A stretch of DNA of 64,000 nt from assembly GCA_020846145.1 (NCBI GenBank), contig JADLEL010000051.1, positions 21,578-85,577 on the forward strand, written 5' to 3'. The position numbers and the translations under genes were made by a program. How positions within the stretch are numbered: position 1 is the stretch's first letter; the number at the start of each line of letters is the position of its first letter. The notes beneath the pieces are model-generated. The model searched no databases, was not told the DNA's origin, and saw nothing but the letters and a program-made list of their open reading frames with translations. Origin of the DNA: Pirellulales bacterium (GTDB lineage: Bacteria; Planctomycetota; Planctomycetia; Pirellulales; Thermoguttaceae). Below, one piece after another: positions 1 through 64,000 of this stretch.

Positions 1-317
1 TCCATGTTCGAAGTTCCTCGAGCAAGGTTATTTCGATGTGCGGATTACGTTCCTGCGAGAATCGCAACGTAATATATCGGGGGGGGTATCCACTCGATTT
101 TCATCTCCCTAGATTAGCGGCATTCTCAAGAAAAGGCAAACCCTCCTTGGCATGAGACCCTTGCCAATGGTTGCCGAAATAGGTAAGTTGATAAGAGTAT
201 GCTCCTTCCCGAGTTGCGACGCCTCTTGACGGGCAAGCGATGCGAGAATGCCGCGACTCGGCTGTGCCGGCCCCAATTCCCACCTCCCCCGCCCTCCCCA
301 ATTAGGAGACACCAGCA

Positions 318-1694
318 ATGGCCAGTCGTTCGAATCGCCGCGATTTCATGAAAACCACCGCCGCAACCGGGATCGGCTTTTGGGTTGCCGCGGGTTTGCA
401 AGCCGAAGAGAGCAAATCGCCCAACGAAGCCATCGCCATGGCGAGCATCGGAATCGGGGGGAAAGGCTCCAGCGATTCCAAGGACGCGGGCAAGTTCGGG
501 CGGATGGTCGCCATTTGCGACGTCGATGAAAAACGGCTCGAAACCAAAGGCAAAACGGAATTTCCCCAAGCGAAACTTTACACCGATTACCGCAAAATGC
601 TCGAGGAGATGGGCGACAAGATCGACGCGGTTACCGTGAGCACGCCCGATCACAATCATGCGCCCGCCTCGCTGATGGCCATGCGGATGGGCAAGCACTG
701 TTTCTGCCAGAAGCCGCTGACGCGCACGATCTACGAAGCGCGGTTGATGGCCCAAGTGGCGAAGGAGAAAAAGCTGGCCACGCAGATGGGCAACCAGGGG
801 ACGGCGTTATCGAGCCTGCGCAAGGCCGCCGCGGTCATCAAAAACGGCACGCTGGGAACGGTGAAGGAAGTCCACGTTTGGACGAACCGGCCGATCTGGC
901 CGCAAGGCGGCCCGCGGCCGGAAGAAGCAAAATGTCCCGCGGGTTTGAAATGGGACGAGTGGATCGGACCGGCGCCGATGCGCCCTTACGCCCGCGGCGT
1001 GTATCATCCGTTCGCTTGGCGCGGCTGGTGGGATTTCGGTTGCGGTGCGCTGGGCGACATGGCCTGCCATACCATGAACATGCCGTTCATGGCGCTCGAT
1101 TTACGCGATCCGATTTCGATCCAAGCCGAAACCTCGAAACACAACAAAGACAGCTACCCCAAGTCGTCGAAAATCGAATTCGTGTTCCCGGCGAATTCCT
1201 CGCGGCCGGCCGTCAATTTCTCCTGGTACGATGGCGGCAATTTGCCCGCGGAAGAATTGATCCGCGAAATGAAAGTGCTCTTCAAGGAGCAGATTGAAGA
1301 AGCACGGAAGCGAGGCGACAATTACTTGTCGAGCGGATGCGTGGTGGTCGGCGAAAAGGCCAACTTCTACGTGCCCGGCGACTATGCCGAACGGTTGCTC
1401 AAGCTTTCGGGCAACCAACCGCTGCCCGACCCCGCGATCGTCGAATCGCCCGGCCATTTCGAGGAGTGGGTTCGGGCCATCAAGGGCGGCGAACCGGCGA
1501 TGTCGAATTTCCCCGATTACTCCGGCCCGTTGACCGAGATGGTGCTAGTGGGCAACCTCGCCGTGTGGGTCGCGGCCGCCGGCCAGGGTGAGAAGGTTCT
1601 CTGGGACTCCAAGAATATGAAATGCACGAACATCGCCGGCCTCGAATCGCTCATCAAGCCCACTTACCGCGCGGGCTACACGCTGGACGTTTGA
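318..1694 (+). CDS. Gfo/Idh/MocA family oxidoreductase, Tat-type signal
   Basis: N-terminus SNRRDFMKTTAATGIGFWVAAG; AICDVDEKR Rossmann region; VSTPDHNHAP and KHCFCQKPLTRTIYEARLM motifs typical of the family. Confidence 0.9.
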   Translation: MASRSNRRDFMKTTAATGIGFWVAAGLQAEESKSPNEAIAMASIGIGGKGSSDSKDAGKFGRMVAICDVDEKRLETKGKTEFPQAKLYTDYRKMLEEMGDKIDAVTVSTPDHNHAPASLMAMRMGKHCFCQKPLTRTIYEARLMAQVAKEKKLATQMGNQGTALSSLRKAAAVIKNGTLGTVKEVHVWTNRPIWPQGGPRPEEAKCPAGLKWDEWIGPAPMRPYARGVYHPFAWRGWWDFGCGALGDMACHTMNMPFMALDLRDPISIQAETSKHNKDSYPKSSKIEFVFPANSSRPAVNFSWYDGGNLPAEELIREMKVLFKEQIEEARKRGDNYLSSGCVVVGEKANFYVPGDYAERLLKLSGNQPLPDPAIVESPGHFEEWVRAIKGGEPAMSNFPDYSGPLTEMVLVGNLAVWVAAAGQGEKVLWDSKNMKCTNIAGLESLIKPTYRAGYTLDV

Positions 1695-1719
1695 TTCGTT
1701 TCGATAGCGGAAACATCAC

Positions 1720-1791
1720 GTAGGGTGCGTGCTTGTACGCACGCGCGGTGTTTTCCCGCAGAAAAATCGTGCATGCAAGCACGCCCCCTAC
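1720..1791. repeat. Imperfect inverted repeat (acgtagggtgcgtgcttg... / ...caagcacgccccctacgt)
   Basis: Arms are near reverse complements in the intergenic space between two CDS. Confidence 0.7.
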
Positions 1792-1966
1792 GTTTTGAGC
1801 GCCTTCCGCAACGGAAAATAATTTGTTTCGGTTGCGGAAAGCATGTAGCGAGCCCGAAAAGAAGGATTCTTTTCATCAGGGATTGCCGGAACGAAGGGCT
1901 TCTGAGATTATTGAGCGGGATGGAGAATGAATCCACGAACGATAAACCTATTTTCCCCATGCCGAC

Positions 1967-3766
1967 GTGCCCCTCAACCTCGCCTCTCGATTGACGCGCC
2001 AGGCGGAAGCGCGGCCGGATGCCGCGGCCGTGGTCGAGCCGCTGGGATACGACCGCGCGGGGAAGCGGCGGTATCGGTCGATCACATTCCGCGAATTGGA
2101 CGAGGATAGCGACCGCATCGCGCGGGGACTGCGCGCGTGGGGCGTGCCTAAAGGCGCGCGGCTGGCGCTTCTAGTCCGGCCGGGGATCGATTTCATCGCC
2201 CTGGTGTTCGGCTTGCTCAAGGCGGGCACGGTCGTGGTGCTGATCGATCCCGGCATGGGCCGCGGGAACCTGATCGAGTGCCTCGCCGAGGCCGAGCCGG
2301 ATGGATTCGTCGCCATTCCGCAAGCGCAGGCCGTTCGCGCGATCTTGCGGCGACGATTTCCGAAAGCCAAATGGAACGTAACCGTCGGCCGACGCTGGTT
2401 TTGGGGCGGGAAGACGCTCGCGCAGCTTCGCAACAAAAAGGGGTCAGAACTATTATCAGAATTGACAATCCCAGAGAAAACAGTTCTGACCCCTTTTTCG
2501 ACCACGGCCGACGATCCGGCGGCGATCATCTTTACGACCGGGAGTACGGGTCCACCGAAGGGGGTGCTGTTCACGCACGGCAATTTCGACGCCCAGGTGC
2601 GTGAAATTCAGGATTTTTACGGAATTCGGGCCGGGGAGATCGACCTGCCCTGCTTTCCGATGTTCGGGCTGTTCAATTGCCTGATGGGCGTAACGGCGGT
2701 CATTCCCGAGATGGACCCGACGCGGCCGGCGCAGGTCGATCCGCGTAAAATCCTTGAAGCCGCCGGCGATTGGCGGATCACCCAGGCGTTCGGCTCGCCG
2801 GCGGTGTGGAATCGGGTCGGGCGCTACTGCGAAGAGCATAAGATCAAGCTGCCCACGCTCCGCCGCGTGCTGTCGGCGGGCGCTCCGGTGCCGTCGGACG
2901 TGCTGCGGCGGATGAAGGATTGCATTCATCCGGAGGGCGATATCCACACGCCCTACGGCGCGACCGAGGCCCTGCCCGTGGCGTCGATCTCCGCTTCCGA
3001 ACGGCTCGCCGAGACCGATGCACGGACTCTCGAAGGGGCGGGGGTGTGCGTGGGGCGAAAGTTTCCGAGCATCGCGTGGAAGGTGATTCGCATCGTGGAT
3101 GGGCCGATCGAGTCCTTCGACGAGATCGAAGATCTGCCGCCGGGCGAAATCGGGGAGCTTATCGTCAACGGTCCGCAAGTTACCCGCTGCTACGTTACGC
3201 GAATCGAGGCGAATCGGACGGGGAAGATATTGCAGGGGAGAGGGGAGAGGGGAGAGGGAAGAGAAGAAGGGGGAAGGGGGAAGGGGGAAGGGGGAGCGTT
3301 CGACGACCGGGCAGCAGCAGAAAAATGGCCGGGAAACGAGTCGGATGGCAGCGTTTGGCATCGGATGGGCGATGCGGGCTATTTCGATGCCCAGGACCGG
3401 TTTTGGTTCTGCGGCCGCGTGGCGCATCGGGTGTTGACGCCGCACGGGCCGCTGTATCCGATTCGCTGCGAGGCGATCGTCAATCGGCATCCCGACGTCT
3501 TTCGCTCGGCGCTGGTCGGCGTCGGGCCGCCGGGCGAGCAGCGGCCGATCATTATCGTGGAATCCCTGCCCGGCAAAATGCCGCAGTCGCCGGAAGCCGA
3601 GAAAAAGCTGTTGATGGAAATACGACAGCTTGCCGCGAGCAGCCCGCTGACCGCCGCCATCCACGATTTTCTCCTGCATCCCGCGTTTCCCGTCGATATC
3701 CGGCACAACGCCAAAATATTCCGCGAAAAGCTGGCCGCGTGGGCGGAAAGGCTTTTTGAGAAATGA
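1967..3766 (+). CDS. AMP-dependent synthetase/ligase, OleC-like (fatty acid CoA ligase / beta-lactone synthetase family)
   Basis: IIFTTGSTGPPKGVLFTHGNF P-loop, TPYGATEALPV, GSVWHRMGDAGYFDAQDRFWFCGR; contains two repeat-derived in-frame segments. Confidence 0.85.
   Translation: MPLNLASRLTRQAEARPDAAAVVEPLGYDRAGKRRYRSITFRELDEDSDRIARGLRAWGVPKGARLALLVRPGIDFIALVFGLLKAGTVVVLIDPGMGRGNLIECLAEAEPDGFVAIPQAQAVRAILRRRFPKAKWNVTVGRRWFWGGKTLAQLRNKKGSELLSELTIPEKTVLTPFSTTADDPAAIIFTTGSTGPPKGVLFTHGNFDAQVREIQDFYGIRAGEIDLPCFPMFGLFNCLMGVTAVIPEMDPTRPAQVDPRKILEAAGDWRITQAFGSPAVWNRVGRYCEEHKIKLPTLRRVLSAGAPVPSDVLRRMKDCIHPEGDIHTPYGATEALPVASISASERLAETDARTLEGAGVCVGRKFPSIAWKVIRIVDGPIESFDEIEDLPPGEIGELIVNGPQVTRCYVTRIEANRTGKILQGRGERGEGREEGGRGKGEGGAFDDRAAAEKWPGNESDGSVWHRMGDAGYFDAQDRFWFCGRVAHRVLTPHGPLYPIRCEAIVNRHPDVFRSALVGVGPPGEQRPIIIVESLPGKMPQSPEAEKKLLMEIRQLAASSPLTAAIHDFLLHPAFPVDIRHNAKIFREKLAAWAERLFEK
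2435..2498. repeat. Palindromic element inside the OleC-like ORF (perfect 17-bp arms)
   Basis: aaaaaggggtcagaact (2435-2451) and agttctgaccccttttt (2482-2498) are exact reverse complements; translated as KKGSELL...VLTPFS. Confidence 0.9.
3234..3296. repeat. Heptanucleotide tandem repeat, 9 units (63 nt), inside the OleC-like ORF
   Basis: aggggag x3, agggaag, agaagaa, gggggaa x3, gggggag; encodes [20 protein letters not shown]. Confidence 0.9.
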
Positions 3767-3819
3767 TTGAAAGGTTAATTCCAACATTTCCGCAAGCGTC
3801 GTTTCCTGCGGAGTCGGCG

Positions 3820-4173
3820 TCATTCTTTCGCGGATTTAGGGGGCTTTTTGCCGCATTTCGCCTCGTAGTCCGCGGCGAATTCGGCTTCGAGTCGGGGATT
3901 GCAGAGGAAGCATTGCGATTCCGGCCGGCTGTGTTTCTTGCACCAGTCCTCCTTCCGCTGATACTCCGCGGCGATCTTGGCGTTGCACTGCGCGCAGATC
4001 TCTTCCGGGACGCCGTGTTCGGTGCACCATCCGGCCACGGCGCATTCATCGGCGGCCGAAGCGGCGGCGTTGCCTCCTTCCGGCCCCTTCGCGCCATCGC
4101 CGCCGCAACCGCCGGCTGCCAATCCCGCTATCGCCAGTAACGATAAGCCCAATCGAATTCGCATCGACGACAT
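3820..4173 (-). CDS. Small secreted Cys/His-rich lipoprotein, putative metal-binding accessory of the adjacent RND efflux operon
   Basis: Lipobox-like LAAGGC; repeats WCTEHGVPEEICAQC and WCKKHSRPESQCFLC; directly downstream of the CusA-like gene. Confidence 0.7.
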   Translation of the reverse strand: MSSMRIRLGLSLLAIAGLAAGGCGGDGAKGPEGGNAAASAADECAVAGWCTEHGVPEEICAQCNAKIAAEYQRKEDWCKKHSRPESQCFLCNPRLEAEFAADYEAKCGKKPPKSAKE

Positions 4174-4210
4174 TTTTCCGATCTCCTCCAGGCGTCTGCC
4201 TGCGTTAAGT

Positions 4211-7200
4211 TTACGTCGAAATCGGCTCGGGCACGCGCCGCGATTCCGTTTCGGCTTGAGTCGTATTCTCGCTCGACCCCGTAGGGCCGCTAAACACCAT
4301 GTAAAGCACGCGCAGCACCAGCAAACTCATCACCATCGCGCTGAAGATGCCGCCGATCACGACGGTGGCCAAGGGGCGTTGGACCTCGGCGCCCAGACCC
4401 TCGTTGAAGGCCATGGGCACGAAACCGAGACTCGCCACGAGGGCCGTCATCAGCACCGGGCGCAAGCGGGTCATGGCGCCCTCCTCGACGGCCCGTTCGA
4501 GTTCCATGCCTCGGTTGCGCAATTGGCGGATGCAGGACACCAGCAGCATGTCGTCGAGCACGGCCACGCCGGAAAGCGCGACGAATCCGACCGCGGCGGA
4601 GATCGAGAAGGGCATGTCCCGCAACCAGAGGGCGAAGATGCCGCCGACCCAAGCGAACGGCACGGCGGTGAACACGCGCAGGGCGTCGATGAGATTGCGG
4701 TACGTCAGATACAGCAAGCCGAAAATCAGCGTCAAGGCCAAAGGCACGACGACCAACAGCCGTTGCCGCGCGCGCTCGTAATGCTCGAACTGTCCGCCCC
4801 ACTCGACGCGATAGCGGCCGGGCGGCAATTGCACGCCGGCGGCCACTTTCCGCCGCGCCTCGGCCACGAAACCGACCATGTCCCGGCCGCGAACGTTCGC
4901 CGAGACCGTGATTCGACGCTGATACCACTCGCGTTTGATGGTGGAAGGCCCTTCGACGGATTCGATCGCCGCCAGGCGCGACAGCGGAATGCGCTGGCCG
5001 GAGGGGGCCGTAACTTGAACGGAGCCGATCGCTTCGGGACTCGCGCGCACGCTCTCCGGAAGACGGACGATCAAGGGAAAGCGCAACTGTCCGTCATAGA
5101 CGTCGCCCAACCGCTTGCCGCCCAACGCCTCGACCAAGCCGAGCACGGCGTTGGCGGAAATGCCGCAGCGGGCAATCTCGTCTTGGTCGATGCGAATCTG
5201 CAGCACGGGCTGGCCCGTAACCTGTTCGGCGCTCACGTCGGCCGCGCCGGGGATCGATTTCAAAACGCGTTCGATTTCGGCGGCCTTTTTCGCGAGCGCG
5301 TCGAAGTCGTCGCCGTAGAGGATGGCCGCCACGTCGGAGCGCACGCCGGAGATCATCTCATTCATCCGCATTTCGATGGGCTGCGTCATGGCGACGCGCT
5401 GGCCGGGCATGTCGCGGAGTTCTTTTTGAATCAAATCGGTCAATTCGTTTTGGGTTGCCGCGCGCTTCCACCGCTCGCGCGGCCGAAGCGCGATGAAGAT
5501 GTCGGACAGTTCGACGCCCATCGGATCGGTCGCCACTTCGGCGGCGCCGATGCGGCTCCAGGCGTACAGAATTTCGTCGGGAAATGCCGCCAGCAGGGCC
5601 TTCTCCATCCGGGTGTTGTAACGGATCGACTCTTCGAGATCGATCCCCGCCAACCGCACGACGTTCACCACGATGGAGCCTTCGGAAAGCTTCGGAATGA
5701 ATTCCGATCCCAGGTTCGGCGCAATCATCCCGAAGGCGACCGCCAACAGCCCGACGGCGAATCCGAGCACCGCCGGCTTGTGATGCATCGTGAATCGCAG
5801 AACCGGTGCATAGAGCCGCTTCAAGAGGCGAAGCACGAGCGGCTCCCGTTCGTCGATTCGGCTGGGAAGCATCAAACTGGCGAGCACGGGCATCAAGGTC
5901 AGGGAGAGGACCATCGAGCCGGCCAGGGCGAAGATTACCGTCAAGGCCATCGGTCGAAAGAGCTTGCCTTCCACTCCCTCCAGCGCGAGGATGGGCAGAT
6001 AGACGATCATGATAATAAGTTCGCCGAACATCGTCGGCTTGCGGACTTCGACGGCGGCGTCGCGGATGATTTGCAATCGGTCAGAAAAAGGGGACAGTCC
6101 CCATTTGCCGGAACGGCCCGGTGGGTGCTTCGCGCAAATGGGATTTATCCCCTTTTTCGCCTGGGCCAGGTGCCGCACGCAGTTTTCGACCACGACCACC
6201 GAACTATCGACGATCAGGCCGAAATCGAGGGCGCCCAGGCTGAGCAGGCTGGCCGCGATGCCGAACTGCAGCATCCCGGAGAACGCGAACAGCATCGAGA
6301 GGGGAATCGCCAGCGCGACGATCAATCCGGCGCGGAGATTTCCGAGGAAGATAAACAGGACGGCGACGACGAGCAATCCGCCCTCGAACAGATTCTTTCG
6401 CACGGTGTCGATTACGCCGTCCACCAGTTCCGTTCGGTCGTAAACTGTTTGGATCGTCACGCCCGGCGGCAGTGACGCCCGAATTTCTTGGAGTTTGCTT
6501 TTCAACGCCCAGGTAACTTCGTGGCTGTTTTCGCCCATCAGCATGAAGCCCAGGCCGAGAACGGCTTCGCCCCGGCCGTGGGCGGTTACCGCTCCGAGTC
6601 GGATTTCGCCGCCGGTTTGCACGTCGGACACGTCGCGGACGCGGATCGGTACGCCGTCTTCGGCGGTGATGACGATGTTCCCAATCTGCTCCAGGTCCGC
6701 CGTTCGGCCCTGGCCGTGGACCAGCAGCATCCGCGCGCCGACGCGGATGCTTCCGCCGCCGACGTTGCGATTGTTCTCCGCGACGGCCTCGGTAATCCGA
6801 TCGAACGTTAGGCCGTGCTTGATTAAGCGGTCGGGATCGATGCGGACCTGATACTGCTTCTCGTAGCCGCCCCAACCGTTCACTTCGGCCACGCCGGGGA
6901 TCGACCGGAGTTGCGGCTTGACCACCCAATCGTGAATGGTCCTTAGCTCGGAGAGTTTTTCGATGCGCTCATTCTCGGGCATTTTCGAGAAGTCGTAACC
7001 TTCGTAGGTCAGGACGTAATGGAAAACTTCCCCCAAGCCCGTCGAAACCGGTCCCATTTTCGGGCGTTCGATGCCCGCGGGGAGTTCCACCGCGCCGAGC
7101 CGCTCGAAGATTATCTGCCGTGCGAAGTAGATGTCGGTTCCGTCCTCGAAGGTAACGACCACTTGGGAGAGGCCGAATTTCGAGATCGAACGCACCATTT

Positions 7201-7438
7201 CCAAGCCCGGCAAACCGCTAATCGCCTGCTCGACCGGGAAGGTGATCTGCCGTTCGACCTCTTCGGGCGCGAGCGACGGGGCAATGGTGTTGACCTGAAT
7301 TTGCACGGGGGTCGTGTCGGGGAAGGCGTCGATGTCGAGGCGTCCGAGCGAAAACGCGCCGACTGCGGCAAAGGCCAGCGCGATCGCCACGACCCGGAAC
7401 CGATGCCGCAACGAGAGGTCGATTATCCAATTGAGCAT
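4211..7438 (-). CDS. Heavy-metal efflux RND transporter, CusA/CzcA family
   Basis: About 1075 aa; TTPVQIQVNTIAPSLAPEEVERQITFPVE, VRKPTMFGELIIMIVYLPILALEGVEGKLFRPMA typical of HME-RND pumps. Confidence 0.95.
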   Translation of the reverse strand: MLNWIIDLSLRHRFRVVAIALAFAAVGAFSLGRLDIDAFPDTTPVQIQVNTIAPSLAPEEVERQITFPVEQAISGLPGLEMVRSISKFGLSQVVVTFEDGTDIYFARQIIFERLGAVELPAGIERPKMGPVSTGLGEVFHYVLTYEGYDFSKMPENERIEKLSELRTIHDWVVKPQLRSIPGVAEVNGWGGYEKQYQVRIDPDRLIKHGLTFDRITEAVAENNRNVGGGSIRVGARMLLVHGQGRTADLEQIGNIVITAEDGVPIRVRDVSDVQTGGEIRLGAVTAHGRGEAVLGLGFMLMGENSHEVTWALKSKLQEIRASLPPGVTIQTVYDRTELVDGVIDTVRKNLFEGGLLVVAVLFIFLGNLRAGLIVALAIPLSMLFAFSGMLQFGIAASLLSLGALDFGLIVDSSVVVVENCVRHLAQAKKGINPICAKHPPGRSGKWGLSPFSDRLQIIRDAAVEVRKPTMFGELIIMIVYLPILALEGVEGKLFRPMALTVIFALAGSMVLSLTLMPVLASLMLPSRIDEREPLVLRLLKRLYAPVLRFTMHHKPAVLGFAVGLLAVAFGMIAPNLGSEFIPKLSEGSIVVNVVRLAGIDLEESIRYNTRMEKALLAAFPDEILYAWSRIGAAEVATDPMGVELSDIFIALRPRERWKRAATQNELTDLIQKELRDMPGQRVAMTQPIEMRMNEMISGVRSDVAAILYGDDFDALAKKAAEIERVLKSIPGAADVSAEQVTGQPVLQIRIDQDEIARCGISANAVLGLVEALGGKRLGDVYDGQLRFPLIVRLPESVRASPEAIGSVQVTAPSGQRIPLSRLAAIESVEGPSTIKREWYQRRITVSANVRGRDMVGFVAEARRKVAAGVQLPPGRYRVEWGGQFEHYERARQRLLVVVPLALTLIFGLLYLTYRNLIDALRVFTAVPFAWVGGIFALWLRDMPFSISAAVGFVALSGVAVLDDMLLVSCIRQLRNRGMELERAVEEGAMTRLRPVLMTALVASLGFVPMAFNEGLGAEVQRPLATVVIGGIFSAMVMSLLVLRVLYMVFSGPTGSSENTTQAETESRRVPEPIST
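6084..6158. repeat. Palindromic element (75 nt, 25-nt arms with about 4 mismatches) inside the CusA-like ORF
   Basis: gaaaaaggggacagtccccatttgc ... gcaaatgggatttatcccctttttc; encodes KKGINPICAKHPPGRSGKWGLSPFS on the minus strand. Confidence 0.9.
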
Positions 7439-7450
7439 GGGAAGTCCTCG

Positions 7451-9112
7451 TTATTCCGCTGCGCAACAGCCTTCGCCAAGGTTGTTCTTCAGCAGTTCGG
7501 CCCTGAGCGCGTCGCTCCCCTTGGCGGCCACGACTTCGCCGGGGAGCAGGCCGGCGATGACCTCGGAATAATTCTTCCCCCGGATTCCCACTCGCACCGT
7601 GCGCACGTGAAACACCTTCAGGCTTTCCGGCTTGTCGAAGTAACTTTTGTCGCGGACGAACGCGATGCGGCAGCAACCATCCCCATGAATCGCTTCGTTG
7701 GGAACGGTGATCGCCTCGCGTTCCTCGCGCAGCACGATGCGGCCCGTTCCGAAGGTCTGGTTGCGAAGTAATCCCCCGGGATTGGACAGTTCGGCCCGAA
7801 CGGCGACCATCCGCGTGTGTTGGTCGGCGGTAGTGCTGATCCAGACGAGAGTCCCGCCAACCTCCACGCGGCTTCCATCGGGCCGGAACTGAACCGGTTG
7901 TCCGAGAGCAAGTTTGTCGGCGTCTTCCGGCGGCACGTTCAAAGTGAGCCACATGCGGCTGGTGTCGGCCAGTTCGAACGCGATCCGCGCAGTGTCCACG
8001 ACCTCGCCGGCGACGGCGTGCCGATTGACGACGATCCCGTCCATCGGCGCTTTGAGCGGAAGCAGATTCGACGTCGTTTCGGCGTCATCGAACCGTGCGG
8101 CGAGCGGTTTGGGAAGGCCGAGCAATCGGAGATGTTGCGCAAAGTTTTGTTCGGGCAGCGCGCGCAATGCTTCGATATCCACCGGCAAGCCGAGATTCAC
8201 GAGTGCCTGCTGAGCGTTCATCGAGCGAGCTTGCGCCAACACGAGATCGGCCTGTGCTTTTTCGAGTTGCCGACCGGAAACGACGCCGTCGGACGACGCC
8301 GGCAGGAGGCGATTTACGATCTTTCGCAGCAAGTTTTCCTCGGCCAAGGCTTGAATGAGTTCCGTCTTGGCCCGCCCGACCTCGGCCGTTTCGATCAATG
8401 CGAGGACTTCTCCCTTGCGGACCCGATCGCCGACATTCTTTTCGACGGACCATACGGTTCCCGGCAGGCGCGATGCAAGATTGGCGAAACGGGTTTGATC
8501 GTAAGTGATCTCGCCGTTGGCGGAGACCGAATCGACGAGCGGTCGGCGTGCGACCAACTCCACCTCGACTCCGGCCTTCCGCACCGCTTCCTGGGTAGCG
8601 AACTGGATCCGTCGCCGGTAATTCTTGCAAACGGCGTTGTTCTCCGGGCCGGGCGCCGACGCCAGCGCTCGCGCCGCCCGAGCGCGGTCCGCTTCGATGC
8701 CCTCCGTTGTCTGCTTCAGTTGCGCGGCTTCGGGATGGCACAGGGGGCAATCGTGAACGCCGTGCTCCTTGCACCAGCCGTAATCCTTGCCGCGGGGCAA
8801 GAGGCTCGGACGGCACTCGACGCACTGCGATTCCGGCACGCCATGCTCTTCACACCATTCGTCCGGCAAGCCCGCGCCGCCGCCGGTCATGGTCGAGAAC
8901 TTCGGCAGCTTCCAAGCGGAACAATGCCCATAGAATCCGATGCCGGCGAGCGCGACGATGACCAGCACGGTCGGGAATTGCCCGATCGCGCGGTTCATGA
9001 GCATGAAGCCGCGGCGCGGCGGGGGCGTTTCCGCTTGCGGCGGTTGCTCCCGGCAATTCTCTTCACCGTCAAGCGGCCGAGAGGTTGGATGGTTTACGGT
9101 TACTTGATTCAT
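7451..9112 (-). CDS. RND efflux periplasmic adaptor (CusB/HlyD family) with N-terminal Cys/His-rich repeats
   Basis: VDSVSANGEITYDQTR, GTVWSVEKNVGDRVRKGEVLALIETAEVGRAKTE; N-terminal WCEEHGVPESQCVEC and WCKEHGVHDCPLC. Confidence 0.9.
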   Translation of the reverse strand: MNQVTVNHPTSRPLDGEENCREQPPQAETPPPRRGFMLMNRAIGQFPTVLVIVALAGIGFYGHCSAWKLPKFSTMTGGGAGLPDEWCEEHGVPESQCVECRPSLLPRGKDYGWCKEHGVHDCPLCHPEAAQLKQTTEGIEADRARAARALASAPGPENNAVCKNYRRRIQFATQEAVRKAGVEVELVARRPLVDSVSANGEITYDQTRFANLASRLPGTVWSVEKNVGDRVRKGEVLALIETAEVGRAKTELIQALAEENLLRKIVNRLLPASSDGVVSGRQLEKAQADLVLAQARSMNAQQALVNLGLPVDIEALRALPEQNFAQHLRLLGLPKPLAARFDDAETTSNLLPLKAPMDGIVVNRHAVAGEVVDTARIAFELADTSRMWLTLNVPPEDADKLALGQPVQFRPDGSRVEVGGTLVWISTTADQHTRMVAVRAELSNPGGLLRNQTFGTGRIVLREEREAITVPNEAIHGDGCCRIAFVRDKSYFDKPESLKVFHVRTVRVGIRGKNYSEVIAGLLPGEVVAAKGSDALRAELLKNNLGEGCCAAE

Positions 9113-9209
9113 CGGAATACTCCTCTAGATTTTGCGGCGCAAGCGAGATGCCAAATGGTCGATGAACGTTGCAGCAACCAAGTAGCCGGGCGAGCAATTC
9201 CTGAAAGAA

Positions 9210-9659
9210 TCAAATGAGAAGCGATGCGATGAGCGCGCGGACTTCCCTTCCGGAATCGGCCGTGGGAAAGTGACAAGCATCGCGGAGGGGGAAGAAACTT
9301 CGTCCGAAGATCGGCGGCTGCCCGGCGAATTCAATGGCGTCGGGCGCGGCGAAATAGACATTCTCGCAATCGGCGTCGGCCGCAACCACATGCCGATCCA
9401 TGACTGCGCCGCGGCAAAGGCACGTGCCGCTTTCCTGCCGCGAGTCGGATTTGCCGGGACCGTTTGTATCGTCGCCGGGAGCCGAACGCGAGCAACAACC
9501 GCAGCCGGAATGCTTGCGAAGCGCTGAAGTTCCACGACCTGCCGCCGCCGCTTCCGACATGCAGAGGTACGGACAGATCAGCATCGTGGCCGCAACTAAA
9601 TGAACGGTAGCCACTCGGAGCGACACGGGAATGTCTCGCGGAAATTGGGGTGCTTGCAC
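9210..9659 (-). CDS. Hypothetical secreted Cys-rich protein upstream of the CusB-like gene
   Basis: 149 aa, hydrophobic N-terminus, SGCGCCSRS and CLCRGAV; same strand and close to the efflux genes. Confidence 0.55.
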   Translation of the reverse strand: MQAPQFPRDIPVSLRVATVHLVAATMLICPYLCMSEAAAAGRGTSALRKHSGCGCCSRSAPGDDTNGPGKSDSRQESGTCLCRGAVMDRHVVAADADCENVYFAAPDAIEFAGQPPIFGRSFFPLRDACHFPTADSGREVRALIASLLI

Positions 9660-9762
9660 GACGGAAAAACAGCGCCTACGAACGATTATAGCATCTCAGG
9701 GTATGCTCGGCAAGCATGGAACGATTCCGCACCGCATTGCCGACTGGCGATGAGCGCGCTTT

Positions 9763-11367
9763 TCACCATTTTTCCTCGTATTTCGTCCAGAGCAGATCGC
9801 CCAGGTTCCAGTAAGCTTGCGTGGCCTCGATGCAGGCCTCGCGGGTTTTTTGGGTCAGGAATTCGCGGGCTTTTTGCGGATCTTGCGCATGAAGCTCGCG
9901 GGCGCGGGCTTCGATTTCCTTTTGGCCGGCAAGCAGCTTTTCTTGCATGGGATTGCGGATTCCCGCCACGTCGTTGCGCATGTCGCCCCAGCGGTGCGCG
10001 GCCAGCTTGGCGACGCGGTTGAAGGCCCAAAAGGCCGCCCGGCGGCTGAAGCCCGTCGCGCGAGCGTCGGTTTCGAAGTCGTCGGGTAGATCGGTGATGC
10101 CGGCGTAGAGGGGCACGTAAGTGGTAGTCGCGGGGTTGGCGTAGCCCAGCCAGACCACGCCGCCCACCGCATCGGGAAGGGAGGCCCGCACTTGGATCAC
10201 GGTCGCGTAAGAGCAAAAACCCTTGGCGATGGTCCGTTCGCCGCGCGGTCCCCAACCGCCGTTGATTTTGAAGAGCTTCATCATGTCGAAGGGCATGAAG
10301 GGATTGGCCAGCGGGCTTTTGATCGTTTTTCCGGCGTCATCGACCACCGTGAGATTCTTGGTCATGTCGAATTCGGTGTCTTCGAAGGTGTCGCGGAAGA
10401 GTTCCATGACTTTTTCCGGCGTAACGGGGTTTTCCGGCTTCACGGAAAAAGGCAGCACGTTGCTGTTGGGCTGCAAGTGCAGCGCGGGGGCCAGCAGATC
10501 GAGCACCCGCCACTCCCGCCGCGTCATGCAGAAATCGGTGCGGCTTTCGGGATGATAGGCTTCGTAGAATCGGAAGGGCCGGCCGCTCTTGGGATTCCAG
10601 TATCCCTTTTCTTCGGCGAGTTTCGTCACGTTGGCGGAGGCCATGAAGAAGTCGGGCTTGGAGAGGTCGATTTCGCCGATCCGCGAACCGTTGGCGAAGA
10701 TCGAGACGTGATCGTCGGGCACGCGCTGCGCGGCCCAGGCGCCGCCCACGGCGTCTTTTCCCGGTCCCACGATTTCCATGAGCCACACTTCTTGCGGATC
10801 GGCGATGGTGAGCGCCTCGCCCATGTCGGCCCAGCCGTATTGCTCGATGAGTTGGCCGGCGATTTGGATCGCCTCGCGCGCGGTCTTCGCCCGTTCGAGC
10901 AAAAGCCGCGTCAAGGTTTCGCAGTAGATCAGGCCCTTTTCGCTCGTCATTTCCTTGCGGCCGACGAACGTCGATTCGCCGATGGCCAATTGCCGTTCGT
11001 TCATGCAAGCGTAAGCGGGGGCGATATAGCCGTAGGTCTCGGCCGTTTGGGGAATTTTTCCGCCGGCCGGCCCCCACGCGAACTGCGGCATCGGCCCGGT
11101 CGCATCTTCGCGGCGTTTGGGTAAAAACCGCTCCGCGCCGGGTTCGTGCTTCATCCCTGGAACCACTTCAATTCGTGTGCTGTAGCGCGTGCCGTCGCAG
11201 GTATGCGAGGTCATCACCGAGCCGTCGGACGAGGCCTTGCGGCCGACCATGATCGAGGTGCAGGAATCGGCGGGCTGCGCGGAGAACAGAAAAATAACGA
11301 TACAGGCGGCGCGAATCGGGGATTTCGGCATGTCTGGATTCCTCGGCGGCGTGAATTGTTGGTTCAA
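9763..11367 (-). CDS. Peptidase family C69 (dipeptidase)-like secreted protein
   Basis: Signal peptide then CTSIMVGRKASSDGSVMTSHTCDG, typical of C69/PepD-like Ntn-hydrolases. Confidence 0.8.
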   Translation of the reverse strand: MNQQFTPPRNPDMPKSPIRAACIVIFLFSAQPADSCTSIMVGRKASSDGSVMTSHTCDGTRYSTRIEVVPGMKHEPGAERFLPKRREDATGPMPQFAWGPAGGKIPQTAETYGYIAPAYACMNERQLAIGESTFVGRKEMTSEKGLIYCETLTRLLLERAKTAREAIQIAGQLIEQYGWADMGEALTIADPQEVWLMEIVGPGKDAVGGAWAAQRVPDDHVSIFANGSRIGEIDLSKPDFFMASANVTKLAEEKGYWNPKSGRPFRFYEAYHPESRTDFCMTRREWRVLDLLAPALHLQPNSNVLPFSVKPENPVTPEKVMELFRDTFEDTEFDMTKNLTVVDDAGKTIKSPLANPFMPFDMMKLFKINGGWGPRGERTIAKGFCSYATVIQVRASLPDAVGGVVWLGYANPATTTYVPLYAGITDLPDDFETDARATGFSRRAAFWAFNRVAKLAAHRWGDMRNDVAGIRNPMQEKLLAGQKEIEARARELHAQDPQKAREFLTQKTREACIEATQAYWNLGDLLWTKYEEKW

Positions 11368-11514
11368 TGGAAAAAGAGCGTTCTCGGACCGGTTCCTTCG
11401 CAGGTTCCATTATAATCGAAGAAATGCCGGAATTAAAGCGAAATCCGCGCTTTGAATTTCGCCAGGGGGACACGCTCGATCGCGTGATTAGAGTGCAATT
11501 TCGTTCAGTTACGC

Positions 11515-11640
11515 CATTTAGCCCCCGGTGAATACACCGGGGGCGAGTTGCGGGAAAGATTCGGGATGCATGAGTTTTGGGAAATTCAGGGGTTTGTTTG
11601 CGGCACCATGCCCCCCGTGTATTCACGGGGGGCTAAATCG
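11515..11640. repeat. Composite palindromic repeat (tttagcccccggtgaatacaccgggggc ... gccccccgtgtattcacggggggctaaa)
   Basis: Two facing palindromes around about 60 nt; second copy at 49143-49315. Confidence 0.85.
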
Positions 11641-11793
11641 TGCTGAATGACTCGTGAAAGCTCCTCTCGTCCCCTGACTGGCGAGACGGTCGGCGGTGGA
11701 TTATAATCGTTGCATCGGATGCTGGGGAGCGAGGGTAGTTCAAGCCCCCTCAATTTGACGAAACCGGCGACTTTTATTCAAGGAACCCTGCAC

Positions 11794-14700
11794 ATGTCTT
11801 GCAAACCCACTCGACGCGAATTCATTCAACTGACGGGCGCGGCCTCGGTCCTCTTGGCGGCGGGCAGCAACATGGAGGCGATGGCCGGCCCCTTCGAGCC
11901 GAAAGACATCGCCGATCATTTCGTGCCCGTCGATAAAAAGCTCAAGCCCGAGTGGATCAAAAAAATGTTCGAGAAAGGGGAGCGGACATGGTATTCCGGC
12001 AGCGACCTCTCGACGATCGGCATGCCCATCTGCGGGATCACCACCGGCCAACTCTATTTGACCGGCGACGGGCGACTGGCGCACTGGGATATTTTCAACA
12101 TGACGCGCGGGGCCAATCGGGCCTACGAAGCGGGCCGCCGGATGACTTTCCCCGTGAAGCAGGGATTTGCCGTGCAGGTCGAAGCGGGCGGAAAAGCCGC
12201 GATACGGACGCTCGATGCCGAGGGATTTCCGGGAGTCCGTTTTTGCGGCGAGTATCCGCTGGGCTTCGTCGAGTACAAAGACGAGTCGCTGCCGGTTTCC
12301 ATCGCTCTGGAGGCCTTTTCGCCGTTTATCCCCTTGAACGCCGCCGACTCGGCGCTGCCGATGACGGTCCTGCAATTCACCGTGAAGAACACGTCTTCGG
12401 CGCCGCTGGAAGTCGGGCTGGCCGGCTGGCTGCAGAACGCCGTGAGTTCGATCAACGGCGACGTGATGCTCGGCAAGCGCGTCAACCGCGCCGTGCGGAA
12501 GGACGGTCTGAGCCTGATCGAAAGCATCGCCGTCGCCAGCGCGCCGCCGAAGAGCACGCGCGAGCCGATCGTGCTGGCCGATTTCGAGGGGGACGATTAC
12601 GGCAAGTGGACGGTTCAAGGAAATGCCTTTGGCGACAAGCCCGCCCGGGGAACGCTCCCCGGCCAGCAGCCCGTCACCGGTTTTCAAGGCCGGGGATTGG
12701 CGAACTCGTATCTCGACGGGGACGGTTCGCGAGGCAAGTTGACCTCGCCGAAGTTCAAGATCGAGCGGCCATTCATCAATTTTCTGATTGGCGGCGGGAA
12801 TCGCAAGGGGACGCGCATCAACCTTCTGGTTGGCGGCAACGTGGTCCGCACGAAGACCGGCCGCGACGATGAGCGGCTGCTTTGGACGAGTTGGAACGTC
12901 CGCGATTACGAAGGACAAGAAGCGCAGATCGAGATCCTCGATCGGCAAGCGGGCAGTTGGGGGCACATCAACGTCGATCAGATCGAGATGGCCGACGTGC
13001 CGCGGAGCAGCGCGTCCGGCGCGCCGGAAAAACTGCCCGATTTCGGCTCGATGGCCCTCGCCATGCTTGGCCGGGGAGAAGAAATCATTCTGCGGCCCTC
13101 GCTGCCCGAGGAAAAAATAGCCGAGTCGCTGCTGGATGCCCCTCCCGCCCGCATCCCGGCGGAGGCCGAATCCTCGATCGAAAAATTGTTGATCGGCGGC
13201 CTGGGCAAGCGGATCAAACTCGCGGCCGGCCAGGAGGAGAAAGTAACGTTCTTCGTGACGTGGCATTTCCCCAATCGGGAGCAGCACGGCAACTTCTATA
13301 CAAACCGATTCTCCAGCGCGGCGGCGGTCGCCGAGTATGCGGCCAAGAATTTGGACCGGCTGCAAGGTGAAACGCATCTCTGGCACAAGACCTGGTACGA
13401 TTCCACGCTGCCCTACTGGCTGTTGGACCGGTTGTTCTCCACGACCTCGATTTTGGCCACCGGCACTTGCCAGTGGTGGGCCAACGGGCGGTTCTGGGCC
13501 TGGGAAGGCGTGGCCTGCTGCGCCGGCACCTGCGGCCACGTCTGGAACTACGAGCACGCCATGGCCCGGCTGTTCCCCGAGTTGGAACGCTCGGTCCGCG
13601 AAATGCAGGATTACGATCCCAAGGCGGGATTCGTGGAAGCGACGGGCGAGATTCACTTCCGCGGCGAGAGCGCTAGGCTTTGGGCGGGCGATTCCCAGCC
13701 CGGCTACGTGCTGAAAGCCTACCGCGAACACCAGATGTCGTCCGACAGCGAGTTCCTTAAAAAGCTCTGGCAGCGGATTCGCAAATCGATGGAGTTCATG
13801 ATCCTCCAGGACGGCGACGGCGACGGGCTAGTCGAGGGACAGCAGCACAATACTTACGACATCAACTTCTTCGGCCCCAACACGATGGTCGGTTCGCTCT
13901 ATCTGGCCGCGCTCCGTGCGGCGGCGGCGATGGCCCGCGAGGTGGGCGACCTTCCCTTCGCCGAGCAATGCGAAAAGATATATCAAAGCGGCCGGGAAAA
14001 AACCGTCGCGGAGCTTTTCAACGGCGAGTATTTCATCCAGAAGGTCGATTTGGGCAAGTATCCCATGCATCAGTACGGCGAGGGATGCCTAGCCGATCAG
14101 CTCTTCGGCGAAGGTTGGGCGCGCCAAGTCGGATTCGAGCACATTTATCCCGCCGATAAAGTCCGCTCGGCGCTGAAGGCGATTTGGATTTATAACTGGG
14201 CGCCGGACGTCGCGCCGCAGAACAAGGCCCATCCGCCGCAGCGCTGGTTCGCCCGGCCCGGCGAAGCGGGGCTGTTCACCTGCACTTGGCCGAAGAGCAA
14301 ACACCTCGGACCCAAGAGCGTGTTGTACCGCGACGAGGTGTGGACCGGCATCGAATACCAGGTGGCGGGGAATATGGCCTGGGAAGGAATGCTGACCGAG
14401 GCGCTGGCGATCTGCCGCGCCGTACACGAACGCTATCATCCTTCCAAATACAATCCCTGGAACGAAATCGAATGCGGCGACCATTACTCCCGGGCGATGG
14501 CCAGCTACGGCGTGTTCCTCGCGTTGAGCGGCTACGAGTATTTCGGTCCCAAGCGGCAACTGGGTTTCGCCCCGAAGATTACGCCCGAGGATTTCCGTGG
14601 AGCATTTACGACGGCGGAAGGCTGGGGCACTTTCGCCCAAAAGCGCGCCGGCGGCGTGCAAACCGAGCGGATCGAGGTCCGCTGGGGCAAATTGCCGCTC

Positions 14701-14874
14701 AAGACGCTGCGATTCGAGTTGCCCGAAGGGCTGGAATTGCAAAAGGCGACCGTGGCCGCGGCCGGCAAACCGCTTACCGCCCAGGCCCGCGCGGAAGGCC
14801 GCAGTGTGCAGATTACGCTTGCCGATCCGGTGGTGTTAAGCAAGGGCGAAGTGTTGACCGTGGAATTGCGTTGA
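11794..14874 (+). CDS. GH116 family glycosyl hydrolase (glucosylceramidase-like) with inserted beta-sandwich-like domain
   Basis: Tat-like N-terminus TRREFIQLTGAASVLLAAG; EGQQHNTYDINFFGPNTMVGSLYLAALRAAAAMA; YRDEVWTGIEYQVAGNMAWEGM. Confidence 0.85.
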   Translation: MSCKPTRREFIQLTGAASVLLAAGSNMEAMAGPFEPKDIADHFVPVDKKLKPEWIKKMFEKGERTWYSGSDLSTIGMPICGITTGQLYLTGDGRLAHWDIFNMTRGANRAYEAGRRMTFPVKQGFAVQVEAGGKAAIRTLDAEGFPGVRFCGEYPLGFVEYKDESLPVSIALEAFSPFIPLNAADSALPMTVLQFTVKNTSSAPLEVGLAGWLQNAVSSINGDVMLGKRVNRAVRKDGLSLIESIAVASAPPKSTREPIVLADFEGDDYGKWTVQGNAFGDKPARGTLPGQQPVTGFQGRGLANSYLDGDGSRGKLTSPKFKIERPFINFLIGGGNRKGTRINLLVGGNVVRTKTGRDDERLLWTSWNVRDYEGQEAQIEILDRQAGSWGHINVDQIEMADVPRSSASGAPEKLPDFGSMALAMLGRGEEIILRPSLPEEKIAESLLDAPPARIPAEAESSIEKLLIGGLGKRIKLAAGQEEKVTFFVTWHFPNREQHGNFYTNRFSSAAAVAEYAAKNLDRLQGETHLWHKTWYDSTLPYWLLDRLFSTTSILATGTCQWWANGRFWAWEGVACCAGTCGHVWNYEHAMARLFPELERSVREMQDYDPKAGFVEATGEIHFRGESARLWAGDSQPGYVLKAYREHQMSSDSEFLKKLWQRIRKSMEFMILQDGDGDGLVEGQQHNTYDINFFGPNTMVGSLYLAALRAAAAMAREVGDLPFAEQCEKIYQSGREKTVAELFNGEYFIQKVDLGKYPMHQYGEGCLADQLFGEGWARQVGFEHIYPADKVRSALKAIWIYNWAPDVAPQNKAHPPQRWFARPGEAGLFTCTWPKSKHLGPKSVLYRDEVWTGIEYQVAGNMAWEGMLTEALAICRAVHERYHPSKYNPWNEIECGDHYSRAMASYGVFLALSGYEYFGPKRQLGFAPKITPEDFRGAFTTAEGWGTFAQKRAGGVQTERIEVRWGKLPLKTLRFELPEGLELQKATVAAAGKPLTAQARAEGRSVQITLADPVVLSKGEVLTVELR

Positions 14875-15222
14875 TTCGCGGTTTGATAGCGCCGCGGAGT
14901 TGCAGAATGAAACGCGCTGAATTGCCCGTTGTTGGACAAGCTGGCAAGAAACACGGTGAATACGAGTAGCGCGAAAGGCGAATTGCGCAAGCTTCATGAA
15001 CGTGCAACAGATGGGCTGATGGGCATCCGGCGTTCGTTAGCGCCAATGAACCACCGGCCTCGCGAGACAATCTAATAGAATCACTCGGAAAATGTACGTC
15101 TTGGCCGATTCCTCCTGTGCCTGCGGCACCCCGATAGCAGAGCTATCGCGGCCACCCGCCGATTCCCCGCATCCTGTGCAACGAGGAGTTGGAGTGGTGC
15201 CAGTCCCGTGAGATAACCGGCA

Positions 15223-15708
15223 ATGACCGACACTTTTACGAAAGAAAAACGCCGCGCGATCATGCAAGCGGTCCGCCGTAAGCGGACATGGCCGGAGGAT
15301 GTTCTGGCCGCCCGTTTCCGTAAACACGGCTTGCGGTTTCGCCGCAACGTGGCCGACTTACCGGGCAAGCCGGACATCTTTTTTTCCGACGCCCGCGTGG
15401 CAGTCTTCGTACACGGTTGCTTTTGGCACGGACACACACGCTGTGAAAAAGGCCGAAAGCGTCCGAAAACCAACACGACCTATTGGAAAGCGAAGATTCA
15501 ACGAAATCAGCGACGCGACCGCCGAGCCGCCAGACAACTGCGGGCACTCGGTATCAGCGTCTTTACGGTTTGGGAGTGCGAACTATCGGCGACCGGTCTG
15601 CCGAAGCGGCTCCTTACCCGTCTATATTCCTCGAATACGAAAGCAATCTACAATGCCTCTCATTCCGAATGCCAAACTCAAGTTCAAGGTCGCCCCACAT
15701 ATTGTTGA
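15223..15708 (+). CDS. vsr: Very short patch repair endonuclease (Vsr-like)
   Basis: KEKRRAIMQAVRRKRTWPEDVLAARFRKHGLRFRRNVADLPGKPDIFFSDARVAVFVHGCFWHGH. Confidence 0.9.
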   Translation: MTDTFTKEKRRAIMQAVRRKRTWPEDVLAARFRKHGLRFRRNVADLPGKPDIFFSDARVAVFVHGCFWHGHTRCEKGRKRPKTNTTYWKAKIQRNQRRDRRAARQLRALGISVFTVWECELSATGLPKRLLTRLYSSNTKAIYNASHSECQTQVQGRPTYC

Positions 15709-17746
15709 GGACTTGGGGCTTAATCTGTATACGACTCTTCCGAGAGTGTTGGTAGAGTTCGTCGCTAATGCATACGACGCAGACTCATCGTTTGTGAACA
15801 TCAAACTAGACCATGAACGCATCAAAAAGGCCCGTGAGGTCGTAAAGAAGCAATATGAACTTGACAAGGCCAACCATCAGAGTGAAGGGGGGGCTGTTGC
15901 ACCGCTTGAAACCCGTACGCTTCCGGGCGACCTGCAAATCGTTATCGAAGACGGCGGGTTCGGTATGTCGCGAGACGACCTCAACGAAAAATTTCTGTTT
16001 GCGGGCCGTCGTCGCCGATCTGAGGAACCGGCCGCTAAGGGCCGTACCCCTAAAGGCCGCCCCATCATGGGACGAAAAGGTCTGGGGAAGCTAGCTGGCT
16101 TCGGTGTAGCGAAGCTGGTAGAGGTTGTCACTCGAAAGGCCGGCGAAAATCATGCTACAAAAGTGACGCTCGACTACAGCGAACTCGTTAAGAAACAAAG
16201 CGTACATGAGATTGAAGTGCCTGACGAAACGATAGTGAACGGAGCAGGCATCAAACCATCGGGTACAAGAATCGTCCTTTCAAGGCTGCTTTACGACCCG
16301 CTGAAAAGTCGTGCAAGGACTATTCAGGAAGAGATTGCGGATTACTTCGCACAGATTGATCCGGCCGATTTCGTGATTCGACTGAACGACAATCCGATAA
16401 GGCCCGCCACCAGGAACTTGGCGTTCGCTTGGCCCGAACCGGACAGCGTGCTGATCGAGCAGTTTATTGAGAAGTCTCTCCCCCGCGAGGGCGGCGGGGA
16501 GATCAAGTTCGCTTATCGAATTCGTTTTACTGCTCCCAACGAAGCTCTTGAGGCCGAACAACGTGGTGTTCGCGTTTATGCTCACAAACGGCTGGCCGCT
16601 TCCCCTTCGTTGCTTGGTGCTGACACGAACATGCACGGGTTCCGAATGACAGACTACATGGACGGGGTAGTTCATGCCGACTTCATCGACGAAGAAGAAG
16701 CAGATTACATTGCGACCGATCGCGGGTCGTTGCGGTGGGAGTCGCCGCTTCTTTCGGGAATGTTCGATTTTCTGAGCAATGAGATCAAAGAAGCGTGTAA
16801 ACAGTACCAGAAAAGGCGTGACGAGCAATCGCCGAATATCGTCAAGAAAGATGCGTTCACTGTTGCCGAGATTAGCAAGTATGATCTCTCGAAAAAGGAT
16901 CGCCGCATGGCACTTCGGTTTGCCGTCATACTGGAAAAGTCATGCAAGCGGGGAGTAGATGATCCGGTCTATCAGAGCACTCTTCCCCCGCTCGTCAAGG
17001 GAATTGGGCACGGCAATGTTCTCTCGGCAATTACCGTATTGGCCGATCAAAGGCACCCAAACCTCGACAACGTGGTTCGCGAAATGGTTCGCCTTACCAA
17101 GGATGAATTTGACCTATTCATTGGTGCCGTGAAAGGGAGGCTGAAAGGCGTTGAGGCTCTGAAAAAAATTGTGGAACATGTAGATTTTCGGGCAAAGAGA
17201 AATGAAAGGAGAATCCAAGAACTGTTTGAACGATGCCCTTGGATGGTCGATCCGACGTACACGCAGTTCTTAACCGCAGACGTTAGCCTTGGCACCGTTT
17301 TCAAGAGACTCGCCCAGGAACTCGGAATCGGGCAGTACGCAAGCAGTTCCAACAACGGAAAGGAACCAGATCTGGTATTTCTAATCGGAAACACCAGCCT
17401 TTGCAGGCTGGTCATCGTCGAACTTAAGGCATCCAATATCGAGTTGGAGTCAGACCACCTCGGTCAATTGGAATATTATATGCAACGTGCGGAAGAATGG
17501 CTGGAAGAACAAAACTGCCACGGGTTTCAAGTACATGGACACCTTATAGGCACTAAAGCATCTCCGAAGTCACGGGCGCAAGGGACTGTGATCCTGAGAC
17601 GGCGAATTAAGGAATCCGGTCCCGATACGCCCTGGAGGGTCCGGGACTACATGGACGTGCTACGCGACACGCAGGCTGCACATGAAGAGTTACTCGACAT
17701 CTATCACCGCATCGAGAAGGCAGCCGCAGAAGACGACGAGGATTAG
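15653..17746 (+). CDS. GHKL (HSP90/MutL-like) ATPase with C-terminal PD-(D/E)XK-like nuclease, restriction-system protein
   Basis: EFVANAYDADSS (N box), IEDGGFGMS (G1), GRKGLGKLAGFGVAKLVEV (G2); C-terminal EPDLVFLIGN...LVIVELKAS; the upstream extension of the ORF overlaps vsr, so Met at 15653 is preferred. Confidence 0.85.
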   Translation: MPLIPNAKLKFKVAPHIVEDLGLNLYTTLPRVLVEFVANAYDADSSFVNIKLDHERIKKAREVVKKQYELDKANHQSEGGAVAPLETRTLPGDLQIVIEDGGFGMSRDDLNEKFLFAGRRRRSEEPAAKGRTPKGRPIMGRKGLGKLAGFGVAKLVEVVTRKAGENHATKVTLDYSELVKKQSVHEIEVPDETIVNGAGIKPSGTRIVLSRLLYDPLKSRARTIQEEIADYFAQIDPADFVIRLNDNPIRPATRNLAFAWPEPDSVLIEQFIEKSLPREGGGEIKFAYRIRFTAPNEALEAEQRGVRVYAHKRLAASPSLLGADTNMHGFRMTDYMDGVVHADFIDEEEADYIATDRGSLRWESPLLSGMFDFLSNEIKEACKQYQKRRDEQSPNIVKKDAFTVAEISKYDLSKKDRRMALRFAVILEKSCKRGVDDPVYQSTLPPLVKGIGHGNVLSAITVLADQRHPNLDNVVREMVRLTKDEFDLFIGAVKGRLKGVEALKKIVEHVDFRAKRNERRIQELFERCPWMVDPTYTQFLTADVSLGTVFKRLAQELGIGQYASSSNNGKEPDLVFLIGNTSLCRLVIVELKASNIELESDHLGQLEYYMQRAEEWLEEQNCHGFQVHGHLIGTKASPKSRAQGTVILRRRIKESGPDTPWRVRDYMDVLRDTQAAHEELLDIYHRIEKAAAEDDED

Positions 17747-17747
17747 G

Positions 17748-18764
17748 TTACCATTGCAAGTGCCGCAACACTGCCGTAGCTATCGCTCGTCCTAGCCTGG
17801 GCGGCACGCTGTTTCCAATCTGCCGGGCAACTTGCGTAGGCAGCCCAGCAAACGTCCAGGAGTCGGGGATGCTGTGCAGGCGTGCGGCTTCGCGTAACGA
17901 GATCACTCGATGCTGTTCGGGGTGAATGTAACGACCTTTCGACGCATTCTGAAGTGCAGTCCGCAACGTGTTGCAGGGCGAGTCCCATTCCATTCGGCCC
18001 CATGCGTCCGTCACTTCGCATGAGACTTGCCACCAGGAGGGCGGGGCCAGACGGGGTGCTTTTCTCATCACGTCTCGCTTGTCACCGCCAGGGGGAATGA
18101 CACGCATCCGGGCCAGAGCGACCTTAGAGGGTTTTGGAGAATAATGATGGTTCTTGCCGTCAGGTTCGGTCGGCAATCCTTCCCATGCCTGCCGAACAGT
18201 ACGCACCCTTCGTCGTTGTTGCGGCTGAATAAAAATGCCCTCTCGGAATGCCACCGTGAAAGATCGCCGACGGTGTTGAGGAACACCGTAGTCGAAAGCG
18301 TCGAGAACGAACGCGGCAACTCCGTAATCGAGGCCCTTCAGCCGCCGCCCGAGAAGCCGCCATTCGTCTGACTCGAGGAAAGCGGAGACGTTTTCGATGA
18401 CTATGACCTTTGGCCGCATTGACTTCGCCCATCGGGCAACCTCAAGGCATAGAGAATTCCTCGGATCGTCGCTTCGACGAGCCCCAAGAGTCGAAAAACC
18501 TTGGCATGGAGGCCCGGAAATCAGAATATCACAACGCCCTGTCGGTTGCATCCGCAAAACGTCGCTTACTTCTATCTCCGGCCCCACGTTACGAACGTAA
18601 GTCTCGGCAGCCACGGAGTCGATTTCAACGGCATGAATTATCCGGCAGCCGGCAGCACGGAAAGCCTGACTAAACAACCCGGCCCCGGCGAATAAGTCGA
18701 CGACCGTTGGACGGGTATCAATCACTTTCCTGTCTCCCTGTTTGCAGTAAGTGAATATCGACAA
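17748..18764 (-). CDS. DNA (cytosine-5-)-methyltransferase
   Basis: DLFAGAGLFSQAF, ISGPPCQGFSTLGARRSDDPRN, ENVSAFL, QHRRRSF, QIGNSVPPRLGRAIA. Confidence 0.95.
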   Translation of the reverse strand: MSIFTYCKQGDRKVIDTRPTVVDLFAGAGLFSQAFRAAGCRIIHAVEIDSVAAETYVRNVGPEIEVSDVLRMQPTGRCDILISGPPCQGFSTLGARRSDDPRNSLCLEVARWAKSMRPKVIVIENVSAFLESDEWRLLGRRLKGLDYGVAAFVLDAFDYGVPQHRRRSFTVAFREGIFIQPQQRRRVRTVRQAWEGLPTEPDGKNHHYSPKPSKVALARMRVIPPGGDKRDVMRKAPRLAPPSWWQVSCEVTDAWGRMEWDSPCNTLRTALQNASKGRYIHPEQHRVISLREAARLHSIPDSWTFAGLPTQVARQIGNSVPPRLGRAIATAVLRHLQW

Positions 18765-19029
18765 TCCGCTACTTGGCCGACACGATTTTTTCGATTTTTC
18801 GGATTGTGGCGGTTGTATAAGATGCGGCAGGGTAACACGTCCCTGAAAGAGCCTTCGGTGTCAAGGGGAATTCCGGTGCTTTTTATATATTTTTTAGCGG
18901 ATAAGCGGAAAGGGGCTTCGTGAACGGGATCGACGGGGTGTTTTCGGGTTCTGCTTTTCCTTCCAAACTGCTGGGCAAGCCAGCAGTGGCATCCAACGCG
19001 TCAACTGAGGGCGGTCGGGGCAGCAGGTT

Positions 19030-21048
19030 TTATTTCGCGGCATCGCAGTTGTTCATCCGCACCACCGCTTCCCACTCGGCGATGGTTTCGCCGCGCGCGG
19101 AGCGGCGTTTTTGGCCGACGTAGTTCAGGTAGAGCCGGTCGGTGGCGCGGCCGCGCTGCATGGTCTTTTCCCCCAGATAACGGGCCGCAAGCGGCTGCGC
19201 GGATGCAATATCGAGAATGCCGTCCACGACGATGTGCTTCGCCGACGGGCCTTTCAGGATTATCCCGCTGAGCGCGGGCACTTCGACGACGCGGTTATCG
19301 AATTGAATCCGCCGCGCGTCGTGGCTATAAACCCATCGGGGATTGTTGAGTATTCCGATCAGACCCGTGGCGATCTCCTCGGTCTCGATGTCCTTAAGCG
19401 CGACCAGCTTTTCGGACGCGGTCCACGTGCCGTCGGCCTGGGAACGGAATTTCAATTCGGCGCGGACGGCGTCGCCGTGTTTCACCGCCAGCGAGGCCAG
19501 GAAACCGTCGGCGGTTTCATCGACCTTCGCGGAGTCGAGCGTTAGCGGCAGCGGTTTATTATCCCCGGCAAGCCGGATCTGGCCGACGCCGCTCCGTTGA
19601 TCGGGGGAAATCAGCCGGTCCATCTTCATCGGCGTCGCCATCGCCATGATCCGCGCGCCCCAGCTTACCGAGTGGACCGCCGACGGCGTGCGATGGAGGA
19701 TGATCTTGCCGGAATCGAGCCGCCGCACGCCGAGCCGTTCGGCCGGGCGATCGACGATCTCCTCGCCCGCCAGTTGCAGCACGAGCCAAACCCGCCCGAG
19801 CTCGCGGAAGACGCCTTCTTGCGCGCCGCGATAGACGATCTCGTCGGGTTCGTAAATCGCCCCGTCGGCGCGGCGGGCCTGCATCTTTTCGGCGATCGTC
19901 GCCGAAACGTTCAACGCCCGCCAGGCGTCGGGGTGGCGGCCCAAGCCCGCCATCAGCGCATGGATGTGCATCCAAGCGGGATTGCGATACATCTCCCAGT
20001 CCTGACCGTTGGGATAGGCGAAGCCGCCGTCGGCCAGCGCGAACCACAACAAGTTCTCGTACAACGGCCGGACATTGTGAAACAGGGCATCGGGGGGACG
20101 GCGGCCGGTTACCCGATAATCGAAGTCGCAGGTCAAGAGCAAATTGAAGGTGGACATGTAGTCGGGATGGACGAAGCCGTGATTCTCGAGCGTGAAATCG
20201 TCGTGCAGGTTCGCGCCGGTGAACTGCTCGGCGACCGTGCGGCCGTCCACCATTTCCCGCGAATGCTCGTCGGCGGACCGCAAAAACGAGGAGAGCGCCC
20301 AGCGCCGCAGCGTCTCCTCCCATTTGCCGCGGCGCGGGTCGTCGGGCATGAGCGCGATCGCCGCGCTCACCGCGCCGGTGTTCCAGGCGTTTTCTTCGGC
20401 TTTCGTGTCGAGCTCGATTTGATGCGGAGGCGTTCGATCGACGAAGCGGTCGGCTTCGTGCGCGACGACGCGGCGCGCCGCGCCGCGCAGTTCCGGCGGA
20501 AGATCGGCCCAGACCATCCAGGATGCCCTCCCCATCAATTGCGCCCAATGGGCCGACTGCCACTGGTCGCCCCACCGTTTGCCGTCGTCGGTCGCGCGCG
20601 TGCCGGTTACGTGGGTCGCCGCCAAATATCGCAGCATCGGCAGGATTTTATTCTCGAAAAGCTCCTTGCGGTTCGCGCCCACGCGCGATTCGTCGAAGGG
20701 GCCGAAGCGGTACAAGAAGCAAAAACCCTCCAGGATCGCCGCGTTCGGCCGGATGTAGTGTTCGGTGCTGCGGCTCTCGGTGCTCAGGGAGCATTGCGGA
20801 TCGGCGGGCCAAGGCCGTACTCGGGGCAACAGGAAACGGGCCTGATTCTCCGCAAGCCGATAGATGCGGTCTTGCATGGCGCGAATTTCCGGCCGTTTGA
20901 GTTCCGGCAGTTTCCAGGGCATGGCCTCCGTGGCGGGGGCGGCCGCCGTTTCGCCTGAGCTCGCGGCAAGCGGATTCCCGGCAAGCATCAGAAAGCCGAT
21001 CGCCGGCAAAGCATAAGCCGGCCTACGAAGATAAATCGCTATTTTCAT
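19030..21048 (-). CDS. Secreted heparinase II/III- or lyase-like (alpha/alpha toroid) protein
   Basis: Signal peptide; DDFTLENHGFVHPDYMSTFN and WMHIHALMAGLGRHPDAWRALN resemble toroid lyase families; family uncertain. Confidence 0.55.
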   Translation of the reverse strand: MKIAIYLRRPAYALPAIGFLMLAGNPLAASSGETAAAPATEAMPWKLPELKRPEIRAMQDRIYRLAENQARFLLPRVRPWPADPQCSLSTESRSTEHYIRPNAAILEGFCFLYRFGPFDESRVGANRKELFENKILPMLRYLAATHVTGTRATDDGKRWGDQWQSAHWAQLMGRASWMVWADLPPELRGAARRVVAHEADRFVDRTPPHQIELDTKAEENAWNTGAVSAAIALMPDDPRRGKWEETLRRWALSSFLRSADEHSREMVDGRTVAEQFTGANLHDDFTLENHGFVHPDYMSTFNLLLTCDFDYRVTGRRPPDALFHNVRPLYENLLWFALADGGFAYPNGQDWEMYRNPAWMHIHALMAGLGRHPDAWRALNVSATIAEKMQARRADGAIYEPDEIVYRGAQEGVFRELGRVWLVLQLAGEEIVDRPAERLGVRRLDSGKIILHRTPSAVHSVSWGARIMAMATPMKMDRLISPDQRSGVGQIRLAGDNKPLPLTLDSAKVDETADGFLASLAVKHGDAVRAELKFRSQADGTWTASEKLVALKDIETEEIATGLIGILNNPRWVYSHDARRIQFDNRVVEVPALSGIILKGPSAKHIVVDGILDIASAQPLAARYLGEKTMQRGRATDRLYLNYVGQKRRSARGETIAEWEAVVRMNNCDAAK

Positions 21049-21385
21049 GCAGATAGCCTTTCCTTCATTTGAGTTGTCCTTTATCCGTCATTCGGTCACC
21101 GCACCGAGCCGCATTTGAGCTATTTTAGCCGAGGGAAGGGCGGGAGTGAATCCAGGCACAAAACGCCGGCCGTGTTGGCCGGGGATTCGCAATCGCGAGG
21201 TGGCCCCGATAGCTTGCCTATCGGAGCGGCGAAGCCGCAAGAGTTTTCAGGGATTGATTCCGATGCCTCTTGGGCCTTTGGCGCCCCGATAACCAAGCTA
21301 TCGGGGGCACCCCGCGTTTCGAGGAGTTTTTTACTCAGAGAACTGCAATCTCCGTTTTTCCTTGAAAGCATTTTGCAGTTAGGCA

Positions 21386-21500
21386 TTGCCCGACGATAAG
21401 TTGCCGGAATCGTAGTAGGCACACTCCGTGTGCCGTCTGTGAATTACGGCACACGGAGTGTGCCTACTTTATAGGAATTCGGTAGTTTATTGTCGGACAG
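21386..21500. repeat. Nested inverted repeat (outer ccgacgataagttgccggaat / attcggtagtttattgtcgg; inner gtaggcacactccgtgtgccgt / acggcacacggagtgtgcctac)
   Basis: Two concentric palindromes read directly. Confidence 0.8.
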
Positions 21501-21655
21501 CGCCTTAGCTCAATAGCCCGGTTTCAAGTCTCCAAGAGAGGGGGATAAAAATGCCTTCGCGATTCTTTTATTCTGGACTTAACGGCATAATATGTGCATA
21601 ATGGAGGGATAATGCCATGTAAGGAAGTTAGTTAGTCTAAGGAGGGGGGGTCATC

Positions 21656-21925
21656 ATGGGTTGGGAGCGTTTTTGGTCTTTGCAGCCAGAGCGTTTGATC
21701 TTGTGGTTGGCGGTCGTGGCCGCGATGATTGCCGTGGCGGCCTACTTCATTATGAAAATCCGTGCGAAAACGCTACAACGTGAACCGCCCGCCAGCGAAA
21801 TGCTCTCAAAATTCCGGGAATTGCATAGCCGGGGTGAGCTAACCGACGAAGAATTCCGAACTATAAAAACGACGCTCACCGCGCAGCTCCAGAAAGAGTT
21901 AAACGACGGCGGCAAAACGGGTTAG
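21656..21925 (+). CDS. Small membrane protein with SHOCT-like C-terminus
   Basis: TM segment LWLAVVAAMIAVAAYFIM then LSKFRELHSRGELTDEEFRTIKTTL. Confidence 0.7.
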   Translation: MGWERFWSLQPERLILWLAVVAAMIAVAAYFIMKIRAKTLQREPPASEMLSKFRELHSRGELTDEEFRTIKTTLTAQLQKELNDGGKTG

Positions 21926-22129
21926 GATACTGCTTCCGGCCGCGGCGTATGCGTCGAATCGTGGAAGTTTACGGCCTGTAGGGATGCGGGCATGGGGTGA
22001 GGGTAAACCGCGGCCCCTTCGCCTACGTAGAAATTGCATCATTGTCGAGAACCCAAGCAACCGATCACCTTTCGCCGATTCGCGTTTCAAACACGGCTGC
22101 ACCGCCGGCGAAAGCGGGAAGGAAGGAAA

Positions 22130-23413
22130 ATGCCTACAGGACGCGACTTCACCACCGGGCGCCGCAGCGGCGGTCCCACCAAGAAAAACGCCTTCTGCTC
22201 TTTCTGTCGAAAGAGCTATCGCGACGTCGGTCCCCTGGTCGAAGGGCCGGGCGACGTTTACATCTGCGGCGAGTGCATCGATCTCTGCCAGTCGATCCTC
22301 GATCAGGAACGCCGCCGCCGCGGGACGAGCAAGCAGCTCTTCACCAAGGTTCCCACTCCGCGGCAATTGGTGCAATCGCTCGACCAGTACGTCATCGGCC
22401 AGGACTACGCCAAGAAGGTGCTTTCCGTGGCGGTGCATAGCCACTACAAGCGGCTGATGCACGGCGCGAACGCGCCGGAAGTCGAAATCGACAAATCGAA
22501 CATCCTCTTGATCGGCCCGACGGGTTCGGGCAAGACGCTCTTGGCGCAGACGCTCGCCCGGGTGCTCGACGTGCCCTTCGCCATCGGCGACGCCACCACG
22601 CTGACCGAAGCCGGCTACGTGGGCGAGGACGTGGAAAACCTGCTCCTCAAGCTGCTGCACGCGGCCGATTTCGACGTCGAATCGGCGCAGCGCGGCGTGC
22701 TCTACATCGACGAGATCGACAAGATCGGCAAGACCAGCCAGAACGTCTCGATCACCCGCGACGTTTCCGGCGAAGGCGTGCAGCAAGCGCTGTTGAAAAT
22801 GCTCGAGGGGACGATCGCCAACGTGCCGCCTCAAGGCGGACGGAAGCATCCCGAGCAGCAATACATCCAGATGGACACCTCGAACATCCTCTTCATCTGC
22901 GGCGGCACGTTCGTGGGCTTGGACGACATCATCGGCAAGCGGATGGGCAAACGGACTATCGGCTTCACCCAAGAGGGCGTGCATCGCGATCAAATGGAGT
23001 TGGGCGACCTCTTGGCGCAGGTCACGAGCGACGACCTCTTGGAATTCGGCATGATCCCCGAATTCGTCGGCCGCTTGCCGATCGTCTCGACGCTCCGTCC
23101 GCTCGACATGGAAGCTATGGTCCGCGTGCTGACCGAGCCGAAGAACGCGATGGTCAAGCAGTATCAAGCCCTCTTCGGCATGGAAAACGCGGAACTGGCC
23201 TTCACCGACGCGGCGCTGAAGGCGATCGCCGAGAAGGCGATGCAAAAAGACACTGGCGCCCGCGCGCTCCGCTCGATCATCGAAGACGTGATGCTCGACG
23301 TGATGTTCGATCTGCCCGACCAGCCGGCCGGCACGCAGTACCTCATCAGCGAGGACAACGTGAGCCGCCGTCAGCCGGTGATTCCGCGGCGGGCGGAAGC
23401 AAAATCGGCGTGA
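22130..23413 (+). CDS. clpX: ATP-dependent Clp protease ATP-binding subunit ClpX
   Basis: Zinc-binding CSFCRKS...[42 protein letters not shown]. Confidence 0.97.
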
Positions 23414-23540
23414 GCGGCGCGAATAACACATCATCACCACGATCGTTTAGCCCCCGCGTCCGCGCGGGGGCGAACCGTTTCTTGATACATATATTCCCAA
23501 TTGAAATATAATTGCAGTATTCCTTTTCCCTCCCTGAGCC

Positions 23541-24554
23541 ATGCAATACACCCTCCGCGATTTATTGCTCGTGTTCGTCCTCCTCGCTTCGGCGATGGGG
23601 GCGTTCGGAACGTGGGGGATCGCTGTAGCGGTAATTTTGCTTGTAATTATAATTGGTGTGCGATGCAATTCTCCGCGTATTTGGACATTATTGTTTCTCG
23701 GCCTCTTTTTAGGAGTGTTTGTTCTACTGATGCTCGTTTATTTACTGCTTTCACCCGTTTCAAGGGCGAGTCCATTAACACGCAGGATTCAATGTGCAAA
23801 TAACCTCAAGCAGATAACGCTTGGTTTGTATAATGTTTTGGACGCGTATCAATATAGGCATCTCCCGCCGGCGTATCTCACCGATGCCGTGAACAAACCT
23901 ATGGTAAGCTGGCGGACTTTAATCTTAGCAAGTATGGGGTATGACAACCTATTATGGTCATCTTGCCGCGATAAGCCGTGGAATGATCCGATGAATAAAG
24001 AATTTACAGAGATGATAATATCAGAATTCATTTGTCCTAGTAACACGGATGGATCTTTAAGAGCTATAACGAATTATGTTGCCATAACTGGTTCATGTAC
24101 TCTTTGGCCGGGTAGCAATTATCACAGTTGGAAAGACATACCCGATGGATTAGAATATACAATTCTGGTTATTGAACTGCCTCATTCCAAAATCTTAAGG
24201 GCCGAGCCGCGCGATCTGACTTTTGAGCAAGTTTGCAAAGCGATCGATGCTGATCCAGAATTGGAAATGTTTGCGGCGCATGAGATTGATCGTGGATTTT
24301 TCTGTTTGCCGGATAAGGGAGCCAATGTGGCGTTTGCCGATGGCAAAGTTCGATTTTTATCGACCGGCTTCTTGCATAAATATCTGAAAGCGATGCTCAC
24401 ACGCGACGGTGGGGAGAAGGTCGATTTTGACGATTCACCCCCGCGATTGAACTGGCCGCGGTTTGTCGGCATGGCGGTTTTGGCGGTTTCGGTTATTTGT
24501 TTGTTACCCCGCCCTAAATGGGAATCGGCTGCTTCTCAGCAAATCACCGGGTAA
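23541..24554 (+). CDS. DUF1559 / H-X9-DG type prepilin-like protein with N-terminal multi-TM QYTLRDLL segment
   Basis: CANNLKQITLGLYNV...HLPPAY; GANVAFADGKVRFLSTG near the C-terminus. Confidence 0.75.
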   Translation: MQYTLRDLLLVFVLLASAMGAFGTWGIAVAVILLVIIIGVRCNSPRIWTLLFLGLFLGVFVLLMLVYLLLSPVSRASPLTRRIQCANNLKQITLGLYNVLDAYQYRHLPPAYLTDAVNKPMVSWRTLILASMGYDNLLWSSCRDKPWNDPMNKEFTEMIISEFICPSNTDGSLRAITNYVAITGSCTLWPGSNYHSWKDIPDGLEYTILVIELPHSKILRAEPRDLTFEQVCKAIDADPELEMFAAHEIDRGFFCLPDKGANVAFADGKVRFLSTGFLHKYLKAMLTRDGGEKVDFDDSPPRLNWPRFVGMAVLAVSVICLLPRPKWESAASQQITG

Positions 24555-25017
24555 AATCGCGGTCCGAGCAGCGAAAAGGACCATTTTTCGCGGTTTTTTA
24601 CCCCCCGCGGGAAATATATTCGCAAAATGCTTGCATTAAATCCGATCTATTTGTTAGATTAGGGGTAATGCATCCCTGATGTTCTCTGGTCGTACCCCTC
24701 ATCCTTGATTTCGCATGCATCGGTCGTCGGCATCGGTTTAGTCGTATCGAAAGAATCCGGCGGGCAATAGTGATAATCGCGTTTCGCGGTCCGCGCCAGT
24801 AAAAGACATTTCCTCAAACCGAAAGGAGGCCTAAAATCCCGCGATGTTTTTTCGTTCCGCCGCCCGAACGGGCCAACAATTCCTCCGGCGGCGGCTTGGG
24901 GGGGTGAAAACAAAGGGCAAGTCGAATCGTTCGCTGCTCGCGATGAGGTTGCATTTCCTCCTCGGCGCGAACGCATCTCGTAAAAAACCTTTGTTTTTTA
25001 AGGAGCAAAGAATCGCC

Positions 25018-26811
25018 ATGACTCGGCCCATTGATCCCTACCATCGCTTTTTAGGCATTCCGCCGCATCTGCAGCCTCCCAATCTCTATCGCTTGCTGGG
25101 GCTGGAACTCTTCGAGCGCAATTCCGACGTCATCGAGGACGCCGCCGAACGGCAGATGGCCCACGTTCGCAAATACGAGGGCACCCCCTACGCCGACGCC
25201 GCGAAGAAATTGATCGAGGAACTGGCGCAGGCGCGGGTTTGCCTGCTCCTTCCCGACCGCAAGGCGGCATACGATGCGGCCCTGCGGAAGCAACTCGCTT
25301 CGGCAACGGCACCCGCTCTCGCTCCGGCCCGGCCATTCGTCGCCGCCGGTCCGCCGTCGGAGGAAGAAGAAGAGGAACTGATCCTCGTGCCCGATAAGCC
25401 GCGGAAGGCTGCTCCTTCACCGCCGGCTCCGTCAAAGTCGGGCAGCGGGGTCGCGCTGCATCGCGCCGCGTCCGCCGCGAGCGGAAGCGCCGCATCGCTC
25501 CCGCCCGCCGCGCCGCGGCCGGTCTCTCCGCCTGCGGCCGCCAAGGACTACTCGCCCGTCGATCCGTTGAAATACGAGCCGCCCTATTTGGGCGAATACC
25601 GCCGCCGATTTTTCGAAACGCTCTTGAAGGTCGCCATCGTTATTTTTATCCTGATTCTGTCGCTCTTATTATTCAATGCGTTCCTGCTGCCTTGGTTGAA
25701 AGAAGGGCGTACCGCCCGCGAGCCGTCCCCCGGGGAGGAAGCCGAAACTTCCGCGCCCGCGAAATATATGCCTCCGCCTCCGCCTTCCCTGCCGAATCCC
25801 GCGAACGACGATGCGGCGACGGAGGCGGAGAACTCTCCGCTAAGCGAAATTCCCGCGGAAAATCCGCCCGATCCGGAATCCGAACGCGTCTCGATCTACA
25901 AGACGATCCAAACCGCGATCCGCAACGATAAAATCCGCCGCACGCGTTGCGTGGGGGACGATTCCGGCGAGGATTTCGAGGCCAAGCACGGCGACGGCGG
26001 GCTGTTGGTCGCGCTCAAACTGACCTGGAAAAAATTCGGCAAGAACGGCGAATCGCGCGCGGTGGCTTCGCTGCAACCGGAGTATTCGACGCCGCTCGGC
26101 TACATCAAAGGAAGCATTATCGGCACGCCCCAGAAGAACGGCGTGCGTTTCCTGGCGCGGCAAGGGTACGCCGTCGGCGCGCTGAAAATCAACTGCACTC
26201 CCGGCGGCCGGGACAAGATCGGCAGGATCATCGGCCTGCGAATCGTCTTCATGCGCGTCGAGGGATTGCGGTTGAATCCGAAAGATTCCTACCTGAGTTC
26301 CCCCTTTCCGCTCGAGCATTCGGTCCCCTTCGACGCTCCGGAAATCGGCGGGAACGGCGATTTGATCGTCGGACTTTTCGGTAGCGCTTCCGGGGAGGAT
26401 TTGCTTTCCTTGGGCTTGCTTTTCGTGAAGCAGAGTCCCCCTCCCGCGAACGCCGATTCGCGGCAAACGCCGCCGAACGCCGTGAATCCCTCCGGGGAAA
26501 CGCCCTTGCCGCCGGAGGGCAAGGAATACTTCCTCGGCAGTTGGCACATCTACGAGGACGGCCGATTCAGTTCGACGATCGCGCTCCACGGGAACGGCAA
26601 CGCCCGCGATCCCCGCTATCACGAAAAGGGGGGCAAGTGGGAGTGGAAGGACGACCGCGCGCGAATCCTCTGGAAAGACGGCTGGACGGACGTCCTAAAG
26701 CGCGACGGCGATACGGTGCGGAAACACTCCTTCGCCCCCGGCGATCCCGAAGAACGTTTCCCCGTCAATGAAGGAACCGCCGCGAGAAGCCCAAAGTCCC
26801 TTGAGGAATAG
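25018..26811 (+). CDS. Planctomycete-type J-domain-like N-terminal protein with TM segment
   Basis: DPYHRFLGIPPHLQPPNLYRLLGLELFERNSDVIEDAAERQMAHVRKYEGTPY; DRKAAYDAAL; TM at FILILSLLLFNAFLLPWL. Confidence 0.65.
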   Translation: MTRPIDPYHRFLGIPPHLQPPNLYRLLGLELFERNSDVIEDAAERQMAHVRKYEGTPYADAAKKLIEELAQARVCLLLPDRKAAYDAALRKQLASATAPALAPARPFVAAGPPSEEEEEELILVPDKPRKAAPSPPAPSKSGSGVALHRAASAASGSAASLPPAAPRPVSPPAAAKDYSPVDPLKYEPPYLGEYRRRFFETLLKVAIVIFILILSLLLFNAFLLPWLKEGRTAREPSPGEEAETSAPAKYMPPPPPSLPNPANDDAATEAENSPLSEIPAENPPDPESERVSIYKTIQTAIRNDKIRRTRCVGDDSGEDFEAKHGDGGLLVALKLTWKKFGKNGESRAVASLQPEYSTPLGYIKGSIIGTPQKNGVRFLARQGYAVGALKINCTPGGRDKIGRIIGLRIVFMRVEGLRLNPKDSYLSSPFPLEHSVPFDAPEIGGNGDLIVGLFGSASGEDLLSLGLLFVKQSPPPANADSRQTPPNAVNPSGETPLPPEGKEYFLGSWHIYEDGRFSSTIALHGNGNARDPRYHEKGGKWEWKDDRARILWKDGWTDVLKRDGDTVRKHSFAPGDPEERFPVNEGTAARSPKSLEE

Positions 26812-26844
26812 CCGATAGGAAGCCGTTCCTCTGCCGGAGAGTCG

Positions 26845-29800
26845 CTACGGCCTTCTCGGGGCGTTATGATTGTGGTTATTGGGATTGTTTTTCGGCGGGG
26901 TATTGGGGGGCGCGGAAGGTTTTTTGTCGGCAGCGACTTCCTTGGGCGGTTCCTGGCCGAGCGCTTCGAGCAGTTGGCGGCGGAGTTCGGGGCCGCGCAT
27001 GCCGGGGCCGAGTTTGATGACTTTCATTTGAGAGGCGGGCGCGGCGGCGGCGTCCAAATCCAAGATCATCCTCTTCACCTGCTCGAACAGATACGCCGGC
27101 GCGGAAAGCACGATGGTATTCGAAAGTTCGTCGGCGGCGATCGAGAGCGAGCCCTTGAATTTCGGCATTTTTTGCTCTTTTTTGCCGTCGCCGGAATCGA
27201 ACGTGATCGAGAAGCCGCGGTTCGCGTCGCGTTCGCCGTTCTTGCCGGCGAAGGCCTTGTCGTTGGTGCTCAACAAGTCGCGGTAAACGTCCTTCACCGT
27301 TTCGACGATGACCTCGGCCTTGGAGTATTCCAAGGGAATTGTTTCGGTCAAGCGGGTCGATTGCGCGTCGGCGGGGATGGGCTGATCGTAAAGTTTGATC
27401 AGCTCCTCGATGGTCTGAAGCTGCTTGGCGTCGGCCCCTTGGACGAGAATGCTGTTGGTGTCCGAATCGGTGATGAATCTCAAGGGCCGCCGCTTCGAAA
27501 GCCGCCCCGCTTTGTCGTCGTCCCCGGTGCTCGAAACGCCGTATTCCATCTCGATCCAAAACGGCAGGGCACGGCCCGGCTTTTTCAGGTCGTTCTTGAA
27601 AAACTCCTCGAGATTCAGCGCGACGCCGTAGGCCAGGCAGTATTTCAGGTGGAAGACCTTGTAATCTTTCTTGGCTTCGGCCAACTGGCCCGCCAAGTCC
27701 TCGAAAAGTTCGAGGGCCTGGAGGTCGTCGGAGGTAACGGCGATCCGCCCGTCGGGCGTCAGTTCGACTTTCACCGGCGGAGTTTTCGCCGGCAGATTGG
27801 CCGCCGCGGAGCGGGGACGTTCGACGGCCGCATCGCCGCCCAATTGCGCGAACTTGACGATCGCGCGCTGCTGCTCGTCCGGCGGAATATTTTCCTCGAA
27901 ACGCATCGCGCTCGGCTCGGAAATGGGCGCCGCTTGCGGCGATTTCGCGCTGGGCGGGGAGGGTTTGATTTCCAACGGATTCGGCGAGACCGACCCCCAC
28001 GCTTGCTGAATGCGTTCGAGCAAGGCCTTGGCATCTTCGCTACCGGCGGTCTCGATGATCCGCCGCCTCGTGCCGGGGCCGTCCATCGCGGGAACTTCGC
28101 CCAGTTTCTGGAGCAGGTTATCGACCTCGGCCAATTCCACGTCGTTCGCCCAGAGGATGAGTTGGTTGTGCTCCACGTCGGCATCGACGCGGAAGGCGTT
28201 ATTGGTTTGGCCGGAATCGCCGCCGGAAGAAGAATAACGATCCCAGTAGGAATTCGAACGGGACTTGTCTTTCTTATCGCCGTTGATCATGAATTCGACC
28301 GTGCCCGCCACGTAGTCGGCGGCGAGCCGCCGCAATCGCCTGACGGCGATTTGGCGCTCGCTGCCGCTGAGCTTCTCGACGAGCGCGCCGATGATCGCGT
28401 GATCGGCCAGCGGCCCGAAGACGATGATCGCCTTGTTCTTTCGATCGACTTGCAGATTCGTGCTGGGATCGAGGTTGCCGATCTCGCGCAAGGTATTGAC
28501 CAGCGTATCCGGCTCGACGCCGGTGAGCCGATAGACCTGCGTCCGGCCGACGTTGGCCAACAGCGACGTGGGGGAGCCGACCGGCACGTCGAGCGTTTCC
28601 ACGACTTGCACGATGAGCGCCATTTTATCGGGCGGGGCGTAGGCCAAGATGCTGTTCTTCCGCGGATTGACGACGAAATACATCCCCGCCTGCGCCGCGG
28701 GCGGCTTGTTCTGCTGTCCCGGCGGCTGGCCGCCCTGGGGATTTCCGCCCTGGCGGGCCATCATTTCCTGCTGATGCTGCAATTGCTGCATCATTTCCGG
28801 CGTCATGGCTTGGCCGCCCTGGCCGGGTTGCGGCATCGACGGCCCTTTCTCCTTCCCCAGAAGCTCGTCGAGTTGCTTCCGCACTTCCTCGGCACGGGCA
28901 AAGCGAAGAATGAATTCCTTGACGCTCCGCTGCTGGCCGCCGGGCGTTTGCGAATTGTTCAACAAGGCGTAGATCTCCCGCAAATTCACCACCGCATCGA
29001 CCGCCTCGAGCCGATTGGTGAGCCGCAGGGGAATCAGCTTCCCGTTGGGGCTTTTCATCTGATCCAATTCCGCGACGGCTGAATCGGCGGTCATTTTTTC
29101 CAAGGCGAAGGAGACTTTCACGAATTCGTAGGGCTGGCGATCCTTCAGCTCTTCCGGCGCGACGCGCGGCACCAAACTCAGGTCGAGCTTCTTGACGTTC
29201 ACCACCGAGAGCGTCTCGCCCCGCGTAAGCAGCGTGAATCCGCGGGCGAGGAGATATTGATTGATCAGGTCGCGCACTTCCGGCACGCTGTAGCCGCGCT
29301 GCGTCGAGAGATTGAGATAATCGCCGGGCATTTCCTGCCAATCGAGACTCATGCCCGATATCTGCGCCAGCCATTCCAGCACCGCCGGCCAAGGCTGGCC
29401 GTTGAAATTGAAGGAGACTTTTCCATCGGGGCCGGGCCGCGCCTTGAGTTCTTCCGGCTTGGGAGGATTGGGCGGTTTCGTCGGATGCTGGAGCGGTTTC
29501 GCCGGTTCGTCGGGCTTCGTTTCGCCGGGCTTGGTTTCGCCGGGCTTCGTTTCACCGGGCTTGCCAGGTTGCTCCCCGGGTTTGCCGGGTTTGTTTTTAT
29601 CCGGTCCGCCGGGACCGCCGGGGATTTCGCCCGGCTTGATCGGTTGCCCGGGAGCATTAGGGGGCAGTGCCGCCGGTTGATCGCCGCTCACGATGACCGT
29701 TGCCGGTCCGGCCGGAGTCGCGGGAGCCGCGGGGGCGGAATACTGAATTGCCGCTTCGGCTTTGACGGGCGGATTATCGGCATGCGCGGGACAGATGCAT

Positions 29801-29847
29801 GCCAGAAAAACAGCTAGACCCGCCACGCCCCGGAGCTTGTTTCGCAT
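26845..29847 (-). CDS. Secretin N-domain-like (GspD N0/N1-type repeats) secreted protein with collagen-like linker
   Basis: Signal peptide MRNKLRGVAGLAVFLACICPAHA; GKPGEQPGKPGETKPGETKPGETKP linker; repeated NALILVQG/NTIVLSAP-like secretin N-domain motifs. Confidence 0.65.
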   Translation of the reverse strand: MRNKLRGVAGLAVFLACICPAHADNPPVKAEAAIQYSAPAAPATPAGPATVIVSGDQPAALPPNAPGQPIKPGEIPGGPGGPDKNKPGKPGEQPGKPGETKPGETKPGETKPDEPAKPLQHPTKPPNPPKPEELKARPGPDGKVSFNFNGQPWPAVLEWLAQISGMSLDWQEMPGDYLNLSTQRGYSVPEVRDLINQYLLARGFTLLTRGETLSVVNVKKLDLSLVPRVAPEELKDRQPYEFVKVSFALEKMTADSAVAELDQMKSPNGKLIPLRLTNRLEAVDAVVNLREIYALLNNSQTPGGQQRSVKEFILRFARAEEVRKQLDELLGKEKGPSMPQPGQGGQAMTPEMMQQLQHQQEMMARQGGNPQGGQPPGQQNKPPAAQAGMYFVVNPRKNSILAYAPPDKMALIVQVVETLDVPVGSPTSLLANVGRTQVYRLTGVEPDTLVNTLREIGNLDPSTNLQVDRKNKAIIVFGPLADHAIIGALVEKLSGSERQIAVRRLRRLAADYVAGTVEFMINGDKKDKSRSNSYWDRYSSSGGDSGQTNNAFRVDADVEHNQLILWANDVELAEVDNLLQKLGEVPAMDGPGTRRRIIETAGSEDAKALLERIQQAWGSVSPNPLEIKPSPPSAKSPQAAPISEPSAMRFEENIPPDEQQRAIVKFAQLGGDAAVERPRSAAANLPAKTPPVKVELTPDGRIAVTSDDLQALELFEDLAGQLAEAKKDYKVFHLKYCLAYGVALNLEEFFKNDLKKPGRALPFWIEMEYGVSSTGDDDKAGRLSKRRPLRFITDSDTNSILVQGADAKQLQTIEELIKLYDQPIPADAQSTRLTETIPLEYSKAEVIVETVKDVYRDLLSTNDKAFAGKNGERDANRGFSITFDSGDGKKEQKMPKFKGSLSIAADELSNTIVLSAPAYLFEQVKRMILDLDAAAAPASQMKVIKLGPGMRGPELRRQLLEALGQEPPKEVAADKKPSAPPNTPPKNNPNNHNHNAPRRP

Positions 29848-30174
29848 ATCCCATCCTCCCCAAAATAGACGTTTGCCGGTTCCCCCTCGATAGCGCTGGA
29901 CATTATTATAACTTCTCCCTGCGAATAACACAATTTCCGGCACGGTAAAATCCTTGTAAATTGTACGGCCCTTCTAGCTCGTTTGTTTATCCCCTGGGCG
30001 ATATTTTTCGGCGGATATCACGTTTCCAACCGAGGGGTGCAAGATGTTTATCAGCCAAGAGGACTTTGCAGATTGCCCTGGTTTATCGGCGATAATAGCG
30101 GACAATGCATGACGGTTGTGGTATTATGGGGGGGTTGGATTTTTCCACTAATGAAATCCCTAGGTACTCCCCCC

Positions 30175-30945
30175 ATGCGCAACTCGTTTCGATCGGCCGC
30201 ATTTTGTTCCGCTGTTTTTTCGATTGCGGCGTTTACGTGCCTGCATCCAATAACGAACGCCCAGGCATCGGACCCAACTCCTTCAGGAAAAAAAACCGCC
30301 GCGCTTCCCGCCAACGTCGATCTTCGTCCCGAATTCAAGAAGTTCGGCTTCGAGCCGAAACGTCAAGGCAAACGCGGCACCTGCTCGGTGTTCACCGTAA
30401 CCTCGGCGATGGAATTCGCCATCGCCAAGCGGCTCGGCAAGTCCGCGCCGCTGAGCGTCGAATATCTCAACTGGGCCGCGAATCAGGTCATCCACTACCA
30501 TGCCGACGGGCAGTTTTTCCATAATTTGCTGAAGGGATACGAACGATACGGTATTTGCCGCGAAGCGTTGATGCCCTACCGCAAGAAGTTCGATCCCGCG
30601 CTTGCACCTTCGGAAGAAGCGCGCAGCGACGCGAAAAAAATCGGTTCCGTTCCGGTAGCCATTTCATGGATCAAACCGTGGGGACGGAAAGCCGGACTGA
30701 CCGACGAGCAAATGAACCAAATCAAAGAGCGACTGGTCCAGGGATGGCCCGTCGCCGCCGGCGCGGGGCACAGCCGATTGCTCGTCGGCTATCGTGATGA
30801 TTCCGAGCGGCCGGGCGGAGGGCTTTTTGTCACCAAGGATTCGGGCAAGGGTGCCTACGCGGAAGTTACCTACGAATGGGCGAAAGCCCATCTCGTCGAT
30901 GTGTTCTGGATCGAATCGAATCCCAAAAAAACCGAATCGCGATAG
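30175..30945 (+). CDS. Papain-like (C1 family) cysteine peptidase, secreted
   Basis: PANVDLRPEF, QGKRGTCSVFTVTSAMEF, GAGHSRLLVGYRDD; alternative in-frame start at 30151. Confidence 0.75.
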   Translation: MRNSFRSAAFCSAVFSIAAFTCLHPITNAQASDPTPSGKKTAALPANVDLRPEFKKFGFEPKRQGKRGTCSVFTVTSAMEFAIAKRLGKSAPLSVEYLNWAANQVIHYHADGQFFHNLLKGYERYGICREALMPYRKKFDPALAPSEEARSDAKKIGSVPVAISWIKPWGRKAGLTDEQMNQIKERLVQGWPVAAGAGHSRLLVGYRDDSERPGGGLFVTKDSGKGAYAEVTYEWAKAHLVDVFWIESNPKKTESR

Positions 30946-30963
30946 TGGTCCGACAAAATCAAA

Positions 30964-31055
30964 TTGACAGGTTCATGTTGGGGCGATAGTTGTACTATCG
31001 CCCCAGGGATGGCAGTGCAACTGCCATCCCAACAACCTGTCATTCAACCTGTCAT
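30964..31055. repeat. Compound palindromic element with two tandem hairpins (ggggcgatagttgtactatcgcccc; gggatggcagtgcaactgccatccc) inside an outer gacaggtt/aacctgtc pair
   Basis: Direct reading. Confidence 0.8.
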
Positions 31056-31109
31056 TTTATGGTTGGCGGAACACGAGAACGGATTGTTACGTTTCGTCGA
31101 TCGAAACCA

Positions 31110-32315
31110 TCACGCGCCGAATTTTCCCAGCTTGCCGGCGTGTGCCAGGGCCAGCGGCATCAGATAAACCGCCGAAAACTGGCCCAATCCGCCGCAAAGC
31201 GTTTCCCGCTCGCCAAATTTCTGGCAGCCGTCGGGCCGGCAGGCGGGGGATGACAAAAGCACCGGCACCGGATGCCAACTGTGGCTCGCTAGCGCCGCCG
31301 GCGTACTGTGGTCGCCGGTTACGACGAGCACGTCCGGCTTCAAGGCCGCCACGCGGGGTACGATCGCGTCGAACTGCTCGATCATCTTCACCTTCTCGGC
31401 GAAATTACCGTCCTCGCCGCGGCTGTCGGTGTATTTGAAATGCACGAAAAAGAAATCGTAGTTCTTCCACTCCTTTTCCAAGACATCGATCTCTTCCTGC
31501 AGCGTGTTCGGCTCGCCGACGATCTCCATGCCGACCAACTGGGCCAATCCCTTGTACATGGGATAAACCGCGATCGCCGCCGCCTTGAGGCCGTAAACTT
31601 CTTCGTAGGAGGGGATGTGCGGCGCGGCCGAGAAACCGCGCATCGTCAGCCCGTTGGCTTTCGGTTGTCCGGCGAGAATTTTCACCGCCTGCGCGTAGAA
31701 CTGCTTGGCGACTTCGGCCGTCTTCCGGCTGGCGTCGTCGTGTGCGACCGGATCGAGCGGCGGCACGCCGGTCTTTTGCGGATCGGTATCGGCCACGCGG
31801 CCGCCGAGTCCTTCGCCGCGAAAGATCACGCAAAAACGATGCTCCTTGACCGGCTCGACGAACACCTCCACGCCGGGTATTTTCACTTCGCGGAGTTTAA
31901 TGGCCAGCGGGCCGCTTTCCTCGCTGGCGATGCGGCCGGCGCGGCGATCGGAGATATTTCCCGCGGCGTCGAGCGTGCAGAAATTGCAGCGAATGGCGAC
32001 GTCCTTCGGTCCGAGCTTGAAACCCACGCCGGTGGCCTCGAGCGCGCCGCGGCCGATGAGGTACTTCACCGGTTCGTATCCGAAAAGCCCTAAGTGTCCC
32101 GGCCCGCTGCCGGGGGTGATGCCCGGCGCGATCGGATTCATGCTCCCCAACACGCCGGCTTTGGCCAAGGCGTCGAGATTGGGGGTCTTGGCGGCCTCCA
32201 ACTCGGTCGGTCCGCCCGGTTCGACGGGCAGGCCGCCGATGCCGTCGGCGATGAGAAACACGATTTTCGAGTCGGTCTTCATCTTGAGTTCGCGGACGAG
32301 TGCTTGAATATCCAC
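31110..32315 (-). CDS. apgM: 2,3-bisphosphoglycerate-independent phosphoglycerate mutase, archaeal-type
   Basis: KIVFLIADGIGGLPVEPGGPTELEAAKTPNLDALAKAGVLG; GPGHLGLFGYEP; VTGDHSTP. Confidence 0.9.
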   Translation of the reverse strand: MDIQALVRELKMKTDSKIVFLIADGIGGLPVEPGGPTELEAAKTPNLDALAKAGVLGSMNPIAPGITPGSGPGHLGLFGYEPVKYLIGRGALEATGVGFKLGPKDVAIRCNFCTLDAAGNISDRRAGRIASEESGPLAIKLREVKIPGVEVFVEPVKEHRFCVIFRGEGLGGRVADTDPQKTGVPPLDPVAHDDASRKTAEVAKQFYAQAVKILAGQPKANGLTMRGFSAAPHIPSYEEVYGLKAAAIAVYPMYKGLAQLVGMEIVGEPNTLQEEIDVLEKEWKNYDFFFVHFKYTDSRGEDGNFAEKVKMIEQFDAIVPRVAALKPDVLVVTGDHSTPAALASHSWHPVPVLLSSPACRPDGCQKFGERETLCGGLGQFSAVYLMPLALAHAGKLGKFGA

Positions 32316-32408
32316 GGCAAGTCTCCTGGTAATATTTGCGGAAAAAAGCTACAATTTCCCAAAAGTACCAAAAAAAACCGGAAAAACAAGTCTCCCGCTT
32401 TCATAATC

Positions 32409-33824
32409 ATGTCCACGTTGCCAATCCCCCCGATTACTTACGATTTTTCAACGCTCTTGTCGTCTGCCGCCGATTCGCAATTCGCCCGGCAGACGGGCAT
32501 CGCCGCGGCCGATTTGCAGTGGCTTGCCCCGCGATTGGAGATGGTCCGCCGAGAAGTGCTGGCCGACGGCGAATTGTTCCGCAAGGGCGGGCCGATTCCC
32601 GCCGAAAAGCAGCCGCTCGACGCCGCTTTCTTCGATCTGCCGGAAAACTTCCTCGGCCCCGACCGCAAAACGCTCGACGGCATCCTCGCCACCGCCGACC
32701 GGCTGGCCAAAGAGGTCGATCGCGTCGTGGTGTTGGGCATCGGCGGTTCTTACATGGGCGCGCGGGCATTGATGGAAGGCTGCTGCCATCCGTACCACAA
32801 CGAGCTGCCCCGCAAACGCCGCGGGGGCCGGCCGCGCATGTATTTCGAGGGGAATAACGTCGATAACGACGCCGTCCAAGCCTTGCTCGATCTGGTCGAA
32901 GGCGACGACGATTGGGCGATCATCGTCATCAGCAAGAGCGGCGGGACGCTGGAAACGGCAGTGGCGTTTCGCGTATTCTACGAGACGCTGAAAAAATCGT
33001 GCCAGGACGATGCGGAGAAATTGCGGCGGCGGATCGTGCCCGTCACCGGCGAAACGGGGAAACTCCGCGATTTAGCCAAGGCGATCGGCTGCCCGACGGT
33101 GTTTCCCATCCCCGACGGCGTGGGCGGAAGGTTTTCGATTTTAAGCGCGGTGGGATTGCTTCCCGCCGCGGTGCTGGGCATCGACGTGGTTCGCTTGCTC
33201 GAAGGCGCGGCCGCGATGAACGAGAGTTTCCGCACCGCCGCGCCGCTGGAAAATCCCGCGCTCGCCTATGCGGGCATTTCCCGGTTGATGGAAGTCCGCC
33301 GCGGCGCGACCACGCGCATTCTATCTACCTGGGGCAAAGGCCTCGAGAGCCTGGGCCTGTGGTACGATCAACTGCTCGCTGAGAGCTTGGGCAAGAATGG
33401 CCAAGGGGCCACGCCGATCACGGTCGTCAATACCCGCGATTTGCATTCGCGCGGCCAGCAGCACCAGGAAGGGCGCCGCGACAAGCTCATCACCAACGTG
33501 GCGGTCGAGAAAGTCAATCGAACGCCGATCGCCATCGAGCGATCCGCGCTCGATCAGGACAAACTCAACGAACTGGCCGGAAAAACGCTGCCCGACGTGC
33601 TTCGCGCCGCGTTCGAGGGCACGAATCAAGCCTACATGGATGACTTCCGCCGCGTCGCCGCCATCCGCCTGCCGCTTTTGGACGAAGGCGCGCTCGGCCA
33701 ACTTTTCCAAATGTTGATGATCGCCACCGTCGCCGAAGGCCGCCTGGTCGGCATCAATCCCTACGGCCAGCCCGGCGTGGAAGCGTATAAAAATAAAATG
33801 AACGCCATTTTGCGAAAATGGTAA
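32409..33824 (+). CDS. pgi: Glucose-6-phosphate isomerase
   Basis: VVVLGIGGSYMGARALMEGCCHPYHNELP; VISKSGGTLETAVAFR; GRFSILSAVGLLPAAVLGID. Confidence 0.92.
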   Translation: MSTLPIPPITYDFSTLLSSAADSQFARQTGIAAADLQWLAPRLEMVRREVLADGELFRKGGPIPAEKQPLDAAFFDLPENFLGPDRKTLDGILATADRLAKEVDRVVVLGIGGSYMGARALMEGCCHPYHNELPRKRRGGRPRMYFEGNNVDNDAVQALLDLVEGDDDWAIIVISKSGGTLETAVAFRVFYETLKKSCQDDAEKLRRRIVPVTGETGKLRDLAKAIGCPTVFPIPDGVGGRFSILSAVGLLPAAVLGIDVVRLLEGAAAMNESFRTAAPLENPALAYAGISRLMEVRRGATTRILSTWGKGLESLGLWYDQLLAESLGKNGQGATPITVVNTRDLHSRGQQHQEGRRDKLITNVAVEKVNRTPIAIERSALDQDKLNELAGKTLPDVLRAAFEGTNQAYMDDFRRVAAIRLPLLDEGALGQLFQMLMIATVAEGRLVGINPYGQPGVEAYKNKMNAILRKW

Positions 33825-33833
33825 CCGTTCACA

Positions 33834-34021
33834 GGGGACTGTCCCGATTTTCGCGGCGCAGAAGATTATGGTGCCGTAAAAGTGCTTAATCGCCGCGAAA
33901 ATGGGACTGTCCCCCTCGCGCCGCGGAAAGGGGGCAGGTCCATGTTTTCGGCCTACCGTTCGTCCGCAAAATACGTCATATCGCCGAAAAATGGACCAGT
34001 CCCCGACCGGAGCGTGAACGC
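33834..34021. repeat. Composite palindromic element (GGGGACTGTCCC-type plus GGGGCAGGTCC/GGACCAGTCCCC-type)
   Basis: Two consecutive imperfect palindromes; 33884-34021 matches the reverse complement of 63863-64000 with about 10 mismatches by eye. Confidence 0.9.
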
Positions 34022-34039
34022 TCTCCATGAGTTTTTGCC

Positions 34040-35665
34040 ATGCACCGATTTTTTTCCCGCTCCTTGGTTCTGCTCTTCATGCTCGGCCTTGCGCTCGGCT
34101 GCGGGCGGCGGGCGGGGAACGATCCTCCGCAAAAAGAACTCGCGAAAAGCAATTCCCCACCGGCCGCAAAAAGCAATCCCGCCATTCCGCCTTCCTCGAA
34201 GAATGCTCCCCCAGCCAAGCGGCAAGAAGCAAAACCGGCGCCCGCCGCCGAGAAAAATTCGGAGAAACCACCGACCAATGCGTTCGAGCAAGAACTAACT
34301 CCGCCGGGGAAGCAACCCGATCGCGCTTCGCTGGGCGATTTGCTCAAACAGCCGGCCGATTCGATGTCGCGGATGGTCCCCGATTATCCGCGGATCGTCG
34401 TCGATGACAAAAGGGTCGCGGCCGCCGGAATCCGCAAAATCCCCGGCAAACGGCTCACGCTCTACACCGACGTGCCCGGCGAGGAGATCGACCGGCTGCC
34501 GGAAGTCTTCGATCTGGCCTTTCCCCAATACTGCGAATACTTCGGCGTCGATCCGAAGACGCTTGACGATTGGCATGCGACCGGCTTTTTGATGAAGGAC
34601 CGGAAACGGTTCGCCGAAGCCGGCCTGATTCCGGCGGCGCTGCCCAATTTTCGCAACGGCTTCTCCTGGAACTTCGATCTCTGGCTTTACGATCAGACGA
34701 GCGATTACTACCGGCGGCATCTGCTGCTGCACGAAGGGGTCCACAGTTTCATGAACACGGTGCTGGGCGGATGCGGCGCGCCCTGGTACATGGAAGGCAT
34801 GGCCGAGATGCTTTCCACCCATGCCTGGCGCGACGGCCGGCTCGCGCTCAATTATTTCCCGCAAAACCGGGAGGAAGTGCCCGAACTGGGCCGCATCCGC
34901 ATTATTCGCGACGAGGTTGCGGCGGGCCGCGCGTTGCCGCTTGCAAAGATCATCGAGTATCCGGCTTCGGCGCATCACGCGAACGACGGCTACGCCTGGT
35001 CTTGGGCGGCGGCGAAATTCCTGGACGCGCATCCGCGTTACCAAAAGCGCTTCCGCGAATTGTCCAAAAACGTGCCGCACGTCGATTTCAACGCGAATTT
35101 CCGCAAAAGCTTCGCCGCCGATCTGCCCGAGATGTGCGAAGAGTGGCAGGCGTTCGCCGCCGGCTTGGAGTACGGATACGATATTCCGCGAACGGCGATC
35201 GATTTCACGCCGGGCAAGCCGATCGGGGAAAAATCGGGATCGACAAATGGCGAATCGATCGCCGTAACGGTTTCCTCCGATCGCGGCTGGCAAAACAGCG
35301 GCATCCGGCTGGATGGCGGCAGGAAGTACGAGCTAACCGCGTCGGGCCGCTGGCGCAAAACATGCCGCCCGGCGTTCTGGAGCGGATTGAAAAATCCGCC
35401 CGATCAGATCGAGTTGGAGCCGAACGGCGTTTCGATTCGCTATTATCGCGGCCGGCCGCTCGGCATCCTGCTTGCCGCCGTGCGGCCCGACCGTCCAAAT
35501 CCCGAAAAATCCTCGGTCTTTCTGAATCCCCTCCCCCTCGGTCCGAAAGCCTCCCTCGTCCCCGATGAATCCGGCACCCTCTTTTTCAAACTCAACGACT
35601 CGGGGGCCGACCTGGAGAGTAACGAAGGGGGGATCGCATGTAAAGTCGCCCGCCAAATTCCGTAG
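34040..35665 (+). CDS. Secreted lipoprotein-like putative metallopeptidase
   Basis: LALGCG lipobox; LLLHEGVHSFMNTVLGGCGAPWYMEGMAEMLSTH contains HExxH. Confidence 0.6.
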   Translation: MHRFFSRSLVLLFMLGLALGCGRRAGNDPPQKELAKSNSPPAAKSNPAIPPSSKNAPPAKRQEAKPAPAAEKNSEKPPTNAFEQELTPPGKQPDRASLGDLLKQPADSMSRMVPDYPRIVVDDKRVAAAGIRKIPGKRLTLYTDVPGEEIDRLPEVFDLAFPQYCEYFGVDPKTLDDWHATGFLMKDRKRFAEAGLIPAALPNFRNGFSWNFDLWLYDQTSDYYRRHLLLHEGVHSFMNTVLGGCGAPWYMEGMAEMLSTHAWRDGRLALNYFPQNREEVPELGRIRIIRDEVAAGRALPLAKIIEYPASAHHANDGYAWSWAAAKFLDAHPRYQKRFRELSKNVPHVDFNANFRKSFAADLPEMCEEWQAFAAGLEYGYDIPRTAIDFTPGKPIGEKSGSTNGESIAVTVSSDRGWQNSGIRLDGGRKYELTASGRWRKTCRPAFWSGLKNPPDQIELEPNGVSIRYYRGRPLGILLAAVRPDRPNPEKSSVFLNPLPLGPKASLVPDESGTLFFKLNDSGADLESNEGGIACKVARQIP

Positions 35666-35785
35666 GCGGGGCTTCGCCCCCGACGTTTGGATCTCCGACG
35701 GCGGGCATCTGATCAACGTCACCCACCCCGACCAAGTGAATGAATTCATTCGCGCGGCGATGCAACGGGCAGCCGCCGATCGAAC

Positions 35786-36466
35786 CTAAGTCTTGCCGAC
35801 GATCTTTTCCACCAAACCTCGCGGCTGGCCGATATCGAGCACGTGCAGACGGCCGACATAAGGCGCGGCGGCGGGTGTTAAAAAGCCCGGTTTGGCCGCC
35901 ACGAAGGTGCAGGTCTCGGCCGCGCGGATCGCGTGCCGCGCCGGCTCGCCCGTGTCGCAGTCCAATCCGCTCGGCAGATCGATCGCCAGCTTGGGCGCCG
36001 CGGCGGCGTTGAGTTGATCGATGACTTCATCGAAGGGAGAACGCGGGTCGCCGCGCGCGCCGGTGCCCAAGAGCCCATCGACGATCCACGCCGCGCCGCG
36101 AAGCAGTTTTTCCAGCCGCGGCGCATCGTGCCGGTTGCCGAAAACTTCAATCGGTACGTCGGTCTTTTCCAGAATGCGGAAATTGACGGCCGCGTCGCCC
36201 GTCAGTTCGGCCGGCTCGGCCCAGAGCAATATTTTGACCGCATGGCCGCGCAGGTCCAAGTGCCGCGCGATCACGAATCCGTCGCCGGCGTTGTTCCCTT
36301 TGCCGCAGCAAATCACGACCGGTCCGGTTAGCCCCAAGCGGCAGAGCACGTCGGCCGCGCCGCGCCCGGCGTTCTCCATGAGCACAAGACCGGTCATGCC
36401 GTACTCGTCGGTCGCCAGCCGATCGACCAGGCGCGATTGTTCGCGGGTAAGCGCGATCGATTGCAT
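35786..36466 (-). CDS. nnrE: NAD(P)H-hydrate epimerase
   Basis: GLVLMENAGRGAADVL; VVICCGKGNNAGDGFVIARHL; VDGLLGTGARGDPRSPFDEVI; AIDLPSGLDCDTGEP. Confidence 0.92.
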   Translation of the reverse strand: MQSIALTREQSRLVDRLATDEYGMTGLVLMENAGRGAADVLCRLGLTGPVVICCGKGNNAGDGFVIARHLDLRGHAVKILLWAEPAELTGDAAVNFRILEKTDVPIEVFGNRHDAPRLEKLLRGAAWIVDGLLGTGARGDPRSPFDEVIDQLNAAAAPKLAIDLPSGLDCDTGEPARHAIRAAETCTFVAAKPGFLTPAAAPYVGRLHVLDIGQPRGLVEKIVGKT

Positions 36467-36560
36467 GATGTTGACTGCCGAAAAAAAGCCCTTTCCTCAA
36501 GCGTCTAAATAACCTAAAATAGATTGGTCATTGTATCATCGAAAAGGAAGGAAGGCCATC

Positions 36561-36794
36561 ATGCCGCTTTACGAATACACCTGCAAAACGTGCGGAAACG
36601 ACTTCGAAGAGTTGGTCCTCGGCGACGTCAAGCCGGAATGCCCCTCCTGCGGATCGGCCGCCCTGACGAAGAACATGAGCGCCCCGGCGGCGCACGCCAA
36701 CTCCGGCGCGAAAGACCCCGCCTGCCCCGTCCAATCTACTTGCGGCGCAACGCACTGCTGCGGCCAGAATTGCGGCATGGGCGATTTTCTGTGA
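36561..36794 (+). CDS. FmdB-type zinc ribbon protein with extra C-terminal Cys-rich tail
   Basis: MPLYEYTCKTCGNDFEEL...CPSCGS; tail CPVQSTCGATHCCGQNCGMGDFL. Confidence 0.85.
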   Translation: MPLYEYTCKTCGNDFEELVLGDVKPECPSCGSAALTKNMSAPAAHANSGAKDPACPVQSTCGATHCCGQNCGMGDFL

Positions 36795-36981
36795 ATAATC
36801 TCCCCCGAGCCAACGAGCCCGATCGTCCCCGGCTTCGCCGGCAATAGCGGGTGACGCTGCCGGCTTGCCCGGCAGTGTTGTGAAGAAATGACTGAACGAT
36901 TCGATTTTCCGAACGGAAAACCTGGCCGGCCCAACACGTCCGATCTGCACTGCCGGACAAGCCGGCAGAGGCGCGCTTCCG

Positions 36982-38514
36982 TTACTCCTCATCCTCCGCG
37001 ACATTTTCCGGCGGTTTCCCGCCGGTCGCCGTCCAATCGCGGCGTTGGCGGGAACTGGGGATGTTCATCGCCTTGCGGTATTTGGTGATCGTCCGCCGGG
37101 CGACGGTGATGCCCTGCGCGCCCATCGCGGCCACGAGTTGGTCGTCGGAAAGCGGATGCTGCTTGTCTTCCTTGTCGATGACTTCCTGCAGCTTCAGCCG
37201 CACGATGTCCCAGGCGACTTCCTCGCCGCCGGCGCTCGTCGTGCCGCCGCAGAAGAACCGTTTGAGCGGGAAGATGCCGCGCGGCGTTTGAATCCACTTG
37301 TCGTCCACCGCCCGGCTCACGGTCGTGACGTGTACGCCCACCTTGTCGGCGATCTGCTGCATCTTGAGCGGCTCGATGGCCTCCGGCCCTTTGTTCAGAA
37401 ATTCGATCTGATGATCGACGATCGCCTGCGAGACTTTCGTCAGCGTGCCGCGGCGCTGCTCGATCGATTCGATGAGCCACTGCGCCGAATTGACCTTCCG
37501 CTTGATGTACTCCCGCGTCTCCTCGGTGGTGTCGGCGTCTTGCAGCAGCTTGCGATAGTACGGACTGATGTGCAGGCTGGGCATCTGGGTGTCCTCGAGC
37601 CGCACCGCGTATTTGCCGCCGTCGTCGAGTTCCACGAACACGTCCGGGGTAACCGACGGGGCCGTAACGTTGATGAAATCGGCGCCCGGCTTGGGATGCA
37701 GCTTGCGCAGCTCGACGAGCGCGTTCTGGATGCGCTCGATGGTGTAGTTCGTCTTCCGGCAGATGACCGGCAGCCGATTGTGTTCGAGGTCCTCGAGATG
37801 ATGGGAGATGAGCGTCTCGAGTTCCTCGTGCATCGCCATGCCCGGCACGAGTTGCAGCAGCAGGCATTCGCGCAGGTCGCGGGCGGCGATGCCCGGCGGA
37901 TCGAGCTTCTGCACGATGTCCAGCGCCCGTTGGGCCAATGCCAGTTCATCCTTGCCGCGGCCGCCGCCCAGCAGGTCTTCGAGCCGGCCTTGCAAGTAGC
38001 CGTTGCTATCGAGATTGGCGATGATCCGCTCGCAGAACAGGCGGATTTCCGGCTCCAGATCGAACCAGCCCAGTTGATCGGCGAGATAATCCTGCAGCGA
38101 TTGCGGCCGGGCGACCATGTTCGCCATCGCGTCCAGCTTGCGGTCGCCCGCCTCTTCGACCTGCTCGCGCGACGGGCGGCTGCGCTCCTCGAAATGGTCG
38201 GGCCATTGCTCGTCCATCTTCAACAGCCGCTCGAAATCGTCCTCGTTGCTGTGCGCTTCGTCGATCACCAATTCGCGCTCGTCCTCGCTGGGGGCGTCGG
38301 GCACGTCGCGCTCGACCGGCTCTCCCGCCGCCTCGACGGCCATTTCCGGCTCTTCCTCGAGGACCTCCAGGACCGGATTCTCCTCCATCTCCTGCTCGAT
38401 CCGCTCCTGCAATGCGAGGATCGGCAACTGCAGAATCTCCATCGACTGGATCATCCGCGGCGCCAGCACCTGCTTCTGCACCATCCGCAGTTCTTGGCCG
38501 AACGACAAACGCAT
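36982..38514 (-). CDS. rpoN: RNA polymerase sigma-54 factor
   Basis: FGQELRMVQKQVLAPRMIQSMEILQLPILALQERIEQE; HVTTVSRAVDDKWIQTPRGIFPLKRFF; ARRTITKYRKAMNIPSSRQRR. Confidence 0.95.
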   Translation of the reverse strand: MRLSFGQELRMVQKQVLAPRMIQSMEILQLPILALQERIEQEMEENPVLEVLEEEPEMAVEAAGEPVERDVPDAPSEDERELVIDEAHSNEDDFERLLKMDEQWPDHFEERSRPSREQVEEAGDRKLDAMANMVARPQSLQDYLADQLGWFDLEPEIRLFCERIIANLDSNGYLQGRLEDLLGGGRGKDELALAQRALDIVQKLDPPGIAARDLRECLLLQLVPGMAMHEELETLISHHLEDLEHNRLPVICRKTNYTIERIQNALVELRKLHPKPGADFINVTAPSVTPDVFVELDDGGKYAVRLEDTQMPSLHISPYYRKLLQDADTTEETREYIKRKVNSAQWLIESIEQRRGTLTKVSQAIVDHQIEFLNKGPEAIEPLKMQQIADKVGVHVTTVSRAVDDKWIQTPRGIFPLKRFFCGGTTSAGGEEVAWDIVRLKLQEVIDKEDKQHPLSDDQLVAAMGAQGITVARRTITKYRKAMNIPSSRQRRDWTATGGKPPENVAEDEE

Positions 38515-38549
38515 ATTCAGGGGCGAGGGGTTAGGGGCGTGGGGTGCGG

Positions 38550-38667
38550 GAATGATGAATGCTGAATGATGAATGATGAATTGAAAGCACCATCTCATTC
38601 GCCATTCGGATACACGTTAGTCCCGTTGTGGTATTCATCATTCATCATTCAGCATTCATCATTTCCT
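38550..38667. repeat. Inverted pair of heptanucleotide repeats (gaatgat)n ... (attcatc)n
   Basis: 38550-38584 gaatgat gaatgct gaatgat gaatgat gaattga; 38633-38667 attcatc attcatc attcagc attcatc atttcct. Confidence 0.9.
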
Positions 38668-39265
38668 AAAACTTTTGTCTTCCGCTCATCGCGTCGGCGA
38701 GGATTTCCTTGTTGGCGAACTCGAGCACGCTGCCGGTGGTGATGCCGCGGGCGAGGCGGGTGATTTGCACGGGAAATTCGCCGAGCAGGTTCGAGATGTG
38801 CAGCGACGTGCCGTCGCCTTCGACCGTCGGGTTGGTCGCCATGATGACTTCCTTGAACCGGCCCGAGCGCACGCGCTCGACCAAGGCGTCGATGGTAAGC
38901 TGGTCGGGATTGATGCCCTCCAGGGGTGCAATCCGACCCAGCAAAACGTGATACAATCCGCGATACACGCCGGCCTGCTCCAGGGCGATCAAATCGCGCG
39001 GCTGCTCGACCACGCACAACACGTCCCGATCGCGGCGGGAGTCCTTGCAAATATCGCACAACTCTTCTTCCGCTAAATTATAACACGCGCTGCAATACCG
39101 CACGTTCTCTTTCACCGCCCGAATGGCCTCGGCCAACGCCAGCGCCTCGTTTTTATGCACGCGCAACACGTGGTAGGTCAACCGTTCGGCCGACTTCCGC
39201 CCGATGCCGGGCAGTTTGGCGAACTCGCCGATCAGCGTTACGACGGATTGCGTGAGTTCGGGCAT
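38666..39265 (-). CDS. recR: Recombination protein RecR
   Basis: [60 protein letters not shown]. Confidence 0.95.
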
Positions 39266-39269
39266 TCTT

Positions 39270-39297
39270 AGGGGAGAGGGGAGAGAGGAGAGGGGAG
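39270..39297. repeat. Heptanucleotide repeat (aggggag)4 just upstream of recR
   Basis: aggggag aggggag agaggag aggggag. Confidence 0.85.
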
Positions 39298-39377
39298 AGA
39301 AAGAAGCAATGCTTTCACTCCCTTGTTGCCGCAAATACTAACAGCCGGGCCCGCGAGAATATATTTTGCGCGTGCAT

Positions 39378-39770
39378 TCATTCTTCACTCTCCCCTCTCC
39401 CCTCTCCCCTCTCCCCTGCTCCCGTTCCCATGAGCTTCTCCATCGCCGCGTCCAAGCCGGGCACGGAGAGGCCGCCGGTGAGGTCGCGCATGGCGTCGGC
39501 GTGCATTTGTTTGCTTTTGGCGATGGCCTGATTGACGGCCGCGACGACGAGGTCTTCCAAAAACTCGGCATCGCCCTGGGTGATGAGCGCGGGATCGATC
39601 TTGCAGCGCAGCACTTCCATGAGGCCGTTGACTTCGATCTCGACCATGCCGCCGCCCGACGAGCCGACGACCCGCCGGCTCTTCATTTCTTCTTGCAGCT
39701 TGCCCATCTGCCCGCCGATTTGCTGGGCCTGCTTCAAGATCGCGCCGAGATTGGACAGTCCTTTGAACAT
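39378..39770 (-). CDS. YbaB/EbfC family nucleoid-associated protein
   Basis: LGAILKQAQQIGGQMGKLQEEMKSRRVVGSSGGGMVEIEVNGLMEVLRCKIDPAL; position between dnaX and recR. Confidence 0.93.
   Translation of the reverse strand: MFKGLSNLGAILKQAQQIGGQMGKLQEEMKSRRVVGSSGGGMVEIEVNGLMEVLRCKIDPALITQGDAEFLEDLVVAAVNQAIAKSKQMHADAMRDLTGGLSVPGLDAAMEKLMGTGAGERGEGRGESEE
39388..39422. repeat. Heptanucleotide repeat (ctctccc)4 plus ctgctcc encoding the C-terminal tail of the YbaB-like protein
   Basis: Four perfect units plus a degenerate unit; tail reads GAGERGEGRGESEE. Confidence 0.9.
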
Positions 39771-39777
39771 GGTTGAT

Positions 39778-41559
39778 TTATTCCCTATTCGGCGGATCGA
39801 CCTTTACGGGAGTGGCGCCGAAAAGTTCCGCCGCCTGTTGCACCATCGGATGTTTGGCGATTTCCATGACCAGTTGATGTTGCGAGACGGCCCGAACCGG
39901 CGCCGGCGCTGCTCCCGACGGACCGCCGCTCTCTTCCACGATAAATTGCAGCCGAATCGGCTGGCCGGTTACTTCGGCCAGGGCCTGCTCGAAACGGACG
40001 ACCTGCCGCTCGCACATCGACTTCGGCATAGCATACTCCGCTTTGAAGGAAATAGCCAGGGTATTTGGCGCGGAAATTGCTACGGCGTGAAACCGCCGAG
40101 CGTGGTCGGCCACCATGCCCGATACCCGGCCGATGGCCCGATTCCACAGTTCCATTGCATTTTCGGGCGTCAAAACGGTCGGAGATGCCACTTTTGGAGT
40201 GGCTTCGGGTGGCGATTGATAGGGTGTTACGATGGATTCATCGTTTTTTTTTCCACCCAAATCCCCTGCGGGCGATTCCAACGCCGGCGGAGATATGATG
40301 CCGGAAGAATATCCGGCGGAGGTTCCGGCGGAAGGTAGGTCGGAAGTCGGCAAAGGCGTTGCTCCCGAACCGACCACCGTAATCGGCATGCCGCTGCGCA
40401 CCTGGGCGACGATTTGCGCAAGTTCCTCCAGATCTTCCAAGTGGCAAATGCGCACCAGCGCCAGTTCGGCCAGAATGCGACCCTGCGTGCTATACCGCAT
40501 TCGGGAAAGCGTTTGGTCGAGTATCTGCATCATCGCCAGCACCGTTTGCAGGCCCAACCGCTGTCCGGCCGCCGCGATATCGGCCGCGCTCGAAGGCGAG
40601 GCGTAGAGAAACGCGTCGGCTTGGCAGCCGACCGACGCCGCCATGCAATCGCGGAAGTAGCCGAAAAGCTGCTCGACGAGTTGCGGGGCATCGACGCCGG
40701 CATGGAGGGCGGCGTCCAAATCGTTGAGAGCCGCCGCCGCATCCCGGCCCACGATATGCCCGACGAGGCCCATCAAGAGCGAATCGCCCGCCGTGCCGAG
40801 CATGTTGTGAACGTCTTCGACGGTAATCTTGCCGGACGAGAAGGCCAAAAGCTGCTCCAAGAGCGATTGGCTGTCGCGCATCGAACCTGCCGCGCGGCGG
40901 GCGAGCACCTCGAGCGCCTGCGGATCGGCCTCGACCCCCTCCGCATCGACAATCTGCCGTAATCTTTGCGCAATGGATTGAGTCAGAATGCCCGCAAAGT
41001 CGAACCGCTGACAGCGCGAAAGAATCGTAATCGGGATTTTCGTCGCTTCGGTCGTGCAGAAGATGAATTTGACGTGCTCCGGCGGCTCCTCCAGCGTTTT
41101 CAAGAGGGCGTTGAACGCCTCGCGGGTGAGCATGTGGACTTCGTCGATAATATAGATTTTGTGCCGCGAACGGCTGGGTCGCACGTTCACGTTCTGCCGC
41201 AACTGGCGGATTTCATCGATGCCGCGATTGCTCGCGCCGTCGATCTCGAGCACATCCACGTCGTCACCGGCGGCAATCGCCCGGCAGGTGTCGCATTCGT
41301 TGCAAGGATGGGCGCTGGTTCCCTTTTCACAATTCAGCGCCTTGGCCAAAATCCGCGCCGCGGAAGTTTTTCCCACTCCCCGCGCGCCGGTGAAAAGATA
41401 GGCGTGCCCCACGCGGCCGGCGGCAATCGCATTGGTAAGCGCCTGCGACACGTGCTCCTGACCGACCAACTCCGCGAACGCCTGCGGCCGATAGCGCCGC
41501 GCCACCACGACGTATTGCTTGGCGGGAAGGGCTTCGGCGGCGAGGGGAGTATCGGACAT
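39778..41559 (-). CDS. dnaX: DNA polymerase III subunit gamma/tau
   Basis: YVVVARRYRPQAFAELVGQEHVSQALTNAI; LFTGARGVGKTSAARILAKALNC; IYIIDEVHMLTREAFNALLKTLEEPP. Confidence 0.96.
   Translation of the reverse strand: MSDTPLAAEALPAKQYVVVARRYRPQAFAELVGQEHVSQALTNAIAAGRVGHAYLFTGARGVGKTSAARILAKALNCEKGTSAHPCNECDTCRAIAAGDDVDVLEIDGASNRGIDEIRQLRQNVNVRPSRSRHKIYIIDEVHMLTREAFNALLKTLEEPPEHVKFIFCTTEATKIPITILSRCQRFDFAGILTQSIAQRLRQIVDAEGVEADPQALEVLARRAAGSMRDSQSLLEQLLAFSSGKITVEDVHNMLGTAGDSLLMGLVGHIVGRDAAAALNDLDAALHAGVDAPQLVEQLFGYFRDCMAASVGCQADAFLYASPSSAADIAAAGQRLGLQTVLAMMQILDQTLSRMRYSTQGRILAELALVRICHLEDLEELAQIVAQVRSGMPITVVGSGATPLPTSDLPSAGTSAGYSSGIISPPALESPAGDLGGKKNDESIVTPYQSPPEATPKVASPTVLTPENAMELWNRAIGRVSGMVADHARRFHAVAISAPNTLAISFKAEYAMPKSMCERQVVRFEQALAEVTGQPIRLQFIVEESGGPSGAAPAPVRAVSQHQLVMEIAKHPMVQQAAELFGATPVKVDPPNRE
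40244..40252 (-). promoter_or_regulatory. Putative programmed slippage/frameshift site (A9) in dnaX
   Basis: Coding strand GGA AAA AAA AAC GAT GAA; -1 frame reads AAA CGA TGA (stop); 6-bp hairpin ACGATG-AATC-CATCGT at the end of the tract. Confidence 0.65.
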
Positions 41560-41568
41560 GATTTAAGG

Positions 41569-42242
41569 ATTGCAAATTGCAAATTGAGCGAAGGCTTTTA
41601 TTGACGATTGCATAAATGGTATCAACACGGAGGCACGGAGGACACGGAGGTGTCAACTATGCATATTAGATTTCACACATTATGGTTCGAGTTCTCTCCT
41701 TAAGATTTTCGCACCCTCATACCCTTTGTGCTTTTCGGCTTCCGTTTTCTTCATCCAAAAATTTACCGTATTTGCTAGAACGGACTCGACATATTTTGAT
41801 GGTACGAAGAATACTTCGGGTGGCTTGTTTTCATCTTTGGGCCATTCGGCAGGCAAATAAACGAAAGCGTACCAAAGCGATGAATTCTTCGGAAAGATTG
41901 GTTTCTTTATTCTCCAGATATACTTATCTTTCACTTTATTCAAAGTGGTTGTTCCCGTTTTCACCTGAATCGCGATGGTTTCTCCACCTTTCGGCATTGC
42001 GACGAACAGATCGATACCGGGAACACCCGCTCTCGGCAATCCGACCACCATACCCAGAGCGGAGAGATACGCAGCCACGTAAAATTCACCAGTTGCTCCC
42101 GTAAGAATCGAATTATTTGCCATTTCTTCAATCTCGATGTCCGTTTAAAACTCCGTGTCCTCCGTGTCTCCGTGGTTAATTCCTTGTTTTCCCGTTGTTC
42201 AATTTGCAATTTGCAATTTGCAATTACCAATTTGCAATAAAG
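41569..42242. mobile_element. Nested inverted-repeat unit enclosing a nuclease-like ORF between dnaX and ffs
   Basis: Outer attgcaaattgcaaattg / aatttgcaatttgcaatttgc; inner acacggaggcacggaggacacggagg / ctccgtgtcctccgtgtctccgtgg. Confidence 0.6.
41680..42123 (-). CDS. PD-(D/E)XK nuclease-like hypothetical protein
   Basis: TGATGEFYVAAYLSALGMVVGLPRAGVPGIDLFVAMPKGGETIAIQVKTGTT resembles D-xn-QVK nuclease cores. Confidence 0.65.
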   Translation of the reverse strand: MANNSILTGATGEFYVAAYLSALGMVVGLPRAGVPGIDLFVAMPKGGETIAIQVKTGTTTLNKVKDKYIWRIKKPIFPKNSSLWYAFVYLPAEWPKDENKPPEVFFVPSKYVESVLANTVNFWMKKTEAEKHKGYEGAKILRRELEP

Positions 42243-42247
42243 CACTC

Positions 42248-42363
42248 GCCGGCGGCCGATGAGAGACCCGCCGCACCTGGAGATGACTGCTTATGGCTGC
42301 TGACTTTCGTCCCTGACCAGGTTCGCAGGTCCCCATCGCGGGGGCCTCTCATCGGACGCCGGC
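42248..42363 (-). ncRNA. ffs: Bacterial small signal recognition particle RNA (4.5S)
   Basis: Minus strand CGATGAGAGGCCCCCGCGATGGGGACCTGCGAACCTGGTCAGGGACGAAAGTCAGCAGCCATAAGCAGTCATCTCCAGGTGCGGCGGGTCTCTCATCGG; GGTCAGG..GAAAG..AGCAGCC core plus long terminal helix; upstream of dnaX. Confidence 0.9.
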
Positions 42364-42491
42364 GATAAAAGGCTAATCCTTTATTTGTATGCTCTGTCCC
42401 CGAAATCGTCAAAGGGGGGCAGGCGGTAAAGTTCGAAGGTCCAACTCCGAAGGCCGAAAGAAATCCAAAGCCCAAAAATACCGCTCTAACA

Positions 42492-42526
42492 CTGCCTACT
42501 GCCTACTGCATACCGCCTACTACTAA
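42492..42526. repeat. Heptanucleotide repeat (ctgccta)n overlapping the mntP stop region
   Basis: ctgccta ctgccta ctgcata ccgccta ctactaa. Confidence 0.85.
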
Positions 42527-43075
42527 ATGCGACAGCAGAATCTTTACCCCGATCAAAATCAGCACCACTCCACCGCCCACTTCGGCCCAGTGGCTCCAGC
42601 GGTTGCCGATCCGAGCGCCGAACAGAATGCCGACGGTCGATAAAACCGCGGCAACCACTCCGATCACGATACTCGGCATCCACACCGACACCCCCAAAAA
42701 TGCCATCGTCAGTCCGACGGCCAGGGCGTCGATGCTGGTGGCGAGGGAGAGCGTAACGAGCATCACCCCCCGCGTGGGGTCAGAAGAAGCGCGTTCTGCT
42801 TCGACTTGCCGCGACTCCCAGAGCATCTTCCCCCCCACGAAGGCTAGCAGTCCGAAGGCGATCCAATGGTCGTAGCGTTCGATATGGCCCGCCAGTTGAG
42901 ATCCGGCCAGCCATCCGAGGACCGGCATGAGAAACTGGAACAATCCGAAATGAAAGGCGATCCGAAAGGTATGCCGCGGCGTAACCTTCTCCAAATTCAA
43001 GCCCGTGGCGATCGACACCGCGAAGGCGTCCATCGACAAGCCGACGGCGATGACGAGGATGTTGAAAAGGTCCAA
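42503..43075 (-). CDS. mntP: Manganese efflux pump MntP family
   Basis: VIAVGLSMDAFAVSIATGL; ATSIDALAVGLTMAFLGV; LFGARIGNRWSHWAEVGGGVVLILIGVKIL. Confidence 0.93.
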   Translation of the reverse strand: MDLFNILVIAVGLSMDAFAVSIATGLNLEKVTPRHTFRIAFHFGLFQFLMPVLGWLAGSQLAGHIERYDHWIAFGLLAFVGGKMLWESRQVEAERASSDPTRGVMLVTLSLATSIDALAVGLTMAFLGVSVWMPSIVIGVVAAVLSTVGILFGARIGNRWSHWAEVGGGVVLILIGVKILLSHLVVGGMQ

Positions 43076-43241
43076 GGGAACTCCAAAAAATATGATTATA
43101 GTTCAATGCCGACGACCATCAAATATGGGGTCAACCAATGAAGGAATGATTCTTGCCGGCACCTAGTGTAAAATGAGGAGGACTTGGGGTATAACCATTG
43201 AAATCCGCCCCCCTCGGCTCACTTTGGGAAGGAACGAATCC

Positions 43242-44495
43242 ATGAACGACGTTCGAATAAATCGCCGTCAGCTTTTGCAAGGCGCGGCTACCGCCATCGC
43301 CGCCCCTTATGTCATCACCTCGACCGCACTGGGCAATGCCGATACGCCTCCGGCCAGCGAGCGGATCACGCTCGGGCACATCGGCGTCGGCGTCCGAGGG
43401 GGAGGGTGCCTGGGTGAATTTCAACGCTGCAAAGGAATGCAGAGCGTTGCCGTTTCGGACACCTACAAGGACCGTTGCGACGCCTACACCCGCATGATCA
43501 AAGGCAAGGCCTATGCGGATTTCCGCGAACTCCTGGCCCGCAACGATATCGACGCAGTCGTTGTCGCCACGCCCGACCACTGGCACGCACCCATCGCCAT
43601 CGCGGCCGCCCGGGGGAAGAAAGACGCCTACGTGGAAAAACCGCTGGGTTTGACCATCGAACAAGACCTCGCGTGCCTAAAGGTATTTGCGGAAAACGGC
43701 CGCATTTTTCAATATGGCACGCAACAGCGCAGCATTCCACACTGTCGCTTCGGATGCGAACTGGTTCGCAGCGGATACATCGGCAAAGTGCACGCCATTG
43801 AAGTTGTTGCGCCCAACGGATCCGCCGGCGGCTCGACCCAGGAAATTCCCGTGCCTCCCACTCTCGATTACGAGATGTGGTTGGGACCGGCTCTCCGAAA
43901 ACCCTATACTGCCGATCGCTGCAAGAATCCCGGCCATTTCTTCATTCACGACTACTCGATCGGTTATCTGGCCGGTTGGGGAGCGCATCCCTTGGACATC
44001 ATGATTTGGGGAAGTGATGCCGATCAGGCGGGACCGATCACGGTCGAGGGGACGGGCGTTGTTCCCACCGAAGGACTTTTCGACAACGTTTACAATTGGG
44101 ACATGCGGATCCAACTCGGCAACGTGCGGATGACGTTCAAACCCGGCGGCGATTCGACCAAATTCATCGGCGACGACGGCTGGGTGCGCATCTCGCGCGG
44201 CGGCATCGATGCCAATCCGAAGTCCCTGTTGACCTCGAAGATTGGCCCCAACGACGTGCATTTGCTAGAAAGTACGAGCCATCAACAGAACTTTATCGAT
44301 GCCGTGAAGTCGCGCAAGCCGGCGATCGCGCCCCTGGATCAAGCCGTGCGGAGCGATATCCTCAGCCATCTATGCGACATCGCCGTCCGTACCCAGCGGA
44401 AGATCACCTGGGATCCTAAGGCCGTCGCAATCGTCGGCGACGAAGAAGCGGTCAAAATGACGCACCGCGAGCTGCGGGCGCCATGGACCCTATAA
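43242..44495 (+). CDS. Gfo/Idh/MocA family oxidoreductase, Tat-type signal
   Basis: NRRQLLQGAATAIAAPYVI; VVVATPDHWHAPIAIAAARGKKDAYVEKPLGLTIEQD. Confidence 0.9.
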   Translation: MNDVRINRRQLLQGAATAIAAPYVITSTALGNADTPPASERITLGHIGVGVRGGGCLGEFQRCKGMQSVAVSDTYKDRCDAYTRMIKGKAYADFRELLARNDIDAVVVATPDHWHAPIAIAAARGKKDAYVEKPLGLTIEQDLACLKVFAENGRIFQYGTQQRSIPHCRFGCELVRSGYIGKVHAIEVVAPNGSAGGSTQEIPVPPTLDYEMWLGPALRKPYTADRCKNPGHFFIHDYSIGYLAGWGAHPLDIMIWGSDADQAGPITVEGTGVVPTEGLFDNVYNWDMRIQLGNVRMTFKPGGDSTKFIGDDGWVRISRGGIDANPKSLLTSKIGPNDVHLLESTSHQQNFIDAVKSRKPAIAPLDQAVRSDILSHLCDIAVRTQRKITWDPKAVAIVGDEEAVKMTHRELRAPWTL

Positions 44496-44521
44496 GCAAT
44501 ACGAAAATCAGGAGACAAGCC

Positions 44522-45280
44522 ATGCGTCAGTCGATTCGCCATTGCACGTTCCTTGCCTTATGGTGGGTCTTATTTGCCGCCGTCGTTCCCTTGCGGACTG
44601 CGGCCCAAGAGTCGGCCGGGCGCCCGATTCGCGTTTTGCTCACCTACGGCGGACATGGCTTCGAGGAAAAGGCTTTCTTCGCCATGTTCGATTCGTTGCC
44701 CGGAGTTGTTTACACGAAAGCCGAGATGCCTCAGGCGGCCAAGTCGCTTCGATCCGGCCTGAAAAAGGATTACGATGTTATCGTCATGTATGACATGACG
44801 CCGAGCTTTACGTCCGAGCAGCAGAAGGAGTTCGTTGCACTTCTCAACGCCGGAATCGGATTGGTGTCTCTGCATCACAACATCGGCGCTCATCAGAAAT
44901 GGGAGGAATTTCGCAAGATCATCGGCGGCATCCATATTCCGCGAGAGTTTACCGTTGACGGGAGGAAGTTTGGGCCGTCCGGTTCAACCGACGATCAGGA
45001 TCTTTCCGTGACGGTGGCTGACAAGAACCATCCGATCACCAAAGGCATCCGCGACTTTTCGATTCACGACGAAACCTACCACAAATACTACACCGCTCCC
45101 GAGGTGAAGATTCTGCTGTCCACCAATCATCCGAAGAATGAACCGCCGCTCGCTTGGGTAAAGCAGTATGGCAAAAGCCGCGTGTTTTACCTAATGCTCG
45201 GTCATGGACCTTCCGCTTGGCGAAATCCCCATTACCCCGTAATCCTGGTCAACGGCATCCGGTGGGCCGCGAATAGATAG
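44522..45280 (+). CDS. ThuA-like domain secreted protein
   Basis: LLTYGGHGFEEKAFFAMFDSL...VIVMYDMTPSFTSEQQKEFVALLNAGIGLVSLHHNIG; HPITKGIRDFSIHDETY. Confidence 0.85.
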   Translation: MRQSIRHCTFLALWWVLFAAVVPLRTAAQESAGRPIRVLLTYGGHGFEEKAFFAMFDSLPGVVYTKAEMPQAAKSLRSGLKKDYDVIVMYDMTPSFTSEQQKEFVALLNAGIGLVSLHHNIGAHQKWEEFRKIIGGIHIPREFTVDGRKFGPSGSTDDQDLSVTVADKNHPITKGIRDFSIHDETYHKYYTAPEVKILLSTNHPKNEPPLAWVKQYGKSRVFYLMLGHGPSAWRNPHYPVILVNGIRWAANR

Positions 45281-45445
45281 TTTTCTTTTCGACCGTCCGG
45301 CTCCATGCCCGCGCACGTCGTGGACAACGCACCGTAGTTTTTGAATTTTCACAATAGACACGAGGTAGAAAATACTCGCGGCTGGAAAAATCGATGATGC
45401 CCGGCTACGAGCTCCATGCTCTAATAAACAAGTGAAGTCCCGGTC

Positions 45446-46621
45446 ATGAACTATTTTCCGATTTTGACCGTTCCGTTCTGCTTGATCGGCATGATTGCCC
45501 ACGCCGACGCAACAACCGATCTGAGTGAAAAGACTCAGGTTGCCACGATTCTCGGCGCAAAAGAGCTACGCGGCGTAAGCCGGGAATTCGCGGCTGCCGT
45601 CCGCCGCATCGGCGAACTTGGCGGACAGTTCGAGTTCGACGATGCCGGCAATCTCACCGGTGTTGACTTAGCCGGCGACCGAGTTTCGCTCGGCGAAAGC
45701 GATATCCCCTTCTTGCTGGCATTGCCGCACCTCAGACGGCTCAAGTTATCCGGCGGCGGCATCGCCAACACCGGCATTCAACAGGTAAGCTCCCTTACCC
45801 GACTTTCGGAGCTCTCGCTCTTAGATGTCCAAATGGACGACGTCGGCCTGAAACTACTCATCCCGCTGAAAGACCTCACCGCGCTTAGCATTCGGCGCAG
45901 TCCCCGCCTGACGGACAAAGGGCTGGAGCACCTGCGTCAATTGCCCAAGTTGGTGAAACTGGGACTATTGGAGATCGGGATTACGGATCGCGGATTGAAA
46001 CAACTCTCTACGATGACGCATCTTCAGTTACTCGATATCCGAGGTTGCGCCCAGATCGACAACGCAGGATTGCAGCAGCTCCGCACCCTGAAAAACCTCA
46101 AAACCCTCCGGCTGGGCGGATATCGGATCGACGACGAAAGCCTGGGAATCATTCGGATGCTCTCGACCTTGACCAGCCTGACAATCGATGAGGCCGCGGT
46201 CACTGATGGGGGGCTAACACGACTTGCCGGATTACCTTTGGAGGAACTCCACTTCTCTCGCTGTTACGGCATCACCGACGACGGCTTCCGACAATTCGCC
46301 AACTTCACATCACTACGCCGGCTTTCTCTGCGTGCCATCCCCCTGACGGGCAGCGGTTTGACTTACTGGTCCCGTGGGAACAAACTTGCCGTCCTGCATT
46401 TGAACGAGACGGGAGTCAACGATTCCGCCCTAGAGCATATCGACGGATTGAAGAATCTGACCCGGTTGGAGCTTCGTCAGACGCAGATCACCGATGCCGC
46501 GGTCGATCTGTTGAGCACCTTCGGTAGCTTGAAGATTCTGGACATTGGTCAAACTGGGATCACCGATGCCGGCGCAAAACGGCTCGCCAACGCTTTACCA
46601 CGGTGCAAGATCATACGCTAA
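45446..46621 (+). CDS. Leucine-rich-repeat secreted protein
   Basis: Repeated TDKGLEHLRQLPKLVKLGLLEIGITDRGLKQLSTMTHLQLLDIRGC-type units. Confidence 0.85.
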   Translation: MNYFPILTVPFCLIGMIAHADATTDLSEKTQVATILGAKELRGVSREFAAAVRRIGELGGQFEFDDAGNLTGVDLAGDRVSLGESDIPFLLALPHLRRLKLSGGGIANTGIQQVSSLTRLSELSLLDVQMDDVGLKLLIPLKDLTALSIRRSPRLTDKGLEHLRQLPKLVKLGLLEIGITDRGLKQLSTMTHLQLLDIRGCAQIDNAGLQQLRTLKNLKTLRLGGYRIDDESLGIIRMLSTLTSLTIDEAAVTDGGLTRLAGLPLEELHFSRCYGITDDGFRQFANFTSLRRLSLRAIPLTGSGLTYWSRGNKLAVLHLNETGVNDSALEHIDGLKNLTRLELRQTQITDAAVDLLSTFGSLKILDIGQTGITDAGAKRLANALPRCKIIR

Positions 46622-46709
46622 CACCTTGCGATCCAATCCCCAAACAACCCTCGTCGGGCTGTGCTGGTCCCTTTTTTCGACAGAAAAGTTCCTTGGAATA
46701 AGGTGATTT

Positions 46710-47834
46710 ATGTTTTTTCCGCGTGCCCTATCGCTCGTTTTCTCTTTGCTGATCGTCGCGTCTTCTCCGATTTCCCATGCCGACGATGCGGTGCCGGAAT
46801 CGAAAAGCCTTGCGCCGGCGAGGGCCGCGGCGGTGGACGCGGCCGTGAGAGCGGAGATGGAGCGGCAGCAGTTGGTCGGAGTGGCGGTGGGCGTCATCGA
46901 GGACGGGCAAATCGTTTATCTCCAGGGATACGGACTGGCCGACGCCGAAAATCGAACGCCCGCCACGGCCGAAACGGTGTTCAACTGGGCATCGAACTCG
47001 AAACCGCTGGCCGCCGTGCTGGCGATGCAGTTGGTCGAGCAGGGCCGGCTCGATCTCGACGCCGACGTGCGAAAATACGTGCCCGAGTTTCCCGACAAGA
47101 GCGTCAAAATCACCTGCCGACATCTGTTGACGCATCAGAGCGGGATTTTGCACTATGCCAACGGCACACTCATCCCCACGAAGCGGAAATACGGCAATAG
47201 CAAACCCTGGGCAGATCCGGTGCTCGCGCTCGACCGGTTCAACCAATCGCCGCTCTTGTTCGCACCGGGCGAGCGGAACTCGTATTCCTCGTATGCCTAC
47301 ATTTTGCTGAGCGCAGTGATTCAACGAGCGGCCAAGACGCCCTTCACTGAGTTGGTCGAGGCGAAAGTGGCCAAGCCCCTGGGGCTGCGGTCGTTCCAAC
47401 GCGACACGAAGGACATCAAGCCGGAATGGACGACGGGTTACGAGAGAAAGGGCGGGAAGGTCGCGCCTTCCCCGGACGAGGCCAACGATTGGAAGCATGG
47501 CGCGGGCGCGTACAAGTCGAACGTCCGCGACTTCGCCCGCTGGGCACAAGCATTGATGAACCGCGAATTGGTTTCCGAGGCGACGGAAAAGATTATCTGG
47601 GAGCCGCAAAAGCTCAGCGACGGCTCGCCGAGCAAATACGGACTGGGTTTCGTCGTCGAGGCGGGAAAACGGCTCAAGGTCTCGCACAACGGGCAACAGT
47701 CGGAGACCACGACCCGAATGGTGATCTTCCCCCGCGAAAAGCACGGCGTGGTGGTGATGTGCAACTGCGATTTCGCGAAGATCGGCAAGCTCAGTGCCGC
47801 CGTGTACGCCGCGCTGGGAAAAACGGAGGAGTGA
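46710..47834 (+). CDS. Serine hydrolase, beta-lactamase class C-like
   Basis: FNWASNSKPLAAVLAMQLVEQGRLDLDADV; LLTHQSGI; SYSSYAYILLSAVI. Confidence 0.85.
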   Translation: MFFPRALSLVFSLLIVASSPISHADDAVPESKSLAPARAAAVDAAVRAEMERQQLVGVAVGVIEDGQIVYLQGYGLADAENRTPATAETVFNWASNSKPLAAVLAMQLVEQGRLDLDADVRKYVPEFPDKSVKITCRHLLTHQSGILHYANGTLIPTKRKYGNSKPWADPVLALDRFNQSPLLFAPGERNSYSSYAYILLSAVIQRAAKTPFTELVEAKVAKPLGLRSFQRDTKDIKPEWTTGYERKGGKVAPSPDEANDWKHGAGAYKSNVRDFARWAQALMNRELVSEATEKIIWEPQKLSDGSPSKYGLGFVVEAGKRLKVSHNGQQSETTTRMVIFPREKHGVVVMCNCDFAKIGKLSAAVYAALGKTEE

Positions 47835-47850
47835 GCGATTTTTCGGGAGA

Positions 47851-48969
47851 TTAGTCGGTCGAAAGTTTGGGATTTTGCGGGGGTGGGGCGGCGGGAGGAG
47901 CCTGCGGTTTGGGAGCGGCGGCAGGCGCGCTTTTGGCCGGTTTTGCCGCGATCGGCTCGCCGTAGGAAGGTTCCTGCACGGTTTGCAGGATTTTCTCAAT
48001 GATCTGATCGACGTCGATTCCTTCGGCGTCGGCGTTGAAGTTGGTGAACAGGCGGTGCCGCAGCACGGGATAGGCCAACGTGCGGATGTCGTCGGCCGAA
48101 ACGGTGAAGCGGCCGTGGAGGATCGCCCGGGCTTTCGCGCCGAGAATGATGTTCTGCGCCGCGCGGGGACCCGCGCCCCAGGCGAGCCAATTCTTCACGA
48201 AGTCGGGGCTGGGGGCTTCTTTCGGCCGCGTCGCGCGGACCAAATCGACCGCGTAATCGACGACGTGCCGGCTGGTGGGCACCTGCCGCACGAGATGCTG
48301 CACCCAGAGAATATCCTGCCCGTGCAGGACCGGGCGGATTTCCGGCTTCGCGGTTTGCGTCGTGGCCATCACGATCTCGCGCTCCTCGGCCCGCGTGGGA
48401 TAACCGATGTTGATCGAGAGCATGAAGCGGTCCAACTGGGCTTCGGGCAACGGATAGGTGCCTTCCTGCTCGATGGGATTTTGCGTGGCCATCACGAAGA
48501 ACGGCGGTTCGAGCTTGTAGGTTTTACCGGCCACGGTTACTTCGTGCTCCTGCATGGCCTGGAGCAGGGCGGCCTGCGTTTTCGGCGGCGTGCGGTTGAT
48601 TTCGTCGGCCAGCACGACATTGGCGAAAATCGGCCCGTGGACGAAGCGGAACGAGCGCTGCCCGGAAGCCTGGTCCATGTCGATGATTTCGGTGCCGGTG
48701 ATGTCGCTGGGCATCAAGTCGGGCGTGAACTGGATGCGGTGGAACTTCAAGTGTAACGCCTGCGCAAGGGTCGAAATGGTGAGCGTCTTGGCCAGGCCGG
48801 GCACGCCGATGGTGAGGCAATTGCCCCGGGCGAAGATGCAGATCAGCATCTGCTCGATCATCTCGTCCTGGCCGATGATGACTTTATGCACCTCGCCGAT
48901 GAGCGCCTCGCGGGCCTGAGCTACCCGGCGGACGGCTTCTTCGGGGCTGATTTGGGGGGCGGCGGGCAT
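47851..48969 (-). CDS. MoxR-family AAA+ ATPase
   Basis: IIGQDEMIEQMLICIFARGNCLTIGVPGLAKT; FVHGPIFANVVLADEINRTPPKTQAALLQAMQEHEVTV. Confidence 0.95.
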   Translation of the reverse strand: MPAAPQISPEEAVRRVAQAREALIGEVHKVIIGQDEMIEQMLICIFARGNCLTIGVPGLAKTLTISTLAQALHLKFHRIQFTPDLMPSDITGTEIIDMDQASGQRSFRFVHGPIFANVVLADEINRTPPKTQAALLQAMQEHEVTVAGKTYKLEPPFFVMATQNPIEQEGTYPLPEAQLDRFMLSINIGYPTRAEEREIVMATTQTAKPEIRPVLHGQDILWVQHLVRQVPTSRHVVDYAVDLVRATRPKEAPSPDFVKNWLAWGAGPRAAQNIILGAKARAILHGRFTVSADDIRTLAYPVLRHRLFTNFNADAEGIDVDQIIEKILQTVQEPSYGEPIAAKPAKSAPAAAPKPQAPPAAPPPQNPKLSTD

Positions 48970-49142
48970 GGATCGACTTTCTCCTCGGCGGGTGCCCCTC
49001 GCGTACCATCTATCTTACTCTGCCCGAACGCAAAATGAAATATCGCAATACGGCGAAGAATTGGGGGGAAATCTTCTACGATCGAGGCCGGTAGCGGCAT
49101 GGACGGCTAGTAGATATAATGTTTACGGAATTCGATCAAGTC

Positions 49143-49315
49143 ATTTAGCCCCCGGTGATTATTTAGCCCCCGGTGATTACACCGGGGGCGACTCGGGAAA
49201 ACACACCACGCATGGGAAGTTTTCGGAAAAAAATCAATATCTCGTTTTCATCGGTACGCCACCGTGTGTTCACATCGAGCAAAATGCCCCCCGTGTGTTC
49301 ACGGGGGGCTAAATT
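49143..49315. repeat. Composite palindromic repeat, second copy of the tttagcccccggtg family, with a partial internal duplication
   Basis: tttagcccccggtgatta tttagcccccggtgattacaccgggggc ... gccccccgtgtgttcacggggggctaaa. Confidence 0.85.
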
Positions 49316-49366
49316 GCGTGGTTTATTCAACGTAATTGGGGTATAACGCCTTTCCTCCAATACACC

Positions 49367-52036
49367 ATGAAGAATTTACACCGGTTCGCCATCATTTCAT
49401 TGTTTGCAATTGCTTGTTTCCCGACCGCGAAAGGTCTGCGTGCCGAAACGGCCGATCCGCCGCGGGGCGAAAATGAGCAGAAAAAAACCATCGAGCCGGG
49501 CAATTACGACAAGCTGCGAGTCGGCGAGCAGGACGGCGGCCGGACGGTCGTAGCCACCAATCAAATCCTCTCGCCCCTGGGCGATCAAATTACCTTCACC
49601 AGCCGGCCCGCGGCCGTGGCGCTTAGCCCCGACCGGCGCTGGCTGGGCGTGCTCTGCCACAACAAGTTGCTCTCGATCGACCTGCAGACGAAGGAGGTCA
49701 AAAGCGGCGTTTCGATTACCGGCAGCTTCAACGGGATTGTTTTCAGCCGCGACGGCAAGAAACTTTTCGCCTCGAACCTCAAGGGAACGATCGACGTGCA
49801 TGCGGTCGGCGAGGATGGAAAACTGGAAACTCTGCCGCCGATCAAGCTTCCCAAAACGGCCGACGGCAAAGGGGGAAGCCCCGTTCCCGCCGGCTTGACG
49901 CTCGATCCGGCGCAAGATCGTCTCTGGGCGGTCCTCAATATGCGAAATAGCGTGGCCGAAATCGATCTGGCCGACGGCCGCGTGCTGCGCGAGATTCAGG
50001 TCGGCAACGCCCCCTACGGCGCGGTCTTCGCCGGCGGTAAGCTCTATGTGAGCAATTGGGCCGGGCGGCGGCCCAAGAAGGGCGAGATCACCGAGCCGTC
50101 GGGCTCTTCCGCCCCGCCCGTGAAAGTCGATCCCCGCACGCACGTTGCCGCCGAAGGTTCGCTTACGGTGGTCGATTTGGCGCAAGGGAAAGCGGTCAAG
50201 GAGATCGTCCTCGGCCCGCACACTTCGGGCCTGGCGGTCTCGCCCGACGGGCGATACGTTTGCGCGGCCAACGCAAATGCCGATACGGTGTCGGTCATCG
50301 ACGCCCGGCGCGGCGCCGTGGCGGAGACGATCTCCACGCGGCCCGCGCCCGACTTGCTTTTCGGCAGCGCCCCGAACGCCTTGGCGTTCAGCGACGACGG
50401 GAAGACGCTTTACGTCTCGAACGGCACGAACAACGCCGTGGCCGCGGTGGCGTTCGATCCGCCCCGCAGTCGGATGCTCGGCTGCTTGCCGACGGGTTGG
50501 TATCCGGCGGGATTGGCGGTCGATGCGAAACGGGGAATGCTCGCGGTGGCCAACGTCAAGGGAACCGGCAAGCAATCGAGCGAATCGACCCGCCAACACA
50601 AAATCAAGGGAAAGACCGTGTTTGGATACAACTCGCGGGACCATATCGGCTCGGTGTCGCTCATTCCGCTTCCCACGGCCGAAGACCTGCCGCAACACAC
50701 CGCGACGGTGCTGGCGAACAACCGGCTTTCCGTGGCGCGGCTGGCCGATTTGAAGCCCCGCAAAGACGCCCGCCCGCTGCCGGCGCCGGAGCGCATCGGC
50801 GAGCCTTCGCCCATCAAGCACGTGCTGTACATCATCAAGGAGAATCGGACGTACGATCAGGTGTTTGGCGACATGCCGCAGGGCGAGGGCGACCCGGAGT
50901 TGTGCATCTTCGGCCGGGAAATCACCCCCAACCACCACAAATTGGCCGAGGAGTTCGTGCTTCTGGACAACTTCTACTGCTCCGGCGTTTGCAGCGCGGA
51001 CGGGCATCAATGGACCGACGAGGCCTACGTAACCGACTATCTCGAAAAATCGTTCGGCGGCTGGCCGCGGAGTTATCCGTATTGGGGCGGCGATGCAATG
51101 GCCTATTCCGGCGGCGGATTCATCTGGGACAATGCCTTGGCGCGGCGCAAAACGCTGCGGATTTACGGCGAGTTCGTCACGGCGTCGATCCGCTGGAAAG
51201 ATTCCACCCGCAAGGGGCGGCCGTCGTTCCTCGATTGCTACCGGGATTATGTGGACGGGACCGAGAAAATCGAAATCCGCGCGACGGCGGCCATCAAAAC
51301 CCTGCAGCCTTACCTTTGCCCGACGGCGATCGGATTTCCGGGCACCGTTTCCGACCAGCACCGCGCCGAACAGTTTTTGAAAGAGTTGAAGGAGTTCGAG
51401 CGGAAAGGCGCGATGCCGAACCTGATGATTATGCTGCTGCCCAACGATCACACGTCGGGAACCAATCCGGGAATGCCCACGCCCGAAGCGATGGTCGCCG
51501 ATAACGACCTGGCGCTGGGGCGGATCGTCGAGGCTTTAAGCCGCAGCAAGTTCTGGCCGGAAACGTGCATCCTCGTCGTCGAGGACGATCCGCAGGCGGG
51601 ATTCGACCACATCGACGGGCATCGGACGGTCGGGCAGGTCATCAGCCCGTACAGCCGCCGCCGCGGGGTGGATAGCACGAACTACAATCAGATCAGCATG
51701 GTGCGGACCATCGAGCAGATATTGGGCCTGCCGCCGATGAACCAGTTCGACGCCGCGGCCACGCCGATGGCGAGTTGCTTCACCGACAAACCCGACCTTG
51801 CGCCTTTTGAAGCATTGAAAAACAACATCCCGCTCGATCGGATGAATCCGCAAGTTTCCGACATCAAAGACCCGCGCCAGCGCCGCTGGGCCGAAGTCTC
51901 CTTGACCCTGCCGCTGGACGACATCGACCAGGCCGACGAGGACACGCTCAACCGCATCCTCTGGCACTCCCAGCGCGGACGCGACGACACCTATCCCGCC
52001 TGGGCGGTGAATGCGGAGGAGGAAGACGAAGAGTAA
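49367..52036 (+). CDS. YncE-like beta-propeller / phosphoesterase (alkaline phosphatase-like) fusion, secreted
   Basis: AVSPDGRYVCAANANADTVSVIDARRGAV propeller repeats; HVLYIIKENRTYDQVFGDMPQGEGDP phosphoesterase start. Confidence 0.88.
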   Translation: MKNLHRFAIISLFAIACFPTAKGLRAETADPPRGENEQKKTIEPGNYDKLRVGEQDGGRTVVATNQILSPLGDQITFTSRPAAVALSPDRRWLGVLCHNKLLSIDLQTKEVKSGVSITGSFNGIVFSRDGKKLFASNLKGTIDVHAVGEDGKLETLPPIKLPKTADGKGGSPVPAGLTLDPAQDRLWAVLNMRNSVAEIDLADGRVLREIQVGNAPYGAVFAGGKLYVSNWAGRRPKKGEITEPSGSSAPPVKVDPRTHVAAEGSLTVVDLAQGKAVKEIVLGPHTSGLAVSPDGRYVCAANANADTVSVIDARRGAVAETISTRPAPDLLFGSAPNALAFSDDGKTLYVSNGTNNAVAAVAFDPPRSRMLGCLPTGWYPAGLAVDAKRGMLAVANVKGTGKQSSESTRQHKIKGKTVFGYNSRDHIGSVSLIPLPTAEDLPQHTATVLANNRLSVARLADLKPRKDARPLPAPERIGEPSPIKHVLYIIKENRTYDQVFGDMPQGEGDPELCIFGREITPNHHKLAEEFVLLDNFYCSGVCSADGHQWTDEAYVTDYLEKSFGGWPRSYPYWGGDAMAYSGGGFIWDNALARRKTLRIYGEFVTASIRWKDSTRKGRPSFLDCYRDYVDGTEKIEIRATAAIKTLQPYLCPTAIGFPGTVSDQHRAEQFLKELKEFERKGAMPNLMIMLLPNDHTSGTNPGMPTPEAMVADNDLALGRIVEALSRSKFWPETCILVVEDDPQAGFDHIDGHRTVGQVISPYSRRRGVDSTNYNQISMVRTIEQILGLPPMNQFDAAATPMASCFTDKPDLAPFEALKNNIPLDRMNPQVSDIKDPRQRRWAEVSLTLPLDDIDQADEDTLNRILWHSQRGRDDTYPAWAVNAEEEDEE

Positions 52037-52157
52037 TCTCCCCTTCCGCGAATAACAATAGTGAGCCGGGCCGTCCACGGCCCCGCGATCCCGCTTTCGC
52101 CCTTCCGAAAATGGGGACTGGCTTCGTCGTTTCATGCGGGGAATCGGGCGCAGGCGC

Positions 52158-52296
52158 CTAGCAGCCCGTTGAAAAAAGTCGTCTAACGGAGATTGTTGGG
52201 GTGGCGGTTGTTCTGCCACCCCAGGAATCGCGGCACAAATCGGGGGTGGCAGTACAACTGCCACCCCAACACGCGACATTTTCAACAGGCTGTTAG
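52158..52296. repeat. Nested palindromic element (outer ctagcagcccgttgaaaaa / ttttcaacaggctgttag; inner ttggggtggc... / ...gccaccccaa)
   Basis: Concentric inverted repeats read directly. Confidence 0.8.
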
Positions 52297-52406
52297 GTGG
52301 CGGCGTTCCCTTCTTCGGCGTTTCGGGGGCCGATGCAAAAACCATCGGGGCGGCAAAAAGCCTGCCGCCCCGAGTGGGGATACGCAGCGAATGCTTATGC
52401 GATCGA

Positions 52407-54110
52407 TCAGTTTTGTCCGCCGGGCATGCCGCCCAGTCCGCCCAACATTTGGGAAGCGCTGCCCAGCAATTTCAAAAAGCCCTCTTCCAATTCGAGGTGC
52501 ATCCGCACCCCGTTGGCGATGCTTTGGCCGACGATCACGACGTGATCCTTGCCGCCGGCCTGCTCGAGCATCGAGGCGAGCATTTGGGCCTGCATCTTGA
52601 CCTCTTCGTCGGGCGCGACGGCGGCGACGAATTTCGCGACTTGCAGTGCGGAGAGCGACATTTGGAACGGCGGCACGTCCTTGCCCGCCTCGGCCCGCGC
52701 TTTGTCGATCACTTGCTTGAGGACTTTCGCGGCGTCGCGGCCGGCGGCCACGAACGCCTGCTTGTCGCTCACGCCCAGCACCACGTCGAGCGTGTCGCCC
52801 ACGAAGGGCTTCAGCGCTTCGTCGGGCGTGGGCATCGAAAAATTGTGGAACCGCACGTCCTTGTAGGTTTCGGCGTTGAACTTCACCGCGTCGGCCAGGG
52901 CAGGCTCTTCCTCCTTGGCGGCGTCGAATAATTTCTTGACCAAATTCTCGATCGGCTTGCCGTCGGCCACCGCGGCGCCGGCGACCAGCGTTACGCCCGA
53001 AGGATCGAGGAGCAGCGCGAGGCCCGCGTCGGACTTTTTCGTTTCGAGATTCTTCCCGGCGATGGCCAGCGCGTCGGCCAGCAGTTCCTTGACGAGCTTC
53101 ATCTGCGCTTCGGTGAGTTCCTGTTTGGCCACTTCCCGCGCCAGTGCGTCGTGCAGGGTTTTGAAGGTGTCCTTGGCGTCGGCGATGTCCTTATCGGTCA
53201 TCGCGCCGACCGAATTGGCGACCAGCGCCGCGCCGGGCAGATCGAAACCGGCCAGATCGGTCTTGCCGGGCTGCGCCTTGGCCAACTCGCCGGCCAGCGG
53301 CGTGCCTTCCCGGGCGACGATCTCGAAATCGAGCGCGACCTTGTTGGTTTTGCGGTCGATATTCAAGCCGAGGAGGAGTTGCTCCGTCTCCTTGACGAAC
53401 ATCGTCATTTGCTCGATCGTGCGCTTGGACATTTTTTCGCGGAGCGCGAATTGCTCGTCGGTTTCCTCTTCCGTGCGCTGCAAGCTCATCTGCAATCCCA
53501 TGGCGAGCAAGCCCAGGCCCTGCTCGCGGAGCGCTTCGGGGACGTTCTTCACGGTTACCTGCACCGCCACGAGGTATTTTTTCGGCAGATCGCCGAGCAG
53601 CTTTTCCGGTTCGGCGGGAACCAGTTCGAGGGCCGACTTGTCCTTCACGATGGCGGCGACTTTGCCGCGCTGGGCGATGTACATCGTTTCGCCGTTTGGC
53701 GCGGCGACCTCATACACTCCGTCGTTCTCGGTAATTTCGCCGCCGGCGGGCGAGTTCTTCAGCGTTTCCATGAACTGCTTGAGATCGGTTACGGGCACGA
53801 AGCCGAAACCCGAGGGCGTTCCTCCGTCGCCGAACTGCACGACCGCGCCCCAGGGCGCGCTTTTATCCAAACCGGCCAGACCTTTGCCTTGCGTCTGCAT
53901 GGCGAGCAATCTTTCGAGGCCCTGCGCCAACTCCGGATTACCGCCCAACTTGCCGATCGCCTCGATGTTCGCCCGGACTTCTTCGTAGCCGGCGAACGAG
54001 ACGGTTATGACGGGTTTGATGTCCTCCGCGGCGGCAAGACGGGGCAAAACCGCGGCGGATGCGACCAACAGCAACGCGGCCATCGGCAGAAAACGAGCGA
54101 ACTTTTTCAC
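52407..54110 (-). CDS. Secreted hypothetical protein (about 567 aa)
   Basis: Signal peptide KKFARFLPMAALLLVASAAVLPRLAAA; coding-like, single long ORF. Confidence 0.75.
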   Translation of the reverse strand: MKKFARFLPMAALLLVASAAVLPRLAAAEDIKPVITVSFAGYEEVRANIEAIGKLGGNPELAQGLERLLAMQTQGKGLAGLDKSAPWGAVVQFGDGGTPSGFGFVPVTDLKQFMETLKNSPAGGEITENDGVYEVAAPNGETMYIAQRGKVAAIVKDKSALELVPAEPEKLLGDLPKKYLVAVQVTVKNVPEALREQGLGLLAMGLQMSLQRTEEETDEQFALREKMSKRTIEQMTMFVKETEQLLLGLNIDRKTNKVALDFEIVAREGTPLAGELAKAQPGKTDLAGFDLPGAALVANSVGAMTDKDIADAKDTFKTLHDALAREVAKQELTEAQMKLVKELLADALAIAGKNLETKKSDAGLALLLDPSGVTLVAGAAVADGKPIENLVKKLFDAAKEEEPALADAVKFNAETYKDVRFHNFSMPTPDEALKPFVGDTLDVVLGVSDKQAFVAAGRDAAKVLKQVIDKARAEAGKDVPPFQMSLSALQVAKFVAAVAPDEEVKMQAQMLASMLEQAGGKDHVVIVGQSIANGVRMHLELEEGFLKLLGSASQMLGGLGGMPGGQN

Positions 54111-54346
54111 GGTACATTCTCCTTGGGGAGGGTAATAGGAAATAGAACTCTTTCGAATTCAAACGATAGAATAGTTTAGGGGGAAATAAGTATTGCGACC
54201 AGTGGGGAAGGGACGGATTTTATTCGCTCTGAAAATTACTCGCGGTCCGGACCTTCCCCGATCCCGCCTAAGCCGCTCCCGCTCGGCAAGCCAATTCCAG
54301 GCTCTCGATTTTCAAATTCGATGGGAATGCCTTCTTCCTCGAGCCC

Positions 54347-54463
54347 GTTAACCGGGATTATTCAAAAACATCGTAGAAGCGGCATCCTGCCGCATTTTTA
54401 GGCAAAAGCGGCAAGATGCCGCTTCTACAAATCGCTTTTATGAATAATGCGGATTTAGGTTAA
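54347..54463. repeat. Nested palindromic element (outer ggttaac...gattattca / tgaataatgcggatttaggttaat; inner tgtagaagcggcatcttgccgc-type)
   Basis: Concentric inverted repeats read directly. Confidence 0.7.
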
Positions 54464-54748
54464 TACGGTAGCCGAGAGGGGGAGTGCTATTTAATTCCGG
54501 GAATCGAGTGAAAACTTCATCGGAAGCGGCGATTACCCCCCCTTCGACGTGAAAAGTCAACGTGATTGATGCAATCGGCCGTTTTTCTCACGATCCACCC
54601 CTCTGTAATAGGGTATTTTTCCCTGCGCTGCGTTGCCAAGGGAACTTTTAGCCGTTTATAATAGCGGATTGTTAAAATTGCAGTTCAATCGGATCGATTC
54701 TCCACGGTCGGAGGCATTCCAAGTCGTTCCCTACCGGAGAATAATGCT

Positions 54749-55585
54749 TTGCGAATCGCGATTTCGTCCATCGGGTTGGCGGTTTGGGTAACGGCGCTCT
54801 TGTCGTATCCCGCCGCGGCCCAGCAAGTTTCCGCGTTGTCGGCCGAATTGCATCCCTGGGGGAAATTCGAGCCGGGCGCATGGAAACGGATTCTCGTAAC
54901 CACCGAAACTTTCAACGAGCACGGGACGATCGCCTCGACCAACGCTACCCTCAGCACGACCGCGCTAACCGACATCGGGAACGATTCGCTGACGCTGGAA
55001 ACGCAAGCCTGCGTCGAAATGGCCGGCAAACGCTTCGAATCGGAGCCGCAAACGGTCCAGCAGGGCTTCCACGGCGAGGTGCGCGCGCCGAATCTGAAAA
55101 TCAAGGATTCGTCCGCCGGCGAGGTGGAGATCGACGGCCGAAAAATCCCCTGCCGCGCGCTCAAGCTCGAATCGGCCAATAGCGCGGGCAAGTCGTTCAC
55201 GACGATCTACTACTCCGATTCCGTCGCCCCGCACATCCTCAAGCGCATCGGCAAAACCACCGACCTGGAAGGCAAAACCGTGCTCTCCGAGACTACGGCC
55301 GAACTGCTCACCCTGGAGATGCCGTACAAAATCGACGGCGAGACGCGGTCGGCCGCGCATCTGAAAACGGTGCAGAAAACGCCCAAGGGCACCGTCGTTA
55401 CGCTGGCGGTGCTGTGCCCCGGCATCCCCGGCGGCATCGTCGCCCATAGCTCGAAGGAGCTTGACGCGAACGGACGCCTCGTGCGGCACGGCATTCTGGA
55501 ACTCGTCGATTACGGCTTGACGCCGGAAAACGACCGCGCCGGCGTCTTCGGCCGAGATCGCGCCAAACGCCACCGAACGCGGTAA
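54749..55585 (+). CDS. Secreted hypothetical protein
   Basis: Signal-like ISSIGLAVWVTALLSYPAAAQQ; coding-like composition. Confidence 0.6.
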   Translation: MRIAISSIGLAVWVTALLSYPAAAQQVSALSAELHPWGKFEPGAWKRILVTTETFNEHGTIASTNATLSTTALTDIGNDSLTLETQACVEMAGKRFESEPQTVQQGFHGEVRAPNLKIKDSSAGEVEIDGRKIPCRALKLESANSAGKSFTTIYYSDSVAPHILKRIGKTTDLEGKTVLSETTAELLTLEMPYKIDGETRSAAHLKTVQKTPKGTVVTLAVLCPGIPGGIVAHSSKELDANGRLVRHGILELVDYGLTPENDRAGVFGRDRAKRHRTR

Positions 55586-55975
55586 CCAACCGGCTCGCAT
55601 CGACCGTGAAACCGCACGGAAGGCGCGGGCTTTTCGTCGATCGCCACGCGGCGGCCGTTTTGGTCGATCGACGGTCGGGCGGCTTCGACGCCCCGTTCGT
55701 TGTTGGAACCGCGGCTTCTGCTACAGAAAACAGAGGAACGCGGCGTTTATCCGCCCGGCAAATCATACGCCGCGGAAATATCGCCTGCACGCGCATCATT
55801 GCGATTCTCGTCTTGCGTAAAGAATCGACCATTATTTTGCGGAAGTTGGACATGGTGCGCATGTTTCTCGCCGTTATTCCGATATAATAGGGCAGATCGT
55901 ACATCCTTCGGTTTTCCGACAATATCCAACGTCCGCCCCGTTTGCCGCCGGTATGCTTCCCCGGAGGGCCAAAAC

Positions 55976-58498
55976 ATGTCTTGCTCCGCGACAACTCTTT
56001 CGAAATCCTCGTGGCCCTTTCGCTCCCTGAATCCGTCTTGGCAGTTGACGGTCCGCGCTTCCTGCTTTGCGATACTAGGGATCGCGGCAACTGCCGCGCC
56101 GGCCGGAGATAGGACGCCCACCAACCCCGCGGAGGTCCGCGAGCGAGTCGCGGAATTGCGACGCCGGTTCGCGCCGTTCCTGCAAAGTCTGCCGCCGAAA
56201 GCGGACCTTCGCAACCGGCGGATTCTCCGCGGCGACGATTGGCAGACGCGCTTCGAGATCGAGCGCACGTCGGACAAACCAGGCAAAACCATGGCCTCGC
56301 GGCCCGTCGCGCCGGACTGGGCAAAGGCGGATTTGGACCTTTCGGAATGGAAACCGACCACCGTCCCCGAATGGCGTTACGACGCGCTGGCGACCAAGCA
56401 ACCCGCCTCCTGCATTCTCTGGTATCGAAAGACGTTCAAGGCCGCACGCGCGCCGGAGGGCAAGCGCGTGTTTCTCTGCTTCGACGGCGTGGACTGGGAG
56501 GCCGAAGTGTGGTTGAACGGCAAGAAACTCGGCGGTCACGCCGTTTATTTCGAACCGTTCCGCTTCGACGTAACGAACGTTATTGCCGAGAACAACACGC
56601 TGGCCGTGCGGGTGATCGACGGCCCGCAATTCGGCGAACCGGCCGCTTACTGGGCGCCCTTCCCGCTCCCCCCGGCAGACGATCGGCGTTACCTTTCCGA
56701 CCGTGCCAAGTCCTTAACGGGTCTGAAAGGCAACGATGTGCTTTGCGGCAGCGGTTACGGCATCCATCGCGATGTTTACTTGGAGACGACTGCCCCCGCG
56801 ATGATCGCGGAGCTTCAGGCACGCGGCTATCCCGCAAAAAAAGAGGCCGTGGTTCACGTCGAAACCGATGTTGTCGGCAACCGCCCCGCGTCGCTTAGAG
56901 TGGACCTGTTCCCGGAGAATTTCGAGGGCGCATTTTTTAGCCGGACCGAGTCGTTCGCCCCCCAAAAAAGCGGCCATCGGCAAACGGTGACGGTGCCGAT
57001 GCCCGACGCGCGTTCCTGGTCGCCCGATACGCCCTACCTCTACCGTTGCCGAGTCAGCCTGTTGGACGGCGCGGGTGGGACTCTTGACGTGCGAGACGCC
57101 CTGTTCGGACATCGCGCCGTGGAACTGGTCAGCGAGCTTCATCCCCGCGAAGGACAACAAGCCGGCACACTGCTCTTAAACGGCCGGCCCCTGTTTATAC
57201 GCGGCACGAACATCCAAGGATTTAACGCCCTCTGGTTTTGGGGCGAACGCGAGAAATTGCTCGACGTTCTGCTGATGCTCAAGGCCGCCCATTTCAATGC
57301 GGTTCGATCGTGCCAGCACGTGACTTTTCCCGAGGTGCGGGAAATGCAGGACCGGTTGGGCATCATGTCGGAGCAGGACGTCGGCGGTCGATATCCCCTC
57401 CGCGGCGAACAAGTTCGCAACGGGCTGTTGGCGGCTTCCGCGGCGATCGCGCGACACTGCTACAACAATCCCGGCGTGATTCTGCTTTCCTTCAGCAACG
57501 AGACGCACTTCGATCCGTCCGAGATGCTGCGCGCGGCGCGGGGCGTCGATCCGGAGCGGATCTTCAAACCCATCAGCGGCAACATGCCTAAAGTCGCCAG
57601 GTCTCAGGCTCGAAACGGACGAGAGGGTTATGAACTTTCCGACGAACTCTGGGCCGCCGCGATCGACGACTTCCACACCTATCGGGGCTGGTATTTCAAG
57701 GGCGACTGGTCCGCCGCGATCTGTCCGCTCCTGCCGCCCGACCGCCGGTCCACCATCGGCGAATACGGCGCGGAGGCCCTCGACGGCTACGAAACCATGA
57801 AACGATACCCGAAGGATTGGGGACCGTTGCCGGCCAAGGAAGCCGACGCGCTTTTCGGCCACGTTCAGCTCGAGAAGGCCGATGTCCGGCAACTCGTGGG
57901 ATTTCGGGGCCGCAAACCGTCCAATCTGGGCGAATACATTGAAGCGAGCCAGAACTATCAGTACGACTTGCTCATCGAATTGACCAGGGCCTGGCGACTC
58001 TCGCCGCAACGCATTGCCGGCTATTTCCAGTTCCATTTCATCGACGTGCTGCCGGCCAACTGGCCCAAGTCGATCGTAAGCCACGATCTCGCGCCCAAGC
58101 GCGGTTACTTCGCCATGGCCCAGGTCAATCAACCGCTTGTGCCCCTGCCGCGACCGACCAAAGACGGACGCGCCATGGAGTTGTGGGTGGCCAACGACCT
58201 GCCGAAAACTCATCCGGGCTGTCGCATCTTCTGGAGAGTCGCCGAGAAGGGCAAGACGCTGGCGGAATCGACGCAGCGCGTGGACGTGCCTGCTTCCGGC
58301 GCGGTTCTCGCGGGAACCGTGGCGTTAAACGGCGTACCCGATGACGTCGAGGTCGTAGATATCCGCCTGAAGCTGGAAGACGCCCAGGGGGCATTGCTCG
58401 GCCACTACGCCCAAGAAATGTATATCGGGGCCTGGCGACATCCGAAGGCGTCGTTTGAGAAAAGCTCTTCGGTAAAAGCGGAAGTGAGAGGAAATTAG
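55976..58498 (+). CDS. Glycoside hydrolase family 2-like protein
   Basis: WYRKTFKAARAPEGKRVFLCFDGVDWEAEVWLNGKKLGGH; HCYNNPGVILLSFSNETHFD; RRSTIGEYGAEALDG. Confidence 0.82.
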   Translation: MSCSATTLSKSSWPFRSLNPSWQLTVRASCFAILGIAATAAPAGDRTPTNPAEVRERVAELRRRFAPFLQSLPPKADLRNRRILRGDDWQTRFEIERTSDKPGKTMASRPVAPDWAKADLDLSEWKPTTVPEWRYDALATKQPASCILWYRKTFKAARAPEGKRVFLCFDGVDWEAEVWLNGKKLGGHAVYFEPFRFDVTNVIAENNTLAVRVIDGPQFGEPAAYWAPFPLPPADDRRYLSDRAKSLTGLKGNDVLCGSGYGIHRDVYLETTAPAMIAELQARGYPAKKEAVVHVETDVVGNRPASLRVDLFPENFEGAFFSRTESFAPQKSGHRQTVTVPMPDARSWSPDTPYLYRCRVSLLDGAGGTLDVRDALFGHRAVELVSELHPREGQQAGTLLLNGRPLFIRGTNIQGFNALWFWGEREKLLDVLLMLKAAHFNAVRSCQHVTFPEVREMQDRLGIMSEQDVGGRYPLRGEQVRNGLLAASAAIARHCYNNPGVILLSFSNETHFDPSEMLRAARGVDPERIFKPISGNMPKVARSQARNGREGYELSDELWAAAIDDFHTYRGWYFKGDWSAAICPLLPPDRRSTIGEYGAEALDGYETMKRYPKDWGPLPAKEADALFGHVQLEKADVRQLVGFRGRKPSNLGEYIEASQNYQYDLLIELTRAWRLSPQRIAGYFQFHFIDVLPANWPKSIVSHDLAPKRGYFAMAQVNQPLVPLPRPTKDGRAMELWVANDLPKTHPGCRIFWRVAEKGKTLAESTQRVDVPASGAVLAGTVALNGVPDDVEVVDIRLKLEDAQGALLGHYAQEMYIGAWRHPKASFEKSSSVKAEVRGN

Positions 58499-58594
58499 CG
58501 AGAAGGGACCGGGTGGATTGGGGCGGGCAGCCGCTCCAGGCCACCCGGTCCGGATTTGCAAAAAGCTTAACGGCGCAGGGCGCCACTTCCGGCT

Positions 58595-58797
58595 TGCTCC
58601 GCAATGCGAGAAACGCAGCGGGCGTTTCCGGCTTCGACGTGCTCCGCGGACACGCCGTCAAGAAATCGCCGTTCTCGCGCATCGTGGAACCGTCCGATCT
58701 CGGCAAAAACGCCCTTTACCTCTTAAGCGACCTCTCCTCCGGCGTCATCGGCGAAACCAGCCACGTCGATTGCGGGTACGGCATCATCGGGCTGTAG
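58595..58797 (+). pseudogene. C-terminal remnant of a FabI-type enoyl-ACP reductase
   Basis: AAGVSGFDVLRGHAVKKSPFSRIVEPSDLGKNALYLLSDLSSGVIGETSHVDCGYGIIGL matches the FabI C-terminus; no Rossmann N-terminal part upstream. Confidence 0.75.
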
Positions 58798-59130
58798 AAT
58801 TTCCAGAGAGAGTTGTTCGTACCAAAGTCTATCCTCGATTCGATTGGAATTCCAGATGAGTATTACGAACAACAGCCGCGTCAGAACTAAAAGGCCGCCC
58901 AATATCCAGGTCCAACGACGCATAGAAAACCCCAAAATAATTAAGATCGAACCCAAAAAGGCATAAAATTCCGGGATACGTGAAACGGGTTCTCGACCCC
59001 AAGTCCAGAGCGAACAACCGAGGCTTGCGACGACGGTTAGTTCCAACAGCGTCCGCAGGGAATATTGGAATGGCGTTCGCCCAGTCGGGACGGGCGGCGT
59101 AGAATCAAAGTTGGTTGGCGAAGAATCCAT
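58723..59130 (-). CDS. Small membrane protein with N-terminal QYSLRTLL segment
   Basis: TPFQYSLRTLLELTVVASLGCSLW; hydrophobic helices; overlaps the fabI remnant antisense at its 3' end. Confidence 0.6.
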   Translation of the reverse strand: MDSSPTNFDSTPPVPTGRTPFQYSLRTLLELTVVASLGCSLWTWGREPVSRIPEFYAFLGSILIILGFSMRRWTWILGGLLVLTRLLFVILIWNSNRIEDRLWYEQLSLEILQPDDAVPAIDVAGFADDAGGEVA

Positions 59131-59136
59131 GATCCA

Positions 59137-59553
59137 TTATGGCGACCAAAATCTCCCTCGGGCGACGAGCGCTTGACGTTCGATTATCCGTTCGGAAGTA
59201 TTAAATCCGAAAATGCGAGCGGTAACTTCGCCGATTTCGGTTAATGCCCGAATGAATGAACCATCCAAGTGAAAATGATCCCCCCACGCATCGATTCGTG
59301 GATTGAAAAAGCGAACGAGAGGACCGCCCGGTGTTAAAATGGACCCTAAATCGCTTCCTTTATGGCGGTTGCAAATAAGACAAGCATAAGCCAAGTTCTC
59401 GAACTCCGTCGGTCCGTTGTGTTTAAGGCTGATGATGTGATCGACTTCGCAGCCGAAATAGGTATCGTCTTCATGGATGAGGCAATATTCGCAACGATGC
59501 GTTGCCCTCCAAGCAACTCGCGAGCGGAGTTCTTCGCCGGTTGGACTACCCAT
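59137..59553 (-). CDS. HNH endonuclease
   Basis: WRATHRCEYCLIHEDDTYFGCEVDHIISLKHNGPTEFENLAYACLICNRHKGSDLGSI. Confidence 0.9.
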   Translation of the reverse strand: MGSPTGEELRSRVAWRATHRCEYCLIHEDDTYFGCEVDHIISLKHNGPTEFENLAYACLICNRHKGSDLGSILTPGGPLVRFFNPRIDAWGDHFHLDGSFIRALTEIGEVTARIFGFNTSERIIERQALVARGRFWSP

Positions 59554-59788
59554 GAATCACATGCTCACGGGCTTTGGCTTTAGCGAGCCGCATGAAGTGT
59601 TCCAATTGGAGAAAGTTGTCCAATTCGGATCGTTCTTCAACGGATAGCCCGGTCGTTTTTTCGCGCGCGATAAGATCGGTTATTTTGGCCTTGGCGGTCG
59701 GGGAGGGGTGAAAGTCGATGATCCCTTGGGGATTGGTGCCTGCCGCCACGAAGTCGATGATCTCTTCATAGGCTGGATTGGTAATCAT
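59546..59788 (-). CDS. Small protein overlapping the HNH gene by 8 nt (putative partner)
   Basis: MITNPAYEEIIDFVAAGTNPQGIIDFHPSPTAKAKITDLIAREKTTGLSVEERSELDNFLQLEHFMRLAKAKAREHVIHG. Confidence 0.7.
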   Translation of the reverse strand: MITNPAYEEIIDFVAAGTNPQGIIDFHPSPTAKAKITDLIAREKTTGLSVEERSELDNFLQLEHFMRLAKAKAREHVIHG

Positions 59789-59871
59789 AGAGTATCCTCC
59801 GCCAATAAGATAGCTTACCCAAGAATAATTATACCTCAAGACCGCCCCCCACGCAAGGACCGTCCCTAGCA

Positions 59872-60462
59872 TCAACTCGACTTCCCACCGCCAATCGCTT
59901 CGACCACGGCTCGTTCGATTTCGGCGGGGCGGTTGCCGGTGATGGTGCGGAGAAGGCTGCCCGCGCGGTCGTAGATGCGAAGATGAGGGAGGCCATCCCC
60001 AAGGGCGAAAGCCTCGAAGGCTTCGGAATCGCTTTCGAGCGAGCTTTGGTAGTTTTCGGTGTCTGCCCGCTTTTGGCGGAGGAAATCGAGGACCGATTCG
60101 CGCCGATCCGGCTGATCGAGGCTCACGGTGATGACCGCCAGATCGGACGCGGGGAAACGCTGGTGCAGTGCGACGGTATGAGGCAGCAGATCCTTGCAGG
60201 GACCGCACCAGGTGGCCCAAAAATCGACCAGCACCACCCGACCGCGATGCCGCGCGACGGCCTGCGTCAAGCCGTCGGGATCGATCTCGGCGAGCGATAT
60301 CGAATCGGGCGATCCGGGATCGGTTAAACACGATTCCCCGCTCGGCGAGGAGCACTCCATGCAGCCGGAGCACAATAGCCCGGCAAGGGTGAGTAAAATT
60401 GCCATTGAGAATGGACGGATTACTTTCATGGCAATTGCGAATTTAAGGCTTGAGAAAAACAT
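59872..60462 (-). CDS. TlpA-like thioredoxin-fold lipoprotein
   Basis: LLCSGC lipobox; RGRVVLVDFWATWCGPCKDLLPHTVALHQRFP. Confidence 0.88.
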   Translation of the reverse strand: MFFSSLKFAIAMKVIRPFSMAILLTLAGLLCSGCMECSSPSGESCLTDPGSPDSISLAEIDPDGLTQAVARHRGRVVLVDFWATWCGPCKDLLPHTVALHQRFPASDLAVITVSLDQPDRRESVLDFLRQKRADTENYQSSLESDSEAFEAFALGDGLPHLRIYDRAGSLLRTITGNRPAEIERAVVEAIGGGKSS

Positions 60463-60482
60463 AAACGTCGAATAGCGATCCT

Positions 60483-60532
60483 CCGACGCGGAGCGTCGGA
60501 AAATGGCGTTCCCACGCGGAGCGTGGGAACGA
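60483..60532. repeat. Two adjacent hairpins (ccgacgcggagcgtcgg; gttcccacgcggagcgtgggaac)
   Basis: Direct reading, intergenic. Confidence 0.8.
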
Positions 60533-60541
60533 GTTCAACCT

Positions 60542-60590
60542 CTATCCCCTATCCCCTATCCCCTATCCCCTATCCTCTATCCCCTAATCC
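60542..60590. repeat. Heptanucleotide repeat (ctatccc), about 7 units
   Basis: ctatccc x4, ctatcct, ctatccc, ctaatcc; adjacent to the stop codon of the redoxin gene. Confidence 0.9.
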
Positions 60591-60592
60591 CT

Positions 60593-61186
60593 CTACTCGT
60601 ACTTGATCGTGCAGCCGAACTGCTTGGTGACTTTTTCGGGCGGTTCCTTGCCGGCCAAGAGGGCGTCAAGGGCATCGCGAAGGTGGTGTTTTTTCACTTT
60701 TTTCGCGTCCATGCTGTCGTCGATTGCGCCTACGTAGGCGAGTTTGCGGTCTCTATCGAGCACGAAAACGTGCGGCGTAACCTTCGCGCCGTACTCTTTT
60801 CCGATCTTTTGGCTGGCATCATAAATATAGGCGAAGTCGAATTTTTTCGCTTTCGCCCGTTCTTTCATTTTGTCGAGCTTGTCGGCGTCGAGGTTGTTCA
60901 CGTTGACGGCCACGATCCGCACGCCTTTTTCTTTGTAGTCTTTTTGCAATTTCACCAGCCGCTCTTCGTAGGCCTGGGCGACGGGGCAATGGTTGCAGGT
61001 GAACACGAGCACCAGCAGTTTGGCCGATTTGTAGTCCTTCAGCGCGTGTTCCTTGTCGTCGGTGCCGACGATGCCCGAAAAATTCGGCGCGGCGTCGCCG
61101 ATCTTCAGTTCGCCCGCCCGGACGAAATGTGCGGTAAGAAGAAGGAGAGCGGTCACTGGGGCGATGCAAAGCAAAATGCGTTTCAT
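60593..61186 (-). CDS. Redoxin / AhpC-TSA-like secreted protein
   Basis: LKIGDAAPNFSGIVGTDDKEHALKDYKSAKLLVLVFTCNHCPVAQAYEERLVKLQKDYKEKGVRIVAVN. Confidence 0.9.
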   Translation of the reverse strand: MKRILLCIAPVTALLLLTAHFVRAGELKIGDAAPNFSGIVGTDDKEHALKDYKSAKLLVLVFTCNHCPVAQAYEERLVKLQKDYKEKGVRIVAVNVNNLDADKLDKMKERAKAKKFDFAYIYDASQKIGKEYGAKVTPHVFVLDRDRKLAYVGAIDDSMDAKKVKKHHLRDALDALLAGKEPPEKVTKQFGCTIKYE

Positions 61187-61515
61187 GGTTAAGAACCTCC
61201 GAAAGGGGATGTCGTGGAGAGGACGGCAATTGCATAATCATTCGCACTTGCGGCAAAAAAGGCAAGAGGGTCGGCATCCCCCCGTTATTACCGTGCGAGA
61301 TGATGCAAAAAAACAACATCCGCGCCAGCCCACGCCCCCTGCCCCCGTGACGAAAGGTAACGGGGAGCCGGCAAGCGGCCGCGAGGCGAAAGTATATTTG
61401 CGTGCCGTCGTTTTATGACCTAGATTATCATTGGCGATTGAATTCTCGGATCGCCGCCGGGCCGATCGGCCCTCAAACCTATCTCCTCAATCAAATTTAT
61501 CGCAAAACCGTGTCC

Positions 61516-62355
61516 ATGGACTCGATTCAAACGGTAGCCGGCTGGGAGGGCGTTTCCAGCGCGCTGCGGGAAATCCGCGATTGCCACGCGGAGACCTGGG
61601 CGTTCTTTCACGGGATTTTCGAGGAATTGAATTTGTTCAGCATCGGCCTGGATGCCCGGAAAAGACACCTCGTGCAAACCGTCCAAGCGGGAGAGGAGCA
61701 TCGGCAGACCGAGTCGGCCGAATTCGGCGAAAGGCTGAGCCAACTGATCTCCCAAAGGGAAGCGGAACGCGAGGAAATTCGGGAAACGCGGGAATCGGTG
61801 CGGGAACAAGTCGCGCAATTGGCCGCGGTGGCCTCCGAGTTGGCCTCCGCGCAGGCCGAATTCCAGGCGAACTTCCAACTCATTCGCGAGGAAATCGCCA
61901 AGAACCGCGAAGCCTTGGCGCGCGAGGCAACCGAATTTCCCGCGCCCAAAAACGGCGCGAACGGCGAATTGGAGCAAAAACTCACCGATCTCGAACGGCA
62001 GCACGCCGCGCTCGAGCAGGACCGGGCGGTGTTGGAAAAGGAATTGGAAGGCGTGCGAAACCGCGCGGCCGATTTGGCGGAGTCGCTGGCCGAACAAAAA
62101 CGGCTGGCCGTGCAACAACAGACGCAAGGCGCCGCGGAATTGCAGCGGATGCGCCAATTGCTGGAAAACATCGCCCGACAGGATGCCTTCGCCCGGCCGC
62201 ACCGCGAAATCGAGCCTTTGCCGCGAGCGGCCGATCCGGTAACGCCGCCGGCATCCAAGCCGGAGCCTGCCGCGGCGGCATCCGACCCGGTGTTGGGATC
62301 GGTTTTGGCCCAATTCGAGATGTTGCAGCAAGACCGCGCCAGGCGCAGAGCGTGA
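61516..62355 (+). CDS. Coiled-coil hypothetical protein
   Basis: Long Glu/Gln/Ala heptad-rich region EQVAQLAAVASELASAQAEFQANFQLIREEIAKNREAL. Confidence 0.65.
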   Translation: MDSIQTVAGWEGVSSALREIRDCHAETWAFFHGIFEELNLFSIGLDARKRHLVQTVQAGEEHRQTESAEFGERLSQLISQREAEREEIRETRESVREQVAQLAAVASELASAQAEFQANFQLIREEIAKNREALAREATEFPAPKNGANGELEQKLTDLERQHAALEQDRAVLEKELEGVRNRAADLAESLAEQKRLAVQQQTQGAAELQRMRQLLENIARQDAFARPHREIEPLPRAADPVTPPASKPEPAAAASDPVLGSVLAQFEMLQQDRARRRA

Positions 62356-62363
62356 GGAGAGAG

Positions 62364-62391
62364 TAAAGAGTGGAGAGTGGAGAGTGGAGAG
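62364..62391. repeat. Heptanucleotide repeat (tggagag)n
   Basis: taaagag tggagag tggagag tggagag. Confidence 0.85.
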
Positions 62392-62437
62392 TACTTTGTA
62401 CGCGAACAAAAGGCTTTTCCACAAACTGCATAACTCC

Positions 62438-62507
62438 CGACCACTGACCACTGAGCACTACCCACTGAACACTGAACACTACCCACCGACTACTAGCCAC
62501 CGACCAC
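62438..62507. repeat. Degenerate heptanucleotide repeat, ten units of consensus YRRCCAC
   Basis: cgaccac tgaccac tgagcac tacccac tgaacac tgaacac tacccac cgactac tagccac cgaccac. Confidence 0.9.
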
Positions 62508-62536
62508 CGACGAAAAACATCATTGAAGTTTCGGTT

Positions 62537-63781
62537 ATGAGAAACACCACAAAAAAAATAAACGGCATCATACTGCAGGGCGTCGTCTTGTTGGGCGGGG
62601 TATTCCTGTTAAACGCGGGAGTCATGCTGAACGAGCCGGGACTGGCGGGCGTCGGCGGGGTGGTCGTGGTCTTCGCCTTGGCGCGCGCGTTCGTGCTGCG
62701 ACGAAAACACGATCGGGAACATGCCCTGTTGCTGCGCGCTTCGCAAGAGACGGCGCGGCGGAAGGAGCACGCGGTCAAACCGCGGGCGGCCGCGGCCGCG
62801 GCGATCGATCCCACCGACAGCGACGCGCTCGTGGCCCAGATGCTCGCTCAAGACCGCTATGCGTTGCTGCTTCGCGCGCAGCTTGCCGACAACTTGTGCG
62901 AAGCGCATTTCGGGAAGGCGTTAGCGGCGCTGGGAGAGCAAATGGCCCTCGTGCCCGACGGCGAAGTCGCGCTCGAGGAAACCGACAGCCCGCGCGTCGT
63001 CGCCGTGCAGCGGTTGTTCCTGGACCGCTATCCGGTGACGAATCGGGAGTATTACGAGTTCGTGGCGGCGGGCGGATATCGACAGATGGCCCTTTGGGAC
63101 GAGTCGGTATTGCCGGCAGTGCTCGATTTCGTCGATCGCACCGATCAATCCGGCCCCAAGTACTGGGAGAACGGCTGCTATCCGGCGGGGGAGGATCGGC
63201 ATCCGGTGGTGGGCGTCAGTTGGTTCGAGGCCGCCGCTTACGCGCGTTGGGCCGGCAAGCGCTTGCCCAGCGACGCCGAATGGGTCAAGGCGGGCTGTTG
63301 GCCGGTTCCCTTGTCGAACACCGCCCGCTCCCAACGGCGTTATCCCTGGGGCGATACGATGGACCGCTCGAAAGCGAACCTTTGGGGATCGGGACCGGGC
63401 CGCACCGTGCCCGTCGATGAATACGCGGCCGGGGTCAGCGTGGGCGGCGTCTATCAGTTGATCGGCAACGTTTGGGAATGGACGTCGAGCGGTTTTCGCG
63501 GCACGCAATTGCCGCAAGATCATTTGCCGTCGAGCGGATTGGTGCTCGACGCGCCGCTGCGGAGCATTCGCGGCGGGGCTTTCGACACGTACTTCGACAA
63601 CCAGGCCGCCTGCCAGTTCCAAAGCGGCGAGAATCCGCTAAGCCGCCGCCACAACATCGGTTTCCGCTGCGCGGTCGGCGTGGGAGACCTGATCCTCGTG
63701 CGGAAACCTACCGAAGTAAAACCGACGGAAAAAATCCCGGAAGCGGAAGAACTGCAATTTGCCGGAGCGAATGCGGAATAA
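62537..63781 (+). CDS. SUMF1/formylglycine-generating-enzyme-like protein with N-terminal TM segments
   Basis: FLDRYPVTNREYYEFVAAGGY; HPVVGVSWFEAAAYARWAGKRLPSDAEWVKAG; GNVWEWTSSGFRG; RGGAFDTYFDNQAACQFQSGENPLSRRHNIGFRCA. Confidence 0.9.
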   Translation: MRNTTKKINGIILQGVVLLGGVFLLNAGVMLNEPGLAGVGGVVVVFALARAFVLRRKHDREHALLLRASQETARRKEHAVKPRAAAAAAIDPTDSDALVAQMLAQDRYALLLRAQLADNLCEAHFGKALAALGEQMALVPDGEVALEETDSPRVVAVQRLFLDRYPVTNREYYEFVAAGGYRQMALWDESVLPAVLDFVDRTDQSGPKYWENGCYPAGEDRHPVVGVSWFEAAAYARWAGKRLPSDAEWVKAGCWPVPLSNTARSQRRYPWGDTMDRSKANLWGSGPGRTVPVDEYAAGVSVGGVYQLIGNVWEWTSSGFRGTQLPQDHLPSSGLVLDAPLRSIRGGAFDTYFDNQAACQFQSGENPLSRRHNIGFRCAVGVGDLILVRKPTEVKPTEKIPEAEELQFAGANAE

Positions 63782-63790
63782 AAAGGGAGG

Positions 63791-63825
63791 ATTGCAAATT
63801 GGTCATTGCAAATTGCAAATTGAAC
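63791..63825. repeat. Heptanucleotide repeat (attgcaa)n
   Basis: attgcaa attggtc attgcaa attgcaa attgaac. Confidence 0.85.
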
Positions 63826-63862
63826 AAAAGAAAATCGCTTGCGTTTTTTCGGATTTTCGTAA

Positions 63863-64000
63863 GCGTTCACGCCCCGGTCGGGGACTGGTCCATTTTTCGG
63901 CGTGAAAACGTATTTTGTGGACAAACGGCAGGCCGAAAACATGGACCTGTCCCCTTCCCGCGGCGCGAGGGGGACAGTCCCATTTTCGCGGCGATTAAGC
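63863..64000. repeat. Inverted second copy of the 138-bp composite palindromic element, truncated by the window end
   Basis: Reverse complement aligns to 33884-34021 with no gaps and about 10 mismatches by eye. Confidence 0.9.

Follow-up and report, generated by a model that had tools for sequence, protein, structure and literature searches.

The closest described systems are HgiDII from Herpetosiphon and BbrUII from Bifidobacterium breve, which, like the protein studied here, combine a GHKL ATPase and a C-terminal nuclease in a single polypeptide encoded beside a C5 methyltransferase (MTase). Both have been linked to the target GTCGAC (PMC5867850, PMC5005818). A related group, paraMORC3, is described in the available text of Iyer, Abhiman and Aravind (2008) as a GHKL domain followed by an S5 domain and a C-terminal RE-fold nuclease with E-D-ExK residues, the gene having DNA methylase and Vsr genes as neighbours; the same text relates GHKL-ATPase restriction proteins of prokaryotes to the MORC ATPases that act in eukaryotic silencing (PMC2292703). 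In the accessible part of its description, VcSduA of Vibrio cholerae (Shedu type I-D; Nat Microbiol 2025) loses phage protection on either an ATPase (E27A) or a nuclease (K557A) substitution, and shows similarity to proteins that carry a paraMORC3 annotation (PMC12137116). The kind of system that we describe below is thus already known; what is new is the separate branch to which it belongs.

The window, that is, the whole 64-kb stretch of DNA analysed here, comes from a host assembly of 5.8 Mb in 224 contigs, which is 94.9% complete and which, judging by gene content, belongs to the planctomycete lineage. Between positions 15223 and 18764 it carries three tightly packed genes, which confirmed the presence of the Vsr/GHKL-nuclease/C5 MTase island reported in the first-pass annotation. 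The vsr gene (15223–15708, + strand) encodes a very-short-patch mismatch endonuclease of 161 aa. It is followed by the R gene (15653–17746, + strand), encoding a GHKL ATPase, an S5-like transducer, a helical middle region and a PD-(D/E)xK nuclease in 697 aa, and then by the M gene (17748–18764, − strand), encoding a C5-cytosine MTase. The ORF finder had opened the R frame at 15299, yielding an over-long protein of 815 aa. Homologues begin near 'KFKVAPHIVEDLGLNLY', around ATG 15653, hence this ATG is most likely the true start. It follows that vsr and R overlap by 56 nt; the overlap that had been noticed between Vsr and the start of the GHKL protein therefore exists, but it does not extend over several hundred nucleotides as the longer frame implied. 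The MTase gene does converge on R and end within 1–2 nt of it, as had been claimed, since its stop codon (17748–17750) leaves 1 nt after the end of R at 17746. Two starts can be considered for M, TTG 18764 (338 aa) and GTG 18725 (325 aa). The latter is more likely, because homologues, e.g. that of L047, start at the equivalent place and a GGGAG Shine-Dalgarno lies 8 nt upstream.

The island looks foreign. Indeed, GC3 is 0.56–0.59 for vsr, R and M, against 0.78–0.83 for the neighbouring peptidase C69, GH116-like glycosidase, 19030–21048 and clpX genes, and 0.74 for a further gene. Judged by this composition, its acquisition was probably recent. As 16 contigs from different organisms (two of them near-identical) have the same genes side by side, their grouping is not due to chance. 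A V>R><M layout identical to that of the island occurs on a Rhizobium plasmid and an R><M layout on an IMG/VR viral contig, which indicated that the unit is mobile. We found no convincing terminal repeats flanking the island, nor any tRNA or RNA element where it is inserted. An empty-site comparison was attempted with the homologues of the downstream neighbour in three other genomes (G022, G024 and G005), whose 1.5-kb flanks had no synteny to the window. Incidentally, the protein encoded at 19030–21048 (672 aa, no Pfam match) has homologues elsewhere in the host genome (55% and ~30% identity) and in several relatives, and a bacterial small SRP RNA lies at 42255–42353 on the − strand (65 bits).

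The EFVANAYDAD, DGGFG and GRKGLGKL motifs, on which the GHKL assignment had been based, were all recovered in R (EFVANAYDAD, DGGFGM and GRKGLGKLA), and its N-terminal part matched HATPase_c_3 with 64.8 bits. Residues E35, N39, D42, D100, G102, G140, K142, G143, G145, K146 and T205 were invariant in 36 homologues, and GHKL motifs I–IV of the paraMORC3 definition (E35, N39, D42, D100, G102, G140–K146 and G204–T205) were conserved across these 36 sequences. By alignment and model, the GHKL ATPase and the S5-like region span approximately residues 1–345 (15653–16687, + strand). The AF2 model of R (pLDDT 83.5, pTM 0.64) matched, in its N-terminal part, the PDB structures of TRAP1/Hsp90, MORC3, MORC2 with DNA and MutL (1b63), and aligned through its second domain with TRAP1, MORC3 and MutL, as expected of an S5 domain, strand-level topology being left aside; the basic residue of this S5-fold region, at position 313, was K or R in all 36 homologues. 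Within the ATPase domain, the clade to which R belongs (see below) has a specific insertion of ~40 residues (54–92, with a helix at 54–78) between strands 47–52 and 95–100, which other aligned family members lack or have in a much shorter form.

The C-terminal domain (approximately residues 506–697; 17168–17743, + strand) bears out the nuclease-like core proposed in the first-pass annotation, as E518, D573 and E590-x-K592 were invariant in 14/14 aligned clade members. This domain modelled well on its own (pLDDT 86.9), yet a Foldseek search of the isolated model against the PDB gave no significant match (best E 0.13), the insignificant ones including Shedu (8ti8), BstEII, EcoO109I and nickases. 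The nuclease assignment consequently rests on the E-D-ExK sequence motif, the RE fold itself having no significant PDB support. A viral fold search returned generic GHKL proteins only, e.g. RIIA and Hsp90. When solved structures were searched by sequence, none of a GHKL-ATPase restriction protein came up.

In an HMM search, the top family for R was NCBIfam NF050001 (BbrUII/HgiDII), with a match across both the ATPase and nuclease regions (E = 9e-63); HtpG scored 21 bits, and no MutL family was listed at E up to 1. The ATPase thus does not group with housekeeping repair proteins, and the proposed relation to BbrUII/HgiDII in a GHKL restriction-modification setting stands, in line with the adjacency and co-divergence of M described below. 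The R score is nevertheless 213 bits, below the curated equivalog cut-off of 550 bits, whereas a homologue from phage PhiR44_1, termed ParaMORC3 by its depositors, reaches 751 bits. By this measure R is a distant relative of BbrUII/HgiDII and not a member of the equivalog, and neither their specificity nor even their activity can be transferred to it. The island differs from the HgiDII type in other respects as well. Its M is 31% identical to that of the true family member from PhiR44_1, with a different recognition region; its clade has the ~40-aa insertion in the ATPase domain; and the HgiDII-type relatives seen here are mostly tandem M-R, whereas the clade is mostly convergent R-M. R fits paraMORC3 as Iyer et al. 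define it, with the same domain order, E-D-ExK residues and methylase and Vsr neighbourhood; in the available text of that article, the PVC/alphaproteobacterial branch, its paired MTase type and a target are not among what is described (PMC2292703).

M matched Pfam PF00145 (DNA_methylase, 189 bits) and TIGR00675 (150 bits), and has the PCQ, ENV, QHRRR and IGN motifs. To place the R-M pair, we relied on a genome-wide scan with R. It yielded five close relatives (46–68% identity) in Planctomycetota, Lentisphaerota and Verrucomicrobiota, the nearest island relatives found being in Planctomycetota, and eleven more distant ones (~30% identity) in Alphaproteobacteria. In the R tree, the window and both groups of relatives formed one clade (15 rows, SH-aLRT 100); a corresponding clade was obtained for M (13 rows, support 100/99), and each of the two clades comprises one PVC branch and one alphaproteobacterial branch. 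M adjoined R in all 16 clade loci with flank available, either convergently (11) or in tandem (5), which shows that the linkage survives rearrangement. R and M distances were correlated (Mantel r 0.84, p 0.0002), also within Alphaproteobacteria (r 0.60, p 0.0008). A cognate MTase linked to the nuclease is what characterizes a type II restriction-modification system, and given this constant adjacency and co-divergence, the island is predicted to be such a system. Across the clade, conservation of the target-recognition region of M was about equal to, or above, that of the remainder of the protein, suggesting that one target is likely common to the whole clade. Collectively, these data identify the clade, as far as sequences can tell, as a branch, not separated before, of a phage-defence type that is already known, spanning Planctomycetota, Verrucomicrobiota, Lentisphaerota and Alphaproteobacteria. 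The overall reading of the first-pass annotation, in which Vsr, a GHKL ATPase-nuclease and a C5 MTase make up a restriction-modification locus, was supported, the trio being one of several layouts within the clade.

The Vsr protein scored 134 bits against TIGR00632 (cut-off 97.85) and 91 bits against Pfam Vsr. Aligned with the E. coli enzyme (1cw0), the protein keeps E25, D51, H64, W68, H69, H71 and the zinc-site cysteines, whose catalytic and zinc-binding roles we take to be those known for E. coli Vsr. The two proteins are of the same family and have the same catalytic residues, but E. coli Vsr sits beside dcm whereas that of the island is encoded with a type II restriction-modification system. 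Vsr was near R in only 5/16 clade loci, and in varying positions. It is thus an optional accessory of the unit.

We asked whether the host avoids a target. Of GTCGAC, the sequence tied to HgiDII and BbrUII, only 2 sites were counted in 664 kb against 316 expected (o/e 0.006), making it the most avoided of 64 palindromic hexamers (rank 1) under four expectation models, and the whole 5.8-Mb genome has 38 sites, the fewest per Mb among 61 genomes. No second MTase of the phage HgiDII type was found in the host genome. However, two relatives of the host (G008 and G009), in neither of which an R homologue was found, also lack GTCGAC, and carriers of the R clade retain hundreds to thousands of sites: the closest carrier, G447, has 2277, and neither it nor G451 avoids the sequence strongly. 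Given the common target expected for the clade, the many sites in carriers speak against GTCGAC or, at the minimum, against using avoidance to read out the target. The case is further weakened by the recent acquisition suggested by composition and by the position of one of the 38 sites, the sole one of the window, inside the M gene itself (18696). Thus, we do not claim GTCGAC as the target of the island; we hold this to be a rather doubtful possibility. Across six carriers, no palindromic hexamer was both strongly and exclusively avoided, CAGCTG being avoided in non-carriers too. The host is also strongly depleted in GGTACC, CAGCTG, GGGCCC, GTGCAC and GTATAC. The lack of GTCGAC and of many further palindromes in G008 and G009, which have no detected R homologue, suggests that other long-resident restriction systems exist in this family.

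We consider it probable that the island was acquired horizontally and works as a Type II-like restriction-modification unit. M would methylate cytosine at C5 within a short DNA target and thereby act as the antidote to R. R would be a dimeric clamp, the ATP-driven closure of its N-terminal part, as in MutL, MORC and Hsp90, licensing cleavage, by the C-terminal PD-(D/E)xK nuclease, of DNA not bearing the mark of M. Vsr would nick the T:G mismatches arising from deamination of the 5mC made by M, as a means of mutation control. That R cleaves unmodified target sites is suggested by its relatives HgiDII and BbrUII, and that it requires both ATPase and nuclease by its relative VcSduA; the reading of R as a methylation-guided, nucleotide-gated nuclease comes from putting these two links together. 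Dimer clamping and ATP gating we can only infer, and R may, by the same analogies, be an energy-dependent restriction effector. In the literature texts available, we found no report of an ATP need for cleavage by any HgiDII-type enzyme.

A different possibility was that R acts against phage independently of methylation, as an effector of the Shedu type I-D/VcSduA kind, which would sense phage DNA or proteins by itself, the MTase merely sharing the island. VcSduA has the same architecture, an N-terminal GHKL ATPase and a C-terminal PD-(D/E)xK nuclease, it restricts phage, and its published description likens it to paraMORC3-annotated proteins (PMC12137116). As a matter of fact, the R nuclease gave weak signals for YhcG_C (E 0.008) and for the Shedu domain DUF4263/SduA_C (PF14082, E 0.17), and Shedu was among the insignificant fold matches. 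The SduA_C score, though, is 12.5 bits for a curated cut-off of 27. Moreover, the available description of VcSduA includes no methyltransferase (PMC12137116), whereas R of the clade always has M beside it and co-diverges with it; a self-sufficient effector needs neither. We therefore regard such an effector as unlikely. It also seemed conceivable that the unit serves repair rather than restriction, the GHKL protein substituting for MutL and assisting Vsr when deaminated 5mC undergoes very-short-patch repair. The overlap of vsr with the start of R and the resemblance of the R model to MutL 1b63 would fit, and E. coli MutL is generally known to interact with Vsr-type repair, as also appears in the available text of Iyer et al. 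(PMC2292703). However, what R matches by profile is a family of restriction enzymes and not MutL; R has an E-D-ExK nuclease of its own; and most clade loci have no Vsr, whereas all of them have M. All this makes a repair module very improbable.

The predicted restriction-modification unit might also be a decayed or silent remnant, its genes persisting without expression or without activity. Interruptions occur in two clade members, an in-frame stop near 5880 in L045 and a frameshift near 6404–6536 in L057, be they pseudogenes or assembly errors, and an HgiDII-type MTase homologue of Haloferax volcanii seems to be inactive (PMC5867850). At the island, promoter and terminator matches were no more than expected by chance, with promoters scored against the sigma-70 consensus only, so that no clear promoter match was obtained. 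In contrast, all three frames of the island are open and their catalytic residues intact, and we consider decay quite unlikely. Retaining the restriction-modification reading, we further propose, tentatively and with doubtful odds, that the whole clade is a nucleotide-gated Type II enzyme: an Hsp90/MutL-like dimer would close on DNA and scan for an unmethylated target, shared by the clade and other than GTCGAC, ATP turnover deciding between cut and release. If true, this would set the clade apart in its restriction mechanism from ATP-free Type II enzymes as well as from helicase-driven Type I/III enzymes. With R, M and Vsr forming one small natural unit in a defined clade, with conserved residues that can be mutated and a probably shared target, the locus would make the role of the ATPase in restriction directly testable; in other respects it is an ordinary, probably recent, defence acquisition.

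Several loci among the wider relatives are worth mentioning. In a P2-like Escherichia phage (PV340563.1), a Dcm gene converges on a full HgiDII-type equivalog (751 bits), with structural genes on one side and replication genes on the other. Relatives from Streptococcus and Alistipes, which adjoin an MTase of the HgiDII type, are without the E-D-ExK residues and seem to have instead an unrelated C-terminal domain, possibly TIR as in paraMORC4. On a Pantoea plasmid, a relative with an MTase beside it (L041, 4992–6977) keeps the nuclease D and E but has EFM in place of ExK, and its nuclease may be altered or dead. A broken M-R-Vsr locus lies on NZ_CP119142.1, labelled a Neisseria gonorrhoeae plasmid but presumably a chromosome at 2.17 Mb. 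Lastly, a Cenarchaeum-like archaeal genome has two adjacent R homologues in tandem.
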